Shown here: positions 1 to 64,000 of the stretch, one piece after another
Layout: every line of letters begins with the position of its first letter
How positions within the stretch are numbered: the first letter of the stretch is position 1
Assembly: GCF_001029285.1 (NCBI RefSeq)
Contig: NZ_LDZY01000006.1
Span: 62,001-126,000, forward strand
DNA from: Desulfosporosinus acididurans
GTDB lineage: Bacteria > Bacillota > Desulfitobacteriia > Desulfitobacteriales > Desulfitobacteriaceae
DNA: 64,000 bases
Direction: 5' to 3'
Position numbers and translations under genes: made by a program
The notes under the pieces: model-generated
Database searches by the model: none
Seen by the model: the letters and a program-made list of their open reading frames with translations, nothing else
What the model was told of the DNA's origin: nothing

Positions 1-201
1 TGTCAAGCTTTCGTCAAAGGCCGAAGCATAAGCACTGCATATCTGCACACATTGGCCGCATAAGACACAGCGTTCCGAATTGATGAATTGCGGGGCGTCT
101 TGTTCCCCTTCAATAGCGTTCAAAGGACAAACTTCTGCACAGCGTCTGCATCCTGTACATAATTCACAATCTATATTCATTAAATAATTTCTGCTGACCA
201 T
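1..201 (-). CDS. 4Fe-4S ferredoxin-type protein (C-terminal part beyond window edge)
   Basis: Partial gene; 67 codons are visible and the reading frame runs off the left edge. Two clusters of C-x2-C-x2-C-x3-C type are visible, Cys15/18/21/25 (followed by Pro) and Cys45/48/51/55, the pattern of a 2[4Fe-4S] ferredoxin domain that carries electrons. The ATG at 201 was chosen because an AAGGGAAGGG ribosome site lies about 10 nt upstream; a second in-frame ATG seven codons later has no comparable site. It lies 50 bp downstream of the HydN-like gene in the same direction, so it probably belongs to the formate dehydrogenase operon. The full length and any extra domains are not visible. Confidence 0.8.
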   Translation of the reverse strand, partial: MVSRNYLMNIDCELCTGCRRCAEVCPLNAIEGEQDAPQFINSERCVLCGQCVQICSAYASAFDESLT

Positions 202-251
202 CGTTATTTTTCCCTTCCCTTAGCTGCAATTATCGTTTCCGGTTAACCCTG

Positions 252-830
252 TTAGTTTAAGGCTGACAGAAGATTTACAGCAGCCTGACGATTTCGCCGC
301 TTTTTTTCTTCCGCAGGAATTACCAGAGTTAAGGCTTGCTGCGGACAGGCAGTAACACACGCCGGTTCACCATGGTCTTGACATAAATCACACTTATAGG
401 CGATGGTTTTAACCTTTTCTTCCAGACCGAATTCGCTTTCTTCTTTCAGGTTGGCCTGTATTACAGCTTCACCATCCTTAAACTGCGGCAGTAAATCTAT
501 AGCGCCAAAAGGACAAGCGAGCAGACATGTTTTGCAGCCGATACAATCATTCTCGTCAATTACAATCCTCTTGTCCTCCTGCTTAATTGCTCCAATGCGG
601 CAGGAATTGGCACAGGGTGCATCTTCACAGTGCCGGCATTGAATCGGCATTGTAAAGGTTTCACCCCTCACCAGGTATAATCTTGGAATGACCGGGGCTG
701 CTATAGTTCCCACAGACATCGCCACTTGATTATTCTTGTTATGAACTGCAAAGCAAACTATTTCACAAACTTTGCAGCCAATACATTGATTCGGGTTTGC
801 CACTACAAATGAATTTAAAGTTCCACTCAT
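252..830 (-). CDS. hydN: HydN/HycB-like 4Fe-4S electron transfer protein
   Basis: 192 aa, the usual size for HydN/HycB/FdhB-like polyferredoxins. Four Cys clusters are visible: CIGCKVCEIVC near the N-terminus, CRHCEDAPCANSC around residue 65, CIGCKTCLLAC around residue 95, and CDLCQDHGEPACVTAC around residue 147. Together they could bind four [4Fe-4S] clusters and wire electrons from formate dehydrogenase to a hydrogenase or quinone-linked partner. The gene starts 51 bp after the fdhF stop on the same strand; in many anaerobes hydN-type genes accompany fdhF. The start ATG is preceded by AAAGG/GAGG. Cytoplasmic: no signal peptide or membrane segment. The electron acceptor cannot be told from this window. 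Confidence 0.82.
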   Translation of the reverse strand: MSGTLNSFVVANPNQCIGCKVCEIVCFAVHNKNNQVAMSVGTIAAPVIPRLYLVRGETFTMPIQCRHCEDAPCANSCRIGAIKQEDKRIVIDENDCIGCKTCLLACPFGAIDLLPQFKDGEAVIQANLKEESEFGLEEKVKTIAYKCDLCQDHGEPACVTACPQQALTLVIPAEEKKRRNRQAAVNLLSALN

Positions 831-881
831 CTTGCCTCGACCTTTCCTCTGCCATCTTTAACCTTTTATCCAACGTAAGAC

Positions 882-3017
882 TCACACGTTTACACCCATC
901 TGTTTCCTTAATTTAGCGTACTCGTCTCTTACGTGCTGCTCCGCCCCTGCCTGGTCCTTAATTCTTTCCACTTTAACTGCGCAATACTTAAATTCGGGGG
1001 TTTTGGTAATTGGATCAACATGATCACTGGTCAATTCGTTGCATGCCCCAATCCACCACTGATACGTCATATAGGTTGCACCTTTTTTCACTCTTTCAGT
1101 GACAAGAGCCCTGGCCATAACGCTTCCCCTTCGTGAACTGATGCTTATCAGCTCCTGGTCTCTGATATGAAGTTCTTCAGCGTCTTCGACACTCAGCTGT
1201 ACATATCCGGGCTCATCTGCAAGCTGCTGCAGAGCACGGCAGTTTCCCGTCATCGTTCTGACAGAGTAATGCCCGACTTCCCGTACCGTTGACAGGCTCA
1301 GGGGAAATTCCTCATCTACCCGTTCCAGAGGAGGTCTCCAGTCACAGGCAAATAATTGTCCTTTCCCATTGGGCGTTGAAAATTTATTTCCTTCATATAA
1401 ATAGGGAGTTCCGGTATGCTCCTCCGTCGGACATGGCCATTGAATGCTTCCCAATTCATCCAAGCGCTTATAGCTTGCTCCTGCAAAACTTGGACAGAGA
1501 CCTCTCATCTCATCCCATATTTCCTCCGTATCCTCATACTTCATCTCATACCCCATAGCCGTAGCAATTTCACATATAATCTGCCAATCGGGCTTGCAGT
1601 CTCCCTTGGGTTCCACGGCTTTTTTGAATCTTTGGAAGCCGCGGTCAGCAGAGGAATATACCCCTTCATGCTCTCCCCAGGAGGTCGCCGGCAGTATAAC
1701 ATCGGCGTGAAGTGCCGTCTTGTTCATAAAAATATCCTGAACAATGACCAGCTCCATCTTATCAAGAACTTCTCTTACCTCACCGGCGTTAGGATCACTC
1801 TGCACAGGGTCCTCTCCCATGATGTAATAGGCTTTAACCTTATCCTCTTGGAGCACCAAATGAGGAATTTCCGTAAGCTTATAGCCGATCCGCCCGGATA
1901 ATTTCACTCCCCAGGCCTTCTCAAATTTCCTCCGTGCTTTTGCATCCGTCACCGCTTGGTAACCCGGAAAGACATCAGGAAGCGTTCCCATGTCACAAGT
2001 TCCCTGAACGTTATTTTGCCCTCTTACCGGGCCAATTCCCACATTCGCCCTGCCCAAATTACCGGTCAGCAGTACCAGGGAAGCCAGCCCTCTCACAACA
2101 TCGACGGCCTGAGAAAATTGGCAAACGCCCATTCCATAGAGAATCATAGCGTTTTTCGCCCCGGCATAGTCTCTCATCGCTTTTCTTATATCATCTGCCT
2201 TGACCCCGGTGATTGCCTCAGCATATTCAGGAGTGTACTTAGCCACCGCAGTTTTATAGTCTTCAAGGCCTTCCACATACTTACCCACATATTCCTTGTG
2301 ATACAGCGCTTCGTTAATCAGGACATTACCGCAGGCATTAACTAAGGCCATATTGGTGCCTCCTTTTAACGGAAGCCACAAATCGGCAATCCTCACGGAT
2401 TCAGTTATTCTTGGATCCACTACGATAATCTTGGCTCCTTTTTCCTTGGCCTTGATGATTCGCCGGGCAACAATAGGATGAGAGTCCGCCCCGTTGTACC
2501 CAAATATCAGCAGTAAATCCGCATTTTCTATCTCAGGGATAGAATTGGACATTGCACCGTTTCCTAATGACTGGGCCAGACCGGCCACAGAAGGAGCGTG
2601 TCAAACACGGGCGCAGTGATCGATATTATTGGTGCCAATCACAGCCCGCATAAATTTCTGCATGACATAATTGGCTTCGTTTCCGGCTCCTCGTGCCGAA
2701 CCGGTACCCATAATAGCGTCCGGACCGTATTTCTTTTTAATTTCAGTGAGCTTCCCTGCAACAAAACCGATGGCTTCCTGCCAGGAAACTTCTTCCAATT
2801 TCCCATTTTTTCTGATGAGTGGTTTTTTTAGCCTCGCGGTCAAGATTTGAGGATCATTTAAGAAATCCCATCCATAATAACCCTTTAAACAAAGATTTCC
2901 TTCATTGGTTCTTCCATCGGCAGCCTCAGCTCTGATTACTTGCCCATCCTCAACGACAAGATACAACTTACACCCTGTACCACAATAAGGGCAGACTGTT
3001 AATACTTTTTTCTCCAT
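882..3017 (-). CDS. fdhF: Formate dehydrogenase H-type catalytic subunit, selenoprotein
   Basis: Molybdopterin oxidoreductase that oxidises formate to CO2. Reading through one in-frame UGA (2603-2601) gives 711 aa, close to E. coli FdhF (715 aa), with U at residue 139 in the context CARV-U-HAPSVAGL, matching the known CARVUHGPSVAGL site. The N-terminus has the [4Fe-4S] motif CPYCGTGC. Downstream the family segments are intact: VRGQNNVQGTCDMG, STVREVGHYSVRTMTGN, and a C-terminal TYQWWIGACNEL MGD-binding region. The ATG start has an AAGGAG site 8 nt away. First gene of a run with hydN and a ferredoxin. An ORF caller would split it in two, but it is one gene. Confidence 0.95.
2574..2603 (-). promoter_or_regulatory. 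UGA selenocysteine codon with bacterial SECIS hairpin
   Basis: The UGA at 2603-2601 is followed on the coding strand, after about 14 nt, by a GGCC / GGCC stem (2586-2583 with 2577-2574) capped by the loop GGTCT. Bacterial SECIS elements sit at this distance and have guanines and a U in the apical loop (E. coli fdhF has AGGUCU), which SelB recognises. Conservation of the protein on both sides of the codon supports Sec insertion over a nonsense mutation. It implies the host encodes SelA, SelB, SelC and SelD elsewhere. Confidence 0.88.
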
Positions 3018-3092
3018 GTTTTCTTCTCCTTTTATATAGTTATCAAAGCCCGGCTAGATATAATTGCTGCTCGGACCTTGAGTGAAAACAAA

Positions 3093-3133
3093 AAACCAGT
3101 ACACAGCGTTTTAAAACGCCATTGTACTGGTTT
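3093..3133 (-). terminator. Intrinsic terminator after the DUF2294 gene
   Basis: AAACCAGTAC at 3093-3102 pairs with GTACTGGTTT at 3124-3133, with a smaller palindrome GCGTTTTAAAACGC in the loop. On the minus strand the stem is followed by TTTTGTTTTC. It lies between the DUF2294 gene and fdhF, so it should separate their transcription. Confidence 0.75.
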
Positions 3134-3156
3134 ATTAAAAGCTAAAAAGTTCTAGT

Positions 3157-3531
3157 TCAAACCTTTTTCTTTTCAATCGAACCATCGCCTATGAACTTTA
3201 AAAATAAAACAATCGTTCTGTCGGAACTTTCAAGATGATTAATTTGCCAACTATATTCAAAGTTCCTGCCTATTAATTCATAAACCTCTTCTGCATATTG
3301 ATTTTCCAGATAAGGCCTCAAGGTTTTCCAATATTCTTTGACCCGCTCAACGTCGCCCTCTTCGACTAAGATTTCGGACAGATTGGAAAGAATCCCTTTA
3401 ATAGTTATGGTTATCAATTCATCGTCTATTTTTACTATAACATACTCGGGACCCTTTCCTCTATAGTGTTTCACTATTTTTACGGCTAATTTTCTTATTT
3501 TCTCCTGCATTTCAGGACTTTTGTCAAACAT
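3157..3531 (-). CDS. DUF2294 family protein
   Basis: 124 aa, soluble, no signal peptide. The segment YRGKGPEYVIVKIDDELITITIKG and the later region resemble the DUF2294 family of small Firmicute proteins (some called MpsC-like), whose function is not firmly established. Genes of this family are often seen near formate dehydrogenase genes, as here (it lies just upstream of fdhF). The ATG has GAGGTG 8 nt upstream. The terminator between it and fdhF argues for a separate transcript. Assignment is from recall of the family pattern, so moderate confidence. Confidence 0.65.
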   Translation of the reverse strand: MFDKSPEMQEKIRKLAVKIVKHYRGKGPEYVIVKIDDELITITIKGILSNLSEILVEEGDVERVKEYWKTLRPYLENQYAEEVYELIGRNFEYSWQINHLESSDRTIVLFLKFIGDGSIEKKKV

Positions 3532-3851
3532 TACGATGACACCTCAACTAGCAACCCCGGTAAAGATTGATAAACAAATTTCCTAAAGAACGCACTTATT
3601 AGGTTGGCTACTCGTATTACAATATTCTACACCATACAATAGAGTTCGACAAGTTGCTAGGTATAAGACAACGCCACTTGATATCCCTTCTTGCTATTTT
3701 CTTTTATAATTCGTTTCGCCACTGAAAATCACTTGGATTAATTTAAATCCAATTTAAGTCTAATCTATTGTTTTATACTGGTTATGGATTTTTTTAACGT
3801 TATTTGTGTTCTCTAACACAATGGTATCGGCATTCTCAAAGAAGAAGCCCC

Positions 3852-3944
3852 TTACACGTGCCTAAGAGCGTCAATCGGATTTTTAACCTACTCGCTTTTC
3901 TCGCAGGAGCTATGCCGAAGATAATTCCCACGACTGCCGCAATT
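3852..3944 (-). pseudogene. Remnant of MacB/FtsX-type ABC transporter permease (C-terminal end)
   Basis: On the minus strand this stretch reads TIAAVVGIIFGIAPARKAS then RLK; after a one-base frameshift it reads NPIDALRHV followed by a stop. That is the typical C-terminal tail of MacB-like permeases (GxxPARKAAxLxPIEALR). Only about 30 codons remain; the upstream part is gone and the anti-sigma gene follows directly. ECF sigma/anti-sigma pairs often sit beside such transporters, so the fragment may mark a deleted operon partner. The rest of the 3532-3998 gap is AT-rich and shows nothing recognisable. Confidence 0.6.
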
Positions 3945-3998
3945 GTACAACATTTTAGCCATTGTTCATGTCCTCGTTACACAGAGCGCTGTTAGAAA

Positions 3999-4742
3999 TC
4001 ACCTCATGGATTCAGCTATTTTTATTAATGTGTTTCGATCAGCGCCGCTGCAAAAAATTCTGAACCAATACTTACCATCAGACCAATTGATGAAAAGAGG
4101 TAACGAAGTTTTTGCTTGCATAACTATTATTCCATCATTTTTACCAATTTTTACGTTATCTACAGTATAACCTTGGTCAGGAGTAGCCATAGTTACGTCA
4201 GTTGCACTTGTTTCCCTGATATCCAGTAGCTCAGACTCTACAGAAACTACTTTTCCTCTGCCATCAGGAGTTAGGAATTTTTGGGTAACCCTAATCGCAA
4301 TCGTTTCAGCCGAGCCGACGCGTCCAACAAGAGTAGGGGTATTATCGTTAATCGTAATTCCTTGCGGAAGGTAAGTTGGAAGTTTGATTGGAATTTTCGC
4401 GATTTGTCTAGCATGGGAAAGTGTTGTTGGCACAAACAAATCAGGGATTATTTCTGCTACCTTCTCTCCAGTGTTTTGCACAAATGTTAGTGTAAAAGCA
4501 CCCACCCCATTTCTTAGAAGCCAAGATTTCACGACACTATCTGCAAACGCAGAAGTTATCGAACCAAGTGCTATACTAACAGCTAACACTATCACCGTGG
4601 CCGCTAACCCGGCTCTACGTAGATATAGTCGTCTATTACGTCTAAATACATGCTTTTTTTGTATGCTCGGCCACAAATATTGTGGTACCTCAATCCCGTC
4701 GGCTGCCCTATGAAGCCCTGCTCTTAGAAAGTTCTCAGTCAT
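3999..4742 (-). CDS. Membrane anti-sigma factor-like protein (DUF4367-like)
   Basis: 247 aa from the ATG at 4742, chosen because AGGAGG lies 8 nt upstream; a GTG three codons earlier would sit inside that site. A short cytoplasmic N-terminus is followed by one membrane segment (about residues 40-65, AGLAATVIVLAVSIALGSI) and an extracytoplasmic domain with a C-terminal part of DUF4367 type. The start overlaps the sigma gene stop (ATGACTGA), the usual arrangement of sigma/anti-sigma pairs, so its likely role is to hold the sigma factor at the membrane. No zinc-binding anti-sigma motif is seen. The signal sensed is unknown. Confidence 0.7.
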   Translation of the reverse strand: MTENFLRAGLHRAADGIEVPQYLWPSIQKKHVFRRNRRLYLRRAGLAATVIVLAVSIALGSITSAFADSVVKSWLLRNGVGAFTLTFVQNTGEKVAEIIPDLFVPTTLSHARQIAKIPIKLPTYLPQGITINDNTPTLVGRVGSAETIAIRVTQKFLTPDGRGKVVSVESELLDIRETSATDVTMATPDQGYTVDNVKIGKNDGIIVMQAKTSLPLFINWSDGKYWFRIFCSGADRNTLIKIAESMR

Positions 4743-5304
4743 GATAGACACCTCCTAATAGTTCCACTGTTTGAGGGAAAATTCTTCGCAATCCTTCCCG
4801 CCCTCTATTCAAGCGAGATTTTACAGTGCCCAACGGAATATGTAGCGTTTTGGCAATTTCAGCTTCACTTAGGTCTGCATAATACCGAAGCACTAAGGGT
4901 ACTCGCAATTTAGGCGGAAGTCGTTGTACTGATCCCCAAATTTCAATGCACTGTTCTTTACTTACAGCTGCAGTTTCTGGATTGTTTTGTGAAGGCGACC
5001 ATTTTTCAGGAATTATGTCCGTTGGGATTGGCCATTTTATCATCCTTCGCGTCAAGCGCATTGCTTCATTAATAAGTATGCGATAAAACCATGCCCGAAA
5101 TGGTTCACCGTCTCGAAAACGTCGGATATTCTTAAATACCTTTAGAAAGGCTTCTTGGCACACTTCCGTAGCCACGTTCGAGTTTTTCACTAAAATGAGT
5201 ACTGTTCCATAGGCGAATTGAATGTGTTGTTGATAGAGTTTCTCAAATGCCGCCTCATCATGGCTTTTACATCTCTGAATTAATTCTATCTCTTCACTGT
5301 GCAT
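4735..5304 (-). CDS. ECF (sigma-70 family) RNA polymerase sigma factor
   Basis: 189 aa, usual for group IV sigma factors. Region 2 is visible (CQEAFLKVFKNIRRFRDGEPFRAWFYRILINEA, about residues 48-80) and region 4 as a helix-turn-helix (LPPKLRVPLVLRYYADLSEAEIAKTL..PLGTVKSRLNRGREGLR, about residues 128-172). The ATG is preceded by AAGGGGGAG. It precedes and overlaps its probable anti-sigma gene. Expression is likely autoregulated, but I cannot point to a promoter of its own class. Target genes are not evident; the MacB permease remnant downstream may be one lost target. Confidence 0.88.
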   Translation of the reverse strand: MHSEEIELIQRCKSHDEAAFEKLYQQHIQFAYGTVLILVKNSNVATEVCQEAFLKVFKNIRRFRDGEPFRAWFYRILINEAMRLTRRMIKWPIPTDIIPEKWSPSQNNPETAAVSKEQCIEIWGSVQRLPPKLRVPLVLRYYADLSEAEIAKTLHIPLGTVKSRLNRGREGLRRIFPQTVELLGGVYHD

Positions 5305-5526
5305 TTATGAACGACTCCCCCTTGTTTAAGGATCCACTAATAATACACTTTCCAAGTGAATTTAGTTCCAATCTCTAAGAAATATTTTAAAACTTTATTT
5401 ATCAATGTTTGAAATCCATTATTCCAATCGATTAGGAACTTACTTCAGTATTTACATTTCGAAACTAAGGTCTTGAGTTTCCTGCCTTCAAGAAATAAAT
5501 ATGACAGATCAAGCGGCAATATAAAT

Positions 5527-5561
5527 AGGGCACTGTCCTCAAAAATTGGTGACAGTACCCT
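5527..5561 (-). terminator. Hairpin after the urease operon
   Basis: AGGGCACTGTC (5527-5537) pairs with GACAGTACCCT (5551-5561) with one mismatch. On the minus strand it lies about 90 bp past the ureD stop and is followed by an AT-rich stretch, so it probably terminates the ure transcript. The remainder of the 346-bp gap 5305-5650 shows no gene. Confidence 0.5.
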
Positions 5562-5650
5562 TACATAATATTAATATAACTACTCAGCTAGTTAAGCCTT
5601 ATTCGATTGGTCTTGAATCTGTCAATTAGTCAGATTGATTCTCATCAAAT

Positions 5651-6529
5651 CTAAAATTTTCTCCACGGCCACTCAGGCTCATTAAATAATCTTAAACGCA
5701 AGATTTTCCAAATCTCTTTGAAACCTTCTTGAATACTTTCCGCACTATGGCCCAAGGCCCGTAAACAATATGTCTGTCTATTAATTTCAGTTCCGGCGAT
5801 TAAAATCTTATAGCGTTCAGTGATCTGTTCCAAAAAACCGTCTTCATCTTCCGTGCGGCGCTGCAAAAGTTCAGACATTACCCATGGCAGATGCTGATCA
5901 ATGGCCCAAAAGGTGCCGTAATGGGTATAGCCATGCATTGGGCCAAGGGGACTCTTCCAAGTGTGTGAAAATGGAGGTGCCTTTTGCGGCTCCAGCCGAA
6001 ACCGGTCACAGCTAATTAATTCACGATCCAGAAAAATTTGGGTCTGCTGATCCAGTAAATTATATTTAAAAAGCTCTTGGCGGGCAACCCGTCCAGGAGC
6101 CGTAATTTCCCAAAAAAAGGCTGATGCTTGACTTGAAATCCAGAGATTAGTGCGACTATATAAACATGCTTCGGCAAAAGGTATGACCACTTCCGGCATA
6201 TATTCGAGTCTTGCCCCTTGCTCGACAATCAAGGTTGTAAATTGCCTGGAAAGATCTCCTTGCGGTGAGCGAAAGACCTTGGTCGCCCCTTGACCAAAAA
6301 CAACGGCCTGCGCGTCCCTCTTTACCCTTACGGATATACTGTGCTGATCTCCTTGCAGAAGGCCGGCAGCAGGATTCATAATAAAGAAAAAAGCCGCTCC
6401 CTGATCATTGGAATAAAGAGGGGCTGAAGCCCGCAGCGGCATTCTTTGCCGCAAAGAGCTGATATAACTCTTACCACCTTTTTGCTGAACTTCAAGTTGC
6501 AGAACACCGTGTTTTAAGGGTGCAATCAT
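5651..6529 (-). CDS. ureD: Urease accessory protein UreD (UreH)
   Basis: 292 aa. Chaperone that, with UreF and UreG, forms the pre-activation complex delivering CO2 and nickel to the urease active site. Family signatures are visible: NPAAGLLQGDQ early, then FGQGATKVFRS and LEYMPEVVIPFAEA. I start it at the ATG at 6529, which overlaps the ureG stop (TGATG) and has GGAGG 10 nt upstream; an ATG 13 codons earlier lies inside ureG without a good site. Last gene of ureABCEFGD. Confidence 0.9.
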   Translation of the reverse strand: MIAPLKHGVLQLEVQQKGGKSYISSLRQRMPLRASAPLYSNDQGAAFFFIMNPAAGLLQGDQHSISVRVKRDAQAVVFGQGATKVFRSPQGDLSRQFTTLIVEQGARLEYMPEVVIPFAEACLYSRTNLWISSQASAFFWEITAPGRVARQELFKYNLLDQQTQIFLDRELISCDRFRLEPQKAPPFSHTWKSPLGPMHGYTHYGTFWAIDQHLPWVMSELLQRRTEDEDGFLEQITERYKILIAGTEINRQTYCLRALGHSAESIQEGFKEIWKILRLRLFNEPEWPWRKF

Positions 6530-7140
6530 CAAACAATATCCTCCATGATCACGTTTTTCCTTATCCACATTAAAACTTGATCTAAACCTTCTTCAGTTTT
6601 CAGATTGGTAAACAGGAAAGAGCGTTCACCGCGCATGCGCAGCGAATCTTGAGCCATCACTTCCAGACTGGCCCCAACATATGGAGCAAGATCTGTTTTA
6701 TTGATGATCAAAAGATCGGAGCGCGTAATTCCCGGACCCCCTTTGCGGGGAATTTTTTCTCCCTGTGCCACATCAATAATATAAATCGCGACATCGACTA
6801 ATTCCGGACTAAAGGTCGCCGCTAAATTATCCCCGCCGCTTTCCACAAAAATAAGTTTTACATCTGGAAATCTCTCTTTAAGTATCTCAATCGCTTCCAA
6901 ATTCATTGAGGCGTCTTCCCTTATGGCTGTATGAGGACATCCTCCCGTTTCCACGCCAATGATTCGATCCTCCGGCAAAACCCCATTGCGGCAAAGGAAT
7001 TTCGCATCTTCTTTAGTAAATATGTCATTGGTTATTACAGCAACACTATAATCCGCTGCCAAATAGCGGGTCAGTTTCTCTACAAGGGCAGTTTTGCCTG
7101 ATCCCACAGGGCCCCCTACTCCAATGCGAATCGGCCACAT
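6529..7140 (-). CDS. ureG: Urease accessory GTPase UreG
   Basis: 203 aa, standard length. SIMIBI-class GTPase that couples GTP hydrolysis to nickel insertion. P-loop [17 protein letters not shown] at residues 6-22; the nickel-binding Cys-Pro-His motif [17 protein letters not shown]; metallo-switch [17 protein letters not shown]; guanine specificity NKTDL. Good AGGAGG site before the ATG. It overlaps ureD by one base, giving translational coupling. Confidence 0.96.
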
Positions 7141-7208
7141 AGCGAAATCCTCCTTTTATCAAGTTTTTTATGAAGCTCTCAAAAAGCTCTGTAAGGGCCT
7201 AAGACAGC

Positions 7209-7889
7209 CTAAGACATAAAGATCCGGGAATATAATTGTTCATGGGCCATAGCGGCCCAATCGAAGGCCGGTGCACTGCCGCCCCAATCCTTTTCCGTAG
7301 CGGCAACTGCCCATTGGATGCAAGTATTGAGCAAGGGTTGAAGCTGCGCAAGCACCTGCTGCCCGCTTGTTTGTCCCAACGGGACAGCCCGCACACCGTT
7401 GGCAATCAGAGATGCAGTACTCATATGCGCAAAAGCAGCCAGCAGCAAGGGTAATTCGATTTTAGCGCTGGCACCATAATGTCCCAGAATAATAGCATGA
7501 TGACCAAAGGGGAAACTTACGTCAACAGTATAATCAGCATCAATTTCCATAAGTAATTGGCGCAGCCTCTTCCCCATCTTGTGACTGCCCGCACGGCTTT
7601 CCGAGGGCAATTTTAGAGCATTTAATCGTCTGTCCAATAAAGCAAGCCGCTGCCCATCAGATTGCCGGGCAGCATCCCAAGCAAGTTTTACGGCGAGTAA
7701 ATCCGTAGGCCGCCAAGTGTAATAGAGAAACGTCTGCATAAAGCGGTTTAATTCTTCCTTGCTATTAATGTCCCCGCGCTGAATTATAGTTTCCAATCCG
7801 AAAGATTGGGTAAAGCCTCCTGAAGGAAAGGAGGAATCTGCCAGCTGCATCAAGCGCAGTCCCTTTTCCAAAGAAAACTTTTCCATCAT
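7209..7889 (-). CDS. ureF: Urease accessory protein UreF
   Basis: 226 aa, normal for UreF, which acts as a GTPase regulator and scaffold for UreG and UreD. The N-terminal signature LMQLADSSFPSGGFTQSFGLET is intact, as are the conserved RAGSHKMGKR and FGHHAIILG segments. Its start overlaps the ureE stop (ATGA), consistent with coupled translation. Confidence 0.94.
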   Translation of the reverse strand: MMEKFSLEKGLRLMQLADSSFPSGGFTQSFGLETIIQRGDINSKEELNRFMQTFLYYTWRPTDLLAVKLAWDAARQSDGQRLALLDRRLNALKLPSESRAGSHKMGKRLRQLLMEIDADYTVDVSFPFGHHAIILGHYGASAKIELPLLLAAFAHMSTASLIANGVRAVPLGQTSGQQVLAQLQPLLNTCIQWAVAATEKDWGGSAPAFDWAAMAHEQLYSRIFMS

Positions 7890-8317
7890 GGTGCGAAAGC
7901 CCGGTCCTCTTTTACTGGGGATAAACCCAGCTTGGTCAGCTGTTCAACGAGTACCGAATTATAAGGAGTCAGCAAAGAATCGCTCTTCACCTCGATAGGC
8001 GCATGCATATTGCCGATGGCATGGGCAGCCAAACCCATTTCCTTCATATTCCGGACCGGAACAAGCAAGACCGCTTCTTCCTTTACCCTTACGACAATGA
8101 CGTGGCCATCTTCCCGGTAAAGAATATCCCCAGGATGCAGATGCCCGCTCCCCAGTTGGATTCCAATATCCCGGCCCACATCTGATGTCTTGCGCAGGAT
8201 TCTCTTCTGAAGTTCATCCCAGGAAAGGAAGACCTGTTCAACAGTTAAAGCTTCTTTTCCATGCTGATGATCTTCTTCCAAGTCTCTCAGTTTACCTACC
8301 ACTTTCGTAACTATCAT
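7886..8317 (-). CDS. ureE: Urease accessory nickel-binding protein UreE
   Basis: 143 aa. Nickel metallochaperone. Recognisable N-terminal peptide-binding half and C-terminal metal-binding half, with AAHAIGNMHAPIEV holding the conserved His at the dimer interface. The C-terminus ends in EDRAFAP with no His-rich tail, so it should bind few nickel ions per dimer, unlike the Klebsiella protein. GGGAGGAG lies 9 nt before the ATG. Located between ureC and ureF. Confidence 0.92.
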   Translation of the reverse strand: MIVTKVVGKLRDLEEDHQHGKEALTVEQVFLSWDELQKRILRKTSDVGRDIGIQLGSGHLHPGDILYREDGHVIVVRVKEEAVLLVPVRNMKEMGLAAHAIGNMHAPIEVKSDSLLTPYNSVLVEQLTKLGLSPVKEDRAFAP

Positions 8318-8337
8318 AGCTTAGAACTCCTCCCATG

Positions 8338-10044
8338 CTAAAACATAAAGTAACGCTGAGCCAAAGGCAGGACTTCTAGCGGCTCACAAGTCAGGTTCTC
8401 TCCATCGGCAGTCACTTGATAGGTTTCAGGGTCCACTGAAATCTGCGGTGTCGCCGAGTTATGCTTCATGTCGGCCTTCCCAATATTGCGGCAGTTTTTC
8501 ACCGGAACAAGTTGTTTTGCCAGCTTTAACTCCCTGGCCAGTTTTTCCGAATCCGCTGCCTGAGATATAAACGTTAAGGAACAGGCGGCGATTGCTTGCC
8601 CAAAGGAAGCAAACATCGGTCGTTGGATCACCGGCTGAGGTGTGGGAATGGAAGCATTAGCATCACCCATGGCGGCATACATAATAAACCCTCCCTTGAT
8701 CACCATACTTGGTTTTACCCCGAAAAACTTCGGATTCCAAAGTACCAGGTCCGCTAATTTACCCTTTTCAACCGAACCAACTGTATGACTGATTCCGTGG
8801 GTGAGCGCAGGATTAATAGTATATTTGCTAATATAGCGCTTAATCCGGTTATTATCGTTCTCTCCGCTCTCAGATTCTAAGAAACCCCTCTGCAGCTTCA
8901 TCTTATGGGCCGTTTGCCAGGTTCTGATGATCACTTCGCCAACCCGCCCCATGGCCTGAGAATCCGAAGACATCATGGAAATAACGCCCAAATCATGTAA
9001 AATATCCTCAGCAGCAATGGTTTCCGGCCGGATGCGGGAATCAGCAAAAGCAATATCTTCCGGAACTCGTTTATCGAGATGATGGCATACCATGAGCATA
9101 TCAAGATGTTCTTCCAGGGTATTCACCGTAAACGGCCGGGTAGGATTCGTTGAAGATGGCAGGACATTAGGCAATGAGGCTACTTTAATGATATCCGGAG
9201 CATGGCCTCCTCCCGCTCCCTCGGTATGAAAGGTATGAATCGTCCGCCCGCCAATGGCAGCAATGGTATCTTCGACAAATCCTGCTTCATTCAGGGTATC
9301 CGTATGGATGGCGACCTGAATATCATATTCGTCGGCAACCTTGAGGCAGCAATCAATAGCGGCAGGAGTCGATCCCCAATCCTCATGCAGTTTAAGACCC
9401 ATGGCCCCGGCTTTTACTTGGGCTATCAAAGGTTCGGGCAGCGAATTATTCCCTTTTCCGAAAAAGCCCATATTAATTGGAAAGGCTTCAGCAGCCTGCA
9501 GCATCCGGTACATATTCCATTCCCCCGGCGTACAGGTGGTAGCATTCGTTCCGGCTGCCGGGCCGGTTCCGCCTCCAAGCATAGTTGTAACGCCGGAAGC
9601 AATGGCCGTCTCAACTTGCTGCGGAGAAATAAAATGAATATGGCTGTCAATTCCGCCTGCCGTAACGATAGAGTTCTCTCCGGCAATCACCTCGGTCCCA
9701 GCTCCAATCGGAAGGTTAACTCCAGCCATTGTCTTAGGATTTCCTGCTCGGCCCAGGCCATAAATCCGACCTTCCTTGATCCCAATGTCAGCCTTGATAA
9801 TACCCCAATGGTCGATAATTACGGCATTGGTGATCACTGTATCCATAGCTTCGTTCAAAGCTTGAGGGTCCTGGCCCATCCCATCGCGAATAACCTTGCC
9901 ACCGCCAAATTTGGCTTCATCACCAGGGCTGGTCATATCATCTTCTACTTCCAACCATAATTCCGTATCTGCCAAACGAATTTTATCGCCAGTGGTTGGT
10001 CCATACATATCGGCATGCTGACGACGGGACATATTCAATGTCAC
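8338..10044 (-). CDS. ureC: Urease alpha subunit
   Basis: 568 aa catalytic subunit hydrolysing urea to ammonia and carbamate. Nickel ligands are visible: HIHFISPQQ (two His), GLKLHEDWG (carbamylated Lys and His), and [13 protein letters not shown] (Asp). The mobile flap [21 protein letters not shown] contains the active-site His. I start at the GTG at 10044 because AGGAGG lies 9 nt upstream; the ATG at 10032 gives the canonical [17 protein letters not shown] start and is the alternative, while an ATG at 10080 has no ribosome site. Confidence 0.95.
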
Positions 10045-10153
10045 AGTTCCATTCCTCCTCATATTCTCTCGTCGGGACATGTCGGCAAAATGATCCGCAC
10101 GGATGATTTTGTTGACAAGCCCGGGAGAAGGCTCTCATCCTTGCTGGGATTGC

Positions 10154-10516
10154 CTAAATTCCGATTTGGCTAAACCCTTGCTCTCGAGCCCGCTCTATAC
10201 ATGCCGACTTGTCCATACAGCCGGAACTTAAGTTATTGGCTCCCAACCAAGGCCCTTTGCCCGAAAATTGAACAAGGTTTACCTTGCGGCTTTCCCCAGG
10301 TTCAAAGCGAACTGCGGTCCCTGAGGGAATATTTAAACGCATGCCCCAGGCTAAAGCCCGCGCAAAAATTAAATACCTGTTCACTTCAAAAAAATGAAAA
10401 TGGGATCCCACCTGGATGGGCCGGTCCCCGGCATTCTCAACAACTAAGGTTTCTGTTTTTAGCCCTTGATTGGCCTCGATAATGCCTTCAGCCAATTTAA
10501 CCTCTCCCGGTATCAT
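10154..10516 (-). CDS. ureB: Urease beta subunit
   Basis: 120 aa, structural subunit of the (UreABC)3 enzyme. Begins with the canonical [11 protein letters not shown] and has [14 protein letters not shown] and [17 protein letters not shown]. Separate from ureA and ureC, the usual bacterial three-gene arrangement. The C-terminus extends about 15 residues beyond the usual core ([22 protein letters not shown]). Confidence 0.95.
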
Positions 10517-10573
10517 TAACGTTTACCTCCTTTAACAAAAAACCTATTCTTATCTCCAAACCCAAACCTGAAT

Positions 10574-10876
10574 CTAAAGGATCGGATGATGAACGGTCAC
10601 CAATTTCGTCCCGTCGGGAAAGGTTCCCTCAACCTGAATTTCCTCAATCATTTCCGGGACCCCTTCCATAACCTGGTCACGCCTTAAGATCTTTAGCCCC
10701 AGTTCCATGAGCTGGGCAACGCTGTAACCCTCCCGAATTCGTTCCAAGAGTTCGGCGCTGATCAAGGACACGGCTTCCGGATAATTCAATTTTAGGCCCC
10801 GGTTTAAGCGGTCACGCGCCACCTGTCCTGCAGTATAAATTAATAATTTATCTTTTTCGGCCGGACTAAGATGCAT
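10574..10876 (-). CDS. ureA: Urease gamma subunit
   Basis: 100 aa, exactly the family length. Starts [20 protein letters not shown] and contains [16 protein letters not shown] and the C-terminal [17 protein letters not shown], all characteristic. A purine-rich GGGGGG stretch precedes the ATG. First urease structural gene, 28 bp after urtE, so uptake and hydrolysis genes are likely co-transcribed. Confidence 0.97.
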
Positions 10877-10903
10877 CCCCTACCCCCCCTTTCTGATCTG
10901 AAT

Positions 10904-11596
10904 TTAAATGGCCAGGAGTTTCTGAATTTCCTCTTTATTGATTTCCCGAGTGAAACCTTTGGCCTCTATGCGCCCTTTTTCCATGACATAATAATAGTCG
11001 GAAACCTCCACGGCAAAGTCCAGATACTGTTCAACAATCAGGATCGTTAAGCCCTCTGCCTGTCTCAATTGTTTAATGACCCGGCCGATTTCTTGAATCA
11101 CAGAAGGCTGAATTCCTTCCGTTGGTTCATCGAGGATCAGTAATTTTGGCTTAGCTACCAAGGCCCTGGCAATCGCCAGCTGCTGCTGCTGCCCCCCGCT
11201 TAAGTCTCCCCCTTTTCGTTGCAGCATGGTTTTTAAAACCGGAAACAGGTCGTAAACCGTTTCATCAATACTTCCCTTACCGCCAAGGGCCTCAAGGCCA
11301 AGCAATAGATTTTCCTGAACCGATAACTGGGGAAAAATATCCCTCCCTTGAGGGACATAACTAATCCCTTGCCGAGCCCTAAAATACGTAGGTTCCGCAA
11401 TGATTTCCCGGCCGTTAAATTTAATGCTTCCTTTAGGGGTACGAACCAAGCCCATAATACTTTTTAAGAAAGTCGTCTTGCCCACCCCGTTACGTCCGAG
11501 AAGACAGACCACCTGCCCTTTAGAAACCTGCAAATTGACATTATTTAGAATGATGCTTTCTTCATAATTGGCCTCAAGTTTTGTTACATCAAGCAT
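10904..11596 (-). CDS. urtE: Urea ABC transporter ATP-binding protein UrtE
   Basis: 230 aa, LivF-like ATPase. Walker A GRNGVGKT, ABC signature LSGGQQQQLAIARAL, Walker B LLILDEPTEGIQPS. Starts within the urtD stop region (13-bp overlap). Identified as urea-specific by position: last gene of a five-gene branched-chain-type transporter directly followed by ureA. Confidence 0.92.
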   Translation of the reverse strand: MLDVTKLEANYEESIILNNVNLQVSKGQVVCLLGRNGVGKTTFLKSIMGLVRTPKGSIKFNGREIIAEPTYFRARQGISYVPQGRDIFPQLSVQENLLLGLEALGGKGSIDETVYDLFPVLKTMLQRKGGDLSGGQQQQLAIARALVAKPKLLILDEPTEGIQPSVIQEIGRVIKQLRQAEGLTILIVEQYLDFAVEVSDYYYVMEKGRIEAKGFTREINKEEIQKLLAI

Positions 11597-12345
11597 TCGC
11601 CTTCCCCACCCCGTCCAAGGTATACATCGATTACCTTTTGATTGCTCTGAACCTCAGAGACACTTCCCTCATCCAATATCGCTCCTTCATGCAGGACCGT
11701 AACCTTCGTGGCATAATCTTTGACAAATTCCATATCGTGTTCCACCACGATGATGGTACAATTTCGAGCTATTTTTTCCAAAAGTTTTCCGGTGACATCC
11801 GTTTCGGAACGGCCCATACCGGCAACGGGTTCATCCAAGAGCATAAGCTTAGGCTCCTGGGCCAGAAGCATGCCAATCTCCAGCCACTGTTTTTCCCCGT
11901 GAGATAAGGCTTTGGGGGTGTTCAAGCGTTTTTCATATAAGCCGATCGTCACTAAGATATCTTCAATTCTCTCCCGTTGCTCATTGTTCAGTTTGTGAAA
12001 AATTGACGAATATAATGACCTATCTTTGACCACCGCAAGTTCCATATTTTCATAAACACTCATGTGCGCAAACACGGATGGCACTTGAAACTTTCGCCCT
12101 ATACCGATATTGACAATCTCGTGTTCCGAATAGCGAGTGACATCCAGATTACCGGAAAACAGCACTTGTCCGGATTGAGGCTTAACCCGCCCGCAAATTG
12201 CATCGAGCAACGTTGTTTTGCCGGCACCGTTGGGTCCGATAAAAAAACGAATCTCACCTTTCTCAATCTCTGTCTTAACATGATTTACAGCCCTGAATCC
12301 GTTAAAACTGACCGTTAAATTATCAATTTGCAAAATGGAATCCAT
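11584..12345 (-). CDS. urtD: Urea ABC transporter ATP-binding protein UrtD
   Basis: 253 aa, LivG-like ATPase with Walker A GPNGAGKTT, signature LSHGEKQWLEIGMLLA and Walker B LMLLDEPVAGMG; the LSHGEKQWLEIGM variant is typical of UrtD. I use the ATG at 12345, with AGGCGG about 7 nt upstream; a TTG six codons earlier is the alternative. Confidence 0.92.
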   Translation of the reverse strand: MDSILQIDNLTVSFNGFRAVNHVKTEIEKGEIRFFIGPNGAGKTTLLDAICGRVKPQSGQVLFSGNLDVTRYSEHEIVNIGIGRKFQVPSVFAHMSVYENMELAVVKDRSLYSSIFHKLNNEQRERIEDILVTIGLYEKRLNTPKALSHGEKQWLEIGMLLAQEPKLMLLDEPVAGMGRSETDVTGKLLEKIARNCTIIVVEHDMEFVKDYATKVTVLHEGAILDEGSVSEVQSNQKVIDVYLGRGGEGECLM

Positions 12346-12380
12346 GTCCCCACCGCCTTTCAATTCTGTTGTTCTGCGGG

Positions 12381-13490
12381 TTAAGCCGCTTTATCCGTGC
12401 TTAAGTGCTCGGTATGGTTAGGGGGTTGCTTAAATCTCCGAGCCATTTCTTTGACCAATCCGACAATCCCCTGGGGCATTAACAAGACAACAAAGACAAA
12501 AGCTAAACCAATAAAGTATGACCAGACATCCGGAAAACTGTCACTGATTCCGCTTTTTAAAGCATTGACCAAAATTGCCCCAATCACAGCGCCAATCAAT
12601 GTTCCGCGACCGCCAATCGCCACCCAGATAACCATTTCAATCGAAGGCACTATGCCCATTTCCGCCGGGGAAATAATACCGACTTGAGGCACAAAGACAG
12701 CGCCGGCAAGACCGGCAATAGCCGCAGACAAACAATAGACAAAAATTTTATAGGTTGCCGGATTATACCCCGAGAACCTTACCCGGTTTTCCCCGTCCCG
12801 GATGGCGACAAGGATCCTGCCGATTCTTCGTTTAACTAAAAAGTTGCAGAAGAGATAAGTCACAACAAGAAGAGCTAAGGAAATGTAATATAAAGTAAGC
12901 TTTGTGGTATCACTTGACAAAGAGAAACCCATGATGCTCCTGTAGTTTGTCAGACCGTTTGTTCCGCCGGTGTAAGCCTGTTGACCAACAAAAAGCACAC
13001 TAAAAATAATAGCCAAGGCTTGAGATAAGATAGAGAAATAAACTCCTCGAATACGATTCTTAAAGGTAAAAAAACCAATTACGAAGGCCAACCCAGTTGG
13101 AATCAAGATGGCCATGACGATGGCCAAAGCGCTGTTCGTAAAGGGTTTCCAAAACCAGGGGAGAGATTCCAAGCCGCTCCAGGACATAAAATCCGGCAGT
13201 TTCCCTTGGGCGGCTTCTAATTTGAGGTACATGGCCATACAATATGCTCCAAGTCCAAAGAAAACGCCATGCCCAAGACTAAGAATACCGGTAAATCCCC
13301 AAATCAAATCTAATCCAATTGCCAAAATGGCATACGCTATAAATTTTCCCAGTAGATTGACTCTAAAAATTGATAAAAATAAGGGAGCGAATACTAAAAG
13401 TAAAATAAGGAAAGCGAACACAAGCAACTCTTTCGATTTTGTTAAACGCCGAAGATCAAATCGCGAATTTCGAACATTGGCCTCAGTCAT
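12381..13490 (-). CDS. urtC: Urea ABC transporter permease UrtC
   Basis: 369 aa with about eight to ten membrane segments, LivM family. Contains the GLDLIWGFTGILSLGHGVFFGLGAY segment typical of the family and an AIRDGENRVRFSGYNPATYKI cytoplasmic loop seen in UrtC. Start is uncertain among several clustered ATGs (13517, 13511, 13508, 13490); I chose 13490, six nt after a GGGGG tract. Follows urtB almost directly. Confidence 0.9.
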   Translation of the reverse strand: MTEANVRNSRFDLRRLTKSKELLVFAFLILLLVFAPLFLSIFRVNLLGKFIAYAILAIGLDLIWGFTGILSLGHGVFFGLGAYCMAMYLKLEAAQGKLPDFMSWSGLESLPWFWKPFTNSALAIVMAILIPTGLAFVIGFFTFKNRIRGVYFSILSQALAIIFSVLFVGQQAYTGGTNGLTNYRSIMGFSLSSDTTKLTLYYISLALLVVTYLFCNFLVKRRIGRILVAIRDGENRVRFSGYNPATYKIFVYCLSAAIAGLAGAVFVPQVGIISPAEMGIVPSIEMVIWVAIGGRGTLIGAVIGAILVNALKSGISDSFPDVWSYFIGLAFVFVVLLMPQGIVGLVKEMARRFKQPPNHTEHLSTDKAA

Positions 13491-13519
13491 TGTCATCCCC
13501 CTTTCCATCATCAGCATCC

Positions 13520-14425
13520 TTAGTCATCTAAAGAACGACTGCTGATATTGAACAACCCATTAGGCCTCCACTGCAATAAGGTAATAATTAAGATAAAGAC
13601 CAGGACCTTACCCAGAGAAGCATTAGTCAAAAATTCAAGGGTCGTGTTTGCCGTCCCGATTAAAAGCCCCCCCGCCGCTGTTCCCACGAGGGTTCCTACT
13701 CCGCCCAGAACAACAACCATAAAGGTATCAACAATATAATTCGTCCCTAAGGTAGAGCCGATTGAACCAAGTAAGGTTAAAGCACAGCCGGCAATTCCGG
13801 CGAACCCTGAACCAATAGCAAAAGTGTAAGCGTCTACTCTGCGGGTATTGATCCCCATGCTCTCGGCCATTTCCCGGTTCTGCATGACTGCCCGGATTCT
13901 TCGTCCAGTTTTGCTTTTGTAAAGCAGGAGAAACATACTGAGCAGACAAACAATGACCAGAGCGATAATAAACAGCCGCTTATAAGGCAATTGCAGCCCT
14001 TGGCTTAGAACAAGTCCACCGTCCAGCCAGCCCGGGCTTTTCACATCAACATTCGGTGCGCCAAAAATATTGCGAGCCAGCTGCTGAAGTACTAAGCTAA
14101 CACCCCAGGTTGCCAGCAAGCTGTCCAGCGGTCTATTGTAAAGGTGCCGTATAACCGTACGTTCCAGGACAAAGCCGACAAGCCCGGAAACGATAAACGA
14201 CGCAGGAATAGCCAAAAGAAAGTAGAGTCCGAATAAGCTTTTAGGCAAATGCAGGAATTGATTCTGCATGAGATAAGTTACATAGGCACCTATCATAATG
14301 AACTCACCATGGGCCATGTTGATGATTTTCATCAAACCAAACGTAATGGCTAGACCCAATGCGGCTAATATAAGAATAGAGCTAACGCTGATTCCATTAA
14401 AAATTTGCAAGAGATAAGTTCCCAT
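13520..14425 (-). CDS. urtB: Urea ABC transporter permease UrtB
   Basis: 301 aa LivH-family permease with about eight membrane segments. Signature GLAITFGLMKIINMAHGEFIMIGAYVTY is intact, as is the cytoplasmic loop RRIRAVMQNREMAESMGINTR. The length is the short form (cyanobacterial and proteobacterial UrtB often carry an N-terminal extension). RBS TGGTGGAAG before the ATG. Confidence 0.92.
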   Translation of the reverse strand: MGTYLLQIFNGISVSSILILAALGLAITFGLMKIINMAHGEFIMIGAYVTYLMQNQFLHLPKSLFGLYFLLAIPASFIVSGLVGFVLERTVIRHLYNRPLDSLLATWGVSLVLQQLARNIFGAPNVDVKSPGWLDGGLVLSQGLQLPYKRLFIIALVIVCLLSMFLLLYKSKTGRRIRAVMQNREMAESMGINTRRVDAYTFAIGSGFAGIAGCALTLLGSIGSTLGTNYIVDTFMVVVLGGVGTLVGTAAGGLLIGTANTTLEFLTNASLGKVLVFILIITLLQWRPNGLFNISSRSLDD

Positions 14426-14445
14426 TCTTCCACCACCTTCTTCAT

Positions 14446-14560
14446 ACTTTTAGAAGTATAAGTGCAACTAGACGTTCACCCTCACCAGAGACTCACAAGC
14501 GCGAAGGCAGTGTCTTCGGACGCCTGCCAAGTTTTCTTATAAGGTTGGGGTTTAACGGCG
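14446..14560 (+). repeat. Dispersed intergenic repeat R2, copy A
   Basis: The urtA-urtB spacer holds a sequence matching 31775-31875 read on the other strand. Shared blocks in order are TACTTT, ATAAGTGCAACTA, CCAGAG, a short variable hairpin region, and AAGTTTTCTT. Right after it (14550-14590) is a second hairpin, GGTTTAACGG ... CCGTTAAACC. The blocks are conserved, the middle is not. No ORF. Function unknown; it sits inside a transcribed operon, antisense if the R2 orientation is meaningful. Confidence 0.5.
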
Positions 14561-14611
14561 GAGGACGATAAGCCTGCACCGTTAAACCAACATTTAAGAG
14601 AATGAATTCTT

Positions 14612-15874
14612 CTAATTGCTGAGCCCTTTAGCCCAAGGATAGGATTTCAGATAAGGATCCGGTTTGACCGCCTTGCCGGTGCTCCAAATCTCTTTAATCG
14701 AGCCGTCGGCGGCAACCTCACCTATTCTTACAGTTTTCCATAGATGTTGATTTTCGCCCTCGATTTTAACCTGGCCTTCCGGTGCCTGGAATTCAATTCC
14801 TTTGGCAGCCTGCCGCACCTTATCCACATCGGTGGAGCCTGCTTTCTTGACAGCCGCAGCCCATAAATACACGGCATCATAAGCTGCTTCAATCGGATCA
14901 TCAGTTACACGGTCAGCCCCATATTTGGCTTGGTATTTCTTCACGAATTCTTTATTCTCCGGGGTATCGGTTGTTTGATAGTAGTTCCAGGAAACCAGTT
15001 GCCCAGCCATATTGGCGGCGCCAATACCACGGACTTCTTCCTCAGCGACACTTACTGAAAGGGTTGTCAGGTCTTTAGAAGTGATCCCCGCATCCTTAAG
15101 CTGCTTGAAGAACGCAACGTTGCTGTCGCCATTCAAAGTATTGAAAACAACATCTGGTTTTGTGGCTTTAATTTTGTTAATGATGGTACTATAGTCGGTG
15201 AACCCAAGTGGTGTGTATTCTTCATCAACCACTTCGCCGCCTAAATCTTTAAGCTGGGCTTTAATAATCTTGTTAGCGGTTCTGGGGAATACATAATCCG
15301 ATCCCAGCAGGAAGAATTTCTTGCCTTTATTTTTGAACAGCCACTCTACCGCCGGAACGATCTGCTGATTAGGCGCAGCTCCGGTATAGAAAATGTTGGG
15401 AGATGATTCCATTCCTTCATATTGAACAGGATACCAAAGTAAGCCATTGTTTTCTTCGAATACAGGCAATACTGCTTTGCGGCTGGCTGAGGTCCAGCAG
15501 CCGAAGACAGTCGCCACCTTATCTTGCTGCAACAGTTTCTTGGCCTTTTCAGCGAAAGTAGGCCAGTCTGAAGCGCCGTCTTCCACCACCGGCTCGATTT
15601 TTTTGCCTAATACTCCACCCGCCGCGTTAATCTCGTCAATCGCCATCATTTCCGCATCTTTGACCGACACTTCACTAATAGCCATCGTTCCGCTTAAGGA
15701 ATGAAGAATTCCAACTTTAATTGTGTTACCTGAAGTGTTCCCTGAACTTGTAGTTGCCGCCGGTTGACTAGTTTGAGCGGCTCCACAGCCTGTTAGCAGT
15801 AATCCGGCAACAAGTGTCAGGGAAATTACTCCCGTTAGGCGTTTTTTTAGTTGCGTCGCTAAAATCTTTTTCAT
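14612..15874 (-). CDS. urtA: Urea ABC transporter substrate-binding lipoprotein UrtA
   Basis: 420 aa. Lipoprotein signal peptide with lipobox LLTGC at about residue 30, then a type 1 periplasmic-binding fold of the UrtA kind ([57 protein letters not shown]; ending [10 protein letters not shown]). Anchored outside the membrane, it delivers urea to UrtBC. I start at the ATG at 15874 (GGAGG nine nt upstream). First gene of urtABCDE-ureABCEFGD. Confidence 0.94.
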
Positions 15875-15936
15875 ATCTTCCATCCTCCCCTTGAGCTAAG
15901 ACAGCATGATTGGCCTTGATCAATGCTGATGAGTTG

Positions 15937-15950
15937 CGATAGCGCTATCG
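15937..15950. promoter_or_regulatory. Perfect 14-bp palindrome upstream of urtA (candidate operator)
   Basis: CGATAGCGCTATCG, perfectly self-complementary, 63 bp upstream of the urtA start and just downstream of the long hairpin 15957-16026. Position and symmetry fit a dimeric regulator site. I cannot name the protein. Confidence 0.4.
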
Positions 15951-15956
15951 AACCAA

Positions 15957-16026
15957 GCAAAAAGGCGCTGTAAAAAATGTCTTCTCTACCTCGTAAGGTA
16001 CAGAACATTTTTCTCAGCGCCTTTGC
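15957..16026 (-). terminator. Long hairpin with T-run between the response regulator gene and urtA
   Basis: AAAGGCGCTG (15961-15970) pairs with CAGCGCCTTT (16015-16024). The pairing continues through A/T-rich arms (AAAAAATGT with ACATTTTT) to a UACCU / AGGUA tip with a UACG loop. On the minus strand the stem is followed by TTTTTGC. It can be the terminator of the upstream regulator gene, or an attenuator if the urt promoter lies upstream near 16040-16090. No convincing promoter is visible between the hairpin and urtA, so attenuation is possible. Confidence 0.65.
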
Positions 16027-16117
16027 CAGTTAAACTATATTCATTTTTGCATTTATCCAAGAGAAATCAAACCTTACAAAACAGCTTTTTTCACCCTAAA
16101 AAAGCGGTAAAAAAATT

Positions 16118-17200
16118 TCACCCTCCCAGCTTTCGAAACTGTAAAGGAGTAAAACCGGTGTGATTCTTAAATAGTCGGCAAAAATAATCCGGACTGCTGT
16201 AGCCAAGTTTTTCACTCACTTCATAATTCTTATACTTGCCGGTTCCAAGCAAGTGCTTGGCATATTCCATTTTGACCTTTGTAGAGTAATCATTAAAGTT
16301 CACTCCGATTTTTTGTTTAAAAACCTTCCCTAGATAGTCTTTGCTCACGTGGACCTCATGGGCAATTGACTCAAGGGTAAGATCATCGCCTAGATGGTCA
16401 ATTAAGTATTGGCAGGCTTTTCTGAGCATACTGTCTCTCTGATGAAGCTCATATTTCTTTATCACATTGACCAACTCTTTAATGCGGTCCAGAAACTCCG
16501 ATTTCAGCGCACTCAAAGAATGGGTATCCTGAAGGACATGGTCAAGAGCCTCGTTTTCAACCTTCTGGAGCCAGGAATATTCCTGGAGTATGGTTCCGGT
16601 TAAGTTTAAAAGCATGATCTCCAGTAACTTTGCCGTTTTAAACAGGTCTTGATCCAGTAACTTACTTAAATCCGCAAAAGCCATTTCCGCTTCAGTCAAT
16701 GCTCCCCAATTTCCTTGGAGGATAAAATCTGCAATTCGCTCTTCTCGATTTTTAGGGTAAAAAAGAGTCAGGCTTTCTTCAATCAGCCTGTGTTCTTCCT
16801 CAGCCCTTATTCTTTGTTGGTTTCTTTCCTCCAAATAGTCTTTCGTTCTTTGTAAAGCCTCGCTGAGAATCTCATCCTCCAGAGGTTTAGTCATATAATC
16901 AAAGGCCCCTAAGCGTATTCCTTGTTTGGCATATTCAAAATCGCTGTGCGTACTCAGCAAAATGGTGCAAATATCCCATTTCCGCTCCCGCAGTTCGCTG
17001 AGAAACTCTATCCCGTCCATCCCCGGCATCCTTATATCGGTTATGACAAGATCAATTTGACAATTTTCTAGTTTTCGCAAGGCTTCTTTACCGTCACAAG
17101 CCTCTTCTTGCATTTGAAATCCATAATCCGCCCAATTTTTATATCTCCTTAACATGTACCTTACGGCTTTATCATCATCAACAATTAAGACTTTAAACAC
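16118..17200 (-). CDS. Two-component response regulator, receiver + AraC-type DNA-binding domain (YesN-like)
   Basis: 360 aa. Receiver domain residues 1-120 with the phospho-acceptor Asp in VITDIRMPGMDGIEF and conserved Lys in YMTKPLEDE. The middle is a helical linker, and residues about 255-358 hold two AraC-type HTH units (LESIAHEVHVSKDYLGKVFKQ; YEVSEKLGYSSPDYFCRLFKNHTGFTP). GTG start with AAGGAGG eight nt upstream. Directly follows the hybrid kinase gene and precedes urtA, so control of urea genes is a reasonable inference. Confidence 0.9.
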   Translation of the reverse strand: MFKVLIVDDDKAVRYMLRRYKNWADYGFQMQEEACDGKEALRKLENCQIDLVITDIRMPGMDGIEFLSELRERKWDICTILLSTHSDFEYAKQGIRLGAFDYMTKPLEDEILSEALQRTKDYLEERNQQRIRAEEEHRLIEESLTLFYPKNREERIADFILQGNWGALTEAEMAFADLSKLLDQDLFKTAKLLEIMLLNLTGTILQEYSWLQKVENEALDHVLQDTHSLSALKSEFLDRIKELVNVIKKYELHQRDSMLRKACQYLIDHLGDDLTLESIAHEVHVSKDYLGKVFKQKIGVNFNDYSTKVKMEYAKHLLGTGKYKNYEVSEKLGYSSPDYFCRLFKNHTGFTPLQFRKLGG

Positions 17201-17217
17201 TTGCCTGACCTCCTTGT

Positions 17218-19932
17218 CTAGGCTGTCGGGGCCGCACTATTTTGAGTTAAAACTTTCTTTAGCAGAACTGCGGCCTCTTCAAAATTATACGTGAAAATTG
17301 CTTCACTCAGTTGGTTATAGTCCTGGCTACTCAACTCTGACTTCAGAAAAGACCGACAAACTGTAAACATAGTTGTCGCTTCAGCGTCCCCCTCTTCCAG
17401 AAGCTTAAGGAGTCTAGCCGGCTCGTTATAAGCAGTTTTATCGCCTACAGATCTTACAGAAAACCCCTCTCCTTCCGGAGGAGAGTCGGCAACAAATTGG
17501 GCAGCAGCTTTCAGAGTTGCCGCCAAGACTTTGGCAAACCGACTTATTTCTTGAGCCATCATCTCTTCATTCTGACTGCCTAGGACATTTTCCAAACCCA
17601 GGGATACTTCCTTCAGTTTATTCGCTCCAATCGTTGCGGAAATCCCTTTAAGTGTGTGGAGCAACAGCTCGGCTCCAGCAACATCACCCTTTGTCAAAAG
17701 CAGATTGAATTGATCATGGTCATTTTTATGGTTAGCCAGGAATCTCTCCAGGATATGCTTATAGCCTTCCCACTTGCCTTGTAAGCGCGACAGAGCACTT
17801 TTAAAATCTATCCATGTATTCGAATTATCTTCTTCTATTACGGCTTGTTCCGTCAATCCGCTCGATTCAATCGATTCAGTTGATCCTTGGTACAGAAAGT
17901 TTCTTAACTCTTCAATCAGTTTCCCAGGGTTTAGGGGCTTCGTTAAGTAGCCGCTCATTCCTGCCGATTTGGCCCTTTCAGCAACCCCCTCAACAGCATC
18001 TGCCGATAAGGCGATAACCGGCGGAGCATCTATACCCTTAAGTTCTAAGATACGCCGGGCCGTTTCATAGCCATCCATTTCGGGCATTCGAATATCCATC
18101 AAAATGACATCATAACGGGTTCTTGCGACCAGGGATACTGCATCAAAACCGCTCTGAGCTGTGTCAACTTCAAACCCAAGGTTTTCGAGAATCTCTTGGG
18201 TCATTTGTAAATTTATCTGATTATCCTCCGTCAAAAGAAGTTTTTTAGCAGCAAAAAGCCGCGAGTTTAGTTTTTCGCTTTGAGAAGATGCCGCTACATA
18301 ACCGGCGATTTCTAATTTTGCCGTAAACCAAAAGGTTGATCCTTTTCCCGTTCTACTATGGACACTAATTTCCCCCTCCATGAGGCTGACAATTTTTTTG
18401 CATATAGCCAGCCCTAAGCCGGTTCCCCCATACTTTCGGGAAGTAGAGGCATCCCCTTGGGTAAATACCTCAAACAAATGCTTCATTTGTTCCTCAGGTA
18501 TGCCTACTCCAGTGTCTGAAATACTAAAACGAAGGTAAACCTGGCTGCCGCCGCTTTTTATACCTTCAACTAAAACTTCCAATTTTCCCTTGTCCGTAAA
18601 CTTAATTCCATTGGATAAGAGATTTAAAAGAACTTGCTTGAGTCTTGTCACATCCCCTTTTACATAGCGCGGAACATCCCCTTGTATTTCACAGTGAAAA
18701 CTTAAGCCTTTGTGCTGAGCTTCAAGTTCAAACAAACTGCATATCTCCCTGACTGTCTCGTATAGGTTGAATTCCACAACTTCGAGAATCATCCGACCGG
18801 CTTCAATCTTAGAAAAATCAAGAATTTCATTAATAATCCCCAATAGGCTCTTAGCTGCCATATTTACATTTTGCAGATATTGTTTCTGTTTGAGCGTAAA
18901 TTCGGTATGATCAAGTAAATAGAGATAGCCGATAATTGTATTCAGCGGCGTCCTTATCTCATGACTCATATTGGCCAAAAATTCACTTTTAGCATTATTA
19001 GCTTTTTCGGCTTCTTCTTTAGCAGTTTTCATTTTTTCTTCGGCGTGTTTTCGCTTGACTAATTCCTCCTGAAAGGACCGGTATAAGTCATTAAAGGTAT
19101 TGGCAAGCAATCTGAGTTCCAGGGAGCCTTCCGCCAACAAGCTGAAGTTTTCCTTGTTAAAGGAAAATACTTTTAACAATTCGGTATAATTCCTGATGGG
19201 AAACGTCACCTGTGTAAAGAGAATTCGCAGCAATACCGCGACCGCACCAATAATAATAACTGCCAAGATTGCCTGCAGGATCGCTGCCCTTTGGGTGGCA
19301 TTCCGGGCACTTTCCAATTCTGCTTCCAAGCGGGTATTCATAATCTGCTGAAATTTGTCGATGGGGTCCATAATGCTCCGCTTGTCGGCATCGTATTTAG
19401 CATCAAACATGATGTCCCGTGCCTTAGCCAGCTTTTCCTCAGCACTCAGCTTTTGATCTTCGGCGCTTAAACTGTAGGAAACCACTTCTGGCGGCATTTG
19501 CGTCTCCGGTTCCTGCAAAGCATTAAGTACAAGCCGCATGGAATGTCTTTCCGTGTTCACCAGGGCATCTGAATTCTTTTTCGCCTCAGCCAACAAGGCC
19601 ATTTCTTCACTGGGAGAGTGTAGTTCCGCCAGCCGAGAGATTACATGATCCCGTGTTTTGGTAACGTTGATCTCCTCCCAGTATTTGTTCATATGAGTCT
19701 TATCATTGGTTACCGCATACTTACGCGCTTCATCCGTTAAATAATCCGAAGCATTGGCTAAATCAATGCCCAGTTGTTTAAATTCTGTTCTTCTTTTTTC
19801 GGCATTCTGTTCATCTTTAATGCTTGAACTCATGTAAACAACACTGCTTCCCAGCAAGATCGCAATAAGAAAAAAGATTCCTACCATTAAGGCACTAATT
19901 GTCGATTGTTTGATGATAATTTTCGATGGCAT
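17218..19932 (-). CDS. Hybrid sensor histidine kinase (HisKA-HATPase-REC-HPt)
   Basis: 904 aa. Two membrane segments (about residues 10-30 and 220-245) flank an extracellular helical sensor region. Then come a coiled linker, HisKA with H in NMSHEIRTPLNTIIGYL (about residue 325), HATPase motifs (LLSNGIKFT, DTGVGIPEE, GGTGLGLAICK), a receiver with Asp in VILMDIRMPEMDGYE, and a C-terminal HPt with LLHTLKGISATIG. ATG at 19932 chosen for GGAG nine nt upstream. Couples to the adjacent AraC-type regulator by position. Preceded by a leader terminator. Confidence 0.92.
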   Translation of the reverse strand: MPSKIIIKQSTISALMVGIFFLIAILLGSSVVYMSSSIKDEQNAEKRRTEFKQLGIDLANASDYLTDEARKYAVTNDKTHMNKYWEEINVTKTRDHVISRLAELHSPSEEMALLAEAKKNSDALVNTERHSMRLVLNALQEPETQMPPEVVSYSLSAEDQKLSAEEKLAKARDIMFDAKYDADKRSIMDPIDKFQQIMNTRLEAELESARNATQRAAILQAILAVIIIGAVAVLLRILFTQVTFPIRNYTELLKVFSFNKENFSLLAEGSLELRLLANTFNDLYRSFQEELVKRKHAEEKMKTAKEEAEKANNAKSEFLANMSHEIRTPLNTIIGYLYLLDHTEFTLKQKQYLQNVNMAAKSLLGIINEILDFSKIEAGRMILEVVEFNLYETVREICSLFELEAQHKGLSFHCEIQGDVPRYVKGDVTRLKQVLLNLLSNGIKFTDKGKLEVLVEGIKSGGSQVYLRFSISDTGVGIPEEQMKHLFEVFTQGDASTSRKYGGTGLGLAICKKIVSLMEGEISVHSRTGKGSTFWFTAKLEIAGYVAASSQSEKLNSRLFAAKKLLLTEDNQINLQMTQEILENLGFEVDTAQSGFDAVSLVARTRYDVILMDIRMPEMDGYETARRILELKGIDAPPVIALSADAVEGVAERAKSAGMSGYLTKPLNPGKLIEELRNFLYQGSTESIESSGLTEQAVIEEDNSNTWIDFKSALSRLQGKWEGYKHILERFLANHKNDHDQFNLLLTKGDVAGAELLLHTLKGISATIGANKLKEVSLGLENVLGSQNEEMMAQEISRFAKVLAATLKAAAQFVADSPPEGEGFSVRSVGDKTAYNEPARLLKLLEEGDAEATTMFTVCRSFLKSELSSQDYNQLSEAIFTYNFEEAAVLLKKVLTQNSAAPTA

Positions 19933-19948
19933 TTGACTCATCTCCAAT

Positions 19949-19995
19949 AAAAAAAGCAACGAAGCGAGTTTGATCCTTCAAACAGGCTCCGTTGC
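19949..19995 (-). terminator. Intrinsic terminator in the 5' leader of the hybrid kinase gene (candidate attenuator)
   Basis: Arms 19956-19973 and 19978-19995 form 16 pairs out of 18 with the loop AGGA, followed on the minus strand by seven T (19955-19949). The RBS of the kinase gene begins only four bases later. The promoter at 20020-20048 lies upstream, so the terminator is between transcription start and gene. No upstream minus-strand gene needs it (the neighbour is on the plus strand), so it is best read as an attenuator. Confidence 0.75.
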
Positions 19996-20019
19996 CTTAA
20001 TACCCAATAGATTAAATGT

Positions 20020-20048
20020 ATTATATAATAGAATTAAACCCTAAGCAA
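20020..20048 (-). promoter_or_regulatory. Sigma-A promoter of the hybrid kinase gene
   Basis: TTGCTT (20048-20043), 17-bp spacer, TATAAT (20025-20020) on the minus strand. Near-consensus. Expected start near 20013, giving an ~80-nt leader that contains the terminator hairpin. Confidence 0.75.
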
Positions 20049-20106
20049 GGGCCGCTTTAGCCTCTAACTTGTTTTACCCGCTCGAACTTGCCTTATTCGT
20101 TATCAC

Positions 20107-20135
20107 TTGTTTTAGCAGAACCCTTCCTTTAGAAT
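20107..20135 (+). promoter_or_regulatory. Probable promoter of the receiver-kinase gene
   Basis: TTGTTT (20107-20112), 17-bp spacer, TAGAAT (20130-20135), 32 bp ahead of the chosen start at 20167. Divergent from the kinase promoter. Confidence 0.5.
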
Positions 20136-20166
20136 TTTACTATGAAATCAATTGGAGCTGGTCTTT

Positions 20167-21255
20167 TTGAATTTTACCCAAGCAATGAATCAACCAGAAA
20201 TCCTCCTGGTGGACGATACACCGGAACATATTGAAACGGCTGTAATGATGCTGCGGGAAAGCAACTTTAAAGTGCGCATCGCTACCAAAGGGAGTACTGC
20301 TTTTAAGTTAATTGAGCAGCATCCTCCGGATCTTATCCTCTTAGATGTCTATATGCCGGAAATGGATGGCTTCGACATCTGCCGAATTCTTAAAACCGAA
20401 AGTGATTTTAACTATATTCCCATTATTTTTCTGACATCCAGCAATGATGCGGAAAGTATTAAAAAAGGATTTGAACTCGGTGCCCAGGATTATGTCGTTA
20501 AGCCTTTTAATACTTCAGAACTTCTTGCTCGAGTCCATACCCATATCAAGCTTAAAAAGCAAACAGAATCCTTGCTCAAATCAAATCAAGAACTGGATAG
20601 TTTTTGCTATACCGTTGCTCATGACTTAAAAGCTCCGCTGCTCTCCCTCAGAAAACTCACAGAATACCTGGCTTTAGACTACTCAACTCTACTGGATAAC
20701 GATGGCCTGGAACTAATTGATACCATTCAGCAAAAGTCGCAGGAAGTTGTCAAACTTGTTGACCATTTACTTGAGCTCTCAAGAATGAGTGAAATGCCGA
20801 TGAACATCGAACCTATTAATTTAGAGCAATTATTCAGGAAAGTTTACGACGAGCTCATCAATCTTGAGCCTCCAAGAAATGTAAATCTTAGGATTAATTA
20901 TATCCCCTTCATTCAAGGTGACCCAGTCATGATCAAACTTCTCGTTATCAATATTCTCTCCAATGCTTTAAAATACACTCGCATTCGCAAAGATGCTTGT
21001 ATTGATATCTCATCTTCAGAAAATGAGACTGAATATATCATCTCTGTCAGAGACAATGGTGCGGGCTTTGATATGCGTTATGCTTCACGGTTATTTAGCG
21101 TCTTTCAGAGACTCCATTCGCAAAATGAATTCGAAGGCTCCGGTGTCGGTCTGGCCATCGTCCAAAAAATTCTTAAGAGACATCATGGTTTAGCCTGGAT
21201 GACAGGAAAGGTTGATGAAGGCGCAACGTTTTACTTCAGTTTGCCCAAAACCTAA
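20167..21255 (+). CDS. Receiver domain-histidine kinase protein
   Basis: About 362 aa. N-terminal receiver (ILLVDDTPEHIE; Asp in LILLDVYMPEMDGFD; Lys in YVVKPFNTSE), then a HisKA-like region with FCYTVAHDLKAPLLSL, as in phytochrome-type kinases, and HATPase motifs (NILSNALKYT, DNGAGFD, GSGVGLAIVQKI). No membrane segment: a soluble output-input relay. Start uncertain: TTG at 20167 has GGAG nine nt upstream; ATG at 20185 has no good site. Divergent from the hybrid kinase and probably in the same signalling circuit. Confidence 0.88.
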   Translation: MNFTQAMNQPEILLVDDTPEHIETAVMMLRESNFKVRIATKGSTAFKLIEQHPPDLILLDVYMPEMDGFDICRILKTESDFNYIPIIFLTSSNDAESIKKGFELGAQDYVVKPFNTSELLARVHTHIKLKKQTESLLKSNQELDSFCYTVAHDLKAPLLSLRKLTEYLALDYSTLLDNDGLELIDTIQQKSQEVVKLVDHLLELSRMSEMPMNIEPINLEQLFRKVYDELINLEPPRNVNLRINYIPFIQGDPVMIKLLVINILSNALKYTRIRKDACIDISSSENETEYIISVRDNGAGFDMRYASRLFSVFQRLHSQNEFEGSGVGLAIVQKILKRHHGLAWMTGKVDEGATFYFSLPKT

Positions 21256-21269
21256 GTGAACTCGCTTAC

Positions 21270-21420
21270 GCTAAAGCTGAACATTGGGGCTTCAGATACA
21301 ATAATGTCCAATGGACATTATTGCCGAGCGGCCTTTCCCAATAGGAATACTTAACGGCGAAGGAGGACTCTATCCCACCTGAAGTTTTCGAAGGCCCCAC
21401 CCCCACTTGTAGCCTCAAGC
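21270..21420 (+). repeat. Dispersed structured repeat R1, copy 1
   Basis: About 150 bp between two convergent genes, nearly repeated at 46600-46745. Core: GCTTCAG, then the inverted repeat AATAATGTCCA / TGGACATTATT (one-base centre), TGCCGAG, TTTCCCAATAGGAATACTTA, CGGCGAAG, CCCACCTGAAG. CTTCAG and CTGAAG can close the element. The upstream flank (GAACTCGCTT...GCTAAAGCTGAACAT) is also shared with the partial copy near 32706-32780. No coding potential recognised. Confidence 0.7.
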
Positions 21421-21639
21421 TTGACCGCCGTATTTGCTGCCCATAAAATTCATATTACAAAATTTGATGTTGTTATTATCTCTTTCTCTAAAACAATGAC
21501 ATATTCTTACACATTCCGGACATCGGAAATACATATAGGTACTACCGTCGTGAAACGTATGAACGCCTTTCAGCTCAGAATTGCTAATCTTAATTTTATT
21601 GTTACAATGTTGACACTTGATTTCATAAATAACTTCCAT
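21415..21639 (-). CDS. Small zinc-ribbon protein, unknown function
   Basis: 74 aa. Two CxxC pairs (CQHC near residue 9 and CPEC near residue 42) make a zinc-ribbon pattern, with a further Cys in ICHCF. No signal peptide. The ATG at 21639 is chosen because AGGAG lies seven nt upstream; an upstream in-frame start at 21666 has none. Lies 60 bp downstream of gabT on the same strand. I do not recognise a named family. Confidence 0.6.
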   Translation of the reverse strand: MEVIYEIKCQHCNNKIKISNSELKGVHTFHDGSTYMYFRCPECVRICHCFRERDNNNIKFCNMNFMGSKYGGQA

Positions 21640-21698
21640 ACCTTTACTCCTATCTTTGACTGGCATACCCTGTTTCCCAGTTCAAAAGGATAGCAAAT

Positions 21699-23054
21699 TC
21701 AATTCGATCTGCATTTCTCAATGGCTGACTCTAAGATTTGCAATCCGCTTTCGAGCTGAGCATCAGTAACAACCAGTGGACACAAAAATCTTATGACATT
21801 TGCATAAATTCCCGCACTTTCTATGATCAAGCCGTTTGATGCCGCACACTTCACAATATCCGAAACCAATTTGGGATTAGGATTTTTACTCTTTTTATCG
21901 GTAACGAATTCAATGCCCATCATACAACCTATACCTCTTACGTCGCCAACCTCTTCATATTGCTCTTGCCACAGGTTAAATTTTTCCTTACATTTTTCAG
22001 CAATATCCAAAGCACGTTCACACAGGTTATCCCGCTCAATTATTTCTATAACTTTTAGGGCAGAGGCGCAGGCAAGAGGGTTTCCGCCGAAAGTACCTCC
22101 GATAATACTGCTCTTAACACCGTCAAAAATTTGGGCACTGGCTGTAACGGCGCTAAGTGGAATTCCGCCGGCAATAGATTTTGCAGTTGTAATAATGTCT
22201 GGAGCATAACCAGCCTCAGCCCAGTAGTTTGAAACAAACATCTTACCCGAACGAGCAAAGCCCGTTTGAACTTCATCGGCAATCATTAGTATGCCGTTTT
22301 CATCACATAGTTTTCTGATCGCCTTGACCCACTCTAAAGGTGCAGGAATAAAGCCACCCTCTCCCTGCACAGGCTCGATAACAACTGCAGCCACATATTC
22401 CGGCGGTGATGCTTCTTCAAATACTTTTTTAAATTTATCCGCATAATAAGCAATCTTCTCTTCTTCTGTATATCCTTGCGGTCCTCTAAAGAGATAGGGG
22501 AATTCTGCACGGTATACCCCATCTGGGAATGGACCAATACCGGAGGAATAAGCCTTTTTGGAAGTCATAGCAGAAGCAAGCAGAGTCCTGCCATGAAAAG
22601 CGCCCGAAAATACGATAATATTAGGCCGCTTTGTATAAGACTTAGCAATTTTAACGGCATTTTCAACAGCTTCTGCGCCGGAGTTTACAAACATTGTCTT
22701 TCTCTTTTCACCTTTGACGGGGATAATTTGGTTCATTTTTTCTGCCAGCTTAATATATCCTTCATGAGTCACTATGTTCATCATAGCATGGAAATATTTA
22801 TCGGATTGTTCTTTGACAGCCTCAATTAATTCAGGATGACTGTACCCTATATTCAGTACACCTACTCCTCCCACCCAATCAAGAAAAATATTACCATCCA
22901 CATCTTCCAACATTGCACCTTCTCCTCTGCTGATTACGCAGGGATAAACACAGTTTATGGCATTTGGAACGGCTTTCCCTCTCCTTTCGATGATTGCTTG
23001 GGCCTTCGGGCCCGGCAAAGGTGTATTTATTGTTGGCAAAGCATTTCTAAGCAT
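21699..23054 (-). CDS. gabT: 4-aminobutyrate aminotransferase
   Basis: 451 aa PLP-dependent class III aminotransferase converting GABA and 2-oxoglutarate to succinate semialdehyde and glutamate. Visible: FVNSGAEAVENAVKIAK (PLP phosphate site), FSGAFHGRT, MIADEVQTGFARSGK, and the Schiff-base Lys in ITTAKSIAGGIPL. Start ATG with AAGGAG nine nt upstream. Next to putrescine uptake and oxidation genes, so it probably takes GABA made from putrescine. Confidence 0.9.
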   Translation of the reverse strand: MLRNALPTINTPLPGPKAQAIIERRGKAVPNAINCVYPCVISRGEGAMLEDVDGNIFLDWVGGVGVLNIGYSHPELIEAVKEQSDKYFHAMMNIVTHEGYIKLAEKMNQIIPVKGEKRKTMFVNSGAEAVENAVKIAKSYTKRPNIIVFSGAFHGRTLLASAMTSKKAYSSGIGPFPDGVYRAEFPYLFRGPQGYTEEEKIAYYADKFKKVFEEASPPEYVAAVVIEPVQGEGGFIPAPLEWVKAIRKLCDENGILMIADEVQTGFARSGKMFVSNYWAEAGYAPDIITTAKSIAGGIPLSAVTASAQIFDGVKSSIIGGTFGGNPLACASALKVIEIIERDNLCERALDIAEKCKEKFNLWQEQYEEVGDVRGIGCMMGIEFVTDKKSKNPNPKLVSDIVKCAASNGLIIESAGIYANVIRFLCPLVVTDAQLESGLQILESAIEKCRSN

Positions 23055-23108
23055 ATAAATTATCTCCTTAACTATAAAATTTAGAAATATGAAAAAGGAA
23101 CATTTTCT

Positions 23109-24242
23109 TTATATGGCTTTCCGGTATATCCGTTTGATATCTTCCAAACTAAAGACAACCGGATGATTGGCGATACCGGCTGCAGAAACTTTCAGGCAAT
23201 TTTCCGCCATCCAATCCACATCTTCCAGAGTAATTCCTTGCTCGCCCAGGGTCGTTGCTAAATCAATTTTAGTAAGAAATTCTCTAATTTTCGGTACACA
23301 GTCCTTTTCATCCTTGCCACCTAAAAGTTTGGAAATGATAGCAAATTTCTCAGGTGCACCACTGATTGATTCTTCAAAAATTACTGGGGCAAGGGCTGCT
23401 AGCCCCCTGCCATGAACAATATTTTTTAGACCGCTGGCAGGATGTTCCATTCCATGGGGTGCTGTAACTCCTGCTGTATTAATAACCATTCCGCCTAGTG
23501 TACTGGCGAAACACAGCTGCTCCCAGCTGTCAAGATCTGACGGATCATCATATACTTTACCCAGACTATGGGCACTGAGACGGATGCCTTCCAAAGCCTG
23601 CATTCTGGTCAACGGCTGCGCTAGAGAGGACAACCATCCTTCCATACTGTGACAAAGGGCATCAAAACCAACGCCAGCCAGGATGGATTTTGGCAGAGTA
23701 GTCATAAGCAGCGGATCAATTATGGAACAGGCAGGCACAATGGCCTTACAGCGCAAAGATTTTTTATCCATAGTTTCCGGATTGGTCATTACGGCAAAAC
23801 CGTTTCCTTCACTTCCCGTACCGCAAGTGGTCGGTATGGCAATCACAGGCAGGGCTTGATCACTGAATTTCCGGTCAAAAACATAGTCATTGATATCACC
23901 GCTGTTAACGGTTTGAAAGGCGATACCCTTCGCAGCGTCAATACTGCTGCCTCCACCTACGCCGATGATAACGTCGCAACCCTCCGCAGCTGCCAGTGCT
24001 GCCCCTTCGTAGATTGTGGTAGTCAAAGGATTCGGGGTGACCTTGTCAAATAAACAAAAGGAAACCTTGTTCTCTTGCAAAAGTGTTTCAATCTTATGCA
24101 AAAGGCCGGAGCGTTTGGTGCTGCTTCCGCCAGTGACGATCAGAGCACGCTTGCCCAGTGCGACCGCCTTTTTGCCTATGGTATCTGATTTTCCGCAGCC
24201 GAACACGAAATTAACCGGCAAATGGTATTGAAATTCCAACAT
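23109..24242 (-). CDS. Iron-containing alcohol dehydrogenase (possible 4-hydroxybutyrate dehydrogenase)
   Basis: 377 aa. Fe-ADH family: NAD-binding GVGGGSSIDAAKG, CGTGSEGNGFAVMTN, iron ligands in SIIDPLLMTTLPKSILAGVGFDALCHSMEGW and in APHGMEHPASGLKN and NIVHGRGLA. The ATG at 24242 has GGAGG seven nt upstream. Between gabT and patA, so reduction of succinate semialdehyde to 4-hydroxybutyrate is the most sensible job. The exact substrate is inference; other short-chain alcohols are possible. Confidence 0.8.
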   Translation of the reverse strand: MLEFQYHLPVNFVFGCGKSDTIGKKAVALGKRALIVTGGSSTKRSGLLHKIETLLQENKVSFCLFDKVTPNPLTTTIYEGAALAAAEGCDVIIGVGGGSSIDAAKGIAFQTVNSGDINDYVFDRKFSDQALPVIAIPTTCGTGSEGNGFAVMTNPETMDKKSLRCKAIVPACSIIDPLLMTTLPKSILAGVGFDALCHSMEGWLSSLAQPLTRMQALEGIRLSAHSLGKVYDDPSDLDSWEQLCFASTLGGMVINTAGVTAPHGMEHPASGLKNIVHGRGLAALAPVIFEESISGAPEKFAIISKLLGGKDEKDCVPKIREFLTKIDLATTLGEQGITLEDVDWMAENCLKVSAAGIANHPVVFSLEDIKRIYRKAI

Positions 24243-24262
24243 AATTGATCCTCCAAAAGTGC

Positions 24263-24289
24263 GGGGAGAGAAGCTCAGCATCTCTCCCC
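24263..24289 (-). terminator. Intercistronic hairpin between patA and the Fe-ADH gene
   Basis: GGGGAGAGA (24263-24271) pairs with TCTCTCCCC (24281-24289). Only a short T stretch follows on the minus strand, so it may be a leaky terminator or an mRNA processing/stability hairpin. It is 20 bp from the Fe-ADH start. The remaining spacer up to 24393 shows nothing else. Confidence 0.45.
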
Positions 24290-24393
24290 ATGATATTTCT
24301 GGTTTTGGTGCAAATCTGCTAAGATGTTCTCTTTCTCACATCGACCAAACCTTCCCTAAGATGATCGCACTTGCCTTAGGGGAGCGTAGACTA

Positions 24394-25749
24394 TTAGAGC
24401 GAATCAATCTGCTTATCCGCTTCAGCAACTGCCTGCTCAAAGCGTTCGACAACGATGTCGAAATCCTTGTAAGAAGTGGTCGCTGCAGGCTCAAAGCGGA
24501 TTACCTTAGAATTGTTGAGAGTTCCGGCTGTCATGACACGTCGTGCGAACATGCCTTTGGCCACGATATAGCCGATCTCTGATTTGGGGAACTCAACCCC
24601 AATCATCAAGCCAATACCGCGGATTTCAGTTAGAACGCGCGGATACTTGGCTTGGACTTCCTTTAGCTTTCTTATCAGATATTGACCTTTTTCTTTTGCC
24701 TGCTGCGGTATGTCATATTTGAGCATGAAGTTTATCGTGGCAATTGCCGCGGCGCAGGCCAGGGGATTGCCGCCGAAAGTTGGTGAACCAAGTATCCAAG
24801 GATTATCCTGGAGTTCCTGAGTCCACAGATGAGGGCGGGCTATAATGCCTGTGATGGGCATGATGCCTCCGCCGAAGGCCTTACCATAGGTCATGATATC
24901 AGGGGTTACCCCTTCTTCCTCGCAGCGAAACATAGAACCCGTCCGCCCCATGCCGGTCTGGATTTCATCAAAGATTAAACAGACCCCATATTCGTCACAG
25001 ATCTGGCGAACCTCCCGAAGATAGCCTTGAGGCGGGAGGATAACACCGGCTTCGCCCTGGATCGGTTCAAGGATGACAGCCGCAACGTTCTCTCCCACAG
25101 CTGTGAGGTTTTTGATTGCTTTACGGATATCCGCTGCCACTCCATATTCCACGTGCTGCACCTGCTGCACTATCGGCAGATAGGGAATGCGGTAAGTACC
25201 CTTCCCCCCCATTGACAGAGCCCCCATTGATTTACCGTGGAAACCTCCGATGGTGGAGATATACCAGCGGCCGCCCGTGGCAATACGAGCGAGTTTAAGC
25301 GCCATCTCAACTGCTTCGGCACCGCCATTAGTGAAAAAGCAGTATTGCAAGTCGCCAGGGGTTATTTCCGCCATGGCTTTGGCAAGATAACCGCGCAGCG
25401 GATCAAGCAGTTCTTGGCTGTGCAATGCTTGCCGGTGAAGCTGTGCCTCCACCGCCTCTAAGATTTCCGGATTTCTATGACCGCACATATAAATACCAAA
25501 CCCGCCTAAGCAATCAATGAATTCCTCACCGTAAACATCGTAGAAATAAGAGTCGTGATCCATCCACTCAACAAAGGCGGCATTCGTAGAAACCGATTTG
25601 CGGTATTTAAGCCAGCCGGGATTAACATAGTTGTTATAGTTTTCTATTGCATCTTCGACGATTCTTCCCTTATCTTCTTTACTGAGCTCGTGGCCGGTAA
25701 TATAACCGAGTGCCCTGTCAAGTTCTTTTAGTGCCTGCTCTTTACTCAT
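24394..25749 (-). CDS. patA: Putrescine aminotransferase
   Basis: 451 aa, close to E. coli PatA (YgjG) in many segments: NYVNPGWLKYRKSV, EFIDCLGGFGIYMCGHRNPE, LHSQELLDPLRGYLAK, FHGKSMGAL, ILEPIQGEAGVILPP, IFDEIQTGMGRTG, and the PLP Lys in MTYGKAFGGG. Transfers the amino group of putrescine to 2-oxoglutarate, giving 4-aminobutanal (which cyclises to pyrroline). Follows the aldehyde dehydrogenase gene closely. Confidence 0.93.
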   Translation of the reverse strand: MSKEQALKELDRALGYITGHELSKEDKGRIVEDAIENYNNYVNPGWLKYRKSVSTNAAFVEWMDHDSYFYDVYGEEFIDCLGGFGIYMCGHRNPEILEAVEAQLHRQALHSQELLDPLRGYLAKAMAEITPGDLQYCFFTNGGAEAVEMALKLARIATGGRWYISTIGGFHGKSMGALSMGGKGTYRIPYLPIVQQVQHVEYGVAADIRKAIKNLTAVGENVAAVILEPIQGEAGVILPPQGYLREVRQICDEYGVCLIFDEIQTGMGRTGSMFRCEEEGVTPDIMTYGKAFGGGIMPITGIIARPHLWTQELQDNPWILGSPTFGGNPLACAAAIATINFMLKYDIPQQAKEKGQYLIRKLKEVQAKYPRVLTEIRGIGLMIGVEFPKSEIGYIVAKGMFARRVMTAGTLNNSKVIRFEPAATTSYKDFDIVVERFEQAVAEADKQIDSL

Positions 25750-25782
25750 TCTAAACTCCTCTTTCCTTACCTCATGAATTTC

Positions 25783-27261
25783 TTATCGTTCTTTAAACCA
25801 ACCGAGGGGAGACGGTTCGAGATTGATGTTAATCTGTTTCACCTCGGTATATTCCTCAAAACCAAAGGTGCCAAGTTCGCGACCCAAACCGCTCTGTTTG
25901 TAACCCCCCCATGGAGCTTCGTTATACGTTGGATTGTAAGCGTTGATCCAGGTAATACCTGCCCGCAGCTTTTTAATGACACGGAGTCCTTTAGCGCCAT
26001 CTTGCGTAAAGACCCCGCCTGCCAGTCCATAAATCGTGTTGTTGGCCATGGAGATGGCTTCTTGTTCATCTTTGAATTTTTGGACAACCAACACCGGTCC
26101 GAAAATCTCCTCTTGAACAATGCGCATTTCTGGTGAGGTGTCGGTAAAAATCGTAGGTTCTACGAAGTATCCCTTTTCTAAACTGCTATCCAGAATTCGG
26201 TTTCCACCGCACACCAGCCTGGCACCTTCTTTTTTTCCCAGTTCTATGTAATCAAGTACCCGGTTTAGGTGCGTTTCACTGATCAAGGGACCCATTTCGA
26301 CATCCTCCTCCAGCCCCGGCCCAACCTTGATTTGGTTGGTCCGCTCGACAAGCCTCTCCAGGAATTTGTCATGGATGCTCTCTTCAATTAGGAGCCTGGA
26401 GCCTGCGCTGCAAACCTCACCTTGGTTTACAAAGATGGCAAAAAGAGTCCAATCCACAGCTGCCTCCAGATCGGCATCAGCAAAAATGATATTCGGCGAT
26501 TTACCGCCCAGTTCGAGGGAGATATTCTTAATGTTGCCTGTTGCAGCCATCATAATCGAACGTCCTGTCTTAGTACCGCCTGTAAAGGCGACTTTATCAA
26601 TATCGCAATTGGCAGCAATCTCGTGCCCTACTGTATCCCCGGCACCCAGCACCAGGTTAGCAACCCCCTTGGGATAACCCACTGCGTCAATAAGTTCAAA
26701 AAGCCTGATAACTGTTAATGGTGTTAGCTCTGAAGGCTTAAAGACAACTGTGTTGCCTGCCGCGAGGGCCGGTGCTAATTTCCAGGCAGCCATCAACAGC
26801 GGATAATTCCAAGGAACGATCTGTCCGCAGACACCGATGGGCTCGCGAACAACCAAAGTCTGCATCGGGTCAGCTACATCGAAAGTCTGACCATGGGGCT
26901 TGGTGGCAAGACCGGCGTAATACCTAAAGCAAGCCACCGCGTCACTGACATCGCACTGAGCTTCACGCAAGGCTTTGCCGTTGTTCTGAGTTTCCAGCTT
27001 GGCAAATTCTTCCGTCCTCTTTTCCAGGGCGTCGGCGAGGGCAAACATAAATCTGGCGCGTTCACTTGGAGACGTCGCCATCCAGCCATCTTCATAAAAA
27101 GCCCTCTTTGCTGCAGCGACGGCAAGCTTCACATCTTCCGCAGCGCCTTCGGCTACGGTTGCCAGAACACTGGCGTCGGCTGGATTGATAACGTCTCGGG
27201 TCTTACCGTCAAGCGCCGGCACCCATTGACCGTCAATATACATTCTTTCGAAACTTTCCAT
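25783..27261 (-). CDS. Aldehyde dehydrogenase, probable gamma-aminobutyraldehyde dehydrogenase
   Basis: 492 aa NAD(P)-dependent ALDH superfamily. Visible: VPWNYPLLMAAWKLAPALA, FTGGTKTGRSI, catalytic Glu in ELGGKSPNI, catalytic Cys in NQGEVCSAGSRL, EIFGPVL. The sequence is of the betaine-aldehyde/aminoaldehyde type. Between patA and pot genes, so oxidation of 4-aminobutanal to GABA is the probable role; betaine aldehyde remains possible. GAGGAG seven nt before the ATG. Confidence 0.87.
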   Translation of the reverse strand: MESFERMYIDGQWVPALDGKTRDVINPADASVLATVAEGAAEDVKLAVAAAKRAFYEDGWMATSPSERARFMFALADALEKRTEEFAKLETQNNGKALREAQCDVSDAVACFRYYAGLATKPHGQTFDVADPMQTLVVREPIGVCGQIVPWNYPLLMAAWKLAPALAAGNTVVFKPSELTPLTVIRLFELIDAVGYPKGVANLVLGAGDTVGHEIAANCDIDKVAFTGGTKTGRSIMMAATGNIKNISLELGGKSPNIIFADADLEAAVDWTLFAIFVNQGEVCSAGSRLLIEESIHDKFLERLVERTNQIKVGPGLEEDVEMGPLISETHLNRVLDYIELGKKEGARLVCGGNRILDSSLEKGYFVEPTIFTDTSPEMRIVQEEIFGPVLVVQKFKDEQEAISMANNTIYGLAGGVFTQDGAKGLRVIKKLRAGITWINAYNPTYNEAPWGGYKQSGLGRELGTFGFEEYTEVKQININLEPSPLGWFKER

Positions 27262-27362
27262 GCATAAGCTCCTCTCTCGAAATTAATTTGCAGTTTATAA
27301 TTATGTTTCTGGGATCATTAAATCTAGACGACTGCTGCACAACATATCGGGAAAGCATTTTG

Positions 27363-28169
27363 TCATCCAACCTGACCCTTTTTGGAAGTTTTGGCCTCGA
27401 AGGTTCGCATAAACACAAGTATTAAGAGCGTGATAAGGATAATCACAGTGACTAAGGCATTGATATCCGGCGAGACTCCGGTTTTGACCTTGTTGAAAAT
27501 ATAGATGGGCAGTGTCATGCTGTCCACACCGGTGGTAAAAAAGCTGACAATCACATCATCGAGGGATAGCGTAAGTGCCAGCATAGCACCGGCGAGAATT
27601 CCTGGGGCGATGATCGGCAGAGTAATGCGTAAAAGAGTATGCAGACGGGTAGCACCCAGGTCCATCGCAGCCTCTTCCACAGACATGTCGTAGCCGGCAA
27701 TACGTGAACGCACCGTAACAACAACATAAGGCATCGAGAAGGTGACATGGGCAATAATCAGCGTCGTAATACCCAGACTAATATTTAGAATGTGGTAAAA
27801 GGCGAGCAAAGAGATGCCCATGACGATCTCGGGGATAACAATGGGGATATAGAGAAAGGAGTCGACAATACTTTTACCCCGAAATTCATAGCGAAACATT
27901 CCTATGGCGGCAAGAGTGCCAATAAAAACCGAGATGACGACGGTAGCGACGGCAACGATCGCTGTGTTTTCTAAGGCCGACATAAGATCCGTGTTCTGCA
28001 GCATAATGCCGTACCACTGGAGTGTGAATCCCTGAAAAACAATATTGAGCTTAGACGAATTAAACGAGAAAAAAACAATGATCGCAATGGGTAGATAGAG
28101 AAAGATATAGATCAGGGTCACAAAGGCCGCCGCCAGGAGCTTGGTTAATTGTTTGTTGCTTTGCTTCAT
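27363..28169 (-). CDS. potC: Spermidine/putrescine ABC transporter permease PotC
   Basis: 268 aa, six membrane segments, binding-protein-dependent permease with the EAA loop VEEAAMDLGATRLHTLLRITLPIIAPGI. Pairs with PotB. 12 bp after potB. Family also includes putrescine-specific PotI; the nearby putrescine catabolic genes favour putrescine as substrate. Confidence 0.9.
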   Translation of the reverse strand: MKQSNKQLTKLLAAAFVTLIYIFLYLPIAIIVFFSFNSSKLNIVFQGFTLQWYGIMLQNTDLMSALENTAIVAVATVVISVFIGTLAAIGMFRYEFRGKSIVDSFLYIPIVIPEIVMGISLLAFYHILNISLGITTLIIAHVTFSMPYVVVTVRSRIAGYDMSVEEAAMDLGATRLHTLLRITLPIIAPGILAGAMLALTLSLDDVIVSFFTTGVDSMTLPIYIFNKVKTGVSPDINALVTVIILITLLILVFMRTFEAKTSKKGQVG

Positions 28170-28181
28170 AACCTTACCCCC

Positions 28182-29060
28182 TTACGTTATATTTTCGAGA
28201 CTACCGCCGAAGTGCTTGTAGACTCTCATCAAGACGATAGTGAAGACAATCAGGAGAATCGATAGAGCTGCGCCAAAGGGCCAATCTCTCGCCGCAAGAA
28301 ATTGGTTTCTAATAAGATTGCCAACGAGGACGGAATTGCCGCCGCCTAATAAGTCACTAATGAAGAAGTAACCAAGCGTCGGGATAAAGACTTGGATACA
28401 GCCGGCAAAAACACCCGGAACGGTGAGCGGGAGCGTCACCCGCCAAAAGGCTCGCCGCGGCTTGGCACCGAGATCGTTGGCGGCTTCCAGTAAAGAACGA
28501 TCAAGTTTCTCGATTGAGCTGTAAAGCGGCAATACCATAAACGGAAACAGGGTATAGACCATTCCGACCATCACAGCTCCGTTTGTATAAAGCATCTGGA
28601 GTGGCTGAGAAATCAAGTGCGTTGATAGCAGCAGGGTGTTAAAGGTACCGTTCGTCCGCAGCAGAATTATCCAGCCATAGGTACGAATGAGTGAGTTAGT
28701 CCAAAAGGGCAGCATAATTAGGGAAAGCAGAATACTTTTGTTGCGGTCACTGGCTCTGGCAATGATATAAGCGAAAGGATAGCCTATTACCAGGCAGAGT
28801 ACCGTGGTTGCCAGAGCAATGACAATGGAAACAAAAAAGATCTTCAGGTAAAGGGGATCATAGATCCGCAGGTAGTTTTCAAAATTGAAACTCGCAACGA
28901 CTCCCCCATAAGTACCCTTTTTCATAAAGCTGATTACAAGGATATATACCAGGGGAGCGGCGACGAAAATTAGAAGCCAGAGGATAACCGGACCAACCAT
29001 CAGGAAAAGGGGAATGCTTCGGGAAAAAGCCCTTCGCTTCTTAGGTGCGACTGTATTCAT
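28182..29060 (-). CDS. potB: Spermidine/putrescine ABC transporter permease PotB
   Basis: 292 aa with six membrane segments and the EAA loop LEAANDLGAKPRRAFWRVTLPLTVPGV. The start overlaps the potA stop by four bases. First permease half of the transporter. Confidence 0.9.
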   Translation of the reverse strand: MNTVAPKKRRAFSRSIPLFLMVGPVILWLLIFVAAPLVYILVISFMKKGTYGGVVASFNFENYLRIYDPLYLKIFFVSIVIALATTVLCLVIGYPFAYIIARASDRNKSILLSLIMLPFWTNSLIRTYGWIILLRTNGTFNTLLLSTHLISQPLQMLYTNGAVMVGMVYTLFPFMVLPLYSSIEKLDRSLLEAANDLGAKPRRAFWRVTLPLTVPGVFAGCIQVFIPTLGYFFISDLLGGGNSVLVGNLIRNQFLAARDWPFGAALSILLIVFTIVLMRVYKHFGGSLENIT

Positions 29061-30190
29061 ACACTCACCTCGATTTTCGGGACCTGCTCTATGAGATTAT
29101 AGAGCGTTTCCTCATGGGTATGGAGAACAACGGTACTGTCCTTTTCCCAATAGACCCAAACGACCTCGCCTGGGGAAATCAGCGGTGTGCCAGCCAGCAG
29201 GCTCATTTTAAGTTCCTGACCATTAGGCAGTTCAATGATTGTCTTGATAATCGAACCTACATAGATATGCTCTTTGACAGTGCCCCTGATGTTGAAACCG
29301 GGCACAACGGCAGCTGAACATTTGAGCTTTTCAGGGCGTACTGAGATATAGACCATCTCGTCATGGCTGAACCCTGCTGCGCTGACCTCGGCGCTGCCAG
29401 TTTCAAAGATAACGTTGAGGTTGTCGCCGTCGACACTTCCAACCGAAGCCTCAAAAATATTCGATTCACCAATAAAATCTGCGACGAATTTCGTTGCCGG
29501 TTGATTATAGATCTTATCAGGCGGGCCGATCTGCTCCAAGATACCGCTGTTCATGACTGCGATGCGATCGCTCATGGTTAAGGACTCTTCCTGATCGTGG
29601 GTAACATAAACAAAGGTAATGCCCAGTTGGCGTTGGAGGTGCTTGAGTTCAACTTGCATCTGTTTGCGCAGTTTAAGATCCAACGCACCCAGTGGCTCAT
29701 CAAGCAACAAAACCTTAGGTCGATTGACAAGTGCTCTGGCAATAGCCACACGCTGTTTCTGTCCGCCTGACAACTGGGAAGGCATCCGCTTCTCGTAGCC
29801 ATCCATCTGCACTAAGGAAAGCATCTCGCCAACCCGCTGTCGGATTTCCTCTTTCTTGACTTTTTTCTCGGTTAGCCCAAAAGCAATATTGTCATAGATG
29901 TTCATATGAGGGAACAAGGCATAATTCTGGAACACAGTGTTGACATTACGCTGGTAGGGTGCCTTGTTCCCAACATCTTCACCTTCGATGATCACAGCGC
30001 CTGAGGTCACGGCTTCAAATCCGGCAATCATTCGCAAGGTTGTCGTCTTGCCACAGCCGGAAGGCCCGAGCATCGTTAAAAACTCACCCTCCCGTATCTG
30101 AAGGTTTAGGTTTTTGACGACCTTGTTAGCACCATAAAATTTATCCACATTGCGCAGTTCAACCATGACCTTATCAGATACTTGTGCCAT
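29057..30190 (-). CDS. potA: Spermidine/putrescine ABC transporter ATP-binding protein PotA
   Basis: 377 aa. Walker A GPSGCGKTT, signature LSGGQKQRVAIARAL, Walker B VLLLDEPLGALD, H-loop YVTHDQEE, then a C-terminal TOBE regulatory domain (about residues 240-370). AAGGAGG seven nt before the ATG. Precedes potB and potC. Confidence 0.93.
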   Translation of the reverse strand: MAQVSDKVMVELRNVDKFYGANKVVKNLNLQIREGEFLTMLGPSGCGKTTTLRMIAGFEAVTSGAVIIEGEDVGNKAPYQRNVNTVFQNYALFPHMNIYDNIAFGLTEKKVKKEEIRQRVGEMLSLVQMDGYEKRMPSQLSGGQKQRVAIARALVNRPKVLLLDEPLGALDLKLRKQMQVELKHLQRQLGITFVYVTHDQEESLTMSDRIAVMNSGILEQIGPPDKIYNQPATKFVADFIGESNIFEASVGSVDGDNLNVIFETGSAEVSAAGFSHDEMVYISVRPEKLKCSAAVVPGFNIRGTVKEHIYVGSIIKTIIELPNGQELKMSLLAGTPLISPGEVVWVYWEKDSTVVLHTHEETLYNLIEQVPKIEVSV

Positions 30191-30219
30191 GCGGGCACCT
30201 CCTTATTGCTTGTGTCGGT

Positions 30220-30558
30220 TTACAGAGTTTTCTCTCCTCTCTCTCCGGTTCGTATACGCATGACATCGCGGACATCGGAAATAAACACTTTGCCGTCTCC
30301 TACGTTACCCGTCGAGATTGTTTCGTGGAGCTCAGTAAGAATCTCCTCAACATCCTCATCTAAAACGACCGTCATCACCTGAACTTTAGGCAGTAAGTTT
30401 ATCTCGAGGTTAAGTCCTTCAAACTCCTTGATTCTGCCCTTTTGGTGACCACAGCCCATAACGGCTGTAACTGTAAGGCCGATATAGTCGTGCTTAGCAA
30501 GGATTTTCTTTACATCGACGAGTTTCTCCGAACGAGTGATTATTTCAAGTTTTACCAT
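30220..30558 (-). CDS. PII-family (GlnB-like) signal protein without the T-loop tyrosine
   Basis: 112 aa, the exact usual PII length, when started at the ATG at 30558 (GGGAG about 10 nt upstream). Core signatures: GLTVTAVMGCGHQKG, a changed T-loop ending LLPKVQVMTVVLDED, and the C-terminal STGNVGDGKVFISDVRDVMRIRTGE. The T-loop has EFEG where the uridylylated Tyr would stand, so control by uridylylation is unlikely; binding of ATP/ADP and 2-oxoglutarate is possible. Lies between potD and potA, suggesting nitrogen-status control of polyamine uptake (inference). Confidence 0.88.
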   Translation of the reverse strand: MVKLEIITRSEKLVDVKKILAKHDYIGLTVTAVMGCGHQKGRIKEFEGLNLEINLLPKVQVMTVVLDEDVEEILTELHETISTGNVGDGKVFISDVRDVMRIRTGERGEKTL

Positions 30559-30604
30559 CTTGTTTCCACTCCCTTTTCTGGTTTCGCTGTACCCGGTTGA
30601 TTCA

Positions 30605-31672
30605 TCAGCCCTTAAATTCTGTCCAGATTCTATCAAATTGGCTCAACGAGGCCCCTACATCGTTAAGAAGTTCGCTGCTTTTAATCTTGTCGAAGGGAAT
30701 ATTGCTGGCTGGGTTGTCAAGATAACTTTTCGCTAACAATGAATGGGCAGCTTTGTTGGGATTGGTATAGGGGTACTCGGCGGAAATTAATTTACTAACT
30801 TTCGGATCAAGGATGTAGTTAATGAACATCTCTGCTTCCTTTTCATGCTTGGTACCTTTAACGATACAGAGGTTATCAATAGTAAGCCCGGAAATTCCCT
30901 CTTTAGGCCAAACAATTTTGATATCCGGGTTCGATTTGATGGCCAGAGCAGCTTCGCCATTGTAGATGAGGCCAATAGAGCATTCTCCTGAAATCAAAGA
31001 GGTTTTAGGGCTGTCACTGTCAAATACCTTAATATTCGGTCTGAGCTTCTTTAACCAACGTTCAGCTTCTTGAAGATCATTTTCGTTGGTATCGTTGAGC
31101 GAGTGGCCTGTTGCGAGCAAGGCGGCTCCGATAATGGGCCGCTCATCGTCAACAACGACGATCTGGTTTTTGAACGAGGGATCAAGCAAATCGTTATAGC
31201 TGGTGATGGTCTTCGTCACCTTTTTAGTGTTGACCGCCAGAACAACCGGACTGGAAAGGTACGGAACTGTGTATTTATTTCCCGGGTCGTAATCACGGTT
31301 GAGAAAGCTGTCATCTATGTTTTGGAAATTCGGGATATTATCTTTGTTAATCGGCTGAATAAGATTTTGGGCTATCATGCCTTTAACAGCGTAATTACTG
31401 GGTACGACGACATCATACTGTGAGAGTCCGCCCGCTTGTAATTTAGCGATCATTTCCTCGTTAGAAGAGAAGTTGCTCATCTTGACTGTGATGCCATACT
31501 TCTTTTTGAAGGAATCGAGCACTGACTGCGGGGTATACTCAGTCCATTGAAAAAAATTAAGTTCTTTAGTATCGCTGCCGTCACTCGTAGTTTTACTGGA
31601 ACCGCAGCCGCCGAGAGATACCACTCCAAACGTCAAGAGCACCACCATAACCAAGGATAAGATACGTTTCAT
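30605..31672 (-). CDS. potD: Spermidine/putrescine-binding lipoprotein PotD
   Basis: 355 aa. Lipoprotein signal with lipobox SLGGC near residue 23, then a type 2 periplasmic-binding fold with the PotD/PotF pattern (FFQWTEYTPQSVLDSFKKKYG, YDVVVPSNYAVKGMIAQNLIQPI, GLIYNGEAA). GGAGG before the ATG. First gene of the uptake operon potD-PII-potABC. Confidence 0.92.
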   Translation of the reverse strand: MKRILSLVMVVLLTFGVVSLGGCGSSKTTSDGSDTKELNFFQWTEYTPQSVLDSFKKKYGITVKMSNFSSNEEMIAKLQAGGLSQYDVVVPSNYAVKGMIAQNLIQPINKDNIPNFQNIDDSFLNRDYDPGNKYTVPYLSSPVVLAVNTKKVTKTITSYNDLLDPSFKNQIVVVDDERPIIGAALLATGHSLNDTNENDLQEAERWLKKLRPNIKVFDSDSPKTSLISGECSIGLIYNGEAALAIKSNPDIKIVWPKEGISGLTIDNLCIVKGTKHEKEAEMFINYILDPKVSKLISAEYPYTNPNKAAHSLLAKSYLDNPASNIPFDKIKSSELLNDVGASLSQFDRIWTEFKG

Positions 31673-31774
31673 GAAAATTCCTCCTTACTTTAATTTAAAA
31701 TAATAGTTGTGTTAGTTGTCTCTTTATAAAAACTTAACAATAAAAACGGTTGTTAAGCCAACACCTATGTCAGG

Positions 31775-31875
31775 ATAAAGAAAACTTAGCTGGCGCTAAG
31801 CCTCTGGCGAAAGCGGCAGGTTAGTTGCACTTATGCTAGAGGAAAGTATTTAACCGAAGGTTATACTTTCTGATA
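31775..31875 (-). repeat. Dispersed intergenic repeat R2, copy B
   Basis: Between potD and the kinase-like gene. Read on the minus strand it shares with 14446-14560 the blocks TACTTT, ATAAGTGCAACTA, CCAGAG and AAGTTTTCTT in the same order. Internal hairpins: CTTAG..CTAAG near 31789-31804, and AAAGTATTTAACC..GGTTATACTTT near 31845-31871. No coding potential. Confidence 0.5.
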
Positions 31876-31885
31876 GTACAAGAAA

Positions 31886-31918
31886 AGAGGGTTGTCTCGC
31901 CTATAGCGAAACAACCCC
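31886..31918 (-). terminator. Intrinsic terminator after the cytidylate kinase-like gene
   Basis: GGGTTGTCTCG and CGAAACAACCC form a strong stem with the loop CCTATAG. On the minus strand it is followed by a T-rich stretch (CTCTTTTCTTG). Placed 35 bp past the gene stop. Confidence 0.7.
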
Positions 31919-31952
31919 ATTGTTGTTTGTTGCATAATTTTTTGAGATCCTA

Positions 31953-32540
31953 TTATTTCAAATTGAATCTCTTCCTTATAATTTCTACGAGCACATCACA
32001 GGTTCCCTCGACTCCCAGCAGACTGGAATCCAGCATTACATGCTTGAAGTCTTTATCTGACATAGAGTAGCCACAGTAGTGTTTGTGATATGCGTCCCTG
32101 GCTTTGTCTACAGCAGCAATCATTTTCTTTGCCTCGGCGGGTTGCATATCGAGCATCTCCACACAATTACAAAGTCTTGCGGTATACGGTGCATAGATAA
32201 ATACATTAATAATCTCCGTACAATCTTTGAGAATATAATCTGAACACCGACCGACAATAATACACGGCCCTTTTTCCGCAAAATCCGTAATGATTTTTCG
32301 CTGAACAGCAAATATTTGATCCTGAATTTCGTTAGTCCCCATACCCAACGGGTAACTCATGTTGAAAAATGCAGAGTTTGCACTTTCTTCTTCATCACTT
32401 ATGGTTGAAACCGGAAGATTCAGCTTCTTTGAAGTAAATTCCACGATCTCTCTGTCGTAATATTCGATGCCCAACGTTTCACTGACTTTGCGGGCAATTG
32501 GCCGACCTAGACTGCCAAACTGTCGTGCTATAGTAACCAC
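31953..32540 (-). CDS. Cytidylate kinase-like family protein
   Basis: 195 aa. Begins VTIARQFGSLGRPIARKVSETLGIEYYDREIVE, the N-terminal pattern of the cytidylate kinase-like (AAA-type P-loop) family common in Clostridia; IIVGRCSDYIL and the C-terminal region fit. The canonical GxxGxGKS P-loop is changed (FGSLGRPIA), as usual for this family, so true CMP kinase activity is doubtful. GTG start. Substrate unknown. Confidence 0.75.
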   Translation of the reverse strand: MVTIARQFGSLGRPIARKVSETLGIEYYDREIVEFTSKKLNLPVSTISDEEESANSAFFNMSYPLGMGTNEIQDQIFAVQRKIITDFAEKGPCIIVGRCSDYILKDCTEIINVFIYAPYTARLCNCVEMLDMQPAEAKKMIAAVDKARDAYHKHYCGYSMSDKDFKHVMLDSSLLGVEGTCDVLVEIIRKRFNLK

Positions 32541-32705
32541 AAATTTTTGTCCCGTAGTTAATCATCCCTTTGGAGAAATCTTGTTGTGTTTATGTTAGTA
32601 TTTTAGCACAAATAAATTAAAATCCAATGGCTCCATGCTACAAATATTTCGTCTTCTTTTGTATTCCAAGTACAATTCATTAGCCCTTTGGGTAATCCTC
32701 TAGCA

Positions 32706-32780
32706 TTTTGGGGAGACATTGGGCAGTATTCTATCTGAAGCCCCGATGTTCAGCTTTTGCGAAAGCGAGTTCGCTCTTTA
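32706..32780 (-). repeat. Dispersed repeat R1, partial copy 3
   Basis: Read on the minus strand, GCGAACTCGCTTTCGC (a hairpin), then AAAGCTGAACAT and GGGGCTTCAGATA match the 5' flank and first part of R1 copy 1 at 21250-21300. The sequence after GATA diverges and the central AATAATGTCCA hairpin is lost. It lies in the divergent spacer between the kinase-like gene and pucR. Confidence 0.55.
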
Positions 32781-32834
32781 ATTAGTAATATTAGTATGAT
32801 ATACTCTAAAAAATCTGCCAAGGAGGTAAACCCT

Positions 32835-33956
32835 ATGCGGACACAAGTAAAAACGTTATATGAGTCTGCAAGAACAAAATACATGCTGACCATCCTTGGT
32901 GGGCAAAACGGATTGAACAATGCTACTTCCTGGGTATATGTCACCGAAGATATTCAAACCGTTTCATTTTTAAAGGGTGGAGAGCTGGTTATTACCACAG
33001 GGCTTTTTACGCAAAACAACATTAATCTGTATCGCTTCATCCGTACGATCGCTTTGCACAATTGCAGCGGCATCGTGCTTAATGTAGGCAAGTATATTCA
33101 TAAGGAAGATATTACTCCAGAAATTATTGAGTTTTGCAATATCAACGGATTTCCGCTCTTCACTATGCCTTGGGAGATACATTTAGTGGACATTTTACAG
33201 GATTTCTGCAAACTCCTTCTCTATGACAACAATTGGGAAAATCAACTCAGTGCAACTTTTCAGAACGCCATTAATCAGATGCCTGTACAAGACAATACTC
33301 TCCGCGCTCTAAATCAGTTTGGGTTCGAAACTACAGGAGATTACAGGGTTCTCGTAATCCGTAATTTAGCAGATACAACCATAATTACTTCACCGCTAAA
33401 CAGCTACAGTCTGAAATATCACCTGTTCCAATATGACAATATGCACATTCTTGTCTATAATACGACGCAGAAACAGCTTTCCTTGGAAAGGGTTATTACA
33501 CTGATTTGTTATTGTGACAGTATTATCCTGGGTATCAGTGACACGACACATTCCCTTGCCCAAATTAGTTTAAGCTACAAACGCGCTCGTTTTTCTCTGT
33601 CTGCTGCAGAATTCTACAAACGGCAGTGTGTGCGTTTTGATGAGCTTGGACTGCTTCAGATATTTTTCGGTTTATCTGATCCGAGTTTGCTGGAAACACT
33701 TTTTCTGCAGCATCTGGGGAAATTGGAAGAATACGATCGCGACCACGATTCAGATTACATGCACACGCTTCATATTTACCTCTTATCAGATTGCAGCCTG
33801 CTCGATACGGCATCCCGGCTGCACACGCATCGAAATACGATCGTCTACCGCCTTCGAAAAATTAAAGAAATCCTTAATATTGAGCTGGACAATTCTTCAA
33901 TTAAATTTAATCTTATGACGTCCTTTTGTATTAAAGAATATTTTTCTATGTTGTAA
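32835..33956 (+). CDS. PucR-family transcriptional regulator
   Basis: 373 aa from the ATG at 32835 (AAGGAGG eight nt upstream; an in-frame start 26 codons earlier is not supported). N-terminal PucR sensory domain (residues about 15-125, including TTGLFTQNNINLYRFIRTIA and GFPLFTMPWEIHLVDI), a GGDEF-like middle region, and a C-terminal PucR-type HTH (LHTHRNTIVYRLRKIKEILN). Such proteins control purine, amino acid or polyamine use. Next to a purine gene remnant and the putrescine/urea clusters; targets not proven. Confidence 0.88.
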   Translation: MRTQVKTLYESARTKYMLTILGGQNGLNNATSWVYVTEDIQTVSFLKGGELVITTGLFTQNNINLYRFIRTIALHNCSGIVLNVGKYIHKEDITPEIIEFCNINGFPLFTMPWEIHLVDILQDFCKLLLYDNNWENQLSATFQNAINQMPVQDNTLRALNQFGFETTGDYRVLVIRNLADTTIITSPLNSYSLKYHLFQYDNMHILVYNTTQKQLSLERVITLICYCDSIILGISDTTHSLAQISLSYKRARFSLSAAEFYKRQCVRFDELGLLQIFFGLSDPSLLETLFLQHLGKLEEYDRDHDSDYMHTLHIYLLSDCSLLDTASRLHTHRNTIVYRLRKIKEILNIELDNSSIKFNLMTSFCIKEYFSML

Positions 33957-33957
33957 T

Positions 33958-34385
33958 TTATTGTTTATACCTTACTTTGATTAAGCCTTGGTCGCTAATT
34001 TTTAAGGATGGACTAACAGGAAGGGTGAGAGTGCTCAGCGACATAATTTCATTATGATGCATATAACCTAATTTCTTTAGAGCTTGTCTAACATCTTTTA
34101 ACGTTTGGGCTAATATCTCTAGTGATTCTTCAGACAAAATACCACCGACCGGCAGTTCCAAGGCCGCAATGATTTCACCCTGTCAAACAAGATTATTATT
34201 CTATCCACAAAGATCTTATTTTTAAGAAGGTATCTTAAAGGCAATGATATATCTGATCCGCTACCGTTTACTCTAATAGAACTTGTGTTAGCCCTGCTAG
34301 TCCAGGTGAACAAAGTTGAGGCAACAATACCGGCGTGAGAAAGCTCAGTAGGTAACAAATTCAACAGTAATGTCTTGAACGTCAT
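33958..34385 (-). pseudogene. Adenine deaminase C-terminal remnant, frameshifted
   Basis: The frame ending at 33958 reads QGEIIAALELPVGGILSEE then a helical tail and LPVSPSLKISDQGLIKV, the typical adenine deaminase (Ade) C-terminus. Upstream a TGA (about 34182) interrupts it, and the continuation is in another frame (AGIVASTL, GSGSDISLPLRYLL), degraded. The first two-thirds of the gene is missing, cut by the thiamine promoter region. It is convergent with pucR two bases away, a common partnership of PucR regulators with purine catabolism genes. Confidence 0.55.
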
Positions 34386-34403
34386 CAGAAAAAATGATAT
34401 GCT
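34375..34403 (+). promoter_or_regulatory. Promoter of the thiM-thiE operon
   Basis: TTGAAC (34375-34380), 17-bp spacer, TATGCT (34398-34403), about 25 bp ahead of the TPP riboswitch. It overlaps the end of the adenine deaminase remnant. Confidence 0.6.
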
Positions 34404-34429
34404 CTTCGTAGAAAAAAGCCTTACAATTT

Positions 34430-34523
34430 CATAGAGGGAGCTTAAGGAAGTAAGCTGAGAGGGCAGTTGGTACCACTGCCGACCTTTGAACCTGATCTGG
34501 GTAATGCCAGCGGAGGGAAGTGA
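34430..34523 (+). ncRNA. TPP riboswitch (THI element)
   Basis: Conserved core visible: GCTGAGAGGGCAG in the pyrimidine-sensing arm, then GACCTTTGAACCTGATCTGG and GTAATGCCAGCGGAGGGAAG. Binds thiamine diphosphate. A terminator follows at 34546-34574, so control is by premature termination when TPP is plentiful. Downstream genes are thiM and thiE. Confidence 0.95.
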
Positions 34524-34545
34524 TCTATTTTAATCGGTAATTAAT

Positions 34546-34574
34546 CCGCTCATTTTCCTAATGGGCGGTTTTTT
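34546..34574 (+). terminator. Riboswitch-controlled intrinsic terminator
   Basis: CCGCTCATT (34546-34554) pairs with AATGGGCGG (34560-34568), followed by TTTTTT. Expression platform of the TPP riboswitch. Confidence 0.85.
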
Positions 34575-34657
34575 GTTTATTGAGCACAAGTATCTATTCA
34601 CCAAATCATTAAAGAGGAAGAGTCATGAACCTGCCTCTAAGAAAGGAAGACTATAAT

Positions 34658-35494
34658 ATGATCAATCAAGAGGACATTAAAAGCCAAATCATTCAGGCAG
34701 TTGAAACTGTAAGGCAGACAAATCCGATGGCAGGGTCGGTCACCAACACAGTAACGATCAATTTTGTGGCTAATGCCCAGCTTGCCGTCGGGGGATCTGC
34801 AGCGATGGTTTATCTGCCTGATGAGGGTGAATTTTTGGCAAACGTCGGCGGAGCCACTTATATAAACATGGGTACGCTTCTGCCGATTTATGAAGAGACT
34901 TTACCTCAAATAGCAAAGGTTTCGCATGATACGGGGAAACCCTGGGTCCTGGATCCTGTCGCAATCGGTATTGGTTCCCTTAGAAATCAGCTGCTGCGGG
35001 AGTTTAAACAGTATAAACCCTCTGTGATCAGAGGTAATGCATCGGAAATTATTGCCTTGGCTGGCTTGTGGGAATTAGACGGCGGAACGGATGTATCCAA
35101 TGCCCGCGGCGTTGATTCGACGGATTCGGTCAGCGACGCCAAAGCTGCTGCTATTGCCCTGGCCAAGTGGACAGGCGGGGCTGTTGCTGTATCGGGTAAA
35201 ACAGATTTAATAACTGACGGTTCAGTCATCGCCTTCTCTTATGGAGGATCACACTTTATGGAGAAAATCACCGGGGCAGGCTGTTCCCTGGGTGGAGTCG
35301 TTGCAGTTTATGCAACAGTCGCCTCGCCGTTTATTGCGGCACTTACTGCTGCTGCGGTTTATAATTTGGCTGGAAGCCGCGCTGAAAATAAGGTAGACGG
35401 TCCGGGAAGTTTTCAGATACAGTTCCTCGATGAACTGTATAAAGCAAGCGCAGCGGATATTGCTTCCAATTCATTAGAAATTAAGGAGGTTTAG
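34658..35494 (+). CDS. thiM: Hydroxyethylthiazole kinase
   Basis: 278 aa from the ATG at 34658 (GAAAGGAAG eight nt upstream); another ATG 11 codons earlier also has a weak site. Phosphorylates the thiazole alcohol for thiamine salvage. Family features: SVTNTVTINFVANAQLAVGGSAAM, PWVLDPVAIGIGSLRN, VIRGNASEI, and the active-site Cys in ITGAGCSLGG. Overlaps the thiE ribosome site closely, so thiM-thiE are co-transcribed. Confidence 0.93.
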   Translation: MINQEDIKSQIIQAVETVRQTNPMAGSVTNTVTINFVANAQLAVGGSAAMVYLPDEGEFLANVGGATYINMGTLLPIYEETLPQIAKVSHDTGKPWVLDPVAIGIGSLRNQLLREFKQYKPSVIRGNASEIIALAGLWELDGGTDVSNARGVDSTDSVSDAKAAAIALAKWTGGAVAVSGKTDLITDGSVIAFSYGGSHFMEKITGAGCSLGGVVAVYATVASPFIAALTAAAVYNLAGSRAENKVDGPGSFQIQFLDELYKASAADIASNSLEIKEV

Positions 35495-35503
35495 GAACAT
35501 AAA

Positions 35504-36226
35504 ATGAGCATAAGAGAAAAACTTGATATATCAGCATACTTAGTTGTGGGCCCTGAGAATACGGCAGGTCGGCCTGTTGTGACAATCATTAACGATGCGC
35601 TTGAGGCCGGGTTTACCTGTGTGCAAATTCGTTCAAAGGTTGCCTCTGCCCGCGAACTGATTGAGTTAACCCGGCAGGCCTCTGAGGTCATCGCGCAAGC
35701 AGGTAAGTCGGATGACGTCGCTTTGCTCGTGGACGACCGACTTGACGTGATCCTGGCTGCCAGAAAACAAGGGATAAAGGTTGATGGAATTCACGTGGGG
35801 CAATCGGATATCCCAGTGGAAGTTTGCCGGGAATACTTAGGCGAAGATTCAATCGTTGGCTTATCAGCCAGAACCTATGAATTATTCGAATATATCCAAA
35901 CGGCAGATGTCACTCAGGTTGACTATTTTGGGGCCGGACCGCTGCATGAAACACAGACGAAGCCGGACTGTGGGCTCGACCGGGATGGAAAAATGGTCAC
36001 TAGAAGTTTTGCCGATATTTCTAAGCTTGCTGAACTCAGTCCGATTCCGGTGGTCGTCGGCGGCGGCGTTAAGCTGGTGGATATACCTCCCCTTGCCCAA
36101 ACCGGAGTCCATGGTTTCTTCGTCGTTACCGCTGTGTCTGAGGCTGATAATCCAAAGTTGGCAGCTACCGACCTCGTTAAAGCCTGGAAGCTCTCTAAAC
36201 ATAAAGAAACAACCGAAAAATGGTGA
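35504..36226 (+). CDS. thiE: Thiamine phosphate synthase
   Basis: 240 aa TIM-barrel enzyme joining hydroxymethylpyrimidine diphosphate with thiazole phosphate. Visible: AGFTCVQIRSK, LLVDDRLDVIL, GIHVGQSDIP, GLSARTYEL, YFGAGPLHETQTKPD, PVVVGGGVKL. Somewhat longer than the ~215 aa average. ATG with AGGA seven nt upstream; 10 bp after thiM. Only salvage genes are present here. Confidence 0.9.
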   Translation: MSIREKLDISAYLVVGPENTAGRPVVTIINDALEAGFTCVQIRSKVASARELIELTRQASEVIAQAGKSDDVALLVDDRLDVILAARKQGIKVDGIHVGQSDIPVEVCREYLGEDSIVGLSARTYELFEYIQTADVTQVDYFGAGPLHETQTKPDCGLDRDGKMVTRSFADISKLAELSPIPVVVGGGVKLVDIPPLAQTGVHGFFVVTAVSEADNPKLAATDLVKAWKLSKHKETTEKW

Positions 36227-36284
36227 AGGAATGAAAATTTAAAAACTCTTCGTAATATCTTTACTTATCCTTTCTATAAGTCAA

Positions 36285-37721
36285 TTAGTTGAACCCCTGA
36301 TTAAATATTACTTTTATAATTGTACCCTTTCCAAGGTCACTTTCCATTTCTATTTTAGCATCATGAATCTCAGCTATTTCTGCACAAAGAGAAAGTCCAA
36401 GTCCTACCCCATTGTTAGCTCTTGATCTGGACTTATCAACCATAAAGAACGGCTCAAACACTTTTGGTATCTCCATTTTAGGAATACCGATCCCCATATC
36501 CTTAACTTCAAGTATTATCTTCGCTTCATCATTTTTGAATGCCTTAACTGATATTTTGTCGCCGCTCTTTGATGCCTTAAGCGCATTATCAACAAGGTTG
36601 GTCAATAAAACCTTTATCAAATCACAATCCATTTTCATTTTTAGGACTTCCGAGAATATTTCCAAAGTAATACCTTTAGCCGCCAATTTAGGCGCTAAAG
36701 TGTCCTTCACCTCAAGAAGGAGCTCTCGGAGGTCTTCTTCTTTCATTTTAAAGTCTTTATTTCGAAGAACGATTAAATCCATGAGCTTAAAAGCAAGCTT
36801 CTCTAATCTTTTTCCCTCTTGAAATATATAAGTTAAGGAACTAATAAACGATTCTTCATCATATTTCGTGGTTCTGAGAAAATCTGCGTAACCTATGATA
36901 GAAGTCAAAGGAGTCCTAAGTTCATGCGCAAGGTTATCAATAAATCTTTGCTTATCTGCTGAAATTTTTTCTAATTGAGTTATTTTATCTTCAACTACAG
37001 CAGCCATACGATTAAAGTTTTCTGATAGCACTCCAATTTCGTCATCAGTTACAATTTTTACTCTTTCGCTGAAATTCCCCTCGGTAATTGTCTGAGTTGA
37101 CCTAATCAATTTATTAACAGGCCTTAATAAAACCTTGCTTAATATTAAAGTAACAACAATCAAAATTAAGGATAGCCCAATATTTAAGCGAATCAGAATA
37201 TCCAACAAATATTGTCGATTGATATATATCTTAGATATATCCTTGACACACGTAACTTTATAGTAATGGCTATCTAAATCAACTCTTTGCGTTATAAACA
37301 AATATTCCTTTTGATTAACTTCTCGTATTATGTAATTTATTTTGTTTGAAATAGTATTCAATTCATCTCGTTTTGCAGAGATATTCATTTCTAAATTACT
37401 AAATATAATCTGGTCGTCTTGATCGATAATTTCATAATAGATATCTTGCTCTCTAATATTACTTAGATATGTGCTGATCATTGAATCAATGCTCTCTTTA
37501 TCCACTGTTACATTGTGACCACCAGCCGTCTTTTGAATCTTAAGCAAGTAAAAATTGGTTTCTATTGAAGAACAAAATCGGCTTTGTTCGCTTATCCCAG
37601 AATTGATTTCCGTATTTAGGTTTATATTAAAACTGTTATTAATCAGATAGATAGATGCAGAAATAAATAAGATTTCAATCACGAATAAGTTACACAAGAA
37701 GACCTTTTGCCAAAATTTCAT
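36285..37721 (-). CDS. Sensor histidine kinase (two-component system 1)
   Basis: 478 aa. Membrane segments near residues 8-28 and 170-190 flank an extracellular domain of ~140 aa. Then come HAMP (LIRSTQTITEGNFSERV), HisKA with H in IDNLAHELRTPLTSIIGYADFL (about residue 267), and HATPase motifs (NLVDNALKAS, DMGIGIPKM, NGVGLGLSLC). Start overlaps the regulator stop by 4 bp. Order exported protein, regulator, kinase suggests one operon. Confidence 0.92.
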   Translation of the reverse strand: MKFWQKVFLCNLFVIEILFISASIYLINNSFNINLNTEINSGISEQSRFCSSIETNFYLLKIQKTAGGHNVTVDKESIDSMISTYLSNIREQDIYYEIIDQDDQIIFSNLEMNISAKRDELNTISNKINYIIREVNQKEYLFITQRVDLDSHYYKVTCVKDISKIYINRQYLLDILIRLNIGLSLILIVVTLILSKVLLRPVNKLIRSTQTITEGNFSERVKIVTDDEIGVLSENFNRMAAVVEDKITQLEKISADKQRFIDNLAHELRTPLTSIIGYADFLRTTKYDEESFISSLTYIFQEGKRLEKLAFKLMDLIVLRNKDFKMKEEDLRELLLEVKDTLAPKLAAKGITLEIFSEVLKMKMDCDLIKVLLTNLVDNALKASKSGDKISVKAFKNDEAKIILEVKDMGIGIPKMEIPKVFEPFFMVDKSRSRANNGVGLGLSLCAEIAEIHDAKIEMESDLGKGTIIKVIFNQGFN

Positions 37722-38374
37722 GATTCCTCCAACCTGTAGCCCAATTTAAAAACCGTTTTTATATTGTCGTACAAGTCTAATTTTCTTCTTAATTTCTGAA
37801 TATGATTATCTACTGTTCTTGTTTCACCAAAATAATCAAATCCCCATATCTTTTCAATTAATCTCTCCCTTGTCAAAACCACATTTAAATTTTGAACTAA
37901 GAACGCCAACAGCTCAAACTCCTTTAAGGTAAGTTCCACGACTTCTCCTCTTTTTATTACCTTCATCTCTGCCAAATCAATCTCTAAATCCTTGAAAATC
38001 ACGCGGTTAGATTTTTTATTGTAATGCCGCAAAACATTTTCAATTCTGGCTAATAATTCGATACCTTCAAAGGGTTTTGAGATATAGTCATCCGCTCCTG
38101 CTCTCAATCCATATACTTTGTCTGTAACAGAACTTTTAGCGGTTATAAAAATCACAGGAATACCTAAAGGTTTAATCTTCTCAAGCAAGGTATATCCATC
38201 CATCTTAGGGAGCATCACGTCTAAAAGAATAAGATCAAAACGATCATCTTCAATCATCTTTAGGGCATCTTCCCCGTTATAAACAGTCACAGCATTATAA
38301 TTTGCCACATTCAAATTAAGTTTAATTAAATTAGAAATAGGCAAGTCATCTTCAACTACCAAAATAGTAATCAC
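37718..38374 (-). CDS. OmpR-family response regulator (two-component system 1)
   Basis: 218 aa. Receiver with Asp in LILLDVMLPKMDGYTL and Lys in YISKPFEGIE; C-terminal winged helix (LTLKEFELLAFLVQ..RERLIEKIWGFDYFGETRTVDNHIQKLRRKL). GTG start with GGGG nine nt upstream. Partner of the kinase directly downstream. No own promoter seen; may be read from the exported-protein promoter. Confidence 0.93.
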   Translation of the reverse strand: MITILVVEDDLPISNLIKLNLNVANYNAVTVYNGEDALKMIEDDRFDLILLDVMLPKMDGYTLLEKIKPLGIPVIFITAKSSVTDKVYGLRAGADDYISKPFEGIELLARIENVLRHYNKKSNRVIFKDLEIDLAEMKVIKRGEVVELTLKEFELLAFLVQNLNVVLTRERLIEKIWGFDYFGETRTVDNHIQKLRRKLDLYDNIKTVFKLGYRLEES

Positions 38375-38405
38375 ATTTAATTACCCCAATCCAATGAAAT
38401 GGCAA

Positions 38406-38436
38406 TAAGATGGGTTTATTTACCAAACCCATCTTA
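38406..38436 (-). terminator. Hairpin after exported protein gene 1
   Basis: TAAGATGGGTTT (38406-38417) pairs with AAACCCATCTTA (38425-38436). The following T content on the minus strand is low (TTGCC), so termination may be partial, allowing read-through into the regulator and kinase genes. Confidence 0.5.
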
Positions 38437-38472
38437 CTGCAAAAATGTTACTTGAAACCAGTCTTACTTTAA

Positions 38473-39249
38473 TTATTTCACTTGCACATTTCTATAATTA
38501 TCTTGGTAGTCTTTTTCCACAGAAGGTAAGGTAATCAGATTATTATAGTTTACTGCATAGCTCATTACTGAATAGTCTTTCCCATTCAGCGACATAGTAA
38601 CATCTCGTCCATCTGCCAATTTACCTATTACGTTCATAGTCCCAGAAGTCATAGTCTTGCTGACTTTTAAAGTATTATCCTGAACCTTTTCATGCAGGTT
38701 ACTCAAAAAATCAGTGACCCCAGTTTTAACTCTGTTATCGTCAATTGTCCCTGTTAAACTTTGGTCTAAATTTTTCATAGCTGTTATTGAAACAATTTCC
38801 CCTGATGCTTCATTAATAACAACTAAATCCCTGGACGGCATCGGACTTTTCAGGTCATCCGCAGAGATGAACTGCACATCGATAACGTCAGCAGTTGGTT
38901 TTTGTAAATTTTCTTGCAAAACTTGTGCGTCTTTTTCTGGATATAGGTTTTTAAAGAATTCCATGTCGTCTTTTTCATTTGATCTGGTCACATGAGCTTC
39001 ACCAAAATAGTTCGCGTTGATTCCCATAAGATCCTTCATCGCTTTTGTAGCAATAGTTACCGCTTCTTCATCACTAATTTTTCCTTGAACAACTGTATTC
39101 CCGCCATTTTCAGCTTCATAGTTGTTGGCTACTGTTACAACTTTGTTTTTAGTAGCGTTGACAGAGCTTTGACTTGCATAAACAGCTGCTGTGCTGCTGC
39201 CCACCATTGTTATTGCCAGGGCAAAAACCAAGATACTTTTTTTATTCAT
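38473..39249 (-). CDS. Exported protein of unknown function 1
   Basis: 258 aa from ATG 39249 (GGAGG five nt upstream). Sec signal peptide: KK, then hydrophobic SILVFALAITMVGSSTAAV, cleavage likely after AVYA (about residue 25). The mature part has a helix resembling a PepSY/YpeB-like segment (SDEEAVTIATKAMKDLMG) and beta-rich stretches (DLVVINEASGEIVSITAM). No catalytic motif recognised. Next to two-component system 1 and under the shared operator-like motif, so probably a sensor accessory or stress envelope protein (inference). Confidence 0.7.
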   Translation of the reverse strand: MNKKSILVFALAITMVGSSTAAVYASQSSVNATKNKVVTVANNYEAENGGNTVVQGKISDEEAVTIATKAMKDLMGINANYFGEAHVTRSNEKDDMEFFKNLYPEKDAQVLQENLQKPTADVIDVQFISADDLKSPMPSRDLVVINEASGEIVSITAMKNLDQSLTGTIDDNRVKTGVTDFLSNLHEKVQDNTLKVSKTMTSGTMNVIGKLADGRDVTMSLNGKDYSVMSYAVNYNNLITLPSVEKDYQDNYRNVQVK

Positions 39250-39335
39250 AGTAACCTCCAAATATTTCTTTGTTTGTGCACAAACCTTTACTACGAATTT
39301 AGTTTAAAACACAAATATATAAAAACTATCTTTAA

Positions 39336-39353
39336 GTTGTCTCCAAATTGTAA
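39336..39353 (-). promoter_or_regulatory. Operator-like motif, site 1 (upstream of exported protein 1)
   Basis: Minus strand TTACAATTTGGAGACAAC. Two ACAA half-sites start 11 bp apart, the direct-repeat spacing of OmpR/PhoB-type regulators. Two nearly identical sites lie at 41330-41347 and 44768-44785. A weak -10 (TAAACT) lies 29 bp downstream. Confidence 0.55.
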
Positions 39354-39435
39354 AATTAACGGATAAATTTTGTGCTTTTCATGTTTTCGGTTAAAATTAT
39401 ATAAAAGCAAAGCCTTGTAGCAGGGAAGGAAAATT

Positions 39436-40215
39436 ATGAAAAGAGCAGATTACCATATCCACTCCCAGTTTTCACCGGATGCGACCCTTACGATAGATAA
39501 AGCCTGTGAAAAAGCGATACAACTTGGTATTGACGAATTATGTTTTACCGATCACCTTGAATTTGCTGAAAATCACTTGGTAAACTATGATAACTATCGA
39601 GATGCGATTGAAGCTGCAAAAGCAAAGTATGAGAAAGTGTTATCTATTAAAATCGGGATGGAAGTTGGCTTTGATAAGTGGAAACAGCAACAAATCAAGG
39701 ATTACTTGGAGAATAAAGAGTTTGACTTTCTGATCGGCTCCATGCACCGGATTAATGGCCTGAACTTATTCAACGGGGATTTTTTTGCTGGGAAAAAGCT
39801 GGATTTTGCATTTGGAGAGTACTTCGAAGCTTTATATGAAGCAGTTTTAGATTTTGATTTTTCAGTGCTGGGGCATATTACTTTAATTAAACGCTTTTTT
39901 AGGCGGTTTAACGTTAACCCTTCAGATTTTGTCTGGATCAAATATGATGATATCATAAAAGCTGTTCTGCAAAAATTAATCACTCATGGAAAAGGAATTG
40001 AACTAAATTTACGTGTACCCCTCATTGATCTTGACTTTAGAATTCTCAAATTCTATAAAGAACTAGGGGGAGAGATTATTACATTGGGAACAGATTCTCA
40101 TCATGAACAAAATATGCACACTCCAGAAGAAGGTATCCAAGCACTGCGGGATGTAGGCTTAAGGTATTACAGCATTTTTGAAAAACGCAAACCTTTATTT
40201 ATTCCAATTAAGTAA
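39436..40215 (+). CDS. PHP-domain phosphoesterase, histidinol-phosphatase-like (HisJ/HisK type)
   Basis: 259 aa, usual length. PHP metal motifs: DYHIHSQFSPDA, FTDHLEF, GMEVGFD, LIGSMHRINGL, VLGHITLIKR, LGTDSHHEQNMH. The family hydrolyses histidinol phosphate in Firmicute histidine synthesis; no his genes are nearby, so the exact substrate is open. RBS GGAAGGA before ATG. Its 3' end is duplicated at 44819-44896. Confidence 0.85.
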   Translation: MKRADYHIHSQFSPDATLTIDKACEKAIQLGIDELCFTDHLEFAENHLVNYDNYRDAIEAAKAKYEKVLSIKIGMEVGFDKWKQQQIKDYLENKEFDFLIGSMHRINGLNLFNGDFFAGKKLDFAFGEYFEALYEAVLDFDFSVLGHITLIKRFFRRFNVNPSDFVWIKYDDIIKAVLQKLITHGKGIELNLRVPLIDLDFRILKFYKELGGEIITLGTDSHHEQNMHTPEEGIQALRDVGLRYYSIFEKRKPLFIPIK

Positions 40216-40471
40216 CCCTTTCCTTTCATAACTCTTTTTAAAAGCGATATCCTAGTAGCTTTCCAACAAAACAGGGTACTGACCCAAAACTTTATGTGTC
40301 AGTACCCTTGTTCTATTTTTACAGAAGTTCCTCAAAATCTTAGCCCAAAAGTTAGATGTGCTTTACTCATATTAATTTATGCCTTACTTCGATTGATCTA
40401 TATTGCTACCAGCCGCCTGAGCTGCAGCTATCATAAAGGACCAATCTTAATTTTTATTATTAGGGAACACT
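40170..40471 (+). repeat. Direct repeat D, left copy (phosphoesterase gene end + ppdK-like end)
   Basis: Two blocks, 40170-40252 (end of the PHP gene and 37 bp after) and 40364-40471, recur at 44819-44896 and 45019-45125 in the same order, orientation and spacing (about 195 bp between block starts). The middle is unrelated in the two copies. The second block, on the minus strand, ends IAAAQAAGSNIDQSK-stop, resembling the C-terminus of PPDK in this window ([15 protein letters not shown]). The copies bracket exported protein 2 and two-component system 2. Confidence 0.7.
40274..40312 (+). terminator. Intrinsic terminator after the PHP gene
   Basis: AGGGTACTGAC pairs with GTCAGTACCCT, followed by TGTTCTATTTTTAC. 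About 60 bp past the gene stop. Confidence 0.65.
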
Positions 40472-40482
40472 GTAAGCTGCCT

Positions 40483-41220
40483 CTACATTTTATTTATCTT
40501 TATTCCTTGAGTATTAAAGATGGTCCCATTGTCACTGACATTTTTGAATTGATAACCATAAGTATACAAGAGCTTAGTTGTACCATTCTTTGTGATCGAA
40601 ATGTCCCCTTTGACTGGAAGACCGCTGCTAGGATCAAGGTAGACATTTTCTGAATAGACAGTGCCCTCTTCACCCGGCATCGTCGATTTATCCTCCCTGG
40701 CCAACTTATGCAGTGATTTTCCATCCGCAGTTTGGACAAGGCCCTCATCCTTCCAACCCGCTCTTCTTGTCCCTTGTTGATATTCATTAATATAATCTTG
40801 CTTCGTTGCGGTTAAACTGTTGGTTAAATTATGATTTTGAGATTTCATTTCATAACCTGTCAGCTTCCCCTGAGCATCCTCTGAGAATTTAATATAATCA
40901 TTCCCGTTCTCCAAAACATAAGCTCCGGCAACAATTTTTTTGGCAAGGTCGTGATAACTTACTTTTTCATTATGGTTGGCAGGATTGGCCCAAGTTTCGT
41001 CAATGGCAGCAATGCTGCCATCAGGATTGTAAAGTGTTTTTTTCGCATATTCGATGTTGCCTTCCTGTTGATTACTTGTGGTTGCCGAAGCCACAATGTG
41101 TCCTGTCGGTTGAATATTACCGGTCTTAGCCGTCGCAGCCAAAACTGATGTTGAGGTAACAGCCAAGGTAGCGACAATAGCGGTTGCAGCGAGAACAGTT
41201 GTCATTGATTTTTTCTTCAT
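40483..41220 (-). CDS. Exported protein of unknown function 2
   Basis: 245 aa. Sec signal peptide: MKKKS then TTVLAATAIVATLAVTSTSVLAA, cleavage near residue 29. The mature protein is hydrophilic with beta-rich repeats of the type YNPDGSIAAIDETW and YLDPSSGLPVKGDISI, reminiscent of secreted lipoprotein-like (LolA/sigma-regulatory-like) folds, but I recognise no family. RBS AGGAG 11 nt before ATG. Downstream of operator-like site 2 with a good -10 (TATAAT). Confidence 0.65.
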   Translation of the reverse strand: MKKKSMTTVLAATAIVATLAVTSTSVLAATAKTGNIQPTGHIVASATTSNQQEGNIEYAKKTLYNPDGSIAAIDETWANPANHNEKVSYHDLAKKIVAGAYVLENGNDYIKFSEDAQGKLTGYEMKSQNHNLTNSLTATKQDYINEYQQGTRRAGWKDEGLVQTADGKSLHKLAREDKSTMPGEEGTVYSENVYLDPSSGLPVKGDISITKNGTTKLLYTYGYQFKNVSDNGTIFNTQGIKINKM

Positions 41221-41329
41221 GGTAAGAATCTCTCCTTTTTAATATCCATTTGCTTAATTTAATGAGGTACATTGCTTGATGTACTTCATGCTTTAATTAT
41301 AGATTGGAGATTTTTCTTACCTTAGAGCA

Positions 41330-41347
41330 CTTGTTGCCAAATTGTAA
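41330..41347 (-). promoter_or_regulatory. Operator-like motif, site 2 (upstream of exported protein 2)
   Basis: Minus strand TTACAATTTGGCAACAAG. A TATAAT -10 at 41301-41296 lies exactly 28 bp downstream, the same distance as at site 3. No good -35 box is present at the right place, as in activator-dependent promoters. Confidence 0.6.
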
Positions 41348-41372
41348 ATTTTAATTTGCCTATCTGTTAATC

Positions 41373-42539
41373 TTACAAGTTTTTGAATAATATCCTGCCC
41401 AAAATTGCACTGTCCGCGCTGTTTTGAAGGTAATACAGCACACTGCTGTCTTTTGTCCACATCATATTTTGGATAACCTTAGAATCCTGATAAACAATTT
41501 CATCATCGGTAACCTGTTTATTGTTTAGTGAGGCAACATGGATTTGATTGACACCATTCATTCCTATGACACTATAGGCAATTTTCCTGTTGTCCGGGGA
41601 TAGACAAAATTCCGTAAACTTTTGCTGATCATTTGGGACATTAATTAGTTGGGACAACTTATTACTTGAAAAATCATAGGTGAATAATCCATATTCACCC
41701 TTTTCAATTCCGATATAGGCAATAGAATTATCTCCTATAGGGAAAGAATCATAAAAACTTAAAATCCCTTGAGCTCGATACGTTTTTTGACGTTTAGTTT
41801 TAAGATTAAAGAGAATAACCTTAGAATTCCCCTGACTCATATTTCCTGTAAGACATATAGTATCTCCGCTGTTTAAGATATTTAAATTGAGGGAGTATTT
41901 GCTTGGGTTTAGATTATAGTCCGAAATTTTGTAAAGATTTTCTCTTTGACCCGTCGCAATATCATAAATAAATAAATAATCATCAACCCCCACAAACTTT
42001 TGGCCATCCGGGAGCCATTTACTGATAAGCACATTGTCTAGAATATCAAGATTCTTTTTGTGGACAATGTCGCCAACGTATAGCTTGCCAAATTCTTTCC
42101 CCGTTCCATAAAACGAAGTCAACATCGTTTTTCCATCAGGAGATACTTGAATTGTACCTTCAAAGGATCTCTCTTCTTGCAGTAATCCATCCTTGAAAGA
42201 TCCCTTGGCCAAATCATAAATCCCCGTTTGCAGGAGAGAGGACGAATCATCTTGCGTCTGCCTGAACATCAAGGCAGCGGTGTTCAAATCCAAAAGATCA
42301 TACGCTTTGACAGAATAGGGAATTGTAAACCTAACGATTTTATCGACACTGAAGGAGCCTGACTCCGTATTAGACGTTTTATCTTGAAAAAGCGCTTTAT
42401 CCAAGACGATCGCAGAGCAATCTTTGGCTCTGAAGGAATACAGATTGGTTATAGTCAGCAGCGCAAAAATACCTGAGGCCAAGATTATTATAGGGATAAT
42501 TAAATTTCTATTGACTTCAAAATGAAACGTTCCTTTCAT
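41373..42539 (-). CDS. Membrane-anchored beta-propeller (TolB/WD40-like) protein
   Basis: 388 aa. One N-terminal membrane segment (LIIPIIILASGIFALLTI, residues 13-30), then a long extracytoplasmic region with repeated TolB/WD40-like units (IQVSPDGKTMLTSFYG, SKWLPDGQKFVGVDD, FCLSPDNRKIAYSVIG, MMWTKDSSVLYYLQNS). Start overlaps the kinase stop by 4 bp, so it belongs to the regulator-kinase operon 2. Probably a sensor or scaffold outside the membrane; no enzyme motif. Confidence 0.75.
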   Translation of the reverse strand: MKGTFHFEVNRNLIIPIIILASGIFALLTITNLYSFRAKDCSAIVLDKALFQDKTSNTESGSFSVDKIVRFTIPYSVKAYDLLDLNTAALMFRQTQDDSSSLLQTGIYDLAKGSFKDGLLQEERSFEGTIQVSPDGKTMLTSFYGTGKEFGKLYVGDIVHKKNLDILDNVLISKWLPDGQKFVGVDDYLFIYDIATGQRENLYKISDYNLNPSKYSLNLNILNSGDTICLTGNMSQGNSKVILFNLKTKRQKTYRAQGILSFYDSFPIGDNSIAYIGIEKGEYGLFTYDFSSNKLSQLINVPNDQQKFTEFCLSPDNRKIAYSVIGMNGVNQIHVASLNNKQVTDDEIVYQDSKVIQNMMWTKDSSVLYYLQNSADSAILGRILFKNL

Positions 42540-43987
42540 AAAACCCCGCTTTCAAACCGCAGAATGACCTCTGTCCCTTCTCCGGGTATGCTCTTGATAT
42601 CAATACAGCCCTTGTGCTTTTCCATGATTTCTTTGACAATTGTCAGCCCTAGACCAGTGCTGCCTAATTCGCGTGAGGTTTTTTTCGAAACTCGGAAAAA
42701 AGGATCAAACACCTTTTGCCTCAGTTCCTCCGGAATTCCGGGCCCTTGATCCTTAATACCAACCCAAACAACATTTTTCTCACGACAGGCATTTATTTGA
42801 ATGACAGAATTGACATTACCATATTTAATCGCATTATCGATAAGGTTAATCAGAACTTCTTTTAACCTGTCCCGATCTCCTTTGAGCCGGAGATCTTGTT
42901 CTATTGAACAGCTAAGGACAATATTATACTTTTTAGCTTTTATCATCATCTCATCGCTGGTTTCTTCAATTAACTCACTCAAATTTAGATCAGTAAACTC
43001 ATAGCTGAACTTATTGGAAGACGCCTTGGAAAGCTCGATTAATTCTATCACCATATGATTTAAGCGGCTGCTCTCGTTAATAATACTTTGCAGACCTTTG
43101 CGGGTGAATTCATCCTCTTTGATTCCTAAATCCTCAATTGCCTGCGCATAGCCGGCAATGGTGGTGATCGGTGTCTTGAGTTCATGAGTCACATTGTCAA
43201 AGAATTTTTTATTTTCTTTCTGGACTTGTTCCAGTACATCCCGGTCCTGCTGAATGATTTCAATCTGCTCCCTGATTTTAGCCATCATAAGTTGAAACCT
43301 AGAGGCTAAATAGCCGATTTCATCATTCAAATGAATATTTAATTTCAAGTCATAATTTCCTTGAGAAACCTCTTCGGCAGCTTTGGCCAGTTTCTTTATG
43401 GGTTTGGTGATTTGTGTGGAGAATATGTAGGAGGCAATAAAGATAACAAAAAAGATTATTGCTGCGAAAAGACAAATCATATCCATGAATTTTTGATTAT
43501 CGCCGTACAGTTGAGTGTAGTCTTTAAAGTAACGCAGAATACCGACAGCGGGCCGACCAATAGGATAAGAGAGGCTAACCATCACCTGATTTGCTCGAAA
43601 GTTAGTGGTATAGGCTATTTCCCCCTTCATCGCTTTGGTTAAATCCTCAGTTTTATCCAGGTCATCTGCCGGAGCAGAACCATAAGAAAGCTTTTCTCCC
43701 TGCAGGCTGTAAATATCTACATTGCTCCCGATTTGAGTACTTAACTGCCTGGAAATAGCCTCTGCCTCGGAAGGAAGGGTAGCAGCGCTTAAGTCCATAT
43801 TAGAGACTAACCGATATTGGCTTAAATATAGATCGATATTTTTTTTGGCCGCAATCATATCGCCCTTGATAATCCGCTGCGAATTTTGCCAGGTGGTATT
43901 ATAAACGGCAAAAGTAAGTAAAGAAAAGCCGATCAAGAGAATAATTGACAAGTAAAGGAGAATTTTTAACTGGATAGAATATTTCAT
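42536..43987 (-). CDS. Sensor histidine kinase (two-component system 2)
   Basis: 483 aa. Membrane segments at residues 9-30 and about 165-185 with an extracellular domain between. HAMP (LAKAAEEVSQGNYDLKL), HisKA with H in FDNVTHELKTPITTIAGYAQ (about residue 268), HATPase (NLIDNAIKYG, DQGPGIPEE, STGLGLTIVKEI). 13 bp after the regulator gene. Confidence 0.92.
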   Translation of the reverse strand: MKYSIQLKILLYLSIILLIGFSLLTFAVYNTTWQNSQRIIKGDMIAAKKNIDLYLSQYRLVSNMDLSAATLPSEAEAISRQLSTQIGSNVDIYSLQGEKLSYGSAPADDLDKTEDLTKAMKGEIAYTTNFRANQVMVSLSYPIGRPAVGILRYFKDYTQLYGDNQKFMDMICLFAAIIFFVIFIASYIFSTQITKPIKKLAKAAEEVSQGNYDLKLNIHLNDEIGYLASRFQLMMAKIREQIEIIQQDRDVLEQVQKENKKFFDNVTHELKTPITTIAGYAQAIEDLGIKEDEFTRKGLQSIINESSRLNHMVIELIELSKASSNKFSYEFTDLNLSELIEETSDEMMIKAKKYNIVLSCSIEQDLRLKGDRDRLKEVLINLIDNAIKYGNVNSVIQINACREKNVVWVGIKDQGPGIPEELRQKVFDPFFRVSKKTSRELGSTGLGLTIVKEIMEKHKGCIDIKSIPGEGTEVILRFESGVL

Positions 43988-44000
43988 GCTAAGTACCCGC

Positions 44001-44696
44001 TTAAACTAGTTTATAGCCAACGCCAAAAACTGTTTCAATAATGGATGAATTCTTGTTTTCATCCAGTTTTTTTCTAACCCGGCGCACATGGATATCTACT
44101 GTCCGACAATCACCGGTAAACTCATATCCCCAGACCTTATCCAAAAGTTCCTCTCGGGTAATAGCCTTTCCCGGACGTTCAGCCAGATATACTAAAAGAT
44201 CATATTCCTTATTCGTAAATTCAATCTTTTGACCATGTTGGTGAATTTCATGCCTGTCCTTAAAAATTTCTATCTCCCGCTTGAGTTTTATCACTTTCTC
44301 GTTCTGATCTGCCGTCGCCACAGCAATCAAGTCAATCCGGCGGAAAATAGTCTTGATCCTCACAATAACTTCCCTCATATTGAAAGGCTTGGTGATATAA
44401 TCATCAGCCCCAAGCTCCATGCCCAGTATTTTATCAACGTCATCAGATCTGGCAGTGATTATTATTACCGGGATAATAGAAGCAGCCGCAATCCGTTTAC
44501 AAACTTCAAAACCGCTTAAATCGGGGAGCATAATGTCTAGCAAAACAAGGTCCGGCTCATATTCCCTAACAGATTCCAATCCCTGCTGTCCGCAGTTAGC
44601 GACAATCGTCCTAAAGCCTTCATTCTCCAGATAATGAGAAAGAATGTCAGATATATTGTCTTCATCTTCGATGATGAGTATCGTCTTCTTCTCCAA
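44001..44696 (-). CDS. OmpR-family response regulator (two-component system 2)
   Basis: 231 aa. Receiver with Asp in LVLLDIMLPDLSGFE and Lys in YITKPFNMRE; winged-helix C-terminus (FTNKEYDLLVYLAERPGKAITREELLDKVWGYEFTGDCRTVDIHVRRVRKKL). TTG start with GGAGG seven nt upstream. First gene of an operon with its kinase and a beta-propeller protein. It carries the operator-like motif in its own promoter, so autoregulation is likely. Confidence 0.93.
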   Translation of the reverse strand: MEKKTILIIEDEDNISDILSHYLENEGFRTIVANCGQQGLESVREYEPDLVLLDIMLPDLSGFEVCKRIAAASIIPVIIITARSDDVDKILGMELGADDYITKPFNMREVIVRIKTIFRRIDLIAVATADQNEKVIKLKREIEIFKDRHEIHQHGQKIEFTNKEYDLLVYLAERPGKAITREELLDKVWGYEFTGDCRTVDIHVRRVRKKLDENKNSSIIETVFGVGYKLV

Positions 44697-44733
44697 GCAG
44701 ATTCCTCCAGATTTTTTCTTTGTCTATCCGTTT

Positions 44734-44785
44734 AGTATAGCACAAGATTATTTCATCCTTTCGCTAGGTTGTTTCCAAATTGTAA
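44734..44785 (-). promoter_or_regulatory. Operator-like motif, site 3, and promoter of response regulator 2
   Basis: Minus strand TTACAATTTGGAAACAAC (44785-44768), then 28 bp, then a TATACT -10 (44739-44734). Same motif and spacing as site 2. Confidence 0.6.
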
Positions 44786-44818
44786 CACAGCATAACTGTG
44801 ATAAATAAAGCCAGGGAT

Positions 44819-45125
44819 CAGCATTTTTGAAAAACGCAAACCTTTATTTATTCCAATTAAATAACCCTTTCATGACTCTTTTTATAAACGATATCCTTTG
44901 GACCGAGAAAATATGTATAATATGTATAATTTTAAGCATATTTTGTTTTATTCAAATGAAAAGGGGAATAAGAATAGCCGACCGAGGTGAATACCTATTA
45001 CTCACCCTAGTCGGCTATTACTCATATCAATTTATGCCTTACTTCGATTGATCTATATTGCTACCAGCCGCCTGAGCAGCCGCAATCAAAAGAGACCTTT
45101 CGTATTTTTAGCATTATGGAACACT
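44819..45125 (+). repeat. Direct repeat D, right copy
   Basis: 44819-44896 duplicates the end of the PHP gene (codons for the last ~15 residues plus flank). 45019-45125 duplicates the ppdK-like tail. The sequence between (44897-45018) is unrelated to the left copy and contains a hairpin AGCCGAC ... GTCGGCT. Short ORFs here are gene debris. The stretch 44786-45136 has no gene. Confidence 0.7.
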
Positions 45126-45136
45126 TCTTGTAGCCG

Positions 45137-45322
45137 TTAACTCCAGCCACATTCTGAACAAGTTACTACGAACAAGAAGAAAGTAGTTTGTGCTTCCGAT
45201 AGCTGTTTAAATAGACCCGCAGGTTCCTCGACTTCAGGACAAGTTCTATAAAGTTCTAAAGGATCAAGATCTAAACACTCTGATTCGTACCCTTTTTTAA
45301 ATTTCAAAGCCTTTAAAACCAA
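45137..45322 (-). CDS. Unrecognised small ORF, doubtful
   Basis: 61 codons from a TTG with no proper ribosome site. The composition looks protein-like, and it ends in FVVTCSECGWS, a CxxC motif. It follows the DUF4160 pseudogene by 28 bp on the same strand. It could be a small protein, or the tail of a gene whose start is lost. No family recognised. Confidence 0.25.
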   Translation of the reverse strand: MVLKALKFKKGYESECLDLDPLELYRTCPEVEEPAGLFKQLSEAQTTFFLFVVTCSECGWS

Positions 45323-45350
45323 CCCCGTATTTCACTATTACGAAACACTT

Positions 45351-45629
45351 TTAGCAGTAGAATTTAATATCGTTTACTTTAAAATGATTCTTCCACTCTG
45401 CGCAAATCATCAAATATTGGGCAGCGATAATATCCGATAACTCATTCAACTCTTTTTGAGGTATCCTGCTTCCATTATTAGCAATGATACATCCACCGGA
45501 GGCTGTTAGCCATATCTTAGTAGCATTAGCACTCAGCTTTCCTTTTCCGACATGAACATGAATCGCCTCATTATTTTCATACGACTAAAAATATACCAGA
45601 TATTCGCCAATACGAAACAAACTAGGCAA
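45351..45629 (-). pseudogene. DUF4160 family gene with an internal amber (TAG) codon
   Basis: From a TTG overlapping the stop of the upstream gene, the frame reads MPSLFRIGEYLVYF, a TAG at 45587-45585 (codon 15), then SYENNEAIHVHVGKGKL, continuing to NNGSRIPQKELNELSDI and ending IKFYC. This is the DUF4160 pattern, in which the residue at the TAG is normally Trp (YFWS), so one G-to-A change explains it. All downstream sequence is in frame and otherwise intact, so the mutation is recent or the codon is read through. DUF4160 genes often pair with a small partner gene, as here. Confidence 0.7.
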
Positions 45630-45891
45630 TCTGGATACCTCCCGCAGCAGCATACTTATACAAGAGATGAGCATTGCTATGCAGGAATTGGCTAAAGTTC
45701 TCAATCTCTTTATCTGAAAATCCGTCTCTCTTTATCCAGGTATAAGAAGGTAACGCACATCTGGCCACATCAAATCCGCCTTCTTTCGGACGCTCGAAAT
45801 GAACTTCCAAACACTGCATACCATCTTCTTCAATGAGGTGAGAATGTGTTATTTCGGTTTCATCCGCCAAAGTTATATAGGGATACATCAT
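45622..45891 (-). CDS. Small conserved protein, partner of the DUF4160 gene
   Basis: 89 aa from the ATG at 45891, nine nt after AGGAGG. Reads MMYPYITLADETEITHSHLI and ends HSNAHLLYKYAAAGGIQIA. Proteins like this are commonly encoded just before DUF4160 genes in Firmicutes; function unknown, sometimes suggested to be toxin-antitoxin-like. Its stop overlaps the DUF4160 start (TTGCCTAG). Confidence 0.7.
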   Translation of the reverse strand: MMYPYITLADETEITHSHLIEEDGMQCLEVHFERPKEGGFDVARCALPSYTWIKRDGFSDKEIENFSQFLHSNAHLLYKYAAAGGIQIA

Positions 45892-45918
45892 GGCCACTAA
45901 CCTCCTTACTTTTCGCGC

Positions 45919-46457
45919 CTATATTATACCACAAATTGGATTTTTTTGTTCATTGGAGCAAGTATGCTCCTTTGAAAATTGTCTTATTCTAGGGGTTTCA
46001 AGCTTATCCTCAAGGAGCCTTTTAAACATAGTATTCTGCTCTTCACTTTTTGCCCGAGGATGAACTAAACAGAGTAAATCCTTAAGCTTCACAGCACTGT
46101 CTCGGTTGTACTTGGCAAGTTGGTACTCATCAAAGCCAAGCAGTTTATCGGCCACTCCCTTTTTTAAAGAGTTGGGGATCGGCTTGCCATAAGTATTTAT
46201 ATAATAAGCGAGTACCTCTGTCAGATCATCCACTCTTTCAATGGATCTGTCCATAACTTTCCTCACATAGAGCTTGCCGTAATTAGCTTTTGGGCTGTTT
46301 TGACTATTTCCCTTGAATTATCTCCATAATATTTATCTTCATTAAAAAGGCTGGTAAGCACCTGGATGACCAGTTTTTCCTTATCCGCCATTCCATATGC
46401 TTCATGCCCTGATATGTTCACTGTTTTCATGGGAACTCTGGAATTGAATTTTGACAT
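45919..46457 (-). pseudogene. rsr: Broken Ro60/Rsr (TROVE domain) gene
   Basis: The first frame from ATG 46457 (AAGG eight nt upstream) reads MSKFNSRVPMKTVNISGHEA through YYGDNSREIVKTAQKLI, the start of bacterial Ro60. It stops at 46263. A second frame continues with YVRKVMDRSIERVDDLTEVL, YYINTYGKPIPNSLKKG, FDEYQLAKYNRDSAVKLKDLL and HPRAKSEEQNTMFKRLLEDK, then ends at 45919. About 35-40 residues between the blocks are deleted with a frameshift, and the whole C-terminal half, including the vWA-like domain, is absent (family ~500 aa). It follows three Y-RNA-like genes. Confidence 0.85.
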
Positions 46458-46484
46458 TAACATCACCTTCTTTATTAAATTTTA

Positions 46485-46577
46485 GCCCGGGAGAAAAGTG
46501 GAAGTGTATTCGCAGATTTGAACTGCAGATATAAAATATCCCTACCAAGAAGTAACACTTTCCTGCACTGCCCGGGG
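46485..46577 (-). ncRNA. Y-RNA-like ncRNA, third unit (Y3)
   Basis: On the minus strand it starts GGGCAGTGCAGGAAAGTG TTAC and ends ACACTTCCACTTTTCTCCC. The two ends pair into the long bulged helix expected for Ro60 binding, closed by CCCGGG. Inside are a GATATTTTATATC hairpin and GCAG-TTCAAAT-CTGC, whose loop is a tRNA T-loop sequence. The 3' end is about 28 nt before the Ro60 start codon. The ends are nearly identical to Y1. Boundaries approximate. Confidence 0.75.
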
Positions 46578-46599
46578 TTTTTAGAAGTAGTAAACTTGT

Positions 46600-46745
46600 T
46601 CAGCTAAGCTAAACATCGAAGCTTCAGATACAATAATGTCCAGTGGACATTATTGCCGAGCCGCCTTTCCCAATAGGAATACTTAGCGGCGAAGAAGGAC
46701 TCTACCCCACCTGAAGTTTACAAAGGACCCGCCTCCACTTAAAGA
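46600..46745 (+). repeat. Dispersed structured repeat R1, copy 2
   Basis: Matches 21270-21420 with few changes: GCTTCAGATACA, arms AATAATGTCCA / TGGACATTATT, TTTCCCAATAGGAATACTTA, CCCACCTGAAG. It ends with CCTCCACTT..AAGTGAGG, a small hairpin. It sits between Y2 and Y3, antisense to them. Confidence 0.7.
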
Positions 46746-46770
46746 AGTGAGGTTCTTAAAGACTGGATAA

Positions 46771-46900
46771 TAGGGAGAAAAACTATTCGAGTATATAGTG
46801 CTCTACCAACTGAGCTATTCACTCTTTCGAAAAGTGAAACCGGATTCGAACCGGTGACATCCCGGTTAACAGCCGAAGTACCTCAAATATACACTGCCCT
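46771..46900 (-). ncRNA. yrlA: Y-RNA-like ncRNA with circularly permuted tRNA-Asn-like domain (Y2, YrlA-type)
   Basis: Ends AGGGCAGTGTATATTTGAG and CTCGAATAG..TTCTCCCTA form the Ro-type helix. Inside, in order on the minus strand: an anticodon-arm-like hairpin CGG-CTGTTAA-CCG (loop carries GUU, 46870-46868), the T arm CCGGTTCGAATCCGG (46854-46840), the acceptor 3' strand TTTCACT, a closing loop TTTCGAAA, the acceptor 5' strand AGTGAAT, and the D arm GCTCAGTTGGTAGAGC (46815-46800). All tRNA arms exist but the order is permuted and the acceptor end is closed. YrlA RNAs with tRNA-like domains are known partners of bacterial Ro60. Confidence 0.85.
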
Positions 46901-46909
46901 ATATCCCTA

Positions 46910-46990
46910 AGGGAGAAAAGCGGAAGTGCGCTGCAGTAGTCAACTGCAAGTTTTGGAGACTTTCAAAGTAACACTTTCCTGCACTGCCCT
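46910..46990 (-). ncRNA. Y-RNA-like ncRNA, first unit (Y1)
   Basis: About 81 nt. 5' AGGGCAGTGCAGGAAAGTG and 3' GCACTTCCGCTTTTCTCCCT pair into a bulged helix almost identical to that of Y3. Apical part has the hairpin TGCAGT-TGACT-ACTGCA. Only ten bases separate it from Y2, with no terminator or promoter between, so Y1 and Y2 are likely made as one precursor. Start expected near 46998 from the TATAAT at 47009-47004. Confidence 0.75.
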
Positions 46991-47003
46991 CATCTCTAGA
47001 TAA

Positions 47004-47046
47004 ATTATAAGTCTACTGTCTCCTGACTTACAGACAAAAACCTTGC
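47004..47046 (-). promoter_or_regulatory. Promoter of the Y RNA operon with shared upstream element
   Basis: Element GCAAGGTTTTTGTCTGTAA (47046-47028), 18-bp spacer, TATAAT (47009-47004). The element covers the -35 position, and CTGTAA is a poor -35 box. The WYL regulator gene has the same element (18 of 19 bases) with the same 18-bp spacer. Suggests activation by a common factor. Confidence 0.6.
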
Positions 47047-47074
47047 AACATTTAATGATCTTACCCAAACACAA

Positions 47075-47099
47075 AGGAGTCGGATTTTCGCCCAACTCC
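47075..47099 (-). terminator. Hairpin after the RtcB fusion gene
   Basis: Minus strand GGAGTTGG pairs with CCGACTCC (one wobble), loop GCGAAAAT, then TTTGTG. About ten bases past the gene stop and upstream of the Y RNA promoter; a modest terminator. Confidence 0.5.
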
Positions 47100-47109
47100 C
47101 CAATTATTT

Positions 47110-49371
47110 TCATATGCCAGCTTTAAAATTGTAAATAGGTTTAATTAGCTTCAATATCTTTACTGCATCTTGGATATTATCAATAATCTCCCCCATGGGT
47201 TTATAGGCCATGGGCGCTTCATCGAGAGTAGATTCATTTACAGACGTACTAAATATGCCTTCCATAGACTTTTCATAGTCTTCGAGAGTCAGACTTTCCT
47301 TGGCTTTACTCCTGCTCATTAGCCTTCCTGCCCCATGGGGAGCAGAATAGTTCCAGTCGGGATTTCCCAAGCCAACAGCCAGTATGCTCCCATCCCTCAT
47401 GTTTATTGGAATTAGCACTCTCTCCCCTTCATAGGCAGAGATACTTCCTTTTCTTATTATGTTGTCCTTGAAGTTGATATAGTTGTGAATAGTGTTAAAG
47501 TAGCTAAAGTCCTCTAACTTTTTATCCAGAAATTTTTCTAAGATCATGTTTGCCATGGTTTGTCTGTTCAGGACTGCGTATTCCTGACAGATATTCATAT
47601 CATGCAAATATTTTTCCTTGTAAGCCCCCGTTAAGAAGCACAAGTCCCTTGGATATTCTGGCATCAAGGCATCATACTTTTTCTTTAATTCCTTCAGGGC
47701 TCCCTGGATGAGTTGTCTCTTGCCTTCCTTTTTATACGCTGAAATTATTTTATCTCTCAGCTCATAATATTCTGCTTTTCCCGAGCACAGATCAATAGCA
47801 AGGTTTTGATAGTATTCTGCGACCTGCTTTCCCAGGTTCCGGCTGCCCGAGTGGATAACAAGATAAAGATTGCTATCATCGTCCCTATCCACTTCAATAA
47901 AATGATTCCCTCCTCCTAAAGTCCCGATGCTTCTTTCAATTCTTCTTGTATCCTTTAGCGCTCTATAGCAATGCAGTTCCTGAAGCTTTGGAAACTTTGC
48001 TATCCTGCCTTCATGGACATTCATACCTGATGGTATCCATTGGCGGATAACGTCATCCATCTGCCTCAAATCCAAATCAACTTTGCCAAGTTCAACCGTT
48101 GTCATGCCGCAGCCGATATCTACCCCCACAATATTCGGTATAACCTTATCACCTAAATCTGCGGTAAATCCTATAACACAGCCCTTTCCTGCATGGGTAT
48201 CGGGCATTATGGCAATCTTGCTGTCCTTGCAGAATTCCTGGTTGCATAATTCCATGACCTGGGCAGCAACTTCAGGCTCTAACTTATCAGTATAAACTTT
48301 TGCACTGTTGTATTTGCCGTTTAACTCTATCATTTTCCTTCCCTCCTCGGGGTATAGATTACAATTATTTAAATCGAGTGCACGTCTTATTCTTTTAACG
48401 ACCTCATCAATAACCCTTGGCGGCGAAACCACCTTAACATAAGGGCCAAGGGCAAGTATTTTCCTTATAATCTCCTCTTCCTCAAAGGTGTAATAAAAAA
48501 GCTTCATTTCGTATTGATCTTCTCCTATGCACCTTGAGTAGCGCTCCATTGCTGAAAAACTCATAAAACATCGTTCCATAGCCGCCTTCTTATCTGTAAC
48601 CTCTATGACTATGGGTTCTTGGGAATACCTATGTTTATGTATAAGCCTGATTGCACCTCTCCTGTCAATGACCTTTTCATCGTTTTCCTCAATTTCAATC
48701 TTACTCAGGGAAAATACGTTTGCCATCACAGGCCTCTCCTCATCCAAGGAGTACATAGAAACCCTAAAGCGGCCATCCTTAAGAGAATATTCCATTCTTA
48801 TAGGAAGAGCTCTTTTTTCACAATATTCATTACCAAATCTGTCAACATTAGAATATTTTATTGACTTCTCTCTCTGAATTGCTGCTAATAAAATCTTGAG
48901 GTTGTATTTATACGTTTCAAGATCTTCAATTTCCGGAAGAGTCGATTGGTTTGTGATATCAATAATTCTGCCTGTATCGGGATAACCGGCACTCTGTAAT
49001 GCGTCTTTAAGCTTTGCTCTAGTAGTATCACTTAATAGAAGCTTTAACGTCTCCTCGTTCAGTAAACTATTTAGCCATGCCTTTTCGATACTTGTAAGTC
49101 TTACAGGTACAGGCGGCCTCTTATCTCCCATGACGGCCGGGTAGTATGCTTCATTCTTTAATTGAAGCAGATTAAGATTTTTTCTCCCATCATATTGATT
49201 TAAGAGAAGTCCTGCAAACGTCTGAAAATCCTTGCCTACAACCTTTTCCTGAAATTCCTCTTCATCAACAATTTTTATAATGTCCTTCCTTGAGAGACCC
49301 TTCTCGCACTCATTGAGGACCTTAAATACAATATGAAAATATCTGTTTTTCACTTCATCAAATAGCTCCAT
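47110..49371 (-). CDS. rtcB: WYL domain-RtcB RNA ligase fusion
   Basis: 753 aa from ATG 49371 (a TTG three codons earlier is possible). Residues ~1-110 are helical, HTH-like; ~165-350 match a WYL ligand-binding domain; ~365-753 are a full RtcB. RtcB motifs: IMPDTHAGKGCVIGFT, the metal Cys in NIVGVDIGCGMTTVEL, GTLGGGNHFIEVD, VIHSGSRNLGK, and the guanylylated His in YSAPHGAGRLMSRSKA. RtcB joins 2',3'-cyclic phosphate or 3'-phosphate to 5'-OH RNA ends using GTP and Mn. Normal RtcB is ~400-480 aa, so the N-terminal half is extra. Y RNAs and Ro60 follow it. Confidence 0.9.
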   Translation of the reverse strand: MELFDEVKNRYFHIVFKVLNECEKGLSRKDIIKIVDEEEFQEKVVGKDFQTFAGLLLNQYDGRKNLNLLQLKNEAYYPAVMGDKRPPVPVRLTSIEKAWLNSLLNEETLKLLLSDTTRAKLKDALQSAGYPDTGRIIDITNQSTLPEIEDLETYKYNLKILLAAIQREKSIKYSNVDRFGNEYCEKRALPIRMEYSLKDGRFRVSMYSLDEERPVMANVFSLSKIEIEENDEKVIDRRGAIRLIHKHRYSQEPIVIEVTDKKAAMERCFMSFSAMERYSRCIGEDQYEMKLFYYTFEEEEIIRKILALGPYVKVVSPPRVIDEVVKRIRRALDLNNCNLYPEEGRKMIELNGKYNSAKVYTDKLEPEVAAQVMELCNQEFCKDSKIAIMPDTHAGKGCVIGFTADLGDKVIPNIVGVDIGCGMTTVELGKVDLDLRQMDDVIRQWIPSGMNVHEGRIAKFPKLQELHCYRALKDTRRIERSIGTLGGGNHFIEVDRDDDSNLYLVIHSGSRNLGKQVAEYYQNLAIDLCSGKAEYYELRDKIISAYKKEGKRQLIQGALKELKKKYDALMPEYPRDLCFLTGAYKEKYLHDMNICQEYAVLNRQTMANMILEKFLDKKLEDFSYFNTIHNYINFKDNIIRKGSISAYEGERVLIPINMRDGSILAVGLGNPDWNYSAPHGAGRLMSRSKAKESLTLEDYEKSMEGIFSTSVNESTLDEAPMAYKPMGEIIDNIQDAVKILKLIKPIYNFKAGI

Positions 49372-50647
49372 AATTGTCAAGCATCTCCTTCCAGTCCTCA
49401 GTGATTTTGTTCAAAAGACCTCTCCCCTGAATAACCTTGATATATCCAGAATAGCTTCTAATCCAAGGCACCATCTCATTGCTGTCATTAACGAACACGT
49501 GGAGATGATAGCATCCCTCTGATATCCTCTCGATAGTTCCTTCCGGAACCTCACTTCTAATCTTCTCAATGATATAGTTTTCTCGAGGCCGATCTATGGT
49601 AATTTCCAAACAAATCTTCTCCGGCTTATGTCCTGCAGCCAAAGGCACGCTAGACCAGCTGTACTTAATGCTTCGTCTATAAAACTCTTCAAGATATCCC
49701 TTTTCGAATGTATTCTTGCAAACTTCTATAGACTCTATTCTGTCAAGCCTGGATATGATGCACCTATTCTGCAAATCATAGGACACTAGATAAAGTCTCC
49801 CGCAGCTTATGTCATACCGGATTTTATACGGTTTCAGCAACGGTCTATTATCAACGTTCGTTTTGGCTGCCGGAAGAATATAATCTAGTCTCACATATCT
49901 TCTTTCATGGATTGCCTTTAATATTTGGCAGAGTACCTGCTCCTCGATGACAGGATGAAAATGTAGATTTTTGTATTGAAAATCATCCCTTAATGCCAGA
50001 ACCATTCTTCTCTCATACCTTGCATAGTCCTTTAAGCTTTGTTCCATGTAGTACCCTGCAGTTACTGGAAACACTATGTTTTTAAGCAAAGACACTGCGG
50101 TAAGCAAATCCTCAATCTCTTTATTGTCCAATTCTTTAAGAATATCCTCAGCCACGTTATAATACTTTGTCCTCTTAATGGTTTGGCATTTCAATATGCC
50201 TTTCTCCTTGCACATCTCATGAAGTTTACGTTCTACGGTCTTACTGCTGATATTGTCATAAGATATCAATCCTTCTCCTATTAGATATTCCTCTATCTCC
50301 TGAAAACTCAAGTCTTTATCCTCAGCGTTTAAAATCAGCAGAAGGCTGAAATATAAGATTAAATCGGAATGGGTAAAGCTTTTTGTCATGTATGTTTTGA
50401 CTAAAAAGTTTTCCGTAGTTCTTATAGAGTCAGAGGTCAGAGCTAAAAGCTTGTTTCTCCCATCTCTATCTGTCTTTATAAATTCAGTTTCAACATACTG
50501 CTGTATTCGTCTGATTTCATAACTTATCTTCCTTGAACTAAGCTTTCTCTTTTCTCCTAAATCTTCCCTTGAAAAACATCCATAAAGGAAGACATCTCTG
50601 AGTATTGACCTTATAATGTTATAGTGCTTAATAAAATCGTTAAACAA
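49358..50647 (-). CDS. WYL-domain transcriptional regulator
   Basis: 429 aa. An N-terminal HTH-like region (about residues 15-60) is followed by a WYL domain in the second half (RRYVRLDYILPAAK, LLKPYKIRYDISCGRLYLVSYD) and a C-terminal WCX part. TTG start with AAGGAGG seven nt upstream. WYL regulators sense nucleic acid or nucleotide ligands and often control RNA/DNA repair and defence genes. Overlaps the RtcB fusion gene by 14 bp, so one operon. Likely controls the locus through the element at its own promoter. Confidence 0.85.
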   Translation of the reverse strand: MFNDFIKHYNIIRSILRDVFLYGCFSREDLGEKRKLSSRKISYEIRRIQQYVETEFIKTDRDGRNKLLALTSDSIRTTENFLVKTYMTKSFTHSDLILYFSLLLILNAEDKDLSFQEIEEYLIGEGLISYDNISSKTVERKLHEMCKEKGILKCQTIKRTKYYNVAEDILKELDNKEIEDLLTAVSLLKNIVFPVTAGYYMEQSLKDYARYERRMVLALRDDFQYKNLHFHPVIEEQVLCQILKAIHERRYVRLDYILPAAKTNVDNRPLLKPYKIRYDISCGRLYLVSYDLQNRCIISRLDRIESIEVCKNTFEKGYLEEFYRRSIKYSWSSVPLAAGHKPEKICLEITIDRPRENYIIEKIRSEVPEGTIERISEGCYHLHVFVNDSNEMVPWIRSYSGYIKVIQGRGLLNKITEDWKEMLDNYGAI

Positions 50648-50705
50648 TAAGAGCCCTCCTTAGGATGAATTAACATGAATGCAACAGGGATAAACCTATA
50701 GTAAG

Positions 50706-50748
50706 AGTGTAAACTAAATCAATAATGTTTTACAGACAAAAAGCTTGC
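50706..50748 (-). promoter_or_regulatory. Promoter of the WYL-RtcB operon with shared upstream element
   Basis: Element GCAAGCTTTTTGTCTGTAA (50748-50730), 18-bp spacer, TACACT (50711-50706) as a weak -10. Differs from the Y RNA promoter element by one base. Start expected near 50700, about 50 nt before the regulator start. Confidence 0.55.
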
Positions 50749-50921
50749 TATCATTAGAATTTCAATCTCTCGCAGTAACTTACAATTTGACACGAATTTT
50801 GATTCTTTTATTCCATCTTAATATAAGCAAATTAACCCACTTACTAAGAACATCTTCGACCTCAGCAGAACCTTTTCTTCTCAACAAAATAGATAACTTA
50901 TTCCTCTAAACCACCGTTCAC

Positions 50922-50975
50922 ATATAAAAGAGATAAACTCAAGCCCATTAGAGCTTGAGTTTATCTCTTTTATAT
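50922..50975 (-). terminator. Perfect 23-bp inverted repeat after ppdK
   Basis: Arms 50922-50944 and 50953-50975 are exactly complementary with the 8-base loop CCATTAGA. T-rich on the 3' side in both directions, so it probably terminates ppdK on the minus strand. The rest of the 50648-51018 gap holds the WYL promoter, plus a short open stretch (about 40 codons, minus strand, 50770-50900) that I do not recognise. Confidence 0.7.
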
Positions 50976-51018
50976 AGAATATCCATCCAATTTGACTTGA
51001 AGAATTAGGTCCCCGGCC

Positions 51019-53673
51019 TTACTTCGATTGATCTTTTTTGATCACAGCGGCCTGAGCAGCAGCCAAACGAGCTATCGGAACCCGGAACGGCGAACAGGAA
51101 ACATAATTCAAACCTACGAGATGGCAGAATTCCACAGAATTCGGCTCCCCGCCGTGTTCACCGCAAATTCCCAAACTGAGATCCTGATTGGAACCTCGTC
51201 CGAGTTTCACAGCCATATCAATCAACTTCCCAACTCCGTCGCGGTCAAGCACGACGAAAGGATCTGATTTCAGGAGGTTCTTTTCCAGATAAACAGGCAG
51301 GAACTTACCTTGAGCATCATCACGGGATAAGCCCATAGTCATCTGAGTTAAGTCATTCGTACCAAAGGAGAAGAAGTCGGCCACTTTACCGATTTCATCT
51401 GCCAGAAGGGCAGCCCGCGGTACCTCAATCATAGTTCCTACATGATATTTAAGTTGAACATTTTGTTCACTCATAACCGCTTGGGCCGTATCGTCAACCA
51501 GTTTGCGCATCATCACAAACTCTTCTTTGCCCATAGTCAGCGGGATCATAACCTCCGGATGAATATCACAGCCTTCTTTCACTAAGCGGGCACTAGCTTG
51601 GAAAATAGCTCTTGCCTGCATCACTGTAATTTCAGGGAAAGAAACTCCCAGACGGCAGCCGCGATGGCCTAACATCGGGTTAAGCTCGGATAGAGCGCGT
51701 ACTTTGCGTAACAAACTTTCTTTTTCATTTAAAGCTTGCGGATCGCTCTTAGACATACGAAGTTTCGTAATCTCAACAATCAGCTCTTCAGAATGCGGCA
51801 AAAACTCATGCAAAGGCGGATCCAAGAGACGAATGGTTACTGGGAAGCCTTCCATCGCTTTTAAAATCCCATAGAAGTCTTCTTCTTGCATCGGCAGTAA
51901 CTTAGCCAGAGCAACTTCTCGTTCTTCCAAAGTTTGAGCCAGAATCATTTCCTGAACAATAGGAATCCGTTCAGGATCCATAAACATATGCTCGGTTCGC
52001 GTAAGGCCGATTCCTACAGCGCCAAAATTCCGGGCATTGGTTGCTTCAGTCGGAGTATCGGCATTGGCCATAACTTTCAAGCGGGAAATTTCATCAGCCC
52101 AACCCAAGAACTCTTTAAACCCTTCACTTAATTCAGGATCAACCATCTTGACTTCGCCTTTAATAACTCGGCCTGTTGCCCCATCAATTGAGAAAAGAGT
52201 TCCTTCCGGATATTCAACACCGTCGATAGCGACCAGCTTTTGCGCATAGTCGATTTTTAAAGCATCACAGCCGCAGACAGCCGGTTTTCCCATGTGACGG
52301 GATACCACCGCTGCATGACTGGTCATACCGCCGCGGCTGGTTAAAATTCCTTGAGCCGCCAAAATCCCACGGATATCGTCAGGGGTTGTTTCCGTACGGA
52401 CAAGTATAACCTTTTCGCCTAATTGTCCTAAACGTTCTGCCTCTTCAGCGCTAAAAACGATTTTGCCGGAAGCGGCACCTGGGGAAGCCGGAAGACCCTT
52501 GGCCAGAATTTGGAGTTTTGCTTCTCCATCCATCCGGCGATGAAGCAGGTGATCCAGTTGCTGAGGTTCGATGCGCATGACTGCTTCTTCTTTACTAATC
52601 ATACCCTCATGGTAAAGATCGACGGCCACTCGGATAGCTGCCGAAGCCGTTCTTTTCCCATTGCGAGTTTGCAGCATATACAGCTTGCCCCGTTCAATGG
52701 TAAATTCAATATCCTGCATATCCCGGTAATGTGCCTCGAGGCGTTGGGAATTTTCTACAAACTGTTTATAGATATTTTCATTTTCTTGGGCTAAGGTAGC
52801 GATAGGCTGGGGCGTACGTATCCCTGCTACCACATCTTCACCCTGGGCATTCATCAGGTATTCTCCGTAAAGTGCTTTCTCACCGGTCGAAGGATTGCGG
52901 GTGAAAGCGACCCCGGTTCCTGAATCTGATCCCATATTGCCAAAGACCATGGACTGTACGTTGACAGCCGTACCAATATCGTGGGGAATATTATTAATAA
53001 TGCGATATACATTGGCCCGGTCGTTATTCCAGCTTCGGAAAACGGCTAACACGGCCAGCTGCAGCTGTTCTTTCGGATCCATAGGAAAGGGCTTTCCTGT
53101 ACTGCGTTGAATTTGTTTTTTGTACTCGCCAACCATCCATTTCAGGCTTTCGGGGGAAAGCTCCGAATCAAAACGAACTCCCTGCTTATCTTTTGCCTTC
53201 TCTAAGATCTGTTCAAATAAATAATGTTCAATCTCAAGCACCACATCGCCGAACATTTGAATAAAACGGCGGTAGCAATCCCAAGCGAAGCGCTCATTTT
53301 GTGTGTTAACTGCTAAGGCTTCCACAGTATCATCATTCAAACCAAGGTTAAGTACGGTATCCATCATGCCCGGCATGGAGAATTTTGCTCCAGACCTTAC
53401 CGAAACAAGAAGTGGATTTTTCTTATCTCCGAAGAGCTTTCCGGTCGCTGCTTCAACCTCAGCTAAAGCCGGCCAAACTTGATCCCAAGTCCCATCCGGA
53501 ACATTTTCTCCGTTGACATAATATGCGTTGCAGGCCTCCGTGGTAATTGTAAATCCTGGAGGCACAGGCAGCCCAATTTGGGTCATCTCCGCCAAGTTAG
53601 CTCCTTTTCCTCCCAGCAAGTCACGCATAGATGCTTTCCCTTCACGGAATAAATAAACATACTTCTTAGCCAT
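51019..53673 (-). CDS. ppdK: Pyruvate, phosphate dikinase
   Basis: 884 aa, family length. Interconverts pyruvate + ATP + Pi and PEP + AMP + PPi. N-terminal nucleotide-binding part ([23 protein letters not shown]), central phospho-His domain with the catalytic His and regulatory Thr in [23 protein letters not shown], and C-terminal PEP/pyruvate barrel ([23 protein letters not shown]). Start overlaps the ppsR stop by 8 bp. Its C-terminal end resembles fragments in direct repeat D. Confidence 0.96.
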
Positions 53674-54493
53674 TTCGCTCCCCCTTAAACAATATTTCTA
53701 ACACAATGCTCGCAGTTTCTTCAACTGCTTTGCCTGTTGCATCAACGACTGGACATCCTATGCGCTTCATAATTCCACGCGCATATTCTAATTCTTGCAT
53801 GATCCGTTCTAAGTTCGCGTAATCTGCCGAGGCGCCTAACCCGAGAGTTTTCAAGCGCTCAGTACGAATTTGATTCAAAAGCTCAGGCCGCAAAGTCAGA
53901 CCGATTATTTTTCGTGGTGAAATTGCATAAAGCTCATCCGGAGGAATTACCTCCGGGACCAAGGGAATATTCGCTGCTTTAAGTCCTTTATGAGCAAGAT
54001 ACATACTCAAAGGGGTCTTGGAAGTTCGAGAAACCCCAATCAATACAACATCCGCATAAAGAACTCCGCGGGGATCTTTCCCGTCATCATATTTGACAGC
54101 GAATTCAATAGCCTCAACCTTCCGGAAATACTGCTCATCCAAACGGTGAATAATGTTAGGGGTATGGGTAGGTTCCATACCCGTCTGCTTAGAAAGAGCC
54201 TCAATCACAGGGCCTAAAATATCCACCGTTTTCAGGCCTCTCTCAGCAGCTCTTCGCTCTAAATAATCTCTAAGGCCTTTCAATACCAGGGTATAGACTA
54301 AAATTGCCTGTTCAGCCACAGCCTCTTCCAGGATCTCCTCCAGATGCGCCTCATCCCGTACATAGGGAACCCTTCGGATTCGAGTTTTTATACCGACAAA
54401 TTGTGCTGCAGCCGCTCGGCCTACAAACTCGGCCGTTTCACCGAGGGCATCTGAAATTACATATAATACAGGCATTGGGCCCGTTACGTCCAC
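53666..54493 (-). CDS. ppsR: PPDK regulatory protein (bifunctional kinase/pyrophosphorylase)
   Basis: 275 aa, DUF299 family. Phosphorylates (with ADP) and dephosphorylates (with Pi) the active-site Thr of PPDK. Motifs: [37 protein letters not shown] (P-loop GVSRTSKT), [25 protein letters not shown] start with GGAGG nine nt upstream. Between ccpN and ppdK, as in many Firmicutes. Confidence 0.93.
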
Positions 54494-54630
54494 ACGACTA
54501 CACCTCCGTCTTATTCCTAATTCTCATAAAGCCCCTGCCTGCTCCTGACCTCTAAATATGTAGCGCAAGCCAAGCCCTCAATTCCTAAAAGAGCAAATAA
54601 CCGATCTCAGCCCATTTTGATTGCTTAAAG

Positions 54631-55281
54631 TCATTGCAAAAATGCTCTTGTCTCAGCAATCTGCACAAAGAGTTTCGTTACATTAGTCTTTGTGAAACGC
54701 CCTACAACCTCATAACATTCTTCCCCGTTTTCGTCAATGAAACTTTCAACAACCGGCAAGCTGTCAACCTGATGTTGAACAAGCTTTTTAGCTGCGCTAT
54801 ACACAGGTTCATCCGGAGTCGTCATGAAAATATTGGGCATCCTTGTCATAATAACCCCGACAGGAACTTGCTGAAGGTCTCCCTTGCCGAGAGATGCTTT
54901 CATAATATCTTTACGTGAAATCATTCCCAAGAGCACCCGCTCCGACCCAACGACCGCTAGGCTTCCAACGTTTTGTGTAAACATCGTCACAGCTGCTTCA
55001 TAGATACTTGCACTTTCCGGTATAGTTACCGCCATCGACTTAAAAGAACAAACTCTTAATTGAAGCAGCCTTTCCATCATCGGGGATGGTCCAAGATCAT
55101 CTCGGTACGAATACCCGACACGCGGTCTGGCCACTAAGACCCCGGACATCGTCAAAATAGTTAAATCCGGGCGGAGGGTGGCTCGCGTCAAATCCAGCTT
55201 TTCCGCAATCTTTTCACCAGTTATGGATCCTGCTTCTTTAACGATCTCCACAATTCGCTGTTGACGATCCGTCCATTCCAA
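54631..55281 (-). CDS. ccpN: CcpN-like transcriptional repressor (HTH + CBS domains)
   Basis: 216 aa. N-terminal winged HTH (RQQRIVEIVKEAGSITGEKIAEKLDLTRATLRPDLTIL) and two CBS domains (about 75-130 and 140-205). B. subtilis CcpN represses gluconeogenic genes and is encoded next to the PpsR homologue. Here it is followed by ppsR and ppdK. TTG start with AGAGGT eight nt upstream. An extended -10 (TGGTATAAT) lies at 55349-55354 region on the minus strand. Confidence 0.9.
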   Translation of the reverse strand: MEWTDRQQRIVEIVKEAGSITGEKIAEKLDLTRATLRPDLTILTMSGVLVARPRVGYSYRDDLGPSPMMERLLQLRVCSFKSMAVTIPESASIYEAAVTMFTQNVGSLAVVGSERVLLGMISRKDIMKASLGKGDLQQVPVGVIMTRMPNIFMTTPDEPVYSAAKKLVQHQVDSLPVVESFIDENGEECYEVVGRFTKTNVTKLFVQIAETRAFLQ

Positions 55282-55497
55282 CCCATTTCACCTCTTAATG
55301 ATTCTTTCTACCCTTAATGTGACATACTAAATGAGGTTTATGCGTACAATTATACCACATTATATTATCTATTTACTAGATAGTGTTTATATTTTATTGC
55401 CATAACTACCTAACATGTATAATTGGAATATCCTTTTATATTATTTAAAAAGCTTAAAGCAAAATAGATTAATCATGTATTTGCGCTTTAATTAAAG

Positions 55498-55529
55498 CTA
55501 AGGATGGAGCGACGAGCCCCATCCCTAAG
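55498..55529 (-). terminator. Intrinsic terminator after glyS
   Basis: CTAAGGATGG (55498-55507) pairs with CCATCCCTAAG (55519-55529) with one bulge, followed on the minus strand by CTTTAATTAAAG. The remaining gap 55282-55606 is AT-rich and carries the ccpN promoter; no gene seen. Confidence 0.55.
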
Positions 55530-55606
55530 TCCTTAATTCAAAGGAAACTGCCTTTACCGAGTCGTAGCAAAAGCAAAGCCTTTGATTGCACTTATAACAT
55601 TAATCC

Positions 55607-57682
55607 TTAAGCTAAAATGCTCAATTCACCTAAGCACCCTAACATTTTAACGCACTCTCCCAACAAGGCGAGTCGATTGTTCTTCAAGTTCACATCCTCA
55701 ACCATTATCATGACTGCTTGGAAGAGAGCTTCAATCAAGGGAACAAGCTCTCCGGCCAATTGGTATGCTTCCTCGAAGCTGCCATCATTCAGGGCTTTGG
55801 CAAAACGTTCTCGGCGCTGAGCAATCCCTTTTTCTAAAGCCGCTTCGCTCGCATCAACTAATAAATCAGGGTTTAGTTTTTGTTCAGATTCTTTTTTCGT
55901 CAGATTGAAGCACCGGGTATAGGCCTGAAGATAAGATACAAAGCCTTCCTCTTCACGTTTTTCCGCAAGTACCCGTGCTTTTTGCAGAACACGGTTTAAT
56001 TGGTCTCCGCCTTGCGCTAAAACGGAATCCACCGTATCATAACGCAGTCCCTGTTCCTGGAGCACAAACCTTAACCGTTGTTGGAAGAAGTCCTGCAGGA
56101 GTTTCCTAATCTCCTCCAGCGGCAGCAGCGAAGTCCCCTGTTCCCCAAAGGAACGATATGCTTCCTGCAGAAGCTCGGTCAAAGAAAGGTTCCAGCCGGA
56201 CTCTAAGAGTATTGCCACAATCCCTTGGGCTTGACGTCTTAAAGCATAAGGATCCTGGGAACCCGTCGGCTGAATTCCAATCCCAAAGGCTCCAACGATA
56301 GCATCCAGTTTATCCGCGATACTGACAACGCGGCCTGCTTCAGATACCGGCAAACTATCACCGGCAAAGCGGGGCTGATAATGTTCGAAAATTCCCTGAC
56401 ATACCACTGGATTCTCACCGTTCGCCCTTGCATAATCCGAACCCATAATTCCCTGCAATTCAGGAAAATCACTGACCATTAAGGTAACAAGGTCGGCCTT
56501 TGCCAAATAGGCTGTGCGGTCAATATCCTCTGTGAGGGATTTGGCATAGCCTAATCTTTCAGCGATAAAACGTGACAGCCTGCGCAAACGTTCTACCCTT
56601 TGCTCGACGGTACCCAGTTTTTCATGATAGACAACTTTTTTAAGCTTAGAAACAAGCTCACTCAGCGGCACTTTCTGATCTTCACGATAATAAAAAGCGG
56701 CATCCTCCAAACGAGCTTTTAAAACCTTTTCATTACCGGCCTTAACGACATCCAAAGCAAAAGCATCACCATTGCGCACTGTAATAAAGTAAGGCAATAG
56801 TTTCCCTTCTTTAGACCGAACAGGAAAATAACGCTGATGTTCGCGCATTGGCGTTGTAATGACTGCTTCAGGCAAATGCATGTAACGATCTGCAACTTCG
56901 CCCAACAAAGCGGTAGGATATTCTACGATATGGATGACTTCCTCAAGAAGTTCTTCATCATCGGGAACCTCCCCGCCCACTTTCTCCGCAAGAGCTTTAA
57001 TTTGTGTTTGTATTGTCTCTTTACGTTCTTCAGGATTTACCATGACATAAGCCTTGCGCAAAACGTCGCCGTAATCTGAAGCATTCTCTATTAGAACAGA
57101 GTCTTTTGCTAAAGTGCGATGTCCCCGTGTACTGCGGCCGGACTCCAAACCCACAAATTCAAAATTAACGACGTCGGTGCCATAAAGAGCCACGATCCAG
57201 CGTATCGGACGTGCAAAACGGAAATCCAAGTCTCCCCAGCGCATAGGTTTCGGAAAATGCAGGGCATGAATCATGTCTTGAGCTATTTGAGGCAAAAGTG
57301 TCGCGGTTTCCACACCTATTTCAGATTTGCGGGCAAATACATAAGGCACACCGTTAACCTCTTGGACAAATAAATCTTCCACCGTTACACCCTGGCCTTT
57401 AGCAAAACCTTGAGCAGCCTTTGTGGGAACACCCTTGGCATCATAGGCCGCTTTGACAGCAGGGCCTTTAACCTCTGTCAACAAATCTTCCTGCTTATCC
57501 TGAAGCTCCCTTGCTAAAAGGGCCAGCCGCCTCGGTGTGGCATAAATCTCCAGTTTGCTATAGCTCAAGCGAAGTTCCTCAAAACGCTTACTTGCTTGTT
57601 CCTCCAATTGCTTCATGGCACCCGGGGAAAATTTAGCCGGGATTTCTTCTGTTCCGATTTCCAGCAAAAAGTCCTTTGCCAC
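55607..57682 (-). CDS. glyS: Glycyl-tRNA synthetase beta subunit
   Basis: 691 aa, family length. N-terminal LLEIGTEEIPAKFSPGAMKQLEEQ and the central REHQRYFPV, EFPELQGIMG and DPYALRRQAQGIV segments are typical; the C-terminal anticodon-binding DALR region is present. Needed with GlyQ for Gly-tRNA formation. One bp after the glyQ stop. Confidence 0.96.
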   Translation of the reverse strand: MAKDFLLEIGTEEIPAKFSPGAMKQLEEQASKRFEELRLSYSKLEIYATPRRLALLARELQDKQEDLLTEVKGPAVKAAYDAKGVPTKAAQGFAKGQGVTVEDLFVQEVNGVPYVFARKSEIGVETATLLPQIAQDMIHALHFPKPMRWGDLDFRFARPIRWIVALYGTDVVNFEFVGLESGRSTRGHRTLAKDSVLIENASDYGDVLRKAYVMVNPEERKETIQTQIKALAEKVGGEVPDDEELLEEVIHIVEYPTALLGEVADRYMHLPEAVITTPMREHQRYFPVRSKEGKLLPYFITVRNGDAFALDVVKAGNEKVLKARLEDAAFYYREDQKVPLSELVSKLKKVVYHEKLGTVEQRVERLRRLSRFIAERLGYAKSLTEDIDRTAYLAKADLVTLMVSDFPELQGIMGSDYARANGENPVVCQGIFEHYQPRFAGDSLPVSEAGRVVSIADKLDAIVGAFGIGIQPTGSQDPYALRRQAQGIVAILLESGWNLSLTELLQEAYRSFGEQGTSLLPLEEIRKLLQDFFQQRLRFVLQEQGLRYDTVDSVLAQGGDQLNRVLQKARVLAEKREEEGFVSYLQAYTRCFNLTKKESEQKLNPDLLVDASEAALEKGIAQRRERFAKALNDGSFEEAYQLAGELVPLIEALFQAVMIMVEDVNLKNNRLALLGECVKMLGCLGELSILA

Positions 57683-57683
57683 C

Positions 57684-58574
57684 TTATTTCACCTCTTTCT
57701 GGGAATTATTCTTGAGCAAAGGGAAACCCAGTTTTTCTCGCTGTTCCACATAAGCCTGTGCACAAAGACGGGCAAGGGCTCTTACCCGCCCGATATAGCT
57801 GGTGCGCTCAGTAACACTGATGGCTCCGCGGGCATCTAAAAGATTAAAAGTATGCGAACATTTCAAGACATAGTCATAGGCAGGCAGAACCAGCCCTTTC
57901 TCCACGACTCTCTTAGCTTCACGTTCATACATATCAAACCAAGTCTGTAACGCTTCAATATCCGCCACTTCAAAATTGTAATGGGAGTAGTCAATCTCAT
58001 TCTGCAAATAAATATCTCCATAGGTTACGTCCCCGACCCATTCGATATCGTAGACACTGTCTTTATCCTGGATATAGGTAGCCAGCCGCTCTAAGCCATA
58101 GGTGATTTCAGCACAGACAGGTTTACAGTCAATCCCTCCGCACTGCTGAAAATAGGTAAATTGGGACACTTCCATGCCGTCAAGCCAGACTTCCCAGCCC
58201 AGGCCCCAAGCACCCATAGTTGGCGATTCCCAGTTGTCCTCCACGAAACGGATATCATGTTCCTTGGGATTAACACCAATACGTTCCAGACTATTCAGGT
58301 ATAACTCTTGAACATTGTCCGGCGAAGGTTTGAGAATAACTTGGTATTGAAAATAGTGCTGCAAACGATTTGGATTTTCGCCATAGCGTCCGTCCGTCGG
58401 CCGACGGGATGGCTCAACATAGGCCACATTCCAGGGTTCAGGCCCAAGGGCGCGTAAGAAAGTAGAAGGATTCATCGTACCAGCCCCTTTTTCCACATCA
58501 TAGGGCTGAGCAATAATGCAACCTTGTTCCCCCCAGAACTGATTAAGGGTCAGGATTAAATCTTGAAATTTCAT
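57684..58574 (-). CDS. glyQ: Glycyl-tRNA synthetase alpha subunit
   Basis: 296 aa from ATG 58574 (AGGAGG seven nt upstream). Class II catalytic subunit: [63 protein letters not shown]. Transcribed with glyS under a T-box leader. Confidence 0.97.
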
Positions 58575-58624
58575 AGTCCAGCCTCCTAGGTTAAGAATAA
58601 AGTTGTTAAGCTGAAGGAATTTCG

Positions 58625-58848
58625 GCAAATAAAAAAGCACTCACTCCCGCAGCCATAACGGCTACAGGGACGAGAGCTTGTTCCCGCGGTTCCACCCTGT
58701 TTGACCCAAGCAAAGGGTCCTCTTAATTTTCTAACGCTCAGAGCTGCCCCATTTGCCATCTCATTCGGCTTCCACCATTCCCGAACTCTCTAAGGAGATT
58801 TCCGCAAACTTCCTGCCCATCATTGCATTCTCAGGTTAATTAATCATA
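58625..58848 (-). ncRNA. Glycine T-box leader of glyQS
   Basis: T-box core AGGGTGGAACCGCGG at 58698-58684 (minus). It is followed by a competing terminator, whose stem arms contain CCCTGTAGCC and GGCTGCGGG, ending in CTTTTTT (58638-58631). Stem I lies at about 58840-58720; a GGC in GATGGCAAAT is a candidate Gly specifier. Uncharged tRNA-Gly should stabilise the antiterminator. Fills most of the gap 58575-58906. Confidence 0.92.
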
Positions 58849-58877
58849 ATTATATGCTGTAAATAAAATTGTGTCAA
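58849..58877 (-). promoter_or_regulatory. Consensus sigma-A promoter of glyQS
   Basis: TTGACA (58877-58872), 17-bp spacer, TATAAT (58854-58849). Both hexamers perfect. Start near 58842, just ahead of the T-box leader. Confidence 0.9.
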
Positions 58878-58906
58878 ACATTTATGGTATTTTTTTCCTA
58901 AAGATT

Positions 58907-59371
58907 TCAATCCTCACTTGCTGCGAAATTATAGCCGTCATCAGTATAGATCGAGGGCTTATCAACAGTATCAATTTCTAAATGAAAATGATTTAAAGCC
59001 GCTCCGACAGCTCCAACAAGAGCCACCATCCGCAAGCTGGGTTTTCTCCAAACCGAGTAGGCTAAAGCCACTCCCAAGGGAGCCGAAAGACTTAAAACCG
59101 TCGTATCATTTCTCTTCAGATTAATCTTTGTTCGATTAAACTCCTTCATTTTAGCTTTAAGACTGTCCCACAATTCCTGTCCACGATCAGGAATCTCCTC
59201 ACATATCTTTATCCTATCATGTTCATGTCGATCTCTCTCTAAACAATCCAAGGCCTTTATCACATCACCCTGAGCTGAATTCAAAGCAGCACGGGCTTCC
59301 TCGTATCCGATGCCCATGCGTTCCCGCAAAATATCCATCTTCTCAAGTTCCGACCACAACGCTTCACTCAA
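58907..59371 (-). CDS. DUF4342-like protein
   Basis: 154 aa. The N-terminal ~45 residues look like a UBA/TS-N fold (LRERMGIGYEEARAALNSAQGDVIKALDCLE). A weakly hydrophobic segment (LSAPLGVALAYSVW..MVALVGAVGAAL) follows, resembling DUF4342. The TTG start overlaps the recO stop by 8 bp. Function unknown. Confidence 0.7.
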   Translation of the reverse strand: MSEALWSELEKMDILRERMGIGYEEARAALNSAQGDVIKALDCLERDRHEHDRIKICEEIPDRGQELWDSLKAKMKEFNRTKINLKRNDTTVLSLSAPLGVALAYSVWRKPSLRMVALVGAVGAALNHFHLEIDTVDKPSIYTDDGYNFAASED

Positions 59372-60158
59372 ATTCTTTTCCTTCCTTTCCGTTCAAAGAT
59401 CGGATATGACGTTCTAAGCCATCACTAATAGTGTTTCCCAATCTCCAGGATTTAAGAGGTCTTTCAAACTTATGCTCCAAATAATGCCGCAATGTCTCCA
59501 AAACTTCCTCTCTCATCCACGCAGCCCAACGCAGCCGGTCAAGCTTAGAAAGATCAGCCTGAATCAACTGACGCATAAAAGCAATACTGCCCGCCCGGAC
59601 CATCCGTCCGGAATAACTCTCCCTGCACCGTCCACAAAGCGTACCACCTGCTTCAGAGCTAAAAAACAAGCGTTCACCTTGTAACCTCTCCCCGCACTCC
59701 ACACAATCACCCAAATGAGGCCGATATCCTAAAATGACCATCAAACGCAAAGCATAGGCACTAAGCAAAAGAGACGTCTCATACTGTTCAAGAAGAAATA
59801 AGCAAGTCAGCGTCAGGGTAAAAAGTTCGGCATTAGGCTGCCCCGAAATCGTCGAAATATCTAAAAGCTCCGCCATAGCCGAAGCTGCCAAAGAACGATC
59901 CAGATCTGACCAAAGGTAAGAAAAACTTTCCTTCGGACTACACTGGCTCACCGTATCTAAGCTCTTTCCCTTATGAATTAAAAAATCCCCATATGTAAAC
60001 AACTGCGCCCCAGCCCTTTGACGACTCTTAGGTTTTCTCACTCCCTTAGCAACAGCCTGAATCTTCCCCATTTCCCGGGAAAAAAGCGTGAGCACCCGAT
60101 CCGATTCTCCATATTCTCGGCTCCGAATCACCAACGCGTCCGCATGATAAACGGCCAC
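59364..60158 (-). CDS. recO: DNA repair protein RecO
   Basis: 264 aa. N-terminal OB fold (HADALVIRSREYGESDRVLTLFSREMGK, VAKGVRKPKSR), helical middle, and a zinc site CVECGERLQ ... GTLCGRC typical of Gram-positive RecO. Loads RecA with RecR. GTG start with AAAGGG eight nt upstream. Part of the era-recO neighbourhood. Confidence 0.94.
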   Translation of the reverse strand: MAVYHADALVIRSREYGESDRVLTLFSREMGKIQAVAKGVRKPKSRQRAGAQLFTYGDFLIHKGKSLDTVSQCSPKESFSYLWSDLDRSLAASAMAELLDISTISGQPNAELFTLTLTCLFLLEQYETSLLLSAYALRLMVILGYRPHLGDCVECGERLQGERLFFSSEAGGTLCGRCRESYSGRMVRAGSIAFMRQLIQADLSKLDRLRWAAWMREEVLETLRHYLEHKFERPLKSWRLGNTISDGLERHIRSLNGKEGKEFE

Positions 60159-60389
60159 GCCCTCAACCCTTTCTATTCTTTGTTATCTCTAAGCCAACTA
60201 TACATGAACACGTGAACACGGGGGAGAACACGGGGGACGGTCCTTTTAACACACTTTAGCCGACACCAATTGCAAAACATGCCAGGGAAGAATCAGAATG
60301 AACATAACTACCTTTACAAACTGAAGGCACCTCACCTCCAACAGTACTCGGGGAGCAGTTATCACAATACTCCCATCTGTCCTCTGACC

Positions 60390-60745
60390 CAGCCCAAGAT
60401 ACTGCATGACGGGAGAACCATCCGGTAAATCCCCGATTCAGACGGTGCACACATGATGTGCCGTCTCCCTAACATCCCCGTCGTTCCCCCGACCCTAAAG
60501 CCCAGGACGCAGTATGACAAGAGAACCCTCCAGAAAATTCCCAATTCAGATGGTGCACACATGATGTGCTGTCTCCCTAACATCCCCGTCGTTCCCCCGA
60601 CCTTAAAGCCCAGGACGCAGTATGACAAGAGAACCATCCGGTAAATCCCCAATTCAGACGGTGCACACATGATGTGCCGTCTCCCTAACATCCCCGTCGT
60701 TCCCCCGACCCTAAAGCCCAGGACGCAGTATGACAAGAGCGTGAA
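60390..60745 (-). repeat. Tandem array of a 108-bp unit (3.3 copies)
   Basis: Exact period 108 bp: the ATTCAGA landmark is at 60436, 60544 and 60652, with few changes per unit. Each unit has an inverted repeat GACGGTGCAC / GTGCCGTC, then CTAACATCCCCGTCGTTCCC, AAAGCCCAGGACGCAGTATG and AAGAGAACCATCCGG. The last unit runs into the structured element at 60728. A single diverged unit precedes the other structured element (about 62685-62750). Open frames across the array are an effect of the period being a multiple of three. Confidence 0.85.
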
Positions 60746-60929
60746 GTCTTTACGTAAGCAGTTAGCAAACTCCGTTCAAGCGACTGACCCCCGACACGGG
60801 GCGGCGCACAGGACGTGCGCCGCCACCATAGCGCCACGGAGGGCGCTTATGGTGGGAACCCCGCTCCCCAAAGCAGTCGCTTGAACGGCTAGTTTGCTCT
60901 GCGTCGTATGACTGAGCGCTCTGTCATAC
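60728..60929 (-). repeat. GC-rich structured element S, copy A
   Basis: Outer stem GTATGACA (60728-60735) with TGTCATAC (60922-60929), continued by GAGCG/CGCTC. Next stem GCAAACT..TTCAAGCGACTG with CAGTCGCTTGAAC..AGTTTGC. Inside are two perfect-looking hairpins, GGCGGCGCAC / GTGCGCCGCC and ACCATAGCGCC / GGCGCTTATGGT. It begins 8 bp after the deoC stop. Copy B at 62748-62955 keeps all stems. No ORF is convincing. Could be a structured RNA or a mobile DNA hairpin. Confidence 0.8.
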
Positions 60930-60936
60930 AAGTCCC

Positions 60937-61590
60937 TCACTCAAGGACCGCGCTAGTCCCCAGCCTCTCCGCGCCGGCCTCTACCAACTGAAGAGCAAAC
61001 TCCCTCGTCCTTATCCCCCCGGAGGCCTTCACCTTAACATTTTCTCCAACCCATTTTTTGAGGTTTCGCACATCCTCAACAGATGCTCCCCCACCTGCAA
61101 ACCCCGTCGAAGTCTTAATAAAATCAGCACCAGACCGTTTAACAATCTCCGCCGCCGTTTTTTTCTCATCTTCCGTCAATAAACAAGTCTCAATAATAAC
61201 CTTGATTAAAAGTCCGCAACCATGGGCGGCTTCGACAACCCGGACAATATCCCGTTCGACCGCGTCCCACTTACCGGACTTGGCCCAGCCGACATTAATG
61301 ACCATATCGACTTCTTTGCCCCCATGAGCTTTAACCATATAAACTTCCGATACTTTTGCTTCTGTAAAGGTAGCCCCCAGAGGAAAGCCTACAACAGCAG
61401 CCACACCAATTCCAGTACCAAACAAAAGCTTAGCCGCTGTCTGAACATAGGAAGGGTTCACACAAACCGTTGCAAACTTATGCTCCTGCGCTTCAAGACA
61501 TAAAGCAACAATATCCTTTTCAGCAGCCTGCGGCTTTAAAAGCGTGTGATCAGTCATACCTGCTAAATTAATACCATTCATTTTATTCAT
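60937..61590 (-). CDS. deoC: Deoxyribose-phosphate aldolase
   Basis: 217 aa from ATG 61590, which overlaps the era stop (ATGAATAA) and has AGGA just upstream. Cleaves 2-deoxyribose 5-phosphate to acetaldehyde and glyceraldehyde 3-phosphate. Catalytic residues: MTDHTLLKP at the start, EVDMVINVGWAKSG, Schiff-base Lys in ADFIKTSTGFAGGGAS, VKASGGIRT. With cdd it serves nucleoside salvage. Confidence 0.95.
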   Translation of the reverse strand: MNKMNGINLAGMTDHTLLKPQAAEKDIVALCLEAQEHKFATVCVNPSYVQTAAKLLFGTGIGVAAVVGFPLGATFTEAKVSEVYMVKAHGGKEVDMVINVGWAKSGKWDAVERDIVRVVEAAHGCGLLIKVIIETCLLTEDEKKTAAEIVKRSGADFIKTSTGFAGGGASVEDVRNLKKWVGENVKVKASGGIRTREFALQLVEAGAERLGTSAVLE

Positions 61591-62509
61591 CTCGATCCTT
61601 CCCATACCCATAATTACGCAAACTATCAACCCGATTACGCCAATCCTTTTTCACTTTAACCCAAAGCTCCAGAAAGACAGGACTTCCCAGTAAAGCCTCA
61701 ATGTCTTGACGGGCTAAACTTCCAATCTCCTTCAGTTGTTTTCCCTTAGCCCCGATAATAATGCCTTTTTGAGATTCACGCTCAACAACGATCAAACCCC
61801 GAATCTTAACTAAAGTCTTCTTCTCATGAACCTCTTCGATCACCACAGCAATCGAATGAGGAATTTCATCACGAGTCAACTGTAAAACCTTTTCTCGAAT
61901 CAATTCCGCCATAATAAACCGCTCCGGCTGATCCGTGACTTCATCCTCAGGATAATACATCGGCCCCTTAGGCAAAAGATTAAAAATAACTTTCAGCAGC
62001 TCATCCGTATTCTCCCCAGTTTTCGCTGAAATAGGAACGATCGCCTTAAACTCAGCCAAAGACGAAAACTGCTGGATTTTTTGCAGCAATTGCTCCTTAT
62101 CCAACAAATCGACCTTATTCAAAACCAGTACAACCGGGGTCTTAGTATGCTTAAGCATCTCAATAATGTACTCTTCCCCAGAACCGAATTCCGAGGAAAG
62201 ATCAACCATATACAAAATAGCATCCACTTCGCGCATCGATTCCTTCGCTGCGCCGACCATATATTCCCCTAACTTATGCTTAGGCTTATGTATCCCGGGA
62301 GTATCCAGAAAAACAATTTGCCCCCGTTCCTCCGTTAAAATACATTGAATACGATTGCGTGTCGTCTGAGGCTTATCAGACATAATCAGCACCTTTTGCC
62401 CTAACAAATGATTAAGCAATGTAGATTTTCCCGCATTCGGCCTGCCAATTACTGAGACGAAACCGGAACGGAATTCTTTCGAAGTTATTGAAACCAACGG
62501 TGAAGTCAC
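61583..62509 (-). CDS. era: GTPase Era
   Basis: 308 aa. Ribosome assembly GTPase that binds 16S rRNA 3' end. G1 GRPNAGKSTLLNHLLGQK, G3 DTPGIHKPKHKLGE, G4 NKVDLLDKEQ, C-terminal KH domain (IVVERESQKGIIIGAKGKQLKEIG). GTG start at 62509 with only a weak ribosome site, so the true start could be a few codons downstream. Confidence 0.95.
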   Translation of the reverse strand: MTSPLVSITSKEFRSGFVSVIGRPNAGKSTLLNHLLGQKVLIMSDKPQTTRNRIQCILTEERGQIVFLDTPGIHKPKHKLGEYMVGAAKESMREVDAILYMVDLSSEFGSGEEYIIEMLKHTKTPVVLVLNKVDLLDKEQLLQKIQQFSSLAEFKAIVPISAKTGENTDELLKVIFNLLPKGPMYYPEDEVTDQPERFIMAELIREKVLQLTRDEIPHSIAVVIEEVHEKKTLVKIRGLIVVERESQKGIIIGAKGKQLKEIGSLARQDIEALLGSPVFLELWVKVKKDWRNRVDSLRNYGYGKDRDE

Positions 62510-62747
62510 TTCCCTATTCTTAAACTTTAGTTCTTTCTTCTATACTTACCATAACCCTTAGATGTAGCATCTATTCAATTCGTTCTTTGCAATCACAAAT
62601 TAAAAAGCATGAGGTCTTTTTGTAAGCAGCCTGGCAAAACCTTCTAATAATTGACCAACTTCCTCATCTGAAAAAAATCTCATTTCAGACGGTGCACATG
62701 AAATGTGCCGTCTCCCAAGCGCCCCCCCGTTCCCAAGCCCAGGACGC

Positions 62748-62955
62748 AGAGTGACACAAGCGCGAGGTCTTTACGTAAGCAGCCCAGCAAACTTCGTGAA
62801 AGCGACTGGAGGACCCCAGACACGGGGCGGCGCATAGGACGTGCGCCGCCGCCATAGCGCCACGGAGGGCGCTTATGGTGGGAACCCCGCTCCCCAAAGC
62901 CAGTCGCTTGAACGTTAGTTTGCTCTGCGCACGTACGACCGAGCGCTGTGTCACT
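62748..62955 (-). repeat. GC-rich structured element S, copy B
   Basis: Outer stem GAGTGACAC with GTGTCACTC, then GCGC/GCGC. Inner stem AGCAAACT..AAGCGACTGG with CCAGTCGCTT..AGTTTGCT. Same two inner hairpins as copy A with single changes kept as wobble pairs. Compared with copy A, outer-stem positions changed on both strands together (T-A to A-T, A-T to G-C, plus an extra C-G). The cdd stop codon lies inside the element edge. The rest of the gap 62510-62747 has one diverged 108-bp-type unit and a degraded stretch. Confidence 0.8.
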
Positions 62956-63418
62956 CAAGTCCCGTCCCGCTTAAAAAATCCGGCCCAAACGACTCCGGCA
63001 GCAGCCTCCCTAAGGTCGTCCATCGCGTCTCCCTCCGGCCATTAACCAAAATCACCAGGCAATCCTTGGCGAATTCGCGAATTACCTGCCGGCAAGCACC
63101 ACAGGGAGATGGGAACTCATCAGTCGGAACTGCAACAACGATCGCCTTCAGCTCACGCTCCCCTTGAGCCACAGCTTGAAAAACAGCATTTCTCTCAGCG
63201 CAGATTGTCAAACCATAACTGGCATTCTCAACATTACAACCGCTGAAAATCTTTCCTGAGGAAAACAGTGCCGCCGCACCAACGGGATAATGTGAATAAG
63301 GAACATAGGCTTGTTTATAGGCCGCTACAGCCTTACTGATAAGCTCTTCTCTTACTTGAGGCGAGATGCCTGATTCCAGAATTACTGACGGCTGAGATTC
63401 AAATTGATTCAAAGTCAT
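62951..63418 (-). CDS. cdd: Cytidine deaminase
   Basis: 155 aa from ATG 63418 (GAGGAG six nt upstream). Zinc and catalytic motifs: GCNVENASYGLTICAERNAVFQAVA and PSPCGACRQVIREF. Deaminates cytidine and deoxycytidine. The last residues (FLSGTGLE) and the stop are encoded by the start of structured element S copy B, so the native C-terminus may have been replaced. Slightly longer than the usual ~130-140 aa. Confidence 0.94.
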   Translation of the reverse strand: MTLNQFESQPSVILESGISPQVREELISKAVAAYKQAYVPYSHYPVGAAALFSSGKIFSGCNVENASYGLTICAERNAVFQAVAQGERELKAIVVAVPTDEFPSPCGACRQVIREFAKDCLVILVNGRRETRWTTLGRLLPESFGPDFLSGTGLE

Positions 63419-63540
63419 TAACAGCTCCTCAAAAAAAGTCCGAAGCAAGGTATGGGGACCACTTCCACTTGTAGAAGTTGAAATCTTACGATTGAATAAA
63501 TGCCAAGGTAAAAAATCCCTATCCTAGACTTGTAGAAACT

Positions 63541-63924
63541 TTAAAAGAAATGGTTTACCATACGAAAAAAACGCGGGCAAAAAACAATTGCCCCAATAGC
63601 AATTGCTTGAATTGCCGTCACAAGGACAGCGCCCGCAGCTACATCCTTGGCCATACCGGCAAGAGGATCAAAATTAGGCTGAACCAAATCCACAACAATT
63701 TCCAGCGCAGAATTCATAACTTCTGCGCTGATAACGCTGCCAATGGCAAAAATAAGCATCATCCACTCCGAACGGGAAACCTCTATCCACCAAGCTAAGC
63801 ACAAAACAGAGATTCCGGCTGCGATATGAAACTGCATGTGCCCCTGTGTTTTACATGTGTACCATATCCCACGTTTCGCTTGATTTAAACTCCGCCAAAA
63901 CCCCGATCTTTGATATCTCCCCAT
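63541..63924 (-). CDS. dgkA: Diacylglycerol/undecaprenol kinase family protein
   Basis: 127 aa, three membrane segments. Family motif VISAEVMNSALEIVVDLVQPNFDPLAGMAKDVAAGAVLVTA with the conserved Glu, Asn and Asp residues. In Gram-positives this enzyme mostly phosphorylates undecaprenol. GGAGG five nt before the ATG. Next to ybeY and cdd as usual. Confidence 0.92.
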   Translation of the reverse strand: MGRYQRSGFWRSLNQAKRGIWYTCKTQGHMQFHIAAGISVLCLAWWIEVSRSEWMMLIFAIGSVISAEVMNSALEIVVDLVQPNFDPLAGMAKDVAAGAVLVTAIQAIAIGAIVFCPRFFRMVNHFF

Positions 63925-63960
63925 GCTTCCCTCCGTCTTTTAAGCAAGCATTTCAAATGT

Positions 63961-64000
63961 CTATCGTTCTAAACCTATAGCAGCCATTACTTCTTCTTCT
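63961..64000 (-). CDS. ybeY: Endoribonuclease YbeY, C-terminal end only
   Basis: Only 12 codons and a stop are visible: EEEVMAAIGLER-stop, like the common YbeY ending (EE-x-ALGLxR). Position just upstream of dgkA matches the standard ybeY-dgkA-cdd-era order. Assignment depends mainly on position. Confidence 0.55.
   Translation of the reverse strand, partial: EEEVMAAIGLER

What the first reader, a model, noticed from the sequence alone, without database searches (positions are those of the whole stretch)
46771..46900. Circularly permuted tRNA-Asn-like domain with an anticodon arm inside a Y RNA
D arm, T arm, acceptor strands and an anticodon-like arm with loop CTGTTAA (GUU) are all present, in the order anticodon, T, acceptor, D. 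The acceptor end is closed by a loop and the Ro-binding helix is inserted between D and anticodon arms. Tying the Y RNA ends together at that junction would recreate a near-normal tRNA-Asn fold. It could recruit tRNA-modifying enzymes or RtcB.
Basis: seen in the sequence. Interest (0 to 1): 0.88.

Follow-up and report, generated by a model that had tools for sequence, protein, structure and literature searches.

The report
Y RNA mimicking an entire tRNA
A bacterial small RNA of the Ro60-binding 'Y RNA' kind copies a whole tRNA in shuffled order, including a conserved anticodon arm that the Rfam model of this RNA lacks, and the same design occurs in hundreds of phage sequences, so these RNAs may bait enzymes that modify or cut tRNAs.

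Summary
It is a YrlA-type Y RNA: an outer Ro-type helix enclosing, in order, an anticodon arm (loop CUGUUAA), variable loop, T arm, sealed acceptor hairpin and D arm. It is not a remnant of tandem tRNA genes, which explain every other inspected Rfam YrlA hit in its order. Homologues lie beside Ro60 genes in Clostridium, in 60 of 297 genomes of one Bacillota family, and in several hundred phage sequences (200 of 247 viral stretches also carry Ro60). In 115 RNAs chosen by spacing only, the anticodon stem covaries (31-39 is CG, AU, UA or GC), U33 is kept in 104, and positions 36-37 are UA or GG in 101, against 480 of 933 true tRNAs from the same phages (p 5e-15). Positions 34-35 drift, so the RNA copies a tRNA-like anticodon arm, not tRNA-Asn specifically. 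Circular permutation of YrlA is already published; I found no description of the anticodon arm, but the key YrlA papers were unreadable here. In the window the Ro60 gene is broken. The Y RNAs share a promoter element with the WYL-RtcB operon. Function as bait for tRNA-acting enzymes is inferred, not shown.

The parts
46765..46906 (-). armed YrlA-type Y RNA (RNA2), whole: outer and Ro-type helices plus complete permuted tRNA-like domain
   Evidence: sequence; Rfam YrlA E 1.7e-5; homologues at the same place in L062-L064; fold
46861..46877 (-). anticodon arm UUCGG-CUGUUAA-CCGGG (positions 27-43)
   Evidence: covariation in 67 non-redundant relatives; 115 relatives
46856..46860 (-). variable loop AUGUC (44-48)
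   Evidence: sequence; 5-nt spacing kept in most relatives
46839..46855 (-). T arm ACCGG-UUCGAAU-CCGGU
   Evidence: sequence; conserved in all relatives
46818..46838 (-). acceptor stem (7 bp) closed by loop UUCGAAA; no CCA
   Evidence: sequence; hairpin, unlike tandem tRNA genes
46800..46815 (-). D arm GCUC-AGUUGGUA-GAGC
   Evidence: sequence; conserved
46882..46889 (-). Ro-type helix, 5' strand UAUUUGAG
   Evidence: pairs with 46784-46791, probabilities above 0.93
46784..46791 (-). Ro-type helix, 3' strand CUCGAAUA
   Evidence: as above; own partners pair better than swapped partners in relatives
46910..46991 (-). simpler Y-like RNA1 upstream, same terminal sequences, no full tRNA-like domain
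   Evidence: repeat families D1 and D2; counterparts in L062 and L063
46486..46576 (-). simpler Y-like RNA3 downstream, with a T-arm-like hairpin
   Evidence: repeat families D1 and D2; counterpart in L064
47004..47040 (-). promoter of the Y RNA cluster: TTTTTGTCTGTAA box, then -10 TATAAT, 22 nt between TTGTCT and -10
   Evidence: conserved with fixed spacing in four species; only exact hit in own genome
50706..50742 (-). same promoter box before the WYL regulator gene (-10 TACACT)
47110..49380 (-). rtcB with N-terminal WYL-type (WCX) region
   Evidence: Pfam RtcB 3e-62, WCX 1e-5
49358..50647 (-). WYL-domain regulator
   Evidence: Pfam WYL 1e-5
45919..46457 (-). broken Ro60/rsr (TROVE) gene: frame disrupted and C-terminal part missing
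   Evidence: intact gene at this place in L062-L064

Best explanation
This is a YrlA-type, Ro60-associated Y RNA whose effector half mimics a complete, circularly permuted tRNA, anticodon arm included. Shown by sequence comparison: the architecture, a covarying anticodon stem, an anticodon loop keeping U33 and U36A37A38 or G36G37A38 while 34-35 drift, a sealed acceptor end, and linkage to Ro60 genes in bacteria and phages. Inferred: the outer helix binds Ro60; the sealed acceptor keeps the RNA out of translation; the head is offered to proteins that recognise whole tRNAs through positions 33 and 36-38. The likeliest partners are position-37 modifying enzymes (t6A, m1G), or anticodon nucleases for which it would be bait or decoy during phage conflict and RNA repair. 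In this genome Ro60 is broken, so here the RNA works without Ro60 or is a recent relic.
For: Same layout beside intact Ro60 genes in three Clostridium species with 64-68% identical WYL-RtcB; 60 of 297 family f25 genomes, with TROVE in 29 of 30 loci; 247 viral stretches, 200 with TROVE. Covariation score 0.574 against 0.178 shuffled and at most 0.121 for slid partners (which counts the T arm too; within the anticodon arm pairs 30-40 and 31-39 change on both sides in 17 and 31 of 67). Spacing-selected set: U33 104/115, 36-38 UAA 71 and GGA 26. Against 933 true tRNAs in the same phage stretches, class UA or GG is 101/115 versus 480/933, p 5e-15; C34 in the UA class 4/74 versus 111/351, p 5e-7. 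U36A37A38 with free position 35 is the published t6A requirement for human mitochondrial tRNA (PMC7102964). Shared promoter box with the WYL-rtcB operon.
Against: No expression, binding or modification data. Three nearest relatives have weak or reshaped arms. The window's Ro60 gene is broken and unique in its genome. RNAfold prefers another pairing by 1.6 kcal/mol. Shared descent could explain part of the 36-38 bias. Many viral relatives have shorter regions without this arm. No nuclease association was tested, and RtcB is rare in the viral stretches.
Confidence: 0.55

Rival explanations
1. Remnant of two neighbouring tRNA genes: the 3' half of tRNA-Asn followed by the 5' half of the next tRNA, which gives the same order of arms.
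For: The 29 Rfam YrlA hits inspected elsewhere in the order are exactly such tandem genes, mostly tRNA-Asn then tRNA-Met.
Against: Here the two acceptor strands pair with each other, no CCA is encoded, the unit sits inside a Y RNA helix between rtcB and rsr, and it is conserved there in three Clostridium species. A tandem origin long ago is not excluded.
Confidence: 0.03
2. An ordinary YrlA RNA (D, T and acceptor mimicry only); the anticodon-like hairpin is incidental sequence between the Ro helix and the T arm.
For: The Rfam YrlA model has no hairpin there; the Clostridium relatives lack a good one; RNAfold does not favour it.
Against: Covariation with fixed tRNA spacing, U33 and 36-38 grammar in more than 100 relatives.
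Confidence: 0.07
3. A true permuted tRNA gene: RtcB or another ligase joins the ends and the acceptor loop is cut out, giving a working tRNA.
For: Re-ordered sequences look like tRNAs to ARAGORN (203 of 222); rtcB is next door in Bacillota.
Against: 21 of 142 viral relatives have acceptor loops of 0-2 nt, leaving no room for a discriminator and CCA; 34-35 drift; shuffled controls score nearly as well; RtcB in 4 of 247 viral stretches.
Confidence: 0.05
4. Adaptor for RNA decay or repair: the head only anchors a partner such as PNPase or RtcB, and the anticodon arm adds grip rather than acting as bait.
For: Published Ro-Y RNA-PNPase machine and DusA/TruB modification of YrlA (PMC8394870); promoter box shared with WYL-RtcB.
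Against: Does not explain why loops eligible for t6A or m1G are selected while 34-35 drift; RtcB seldom present in viral stretches.
Confidence: 0.3

Closest known systems
YrlA RNA (Rfam RF02553; Salmonella YrlA, PDB 6CU1)
   Same: Ro helix at the ends; T arm, acceptor hairpin, D arm in permuted order; association with rsr and rtcB; circular permutation relative to tRNA already noted (PMC11472068, PMC8394870)
   Different: A full anticodon arm is present here; score is below the Rfam threshold; the Rfam model has no arm at that place
Circularly permuted tRNA genes (red and green algae)
   Same: 3' half of a tRNA encoded before the 5' half
   Different: Junction lies between D and anticodon arms and carries a protein-binding helix; acceptor end is sealed; no evidence of conversion to tRNA
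tmRNA and plant-virus tRNA-like structures
   Same: RNA that copies tRNA to engage tRNA-handling proteins
   Different: Those keep or build an acceptor end that can be charged; here the acceptor is closed
Phage-encoded nuclease-resistant tRNAs (T5 tRNA-Lys against PARIS, PMC11455837)
   Same: Phage RNA related to tRNA and to anticodon attack
   Different: Those are working tRNAs; this has a sealed acceptor and sits next to Ro60

Membership tests
YrlA (RF02553) | score at or above the Rfam gathering threshold (69 bits) | tested here: not met
   33.8 bits in the window; 33-54 bits in the relatives scanned
YrlA (RF02553) | T arm, acceptor hairpin and D arm in permuted order inside a closing helix | tested here: met
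   relatives
YrlA (RF02553) | encoded next to an rsr/Ro60 gene | tested here: inconclusive
   rsr is adjacent but broken in the window; intact in L062-L064 and in most relatives
YrlA (RF02553) | bound by Rsr protein | not testable with these tools
   needs an experiment
tRNA gene | detected as tRNA in native order with a free acceptor end | tested here: not met
   ARAGORN 0 genes; acceptor closed by a loop, no CCA
circularly permuted tRNA gene | room between 3' and 5' acceptor ends for CCA and processing | tested here: not met
   7-nt loop here; 0-2 nt in 21 of 142 viral relatives
circularly permuted tRNA gene | converted to a mature tRNA | not testable with these tools
   needs RNA sequencing

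The most novel reading that the evidence does not exclude
Phages and some bacteria make a class of Ro60-bound RNAs that imitate whole tRNAs, with anticodon arms restricted to loops eligible for t6A37 or m1G37, serving as sealed, uncharged bait for enzymes that recognise or cut tRNA anticodon arms.
Probability: 0.3. Interest if true: 0.88.

Novelty: new variant of a known kind. Interest (0 to 1): 0.72.

Why it matters
The role of the tRNA-like part of bacterial Y RNAs is unsettled. A conserved anticodon arm with a strict loop grammar gives a testable handle: which protein reads positions 33 and 36-38 of an RNA that, with a sealed acceptor, is not expected to be charged? Hughes et al. (PMC7790460) speculated that YrlA could competitively inhibit an anticodon nuclease, although the Rfam YrlA model has no anticodon arm; the armed forms are far better candidates for that test, and some occur in cultured phages. 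The Rfam model scores the ones tested here below its threshold.

Tried and rejected
Rfam YrlA search of relatives: the 29 loci inspected were tandem tRNA genes, so the family model is not a usable detector here. A T-to-D pattern search in the order found only tandem tRNAs besides the window. ARAGORN on re-ordered sequences does not discriminate well. The idea that phages carry one t6A-class and one m1G-class Y RNA as a pair was not supported: only 3 stretches had two armed copies, one of them such a pair. TROVE searches of the class found no intact Ro60 near the window's lineage. The main YrlA papers (RNA 2014, Structure 2018, Microbiol Spectr 2018, Annu Rev Microbiol 2020) were not held in the library.

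Full report
The feature. On the minus strand between a WYL-rtcB fusion gene (47110-49380) and the remains of a Ro60 (TROVE, rsr) gene (45919-46457) lie three RNAs with common end sequences GGGCAGUG...UUUUCUCCC. Read 5' to 3' it gives: outer and Ro-type helix strand, UAC, anticodon arm UUCGG-CUGUUAA-CCGGG, AUGUC, T arm ACCGG-UUCGAAU-CCGGU, acceptor hairpin UUCACUU-UUCGAAA-GAGUGAA, UA, D arm GCUC-AGUUGGUA-GAGC, and the second strands of the helices. Rfam reports YrlA at 33.8 bits and tRNA at 27.3 bits, both under their thresholds.

Is it a by-product of tRNA genes? The same order of arms arises where two tRNA genes stand in tandem. The Rfam model 'found' YrlA in 38 of 74 genomes of the order; all 29 loci inspected outside the window were tandem tRNA genes, mostly tRNA-Asn then tRNA-Met. 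A T-to-D pattern gave only tandem tRNAs apart from the window itself. In the window the two acceptor strands pair with each other and no CCA is encoded, so that explanation fails.

Relatives in bacteria. A search with the N-terminal part of the WYL-RtcB protein found three Clostridium loci at 64-68% identity (C. tetanomorphum, C. sp. OS1-26, C. homopropionicum). Each has a YrlA-type RNA between rtcB and an intact rsr. Ro helix, T arm, acceptor and D arm match the window, but the anticodon region is weak or reshaped. In Bacillota family f25 (unnamed here; genome size suggests Paenibacillaceae, an inference) 60 of 297 genomes carry 62 such RNAs, nearly all with an arm such as UUCGA-CUGUUAA-UCGAC or UUCGC-CUGUUAA-GCGAC, and 29 of 30 loci have TROVE. 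In an even draw of 398 genomes of the phylum, 5 had the pattern, and all 5 were among the 9 with TROVE.

Relatives in phages. 200 of the 247 also hold a TROVE gene and 4 hold RtcB. 375 deposited phage records carry Ro60, from Mycobacterium, Streptomyces, Bacteroides and other hosts. Armed forms occur in named phages: Caulobacter phage CcrPW has two upstream of its Ro60-like gene, one with the loop CUGUUAA.

Is the anticodon arm real? In 142 strictly permuted viral RNAs the arm was called in 79, against 24 expected after shuffling; with U33 and a purine at 37, 73 against 3.2. Choosing only by tRNA spacing gives 115 distinct RNAs. There, pair 30-40 is GC 84, CG 12, UA 6, AU 4, and pair 31-39 is CG 57, AU 35, UA 12, GC 5. 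On 67 non-redundant sequences 91.8% of cells pair; the covariation score is 0.574 against 0.178 for shuffles and at most 0.121 for slid partners. That score includes the T arm; in the anticodon arm alone, pairs 30-40 and 31-39 change on both sides in 17 and 31 sequences. Positions 27-29 on the 5' side are fixed by the search pattern and say nothing. The closing helix is also supported: 118 of 236 RNAs pair better than 95% of swapped partners. In the window, RNAfold prefers another pairing by 1.6 kcal/mol; with the T arm in place the anticodon arm has p about 0.9 for its inner pairs.

What is conserved in the loop. U33 104/115 and A38 107/115. Positions 36-38 are UAA in 71 and GGA in 26; positions 34-35 vary widely, even among close f25 genomes. 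As a control, 933 true tRNAs in the same phage stretches have position 36 = U 359, A 210, G 190, C 174, whereas these RNAs have U 74, G 28, C 7, A 6. Eligible classes (U36A37 or G36G37) are 101/115 against 480/933, p 5e-15; C34 is depleted in the U36A37 class, p 5e-7. U36A37A38 with free position 35 matches the published requirement for t6A in human mitochondrial tRNA (PMC7102964); that G36G37 is the m1G37 (TrmD) signal is from general knowledge. So the arm does not imitate tRNA-Asn as such; it imitates tRNAs with these position-37 classes. Common descent may account for part of the bias.

How it probably works. The Ro helix should hold Ro60; the sealed acceptor (21 of 142 viral relatives have loops of 0-2 nt) should keep the RNA out of translation; the head presents a full tRNA surface. 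YrlA of Salmonella is modified by DusA and TruB (PMC8394870), and Hughes et al. proposed that YrlA might inhibit an anticodon nuclease (PMC7790460). An RNA that keeps positions 33 and 36-38 and lets 34-35 drift suits a partner that reads the former. Bait for modification enzymes or anticodon nucleases is my preferred reading, at modest confidence; an adaptor for decay or repair is the main rival.

The locus. The box GCAAG-TTTTTGTCTGTAA stands exactly 22 nt (TTGTCT to -10) before the -10 element of both the WYL regulator gene and the Y RNA cluster, at both places in two Clostridium loci and at the Y RNA cluster in the third. rtcB ends in its own terminator-like hairpin. The Y RNAs are thus likely a separate, co-regulated unit. 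The box resembles the tTGTCRgtg element of the mycobacterial P1 promoter linked to the WYL regulator PafBC (PMC5656591). The Ro60 gene is broken and is the only one in the genome and in the sampled class, so the system in this genome may be decaying.

Novelty. The circular permutation of YrlA is published (PMC11472068), and D, T and acceptor mimicry is known. I found no description of the anticodon arm, its loop grammar or its spread in phages, but the four key YrlA papers could not be read here. I therefore class it as a new variant of a known kind.

Noticed in passing
window 46590-46765: Dispersed repeat of about 176 nt with a 12-nt perfect inverted repeat; about 40 copies at 86-93% identity in the genome; it sits between Y RNA2 and Y RNA3, which are adjacent in C. 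homopropionicum.
   Followed up: partly
window 47004-47040 and 50706-50742 (minus strand): Shared promoter box TTTTTGTCTGTAA, exactly 22 nt from TTGTCT to -10, before the Y RNA cluster and the WYL regulator; conserved in Clostridium relatives; resembles the mycobacterial tTGTCRgtg P1 element.
   Followed up: partly
window 45919-46457: Ro60 (TROVE) gene disrupted, C-terminal part missing; no other copy in the genome and none in 82 other genomes of the class.
   Followed up: yes
window 47110-49380: RtcB ligase fused to an N-terminal region ending in a WCX domain, with a separate WYL regulator upstream.
   Followed up: partly
L068 and L076 (G177), around position 2628 and 2837: A tRNA-Asn gene in tandem with a CAU-anticodon tRNA lies next to a TROVE gene, in a locus where no armed Y RNA was found.
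   Followed up: no
viral stretches L081-L327: A second group of viral Y RNAs has a shorter region before the T arm (13-17 nt), often with GGAA, without a 7-nt anticodon-like loop.
   Followed up: no
window 9606-9889: Rfam 5_ureB_sRNA match (81.7 bits) on the plus strand.
   Followed up: no
window 34424-34535: TPP riboswitch.
   Followed up: no
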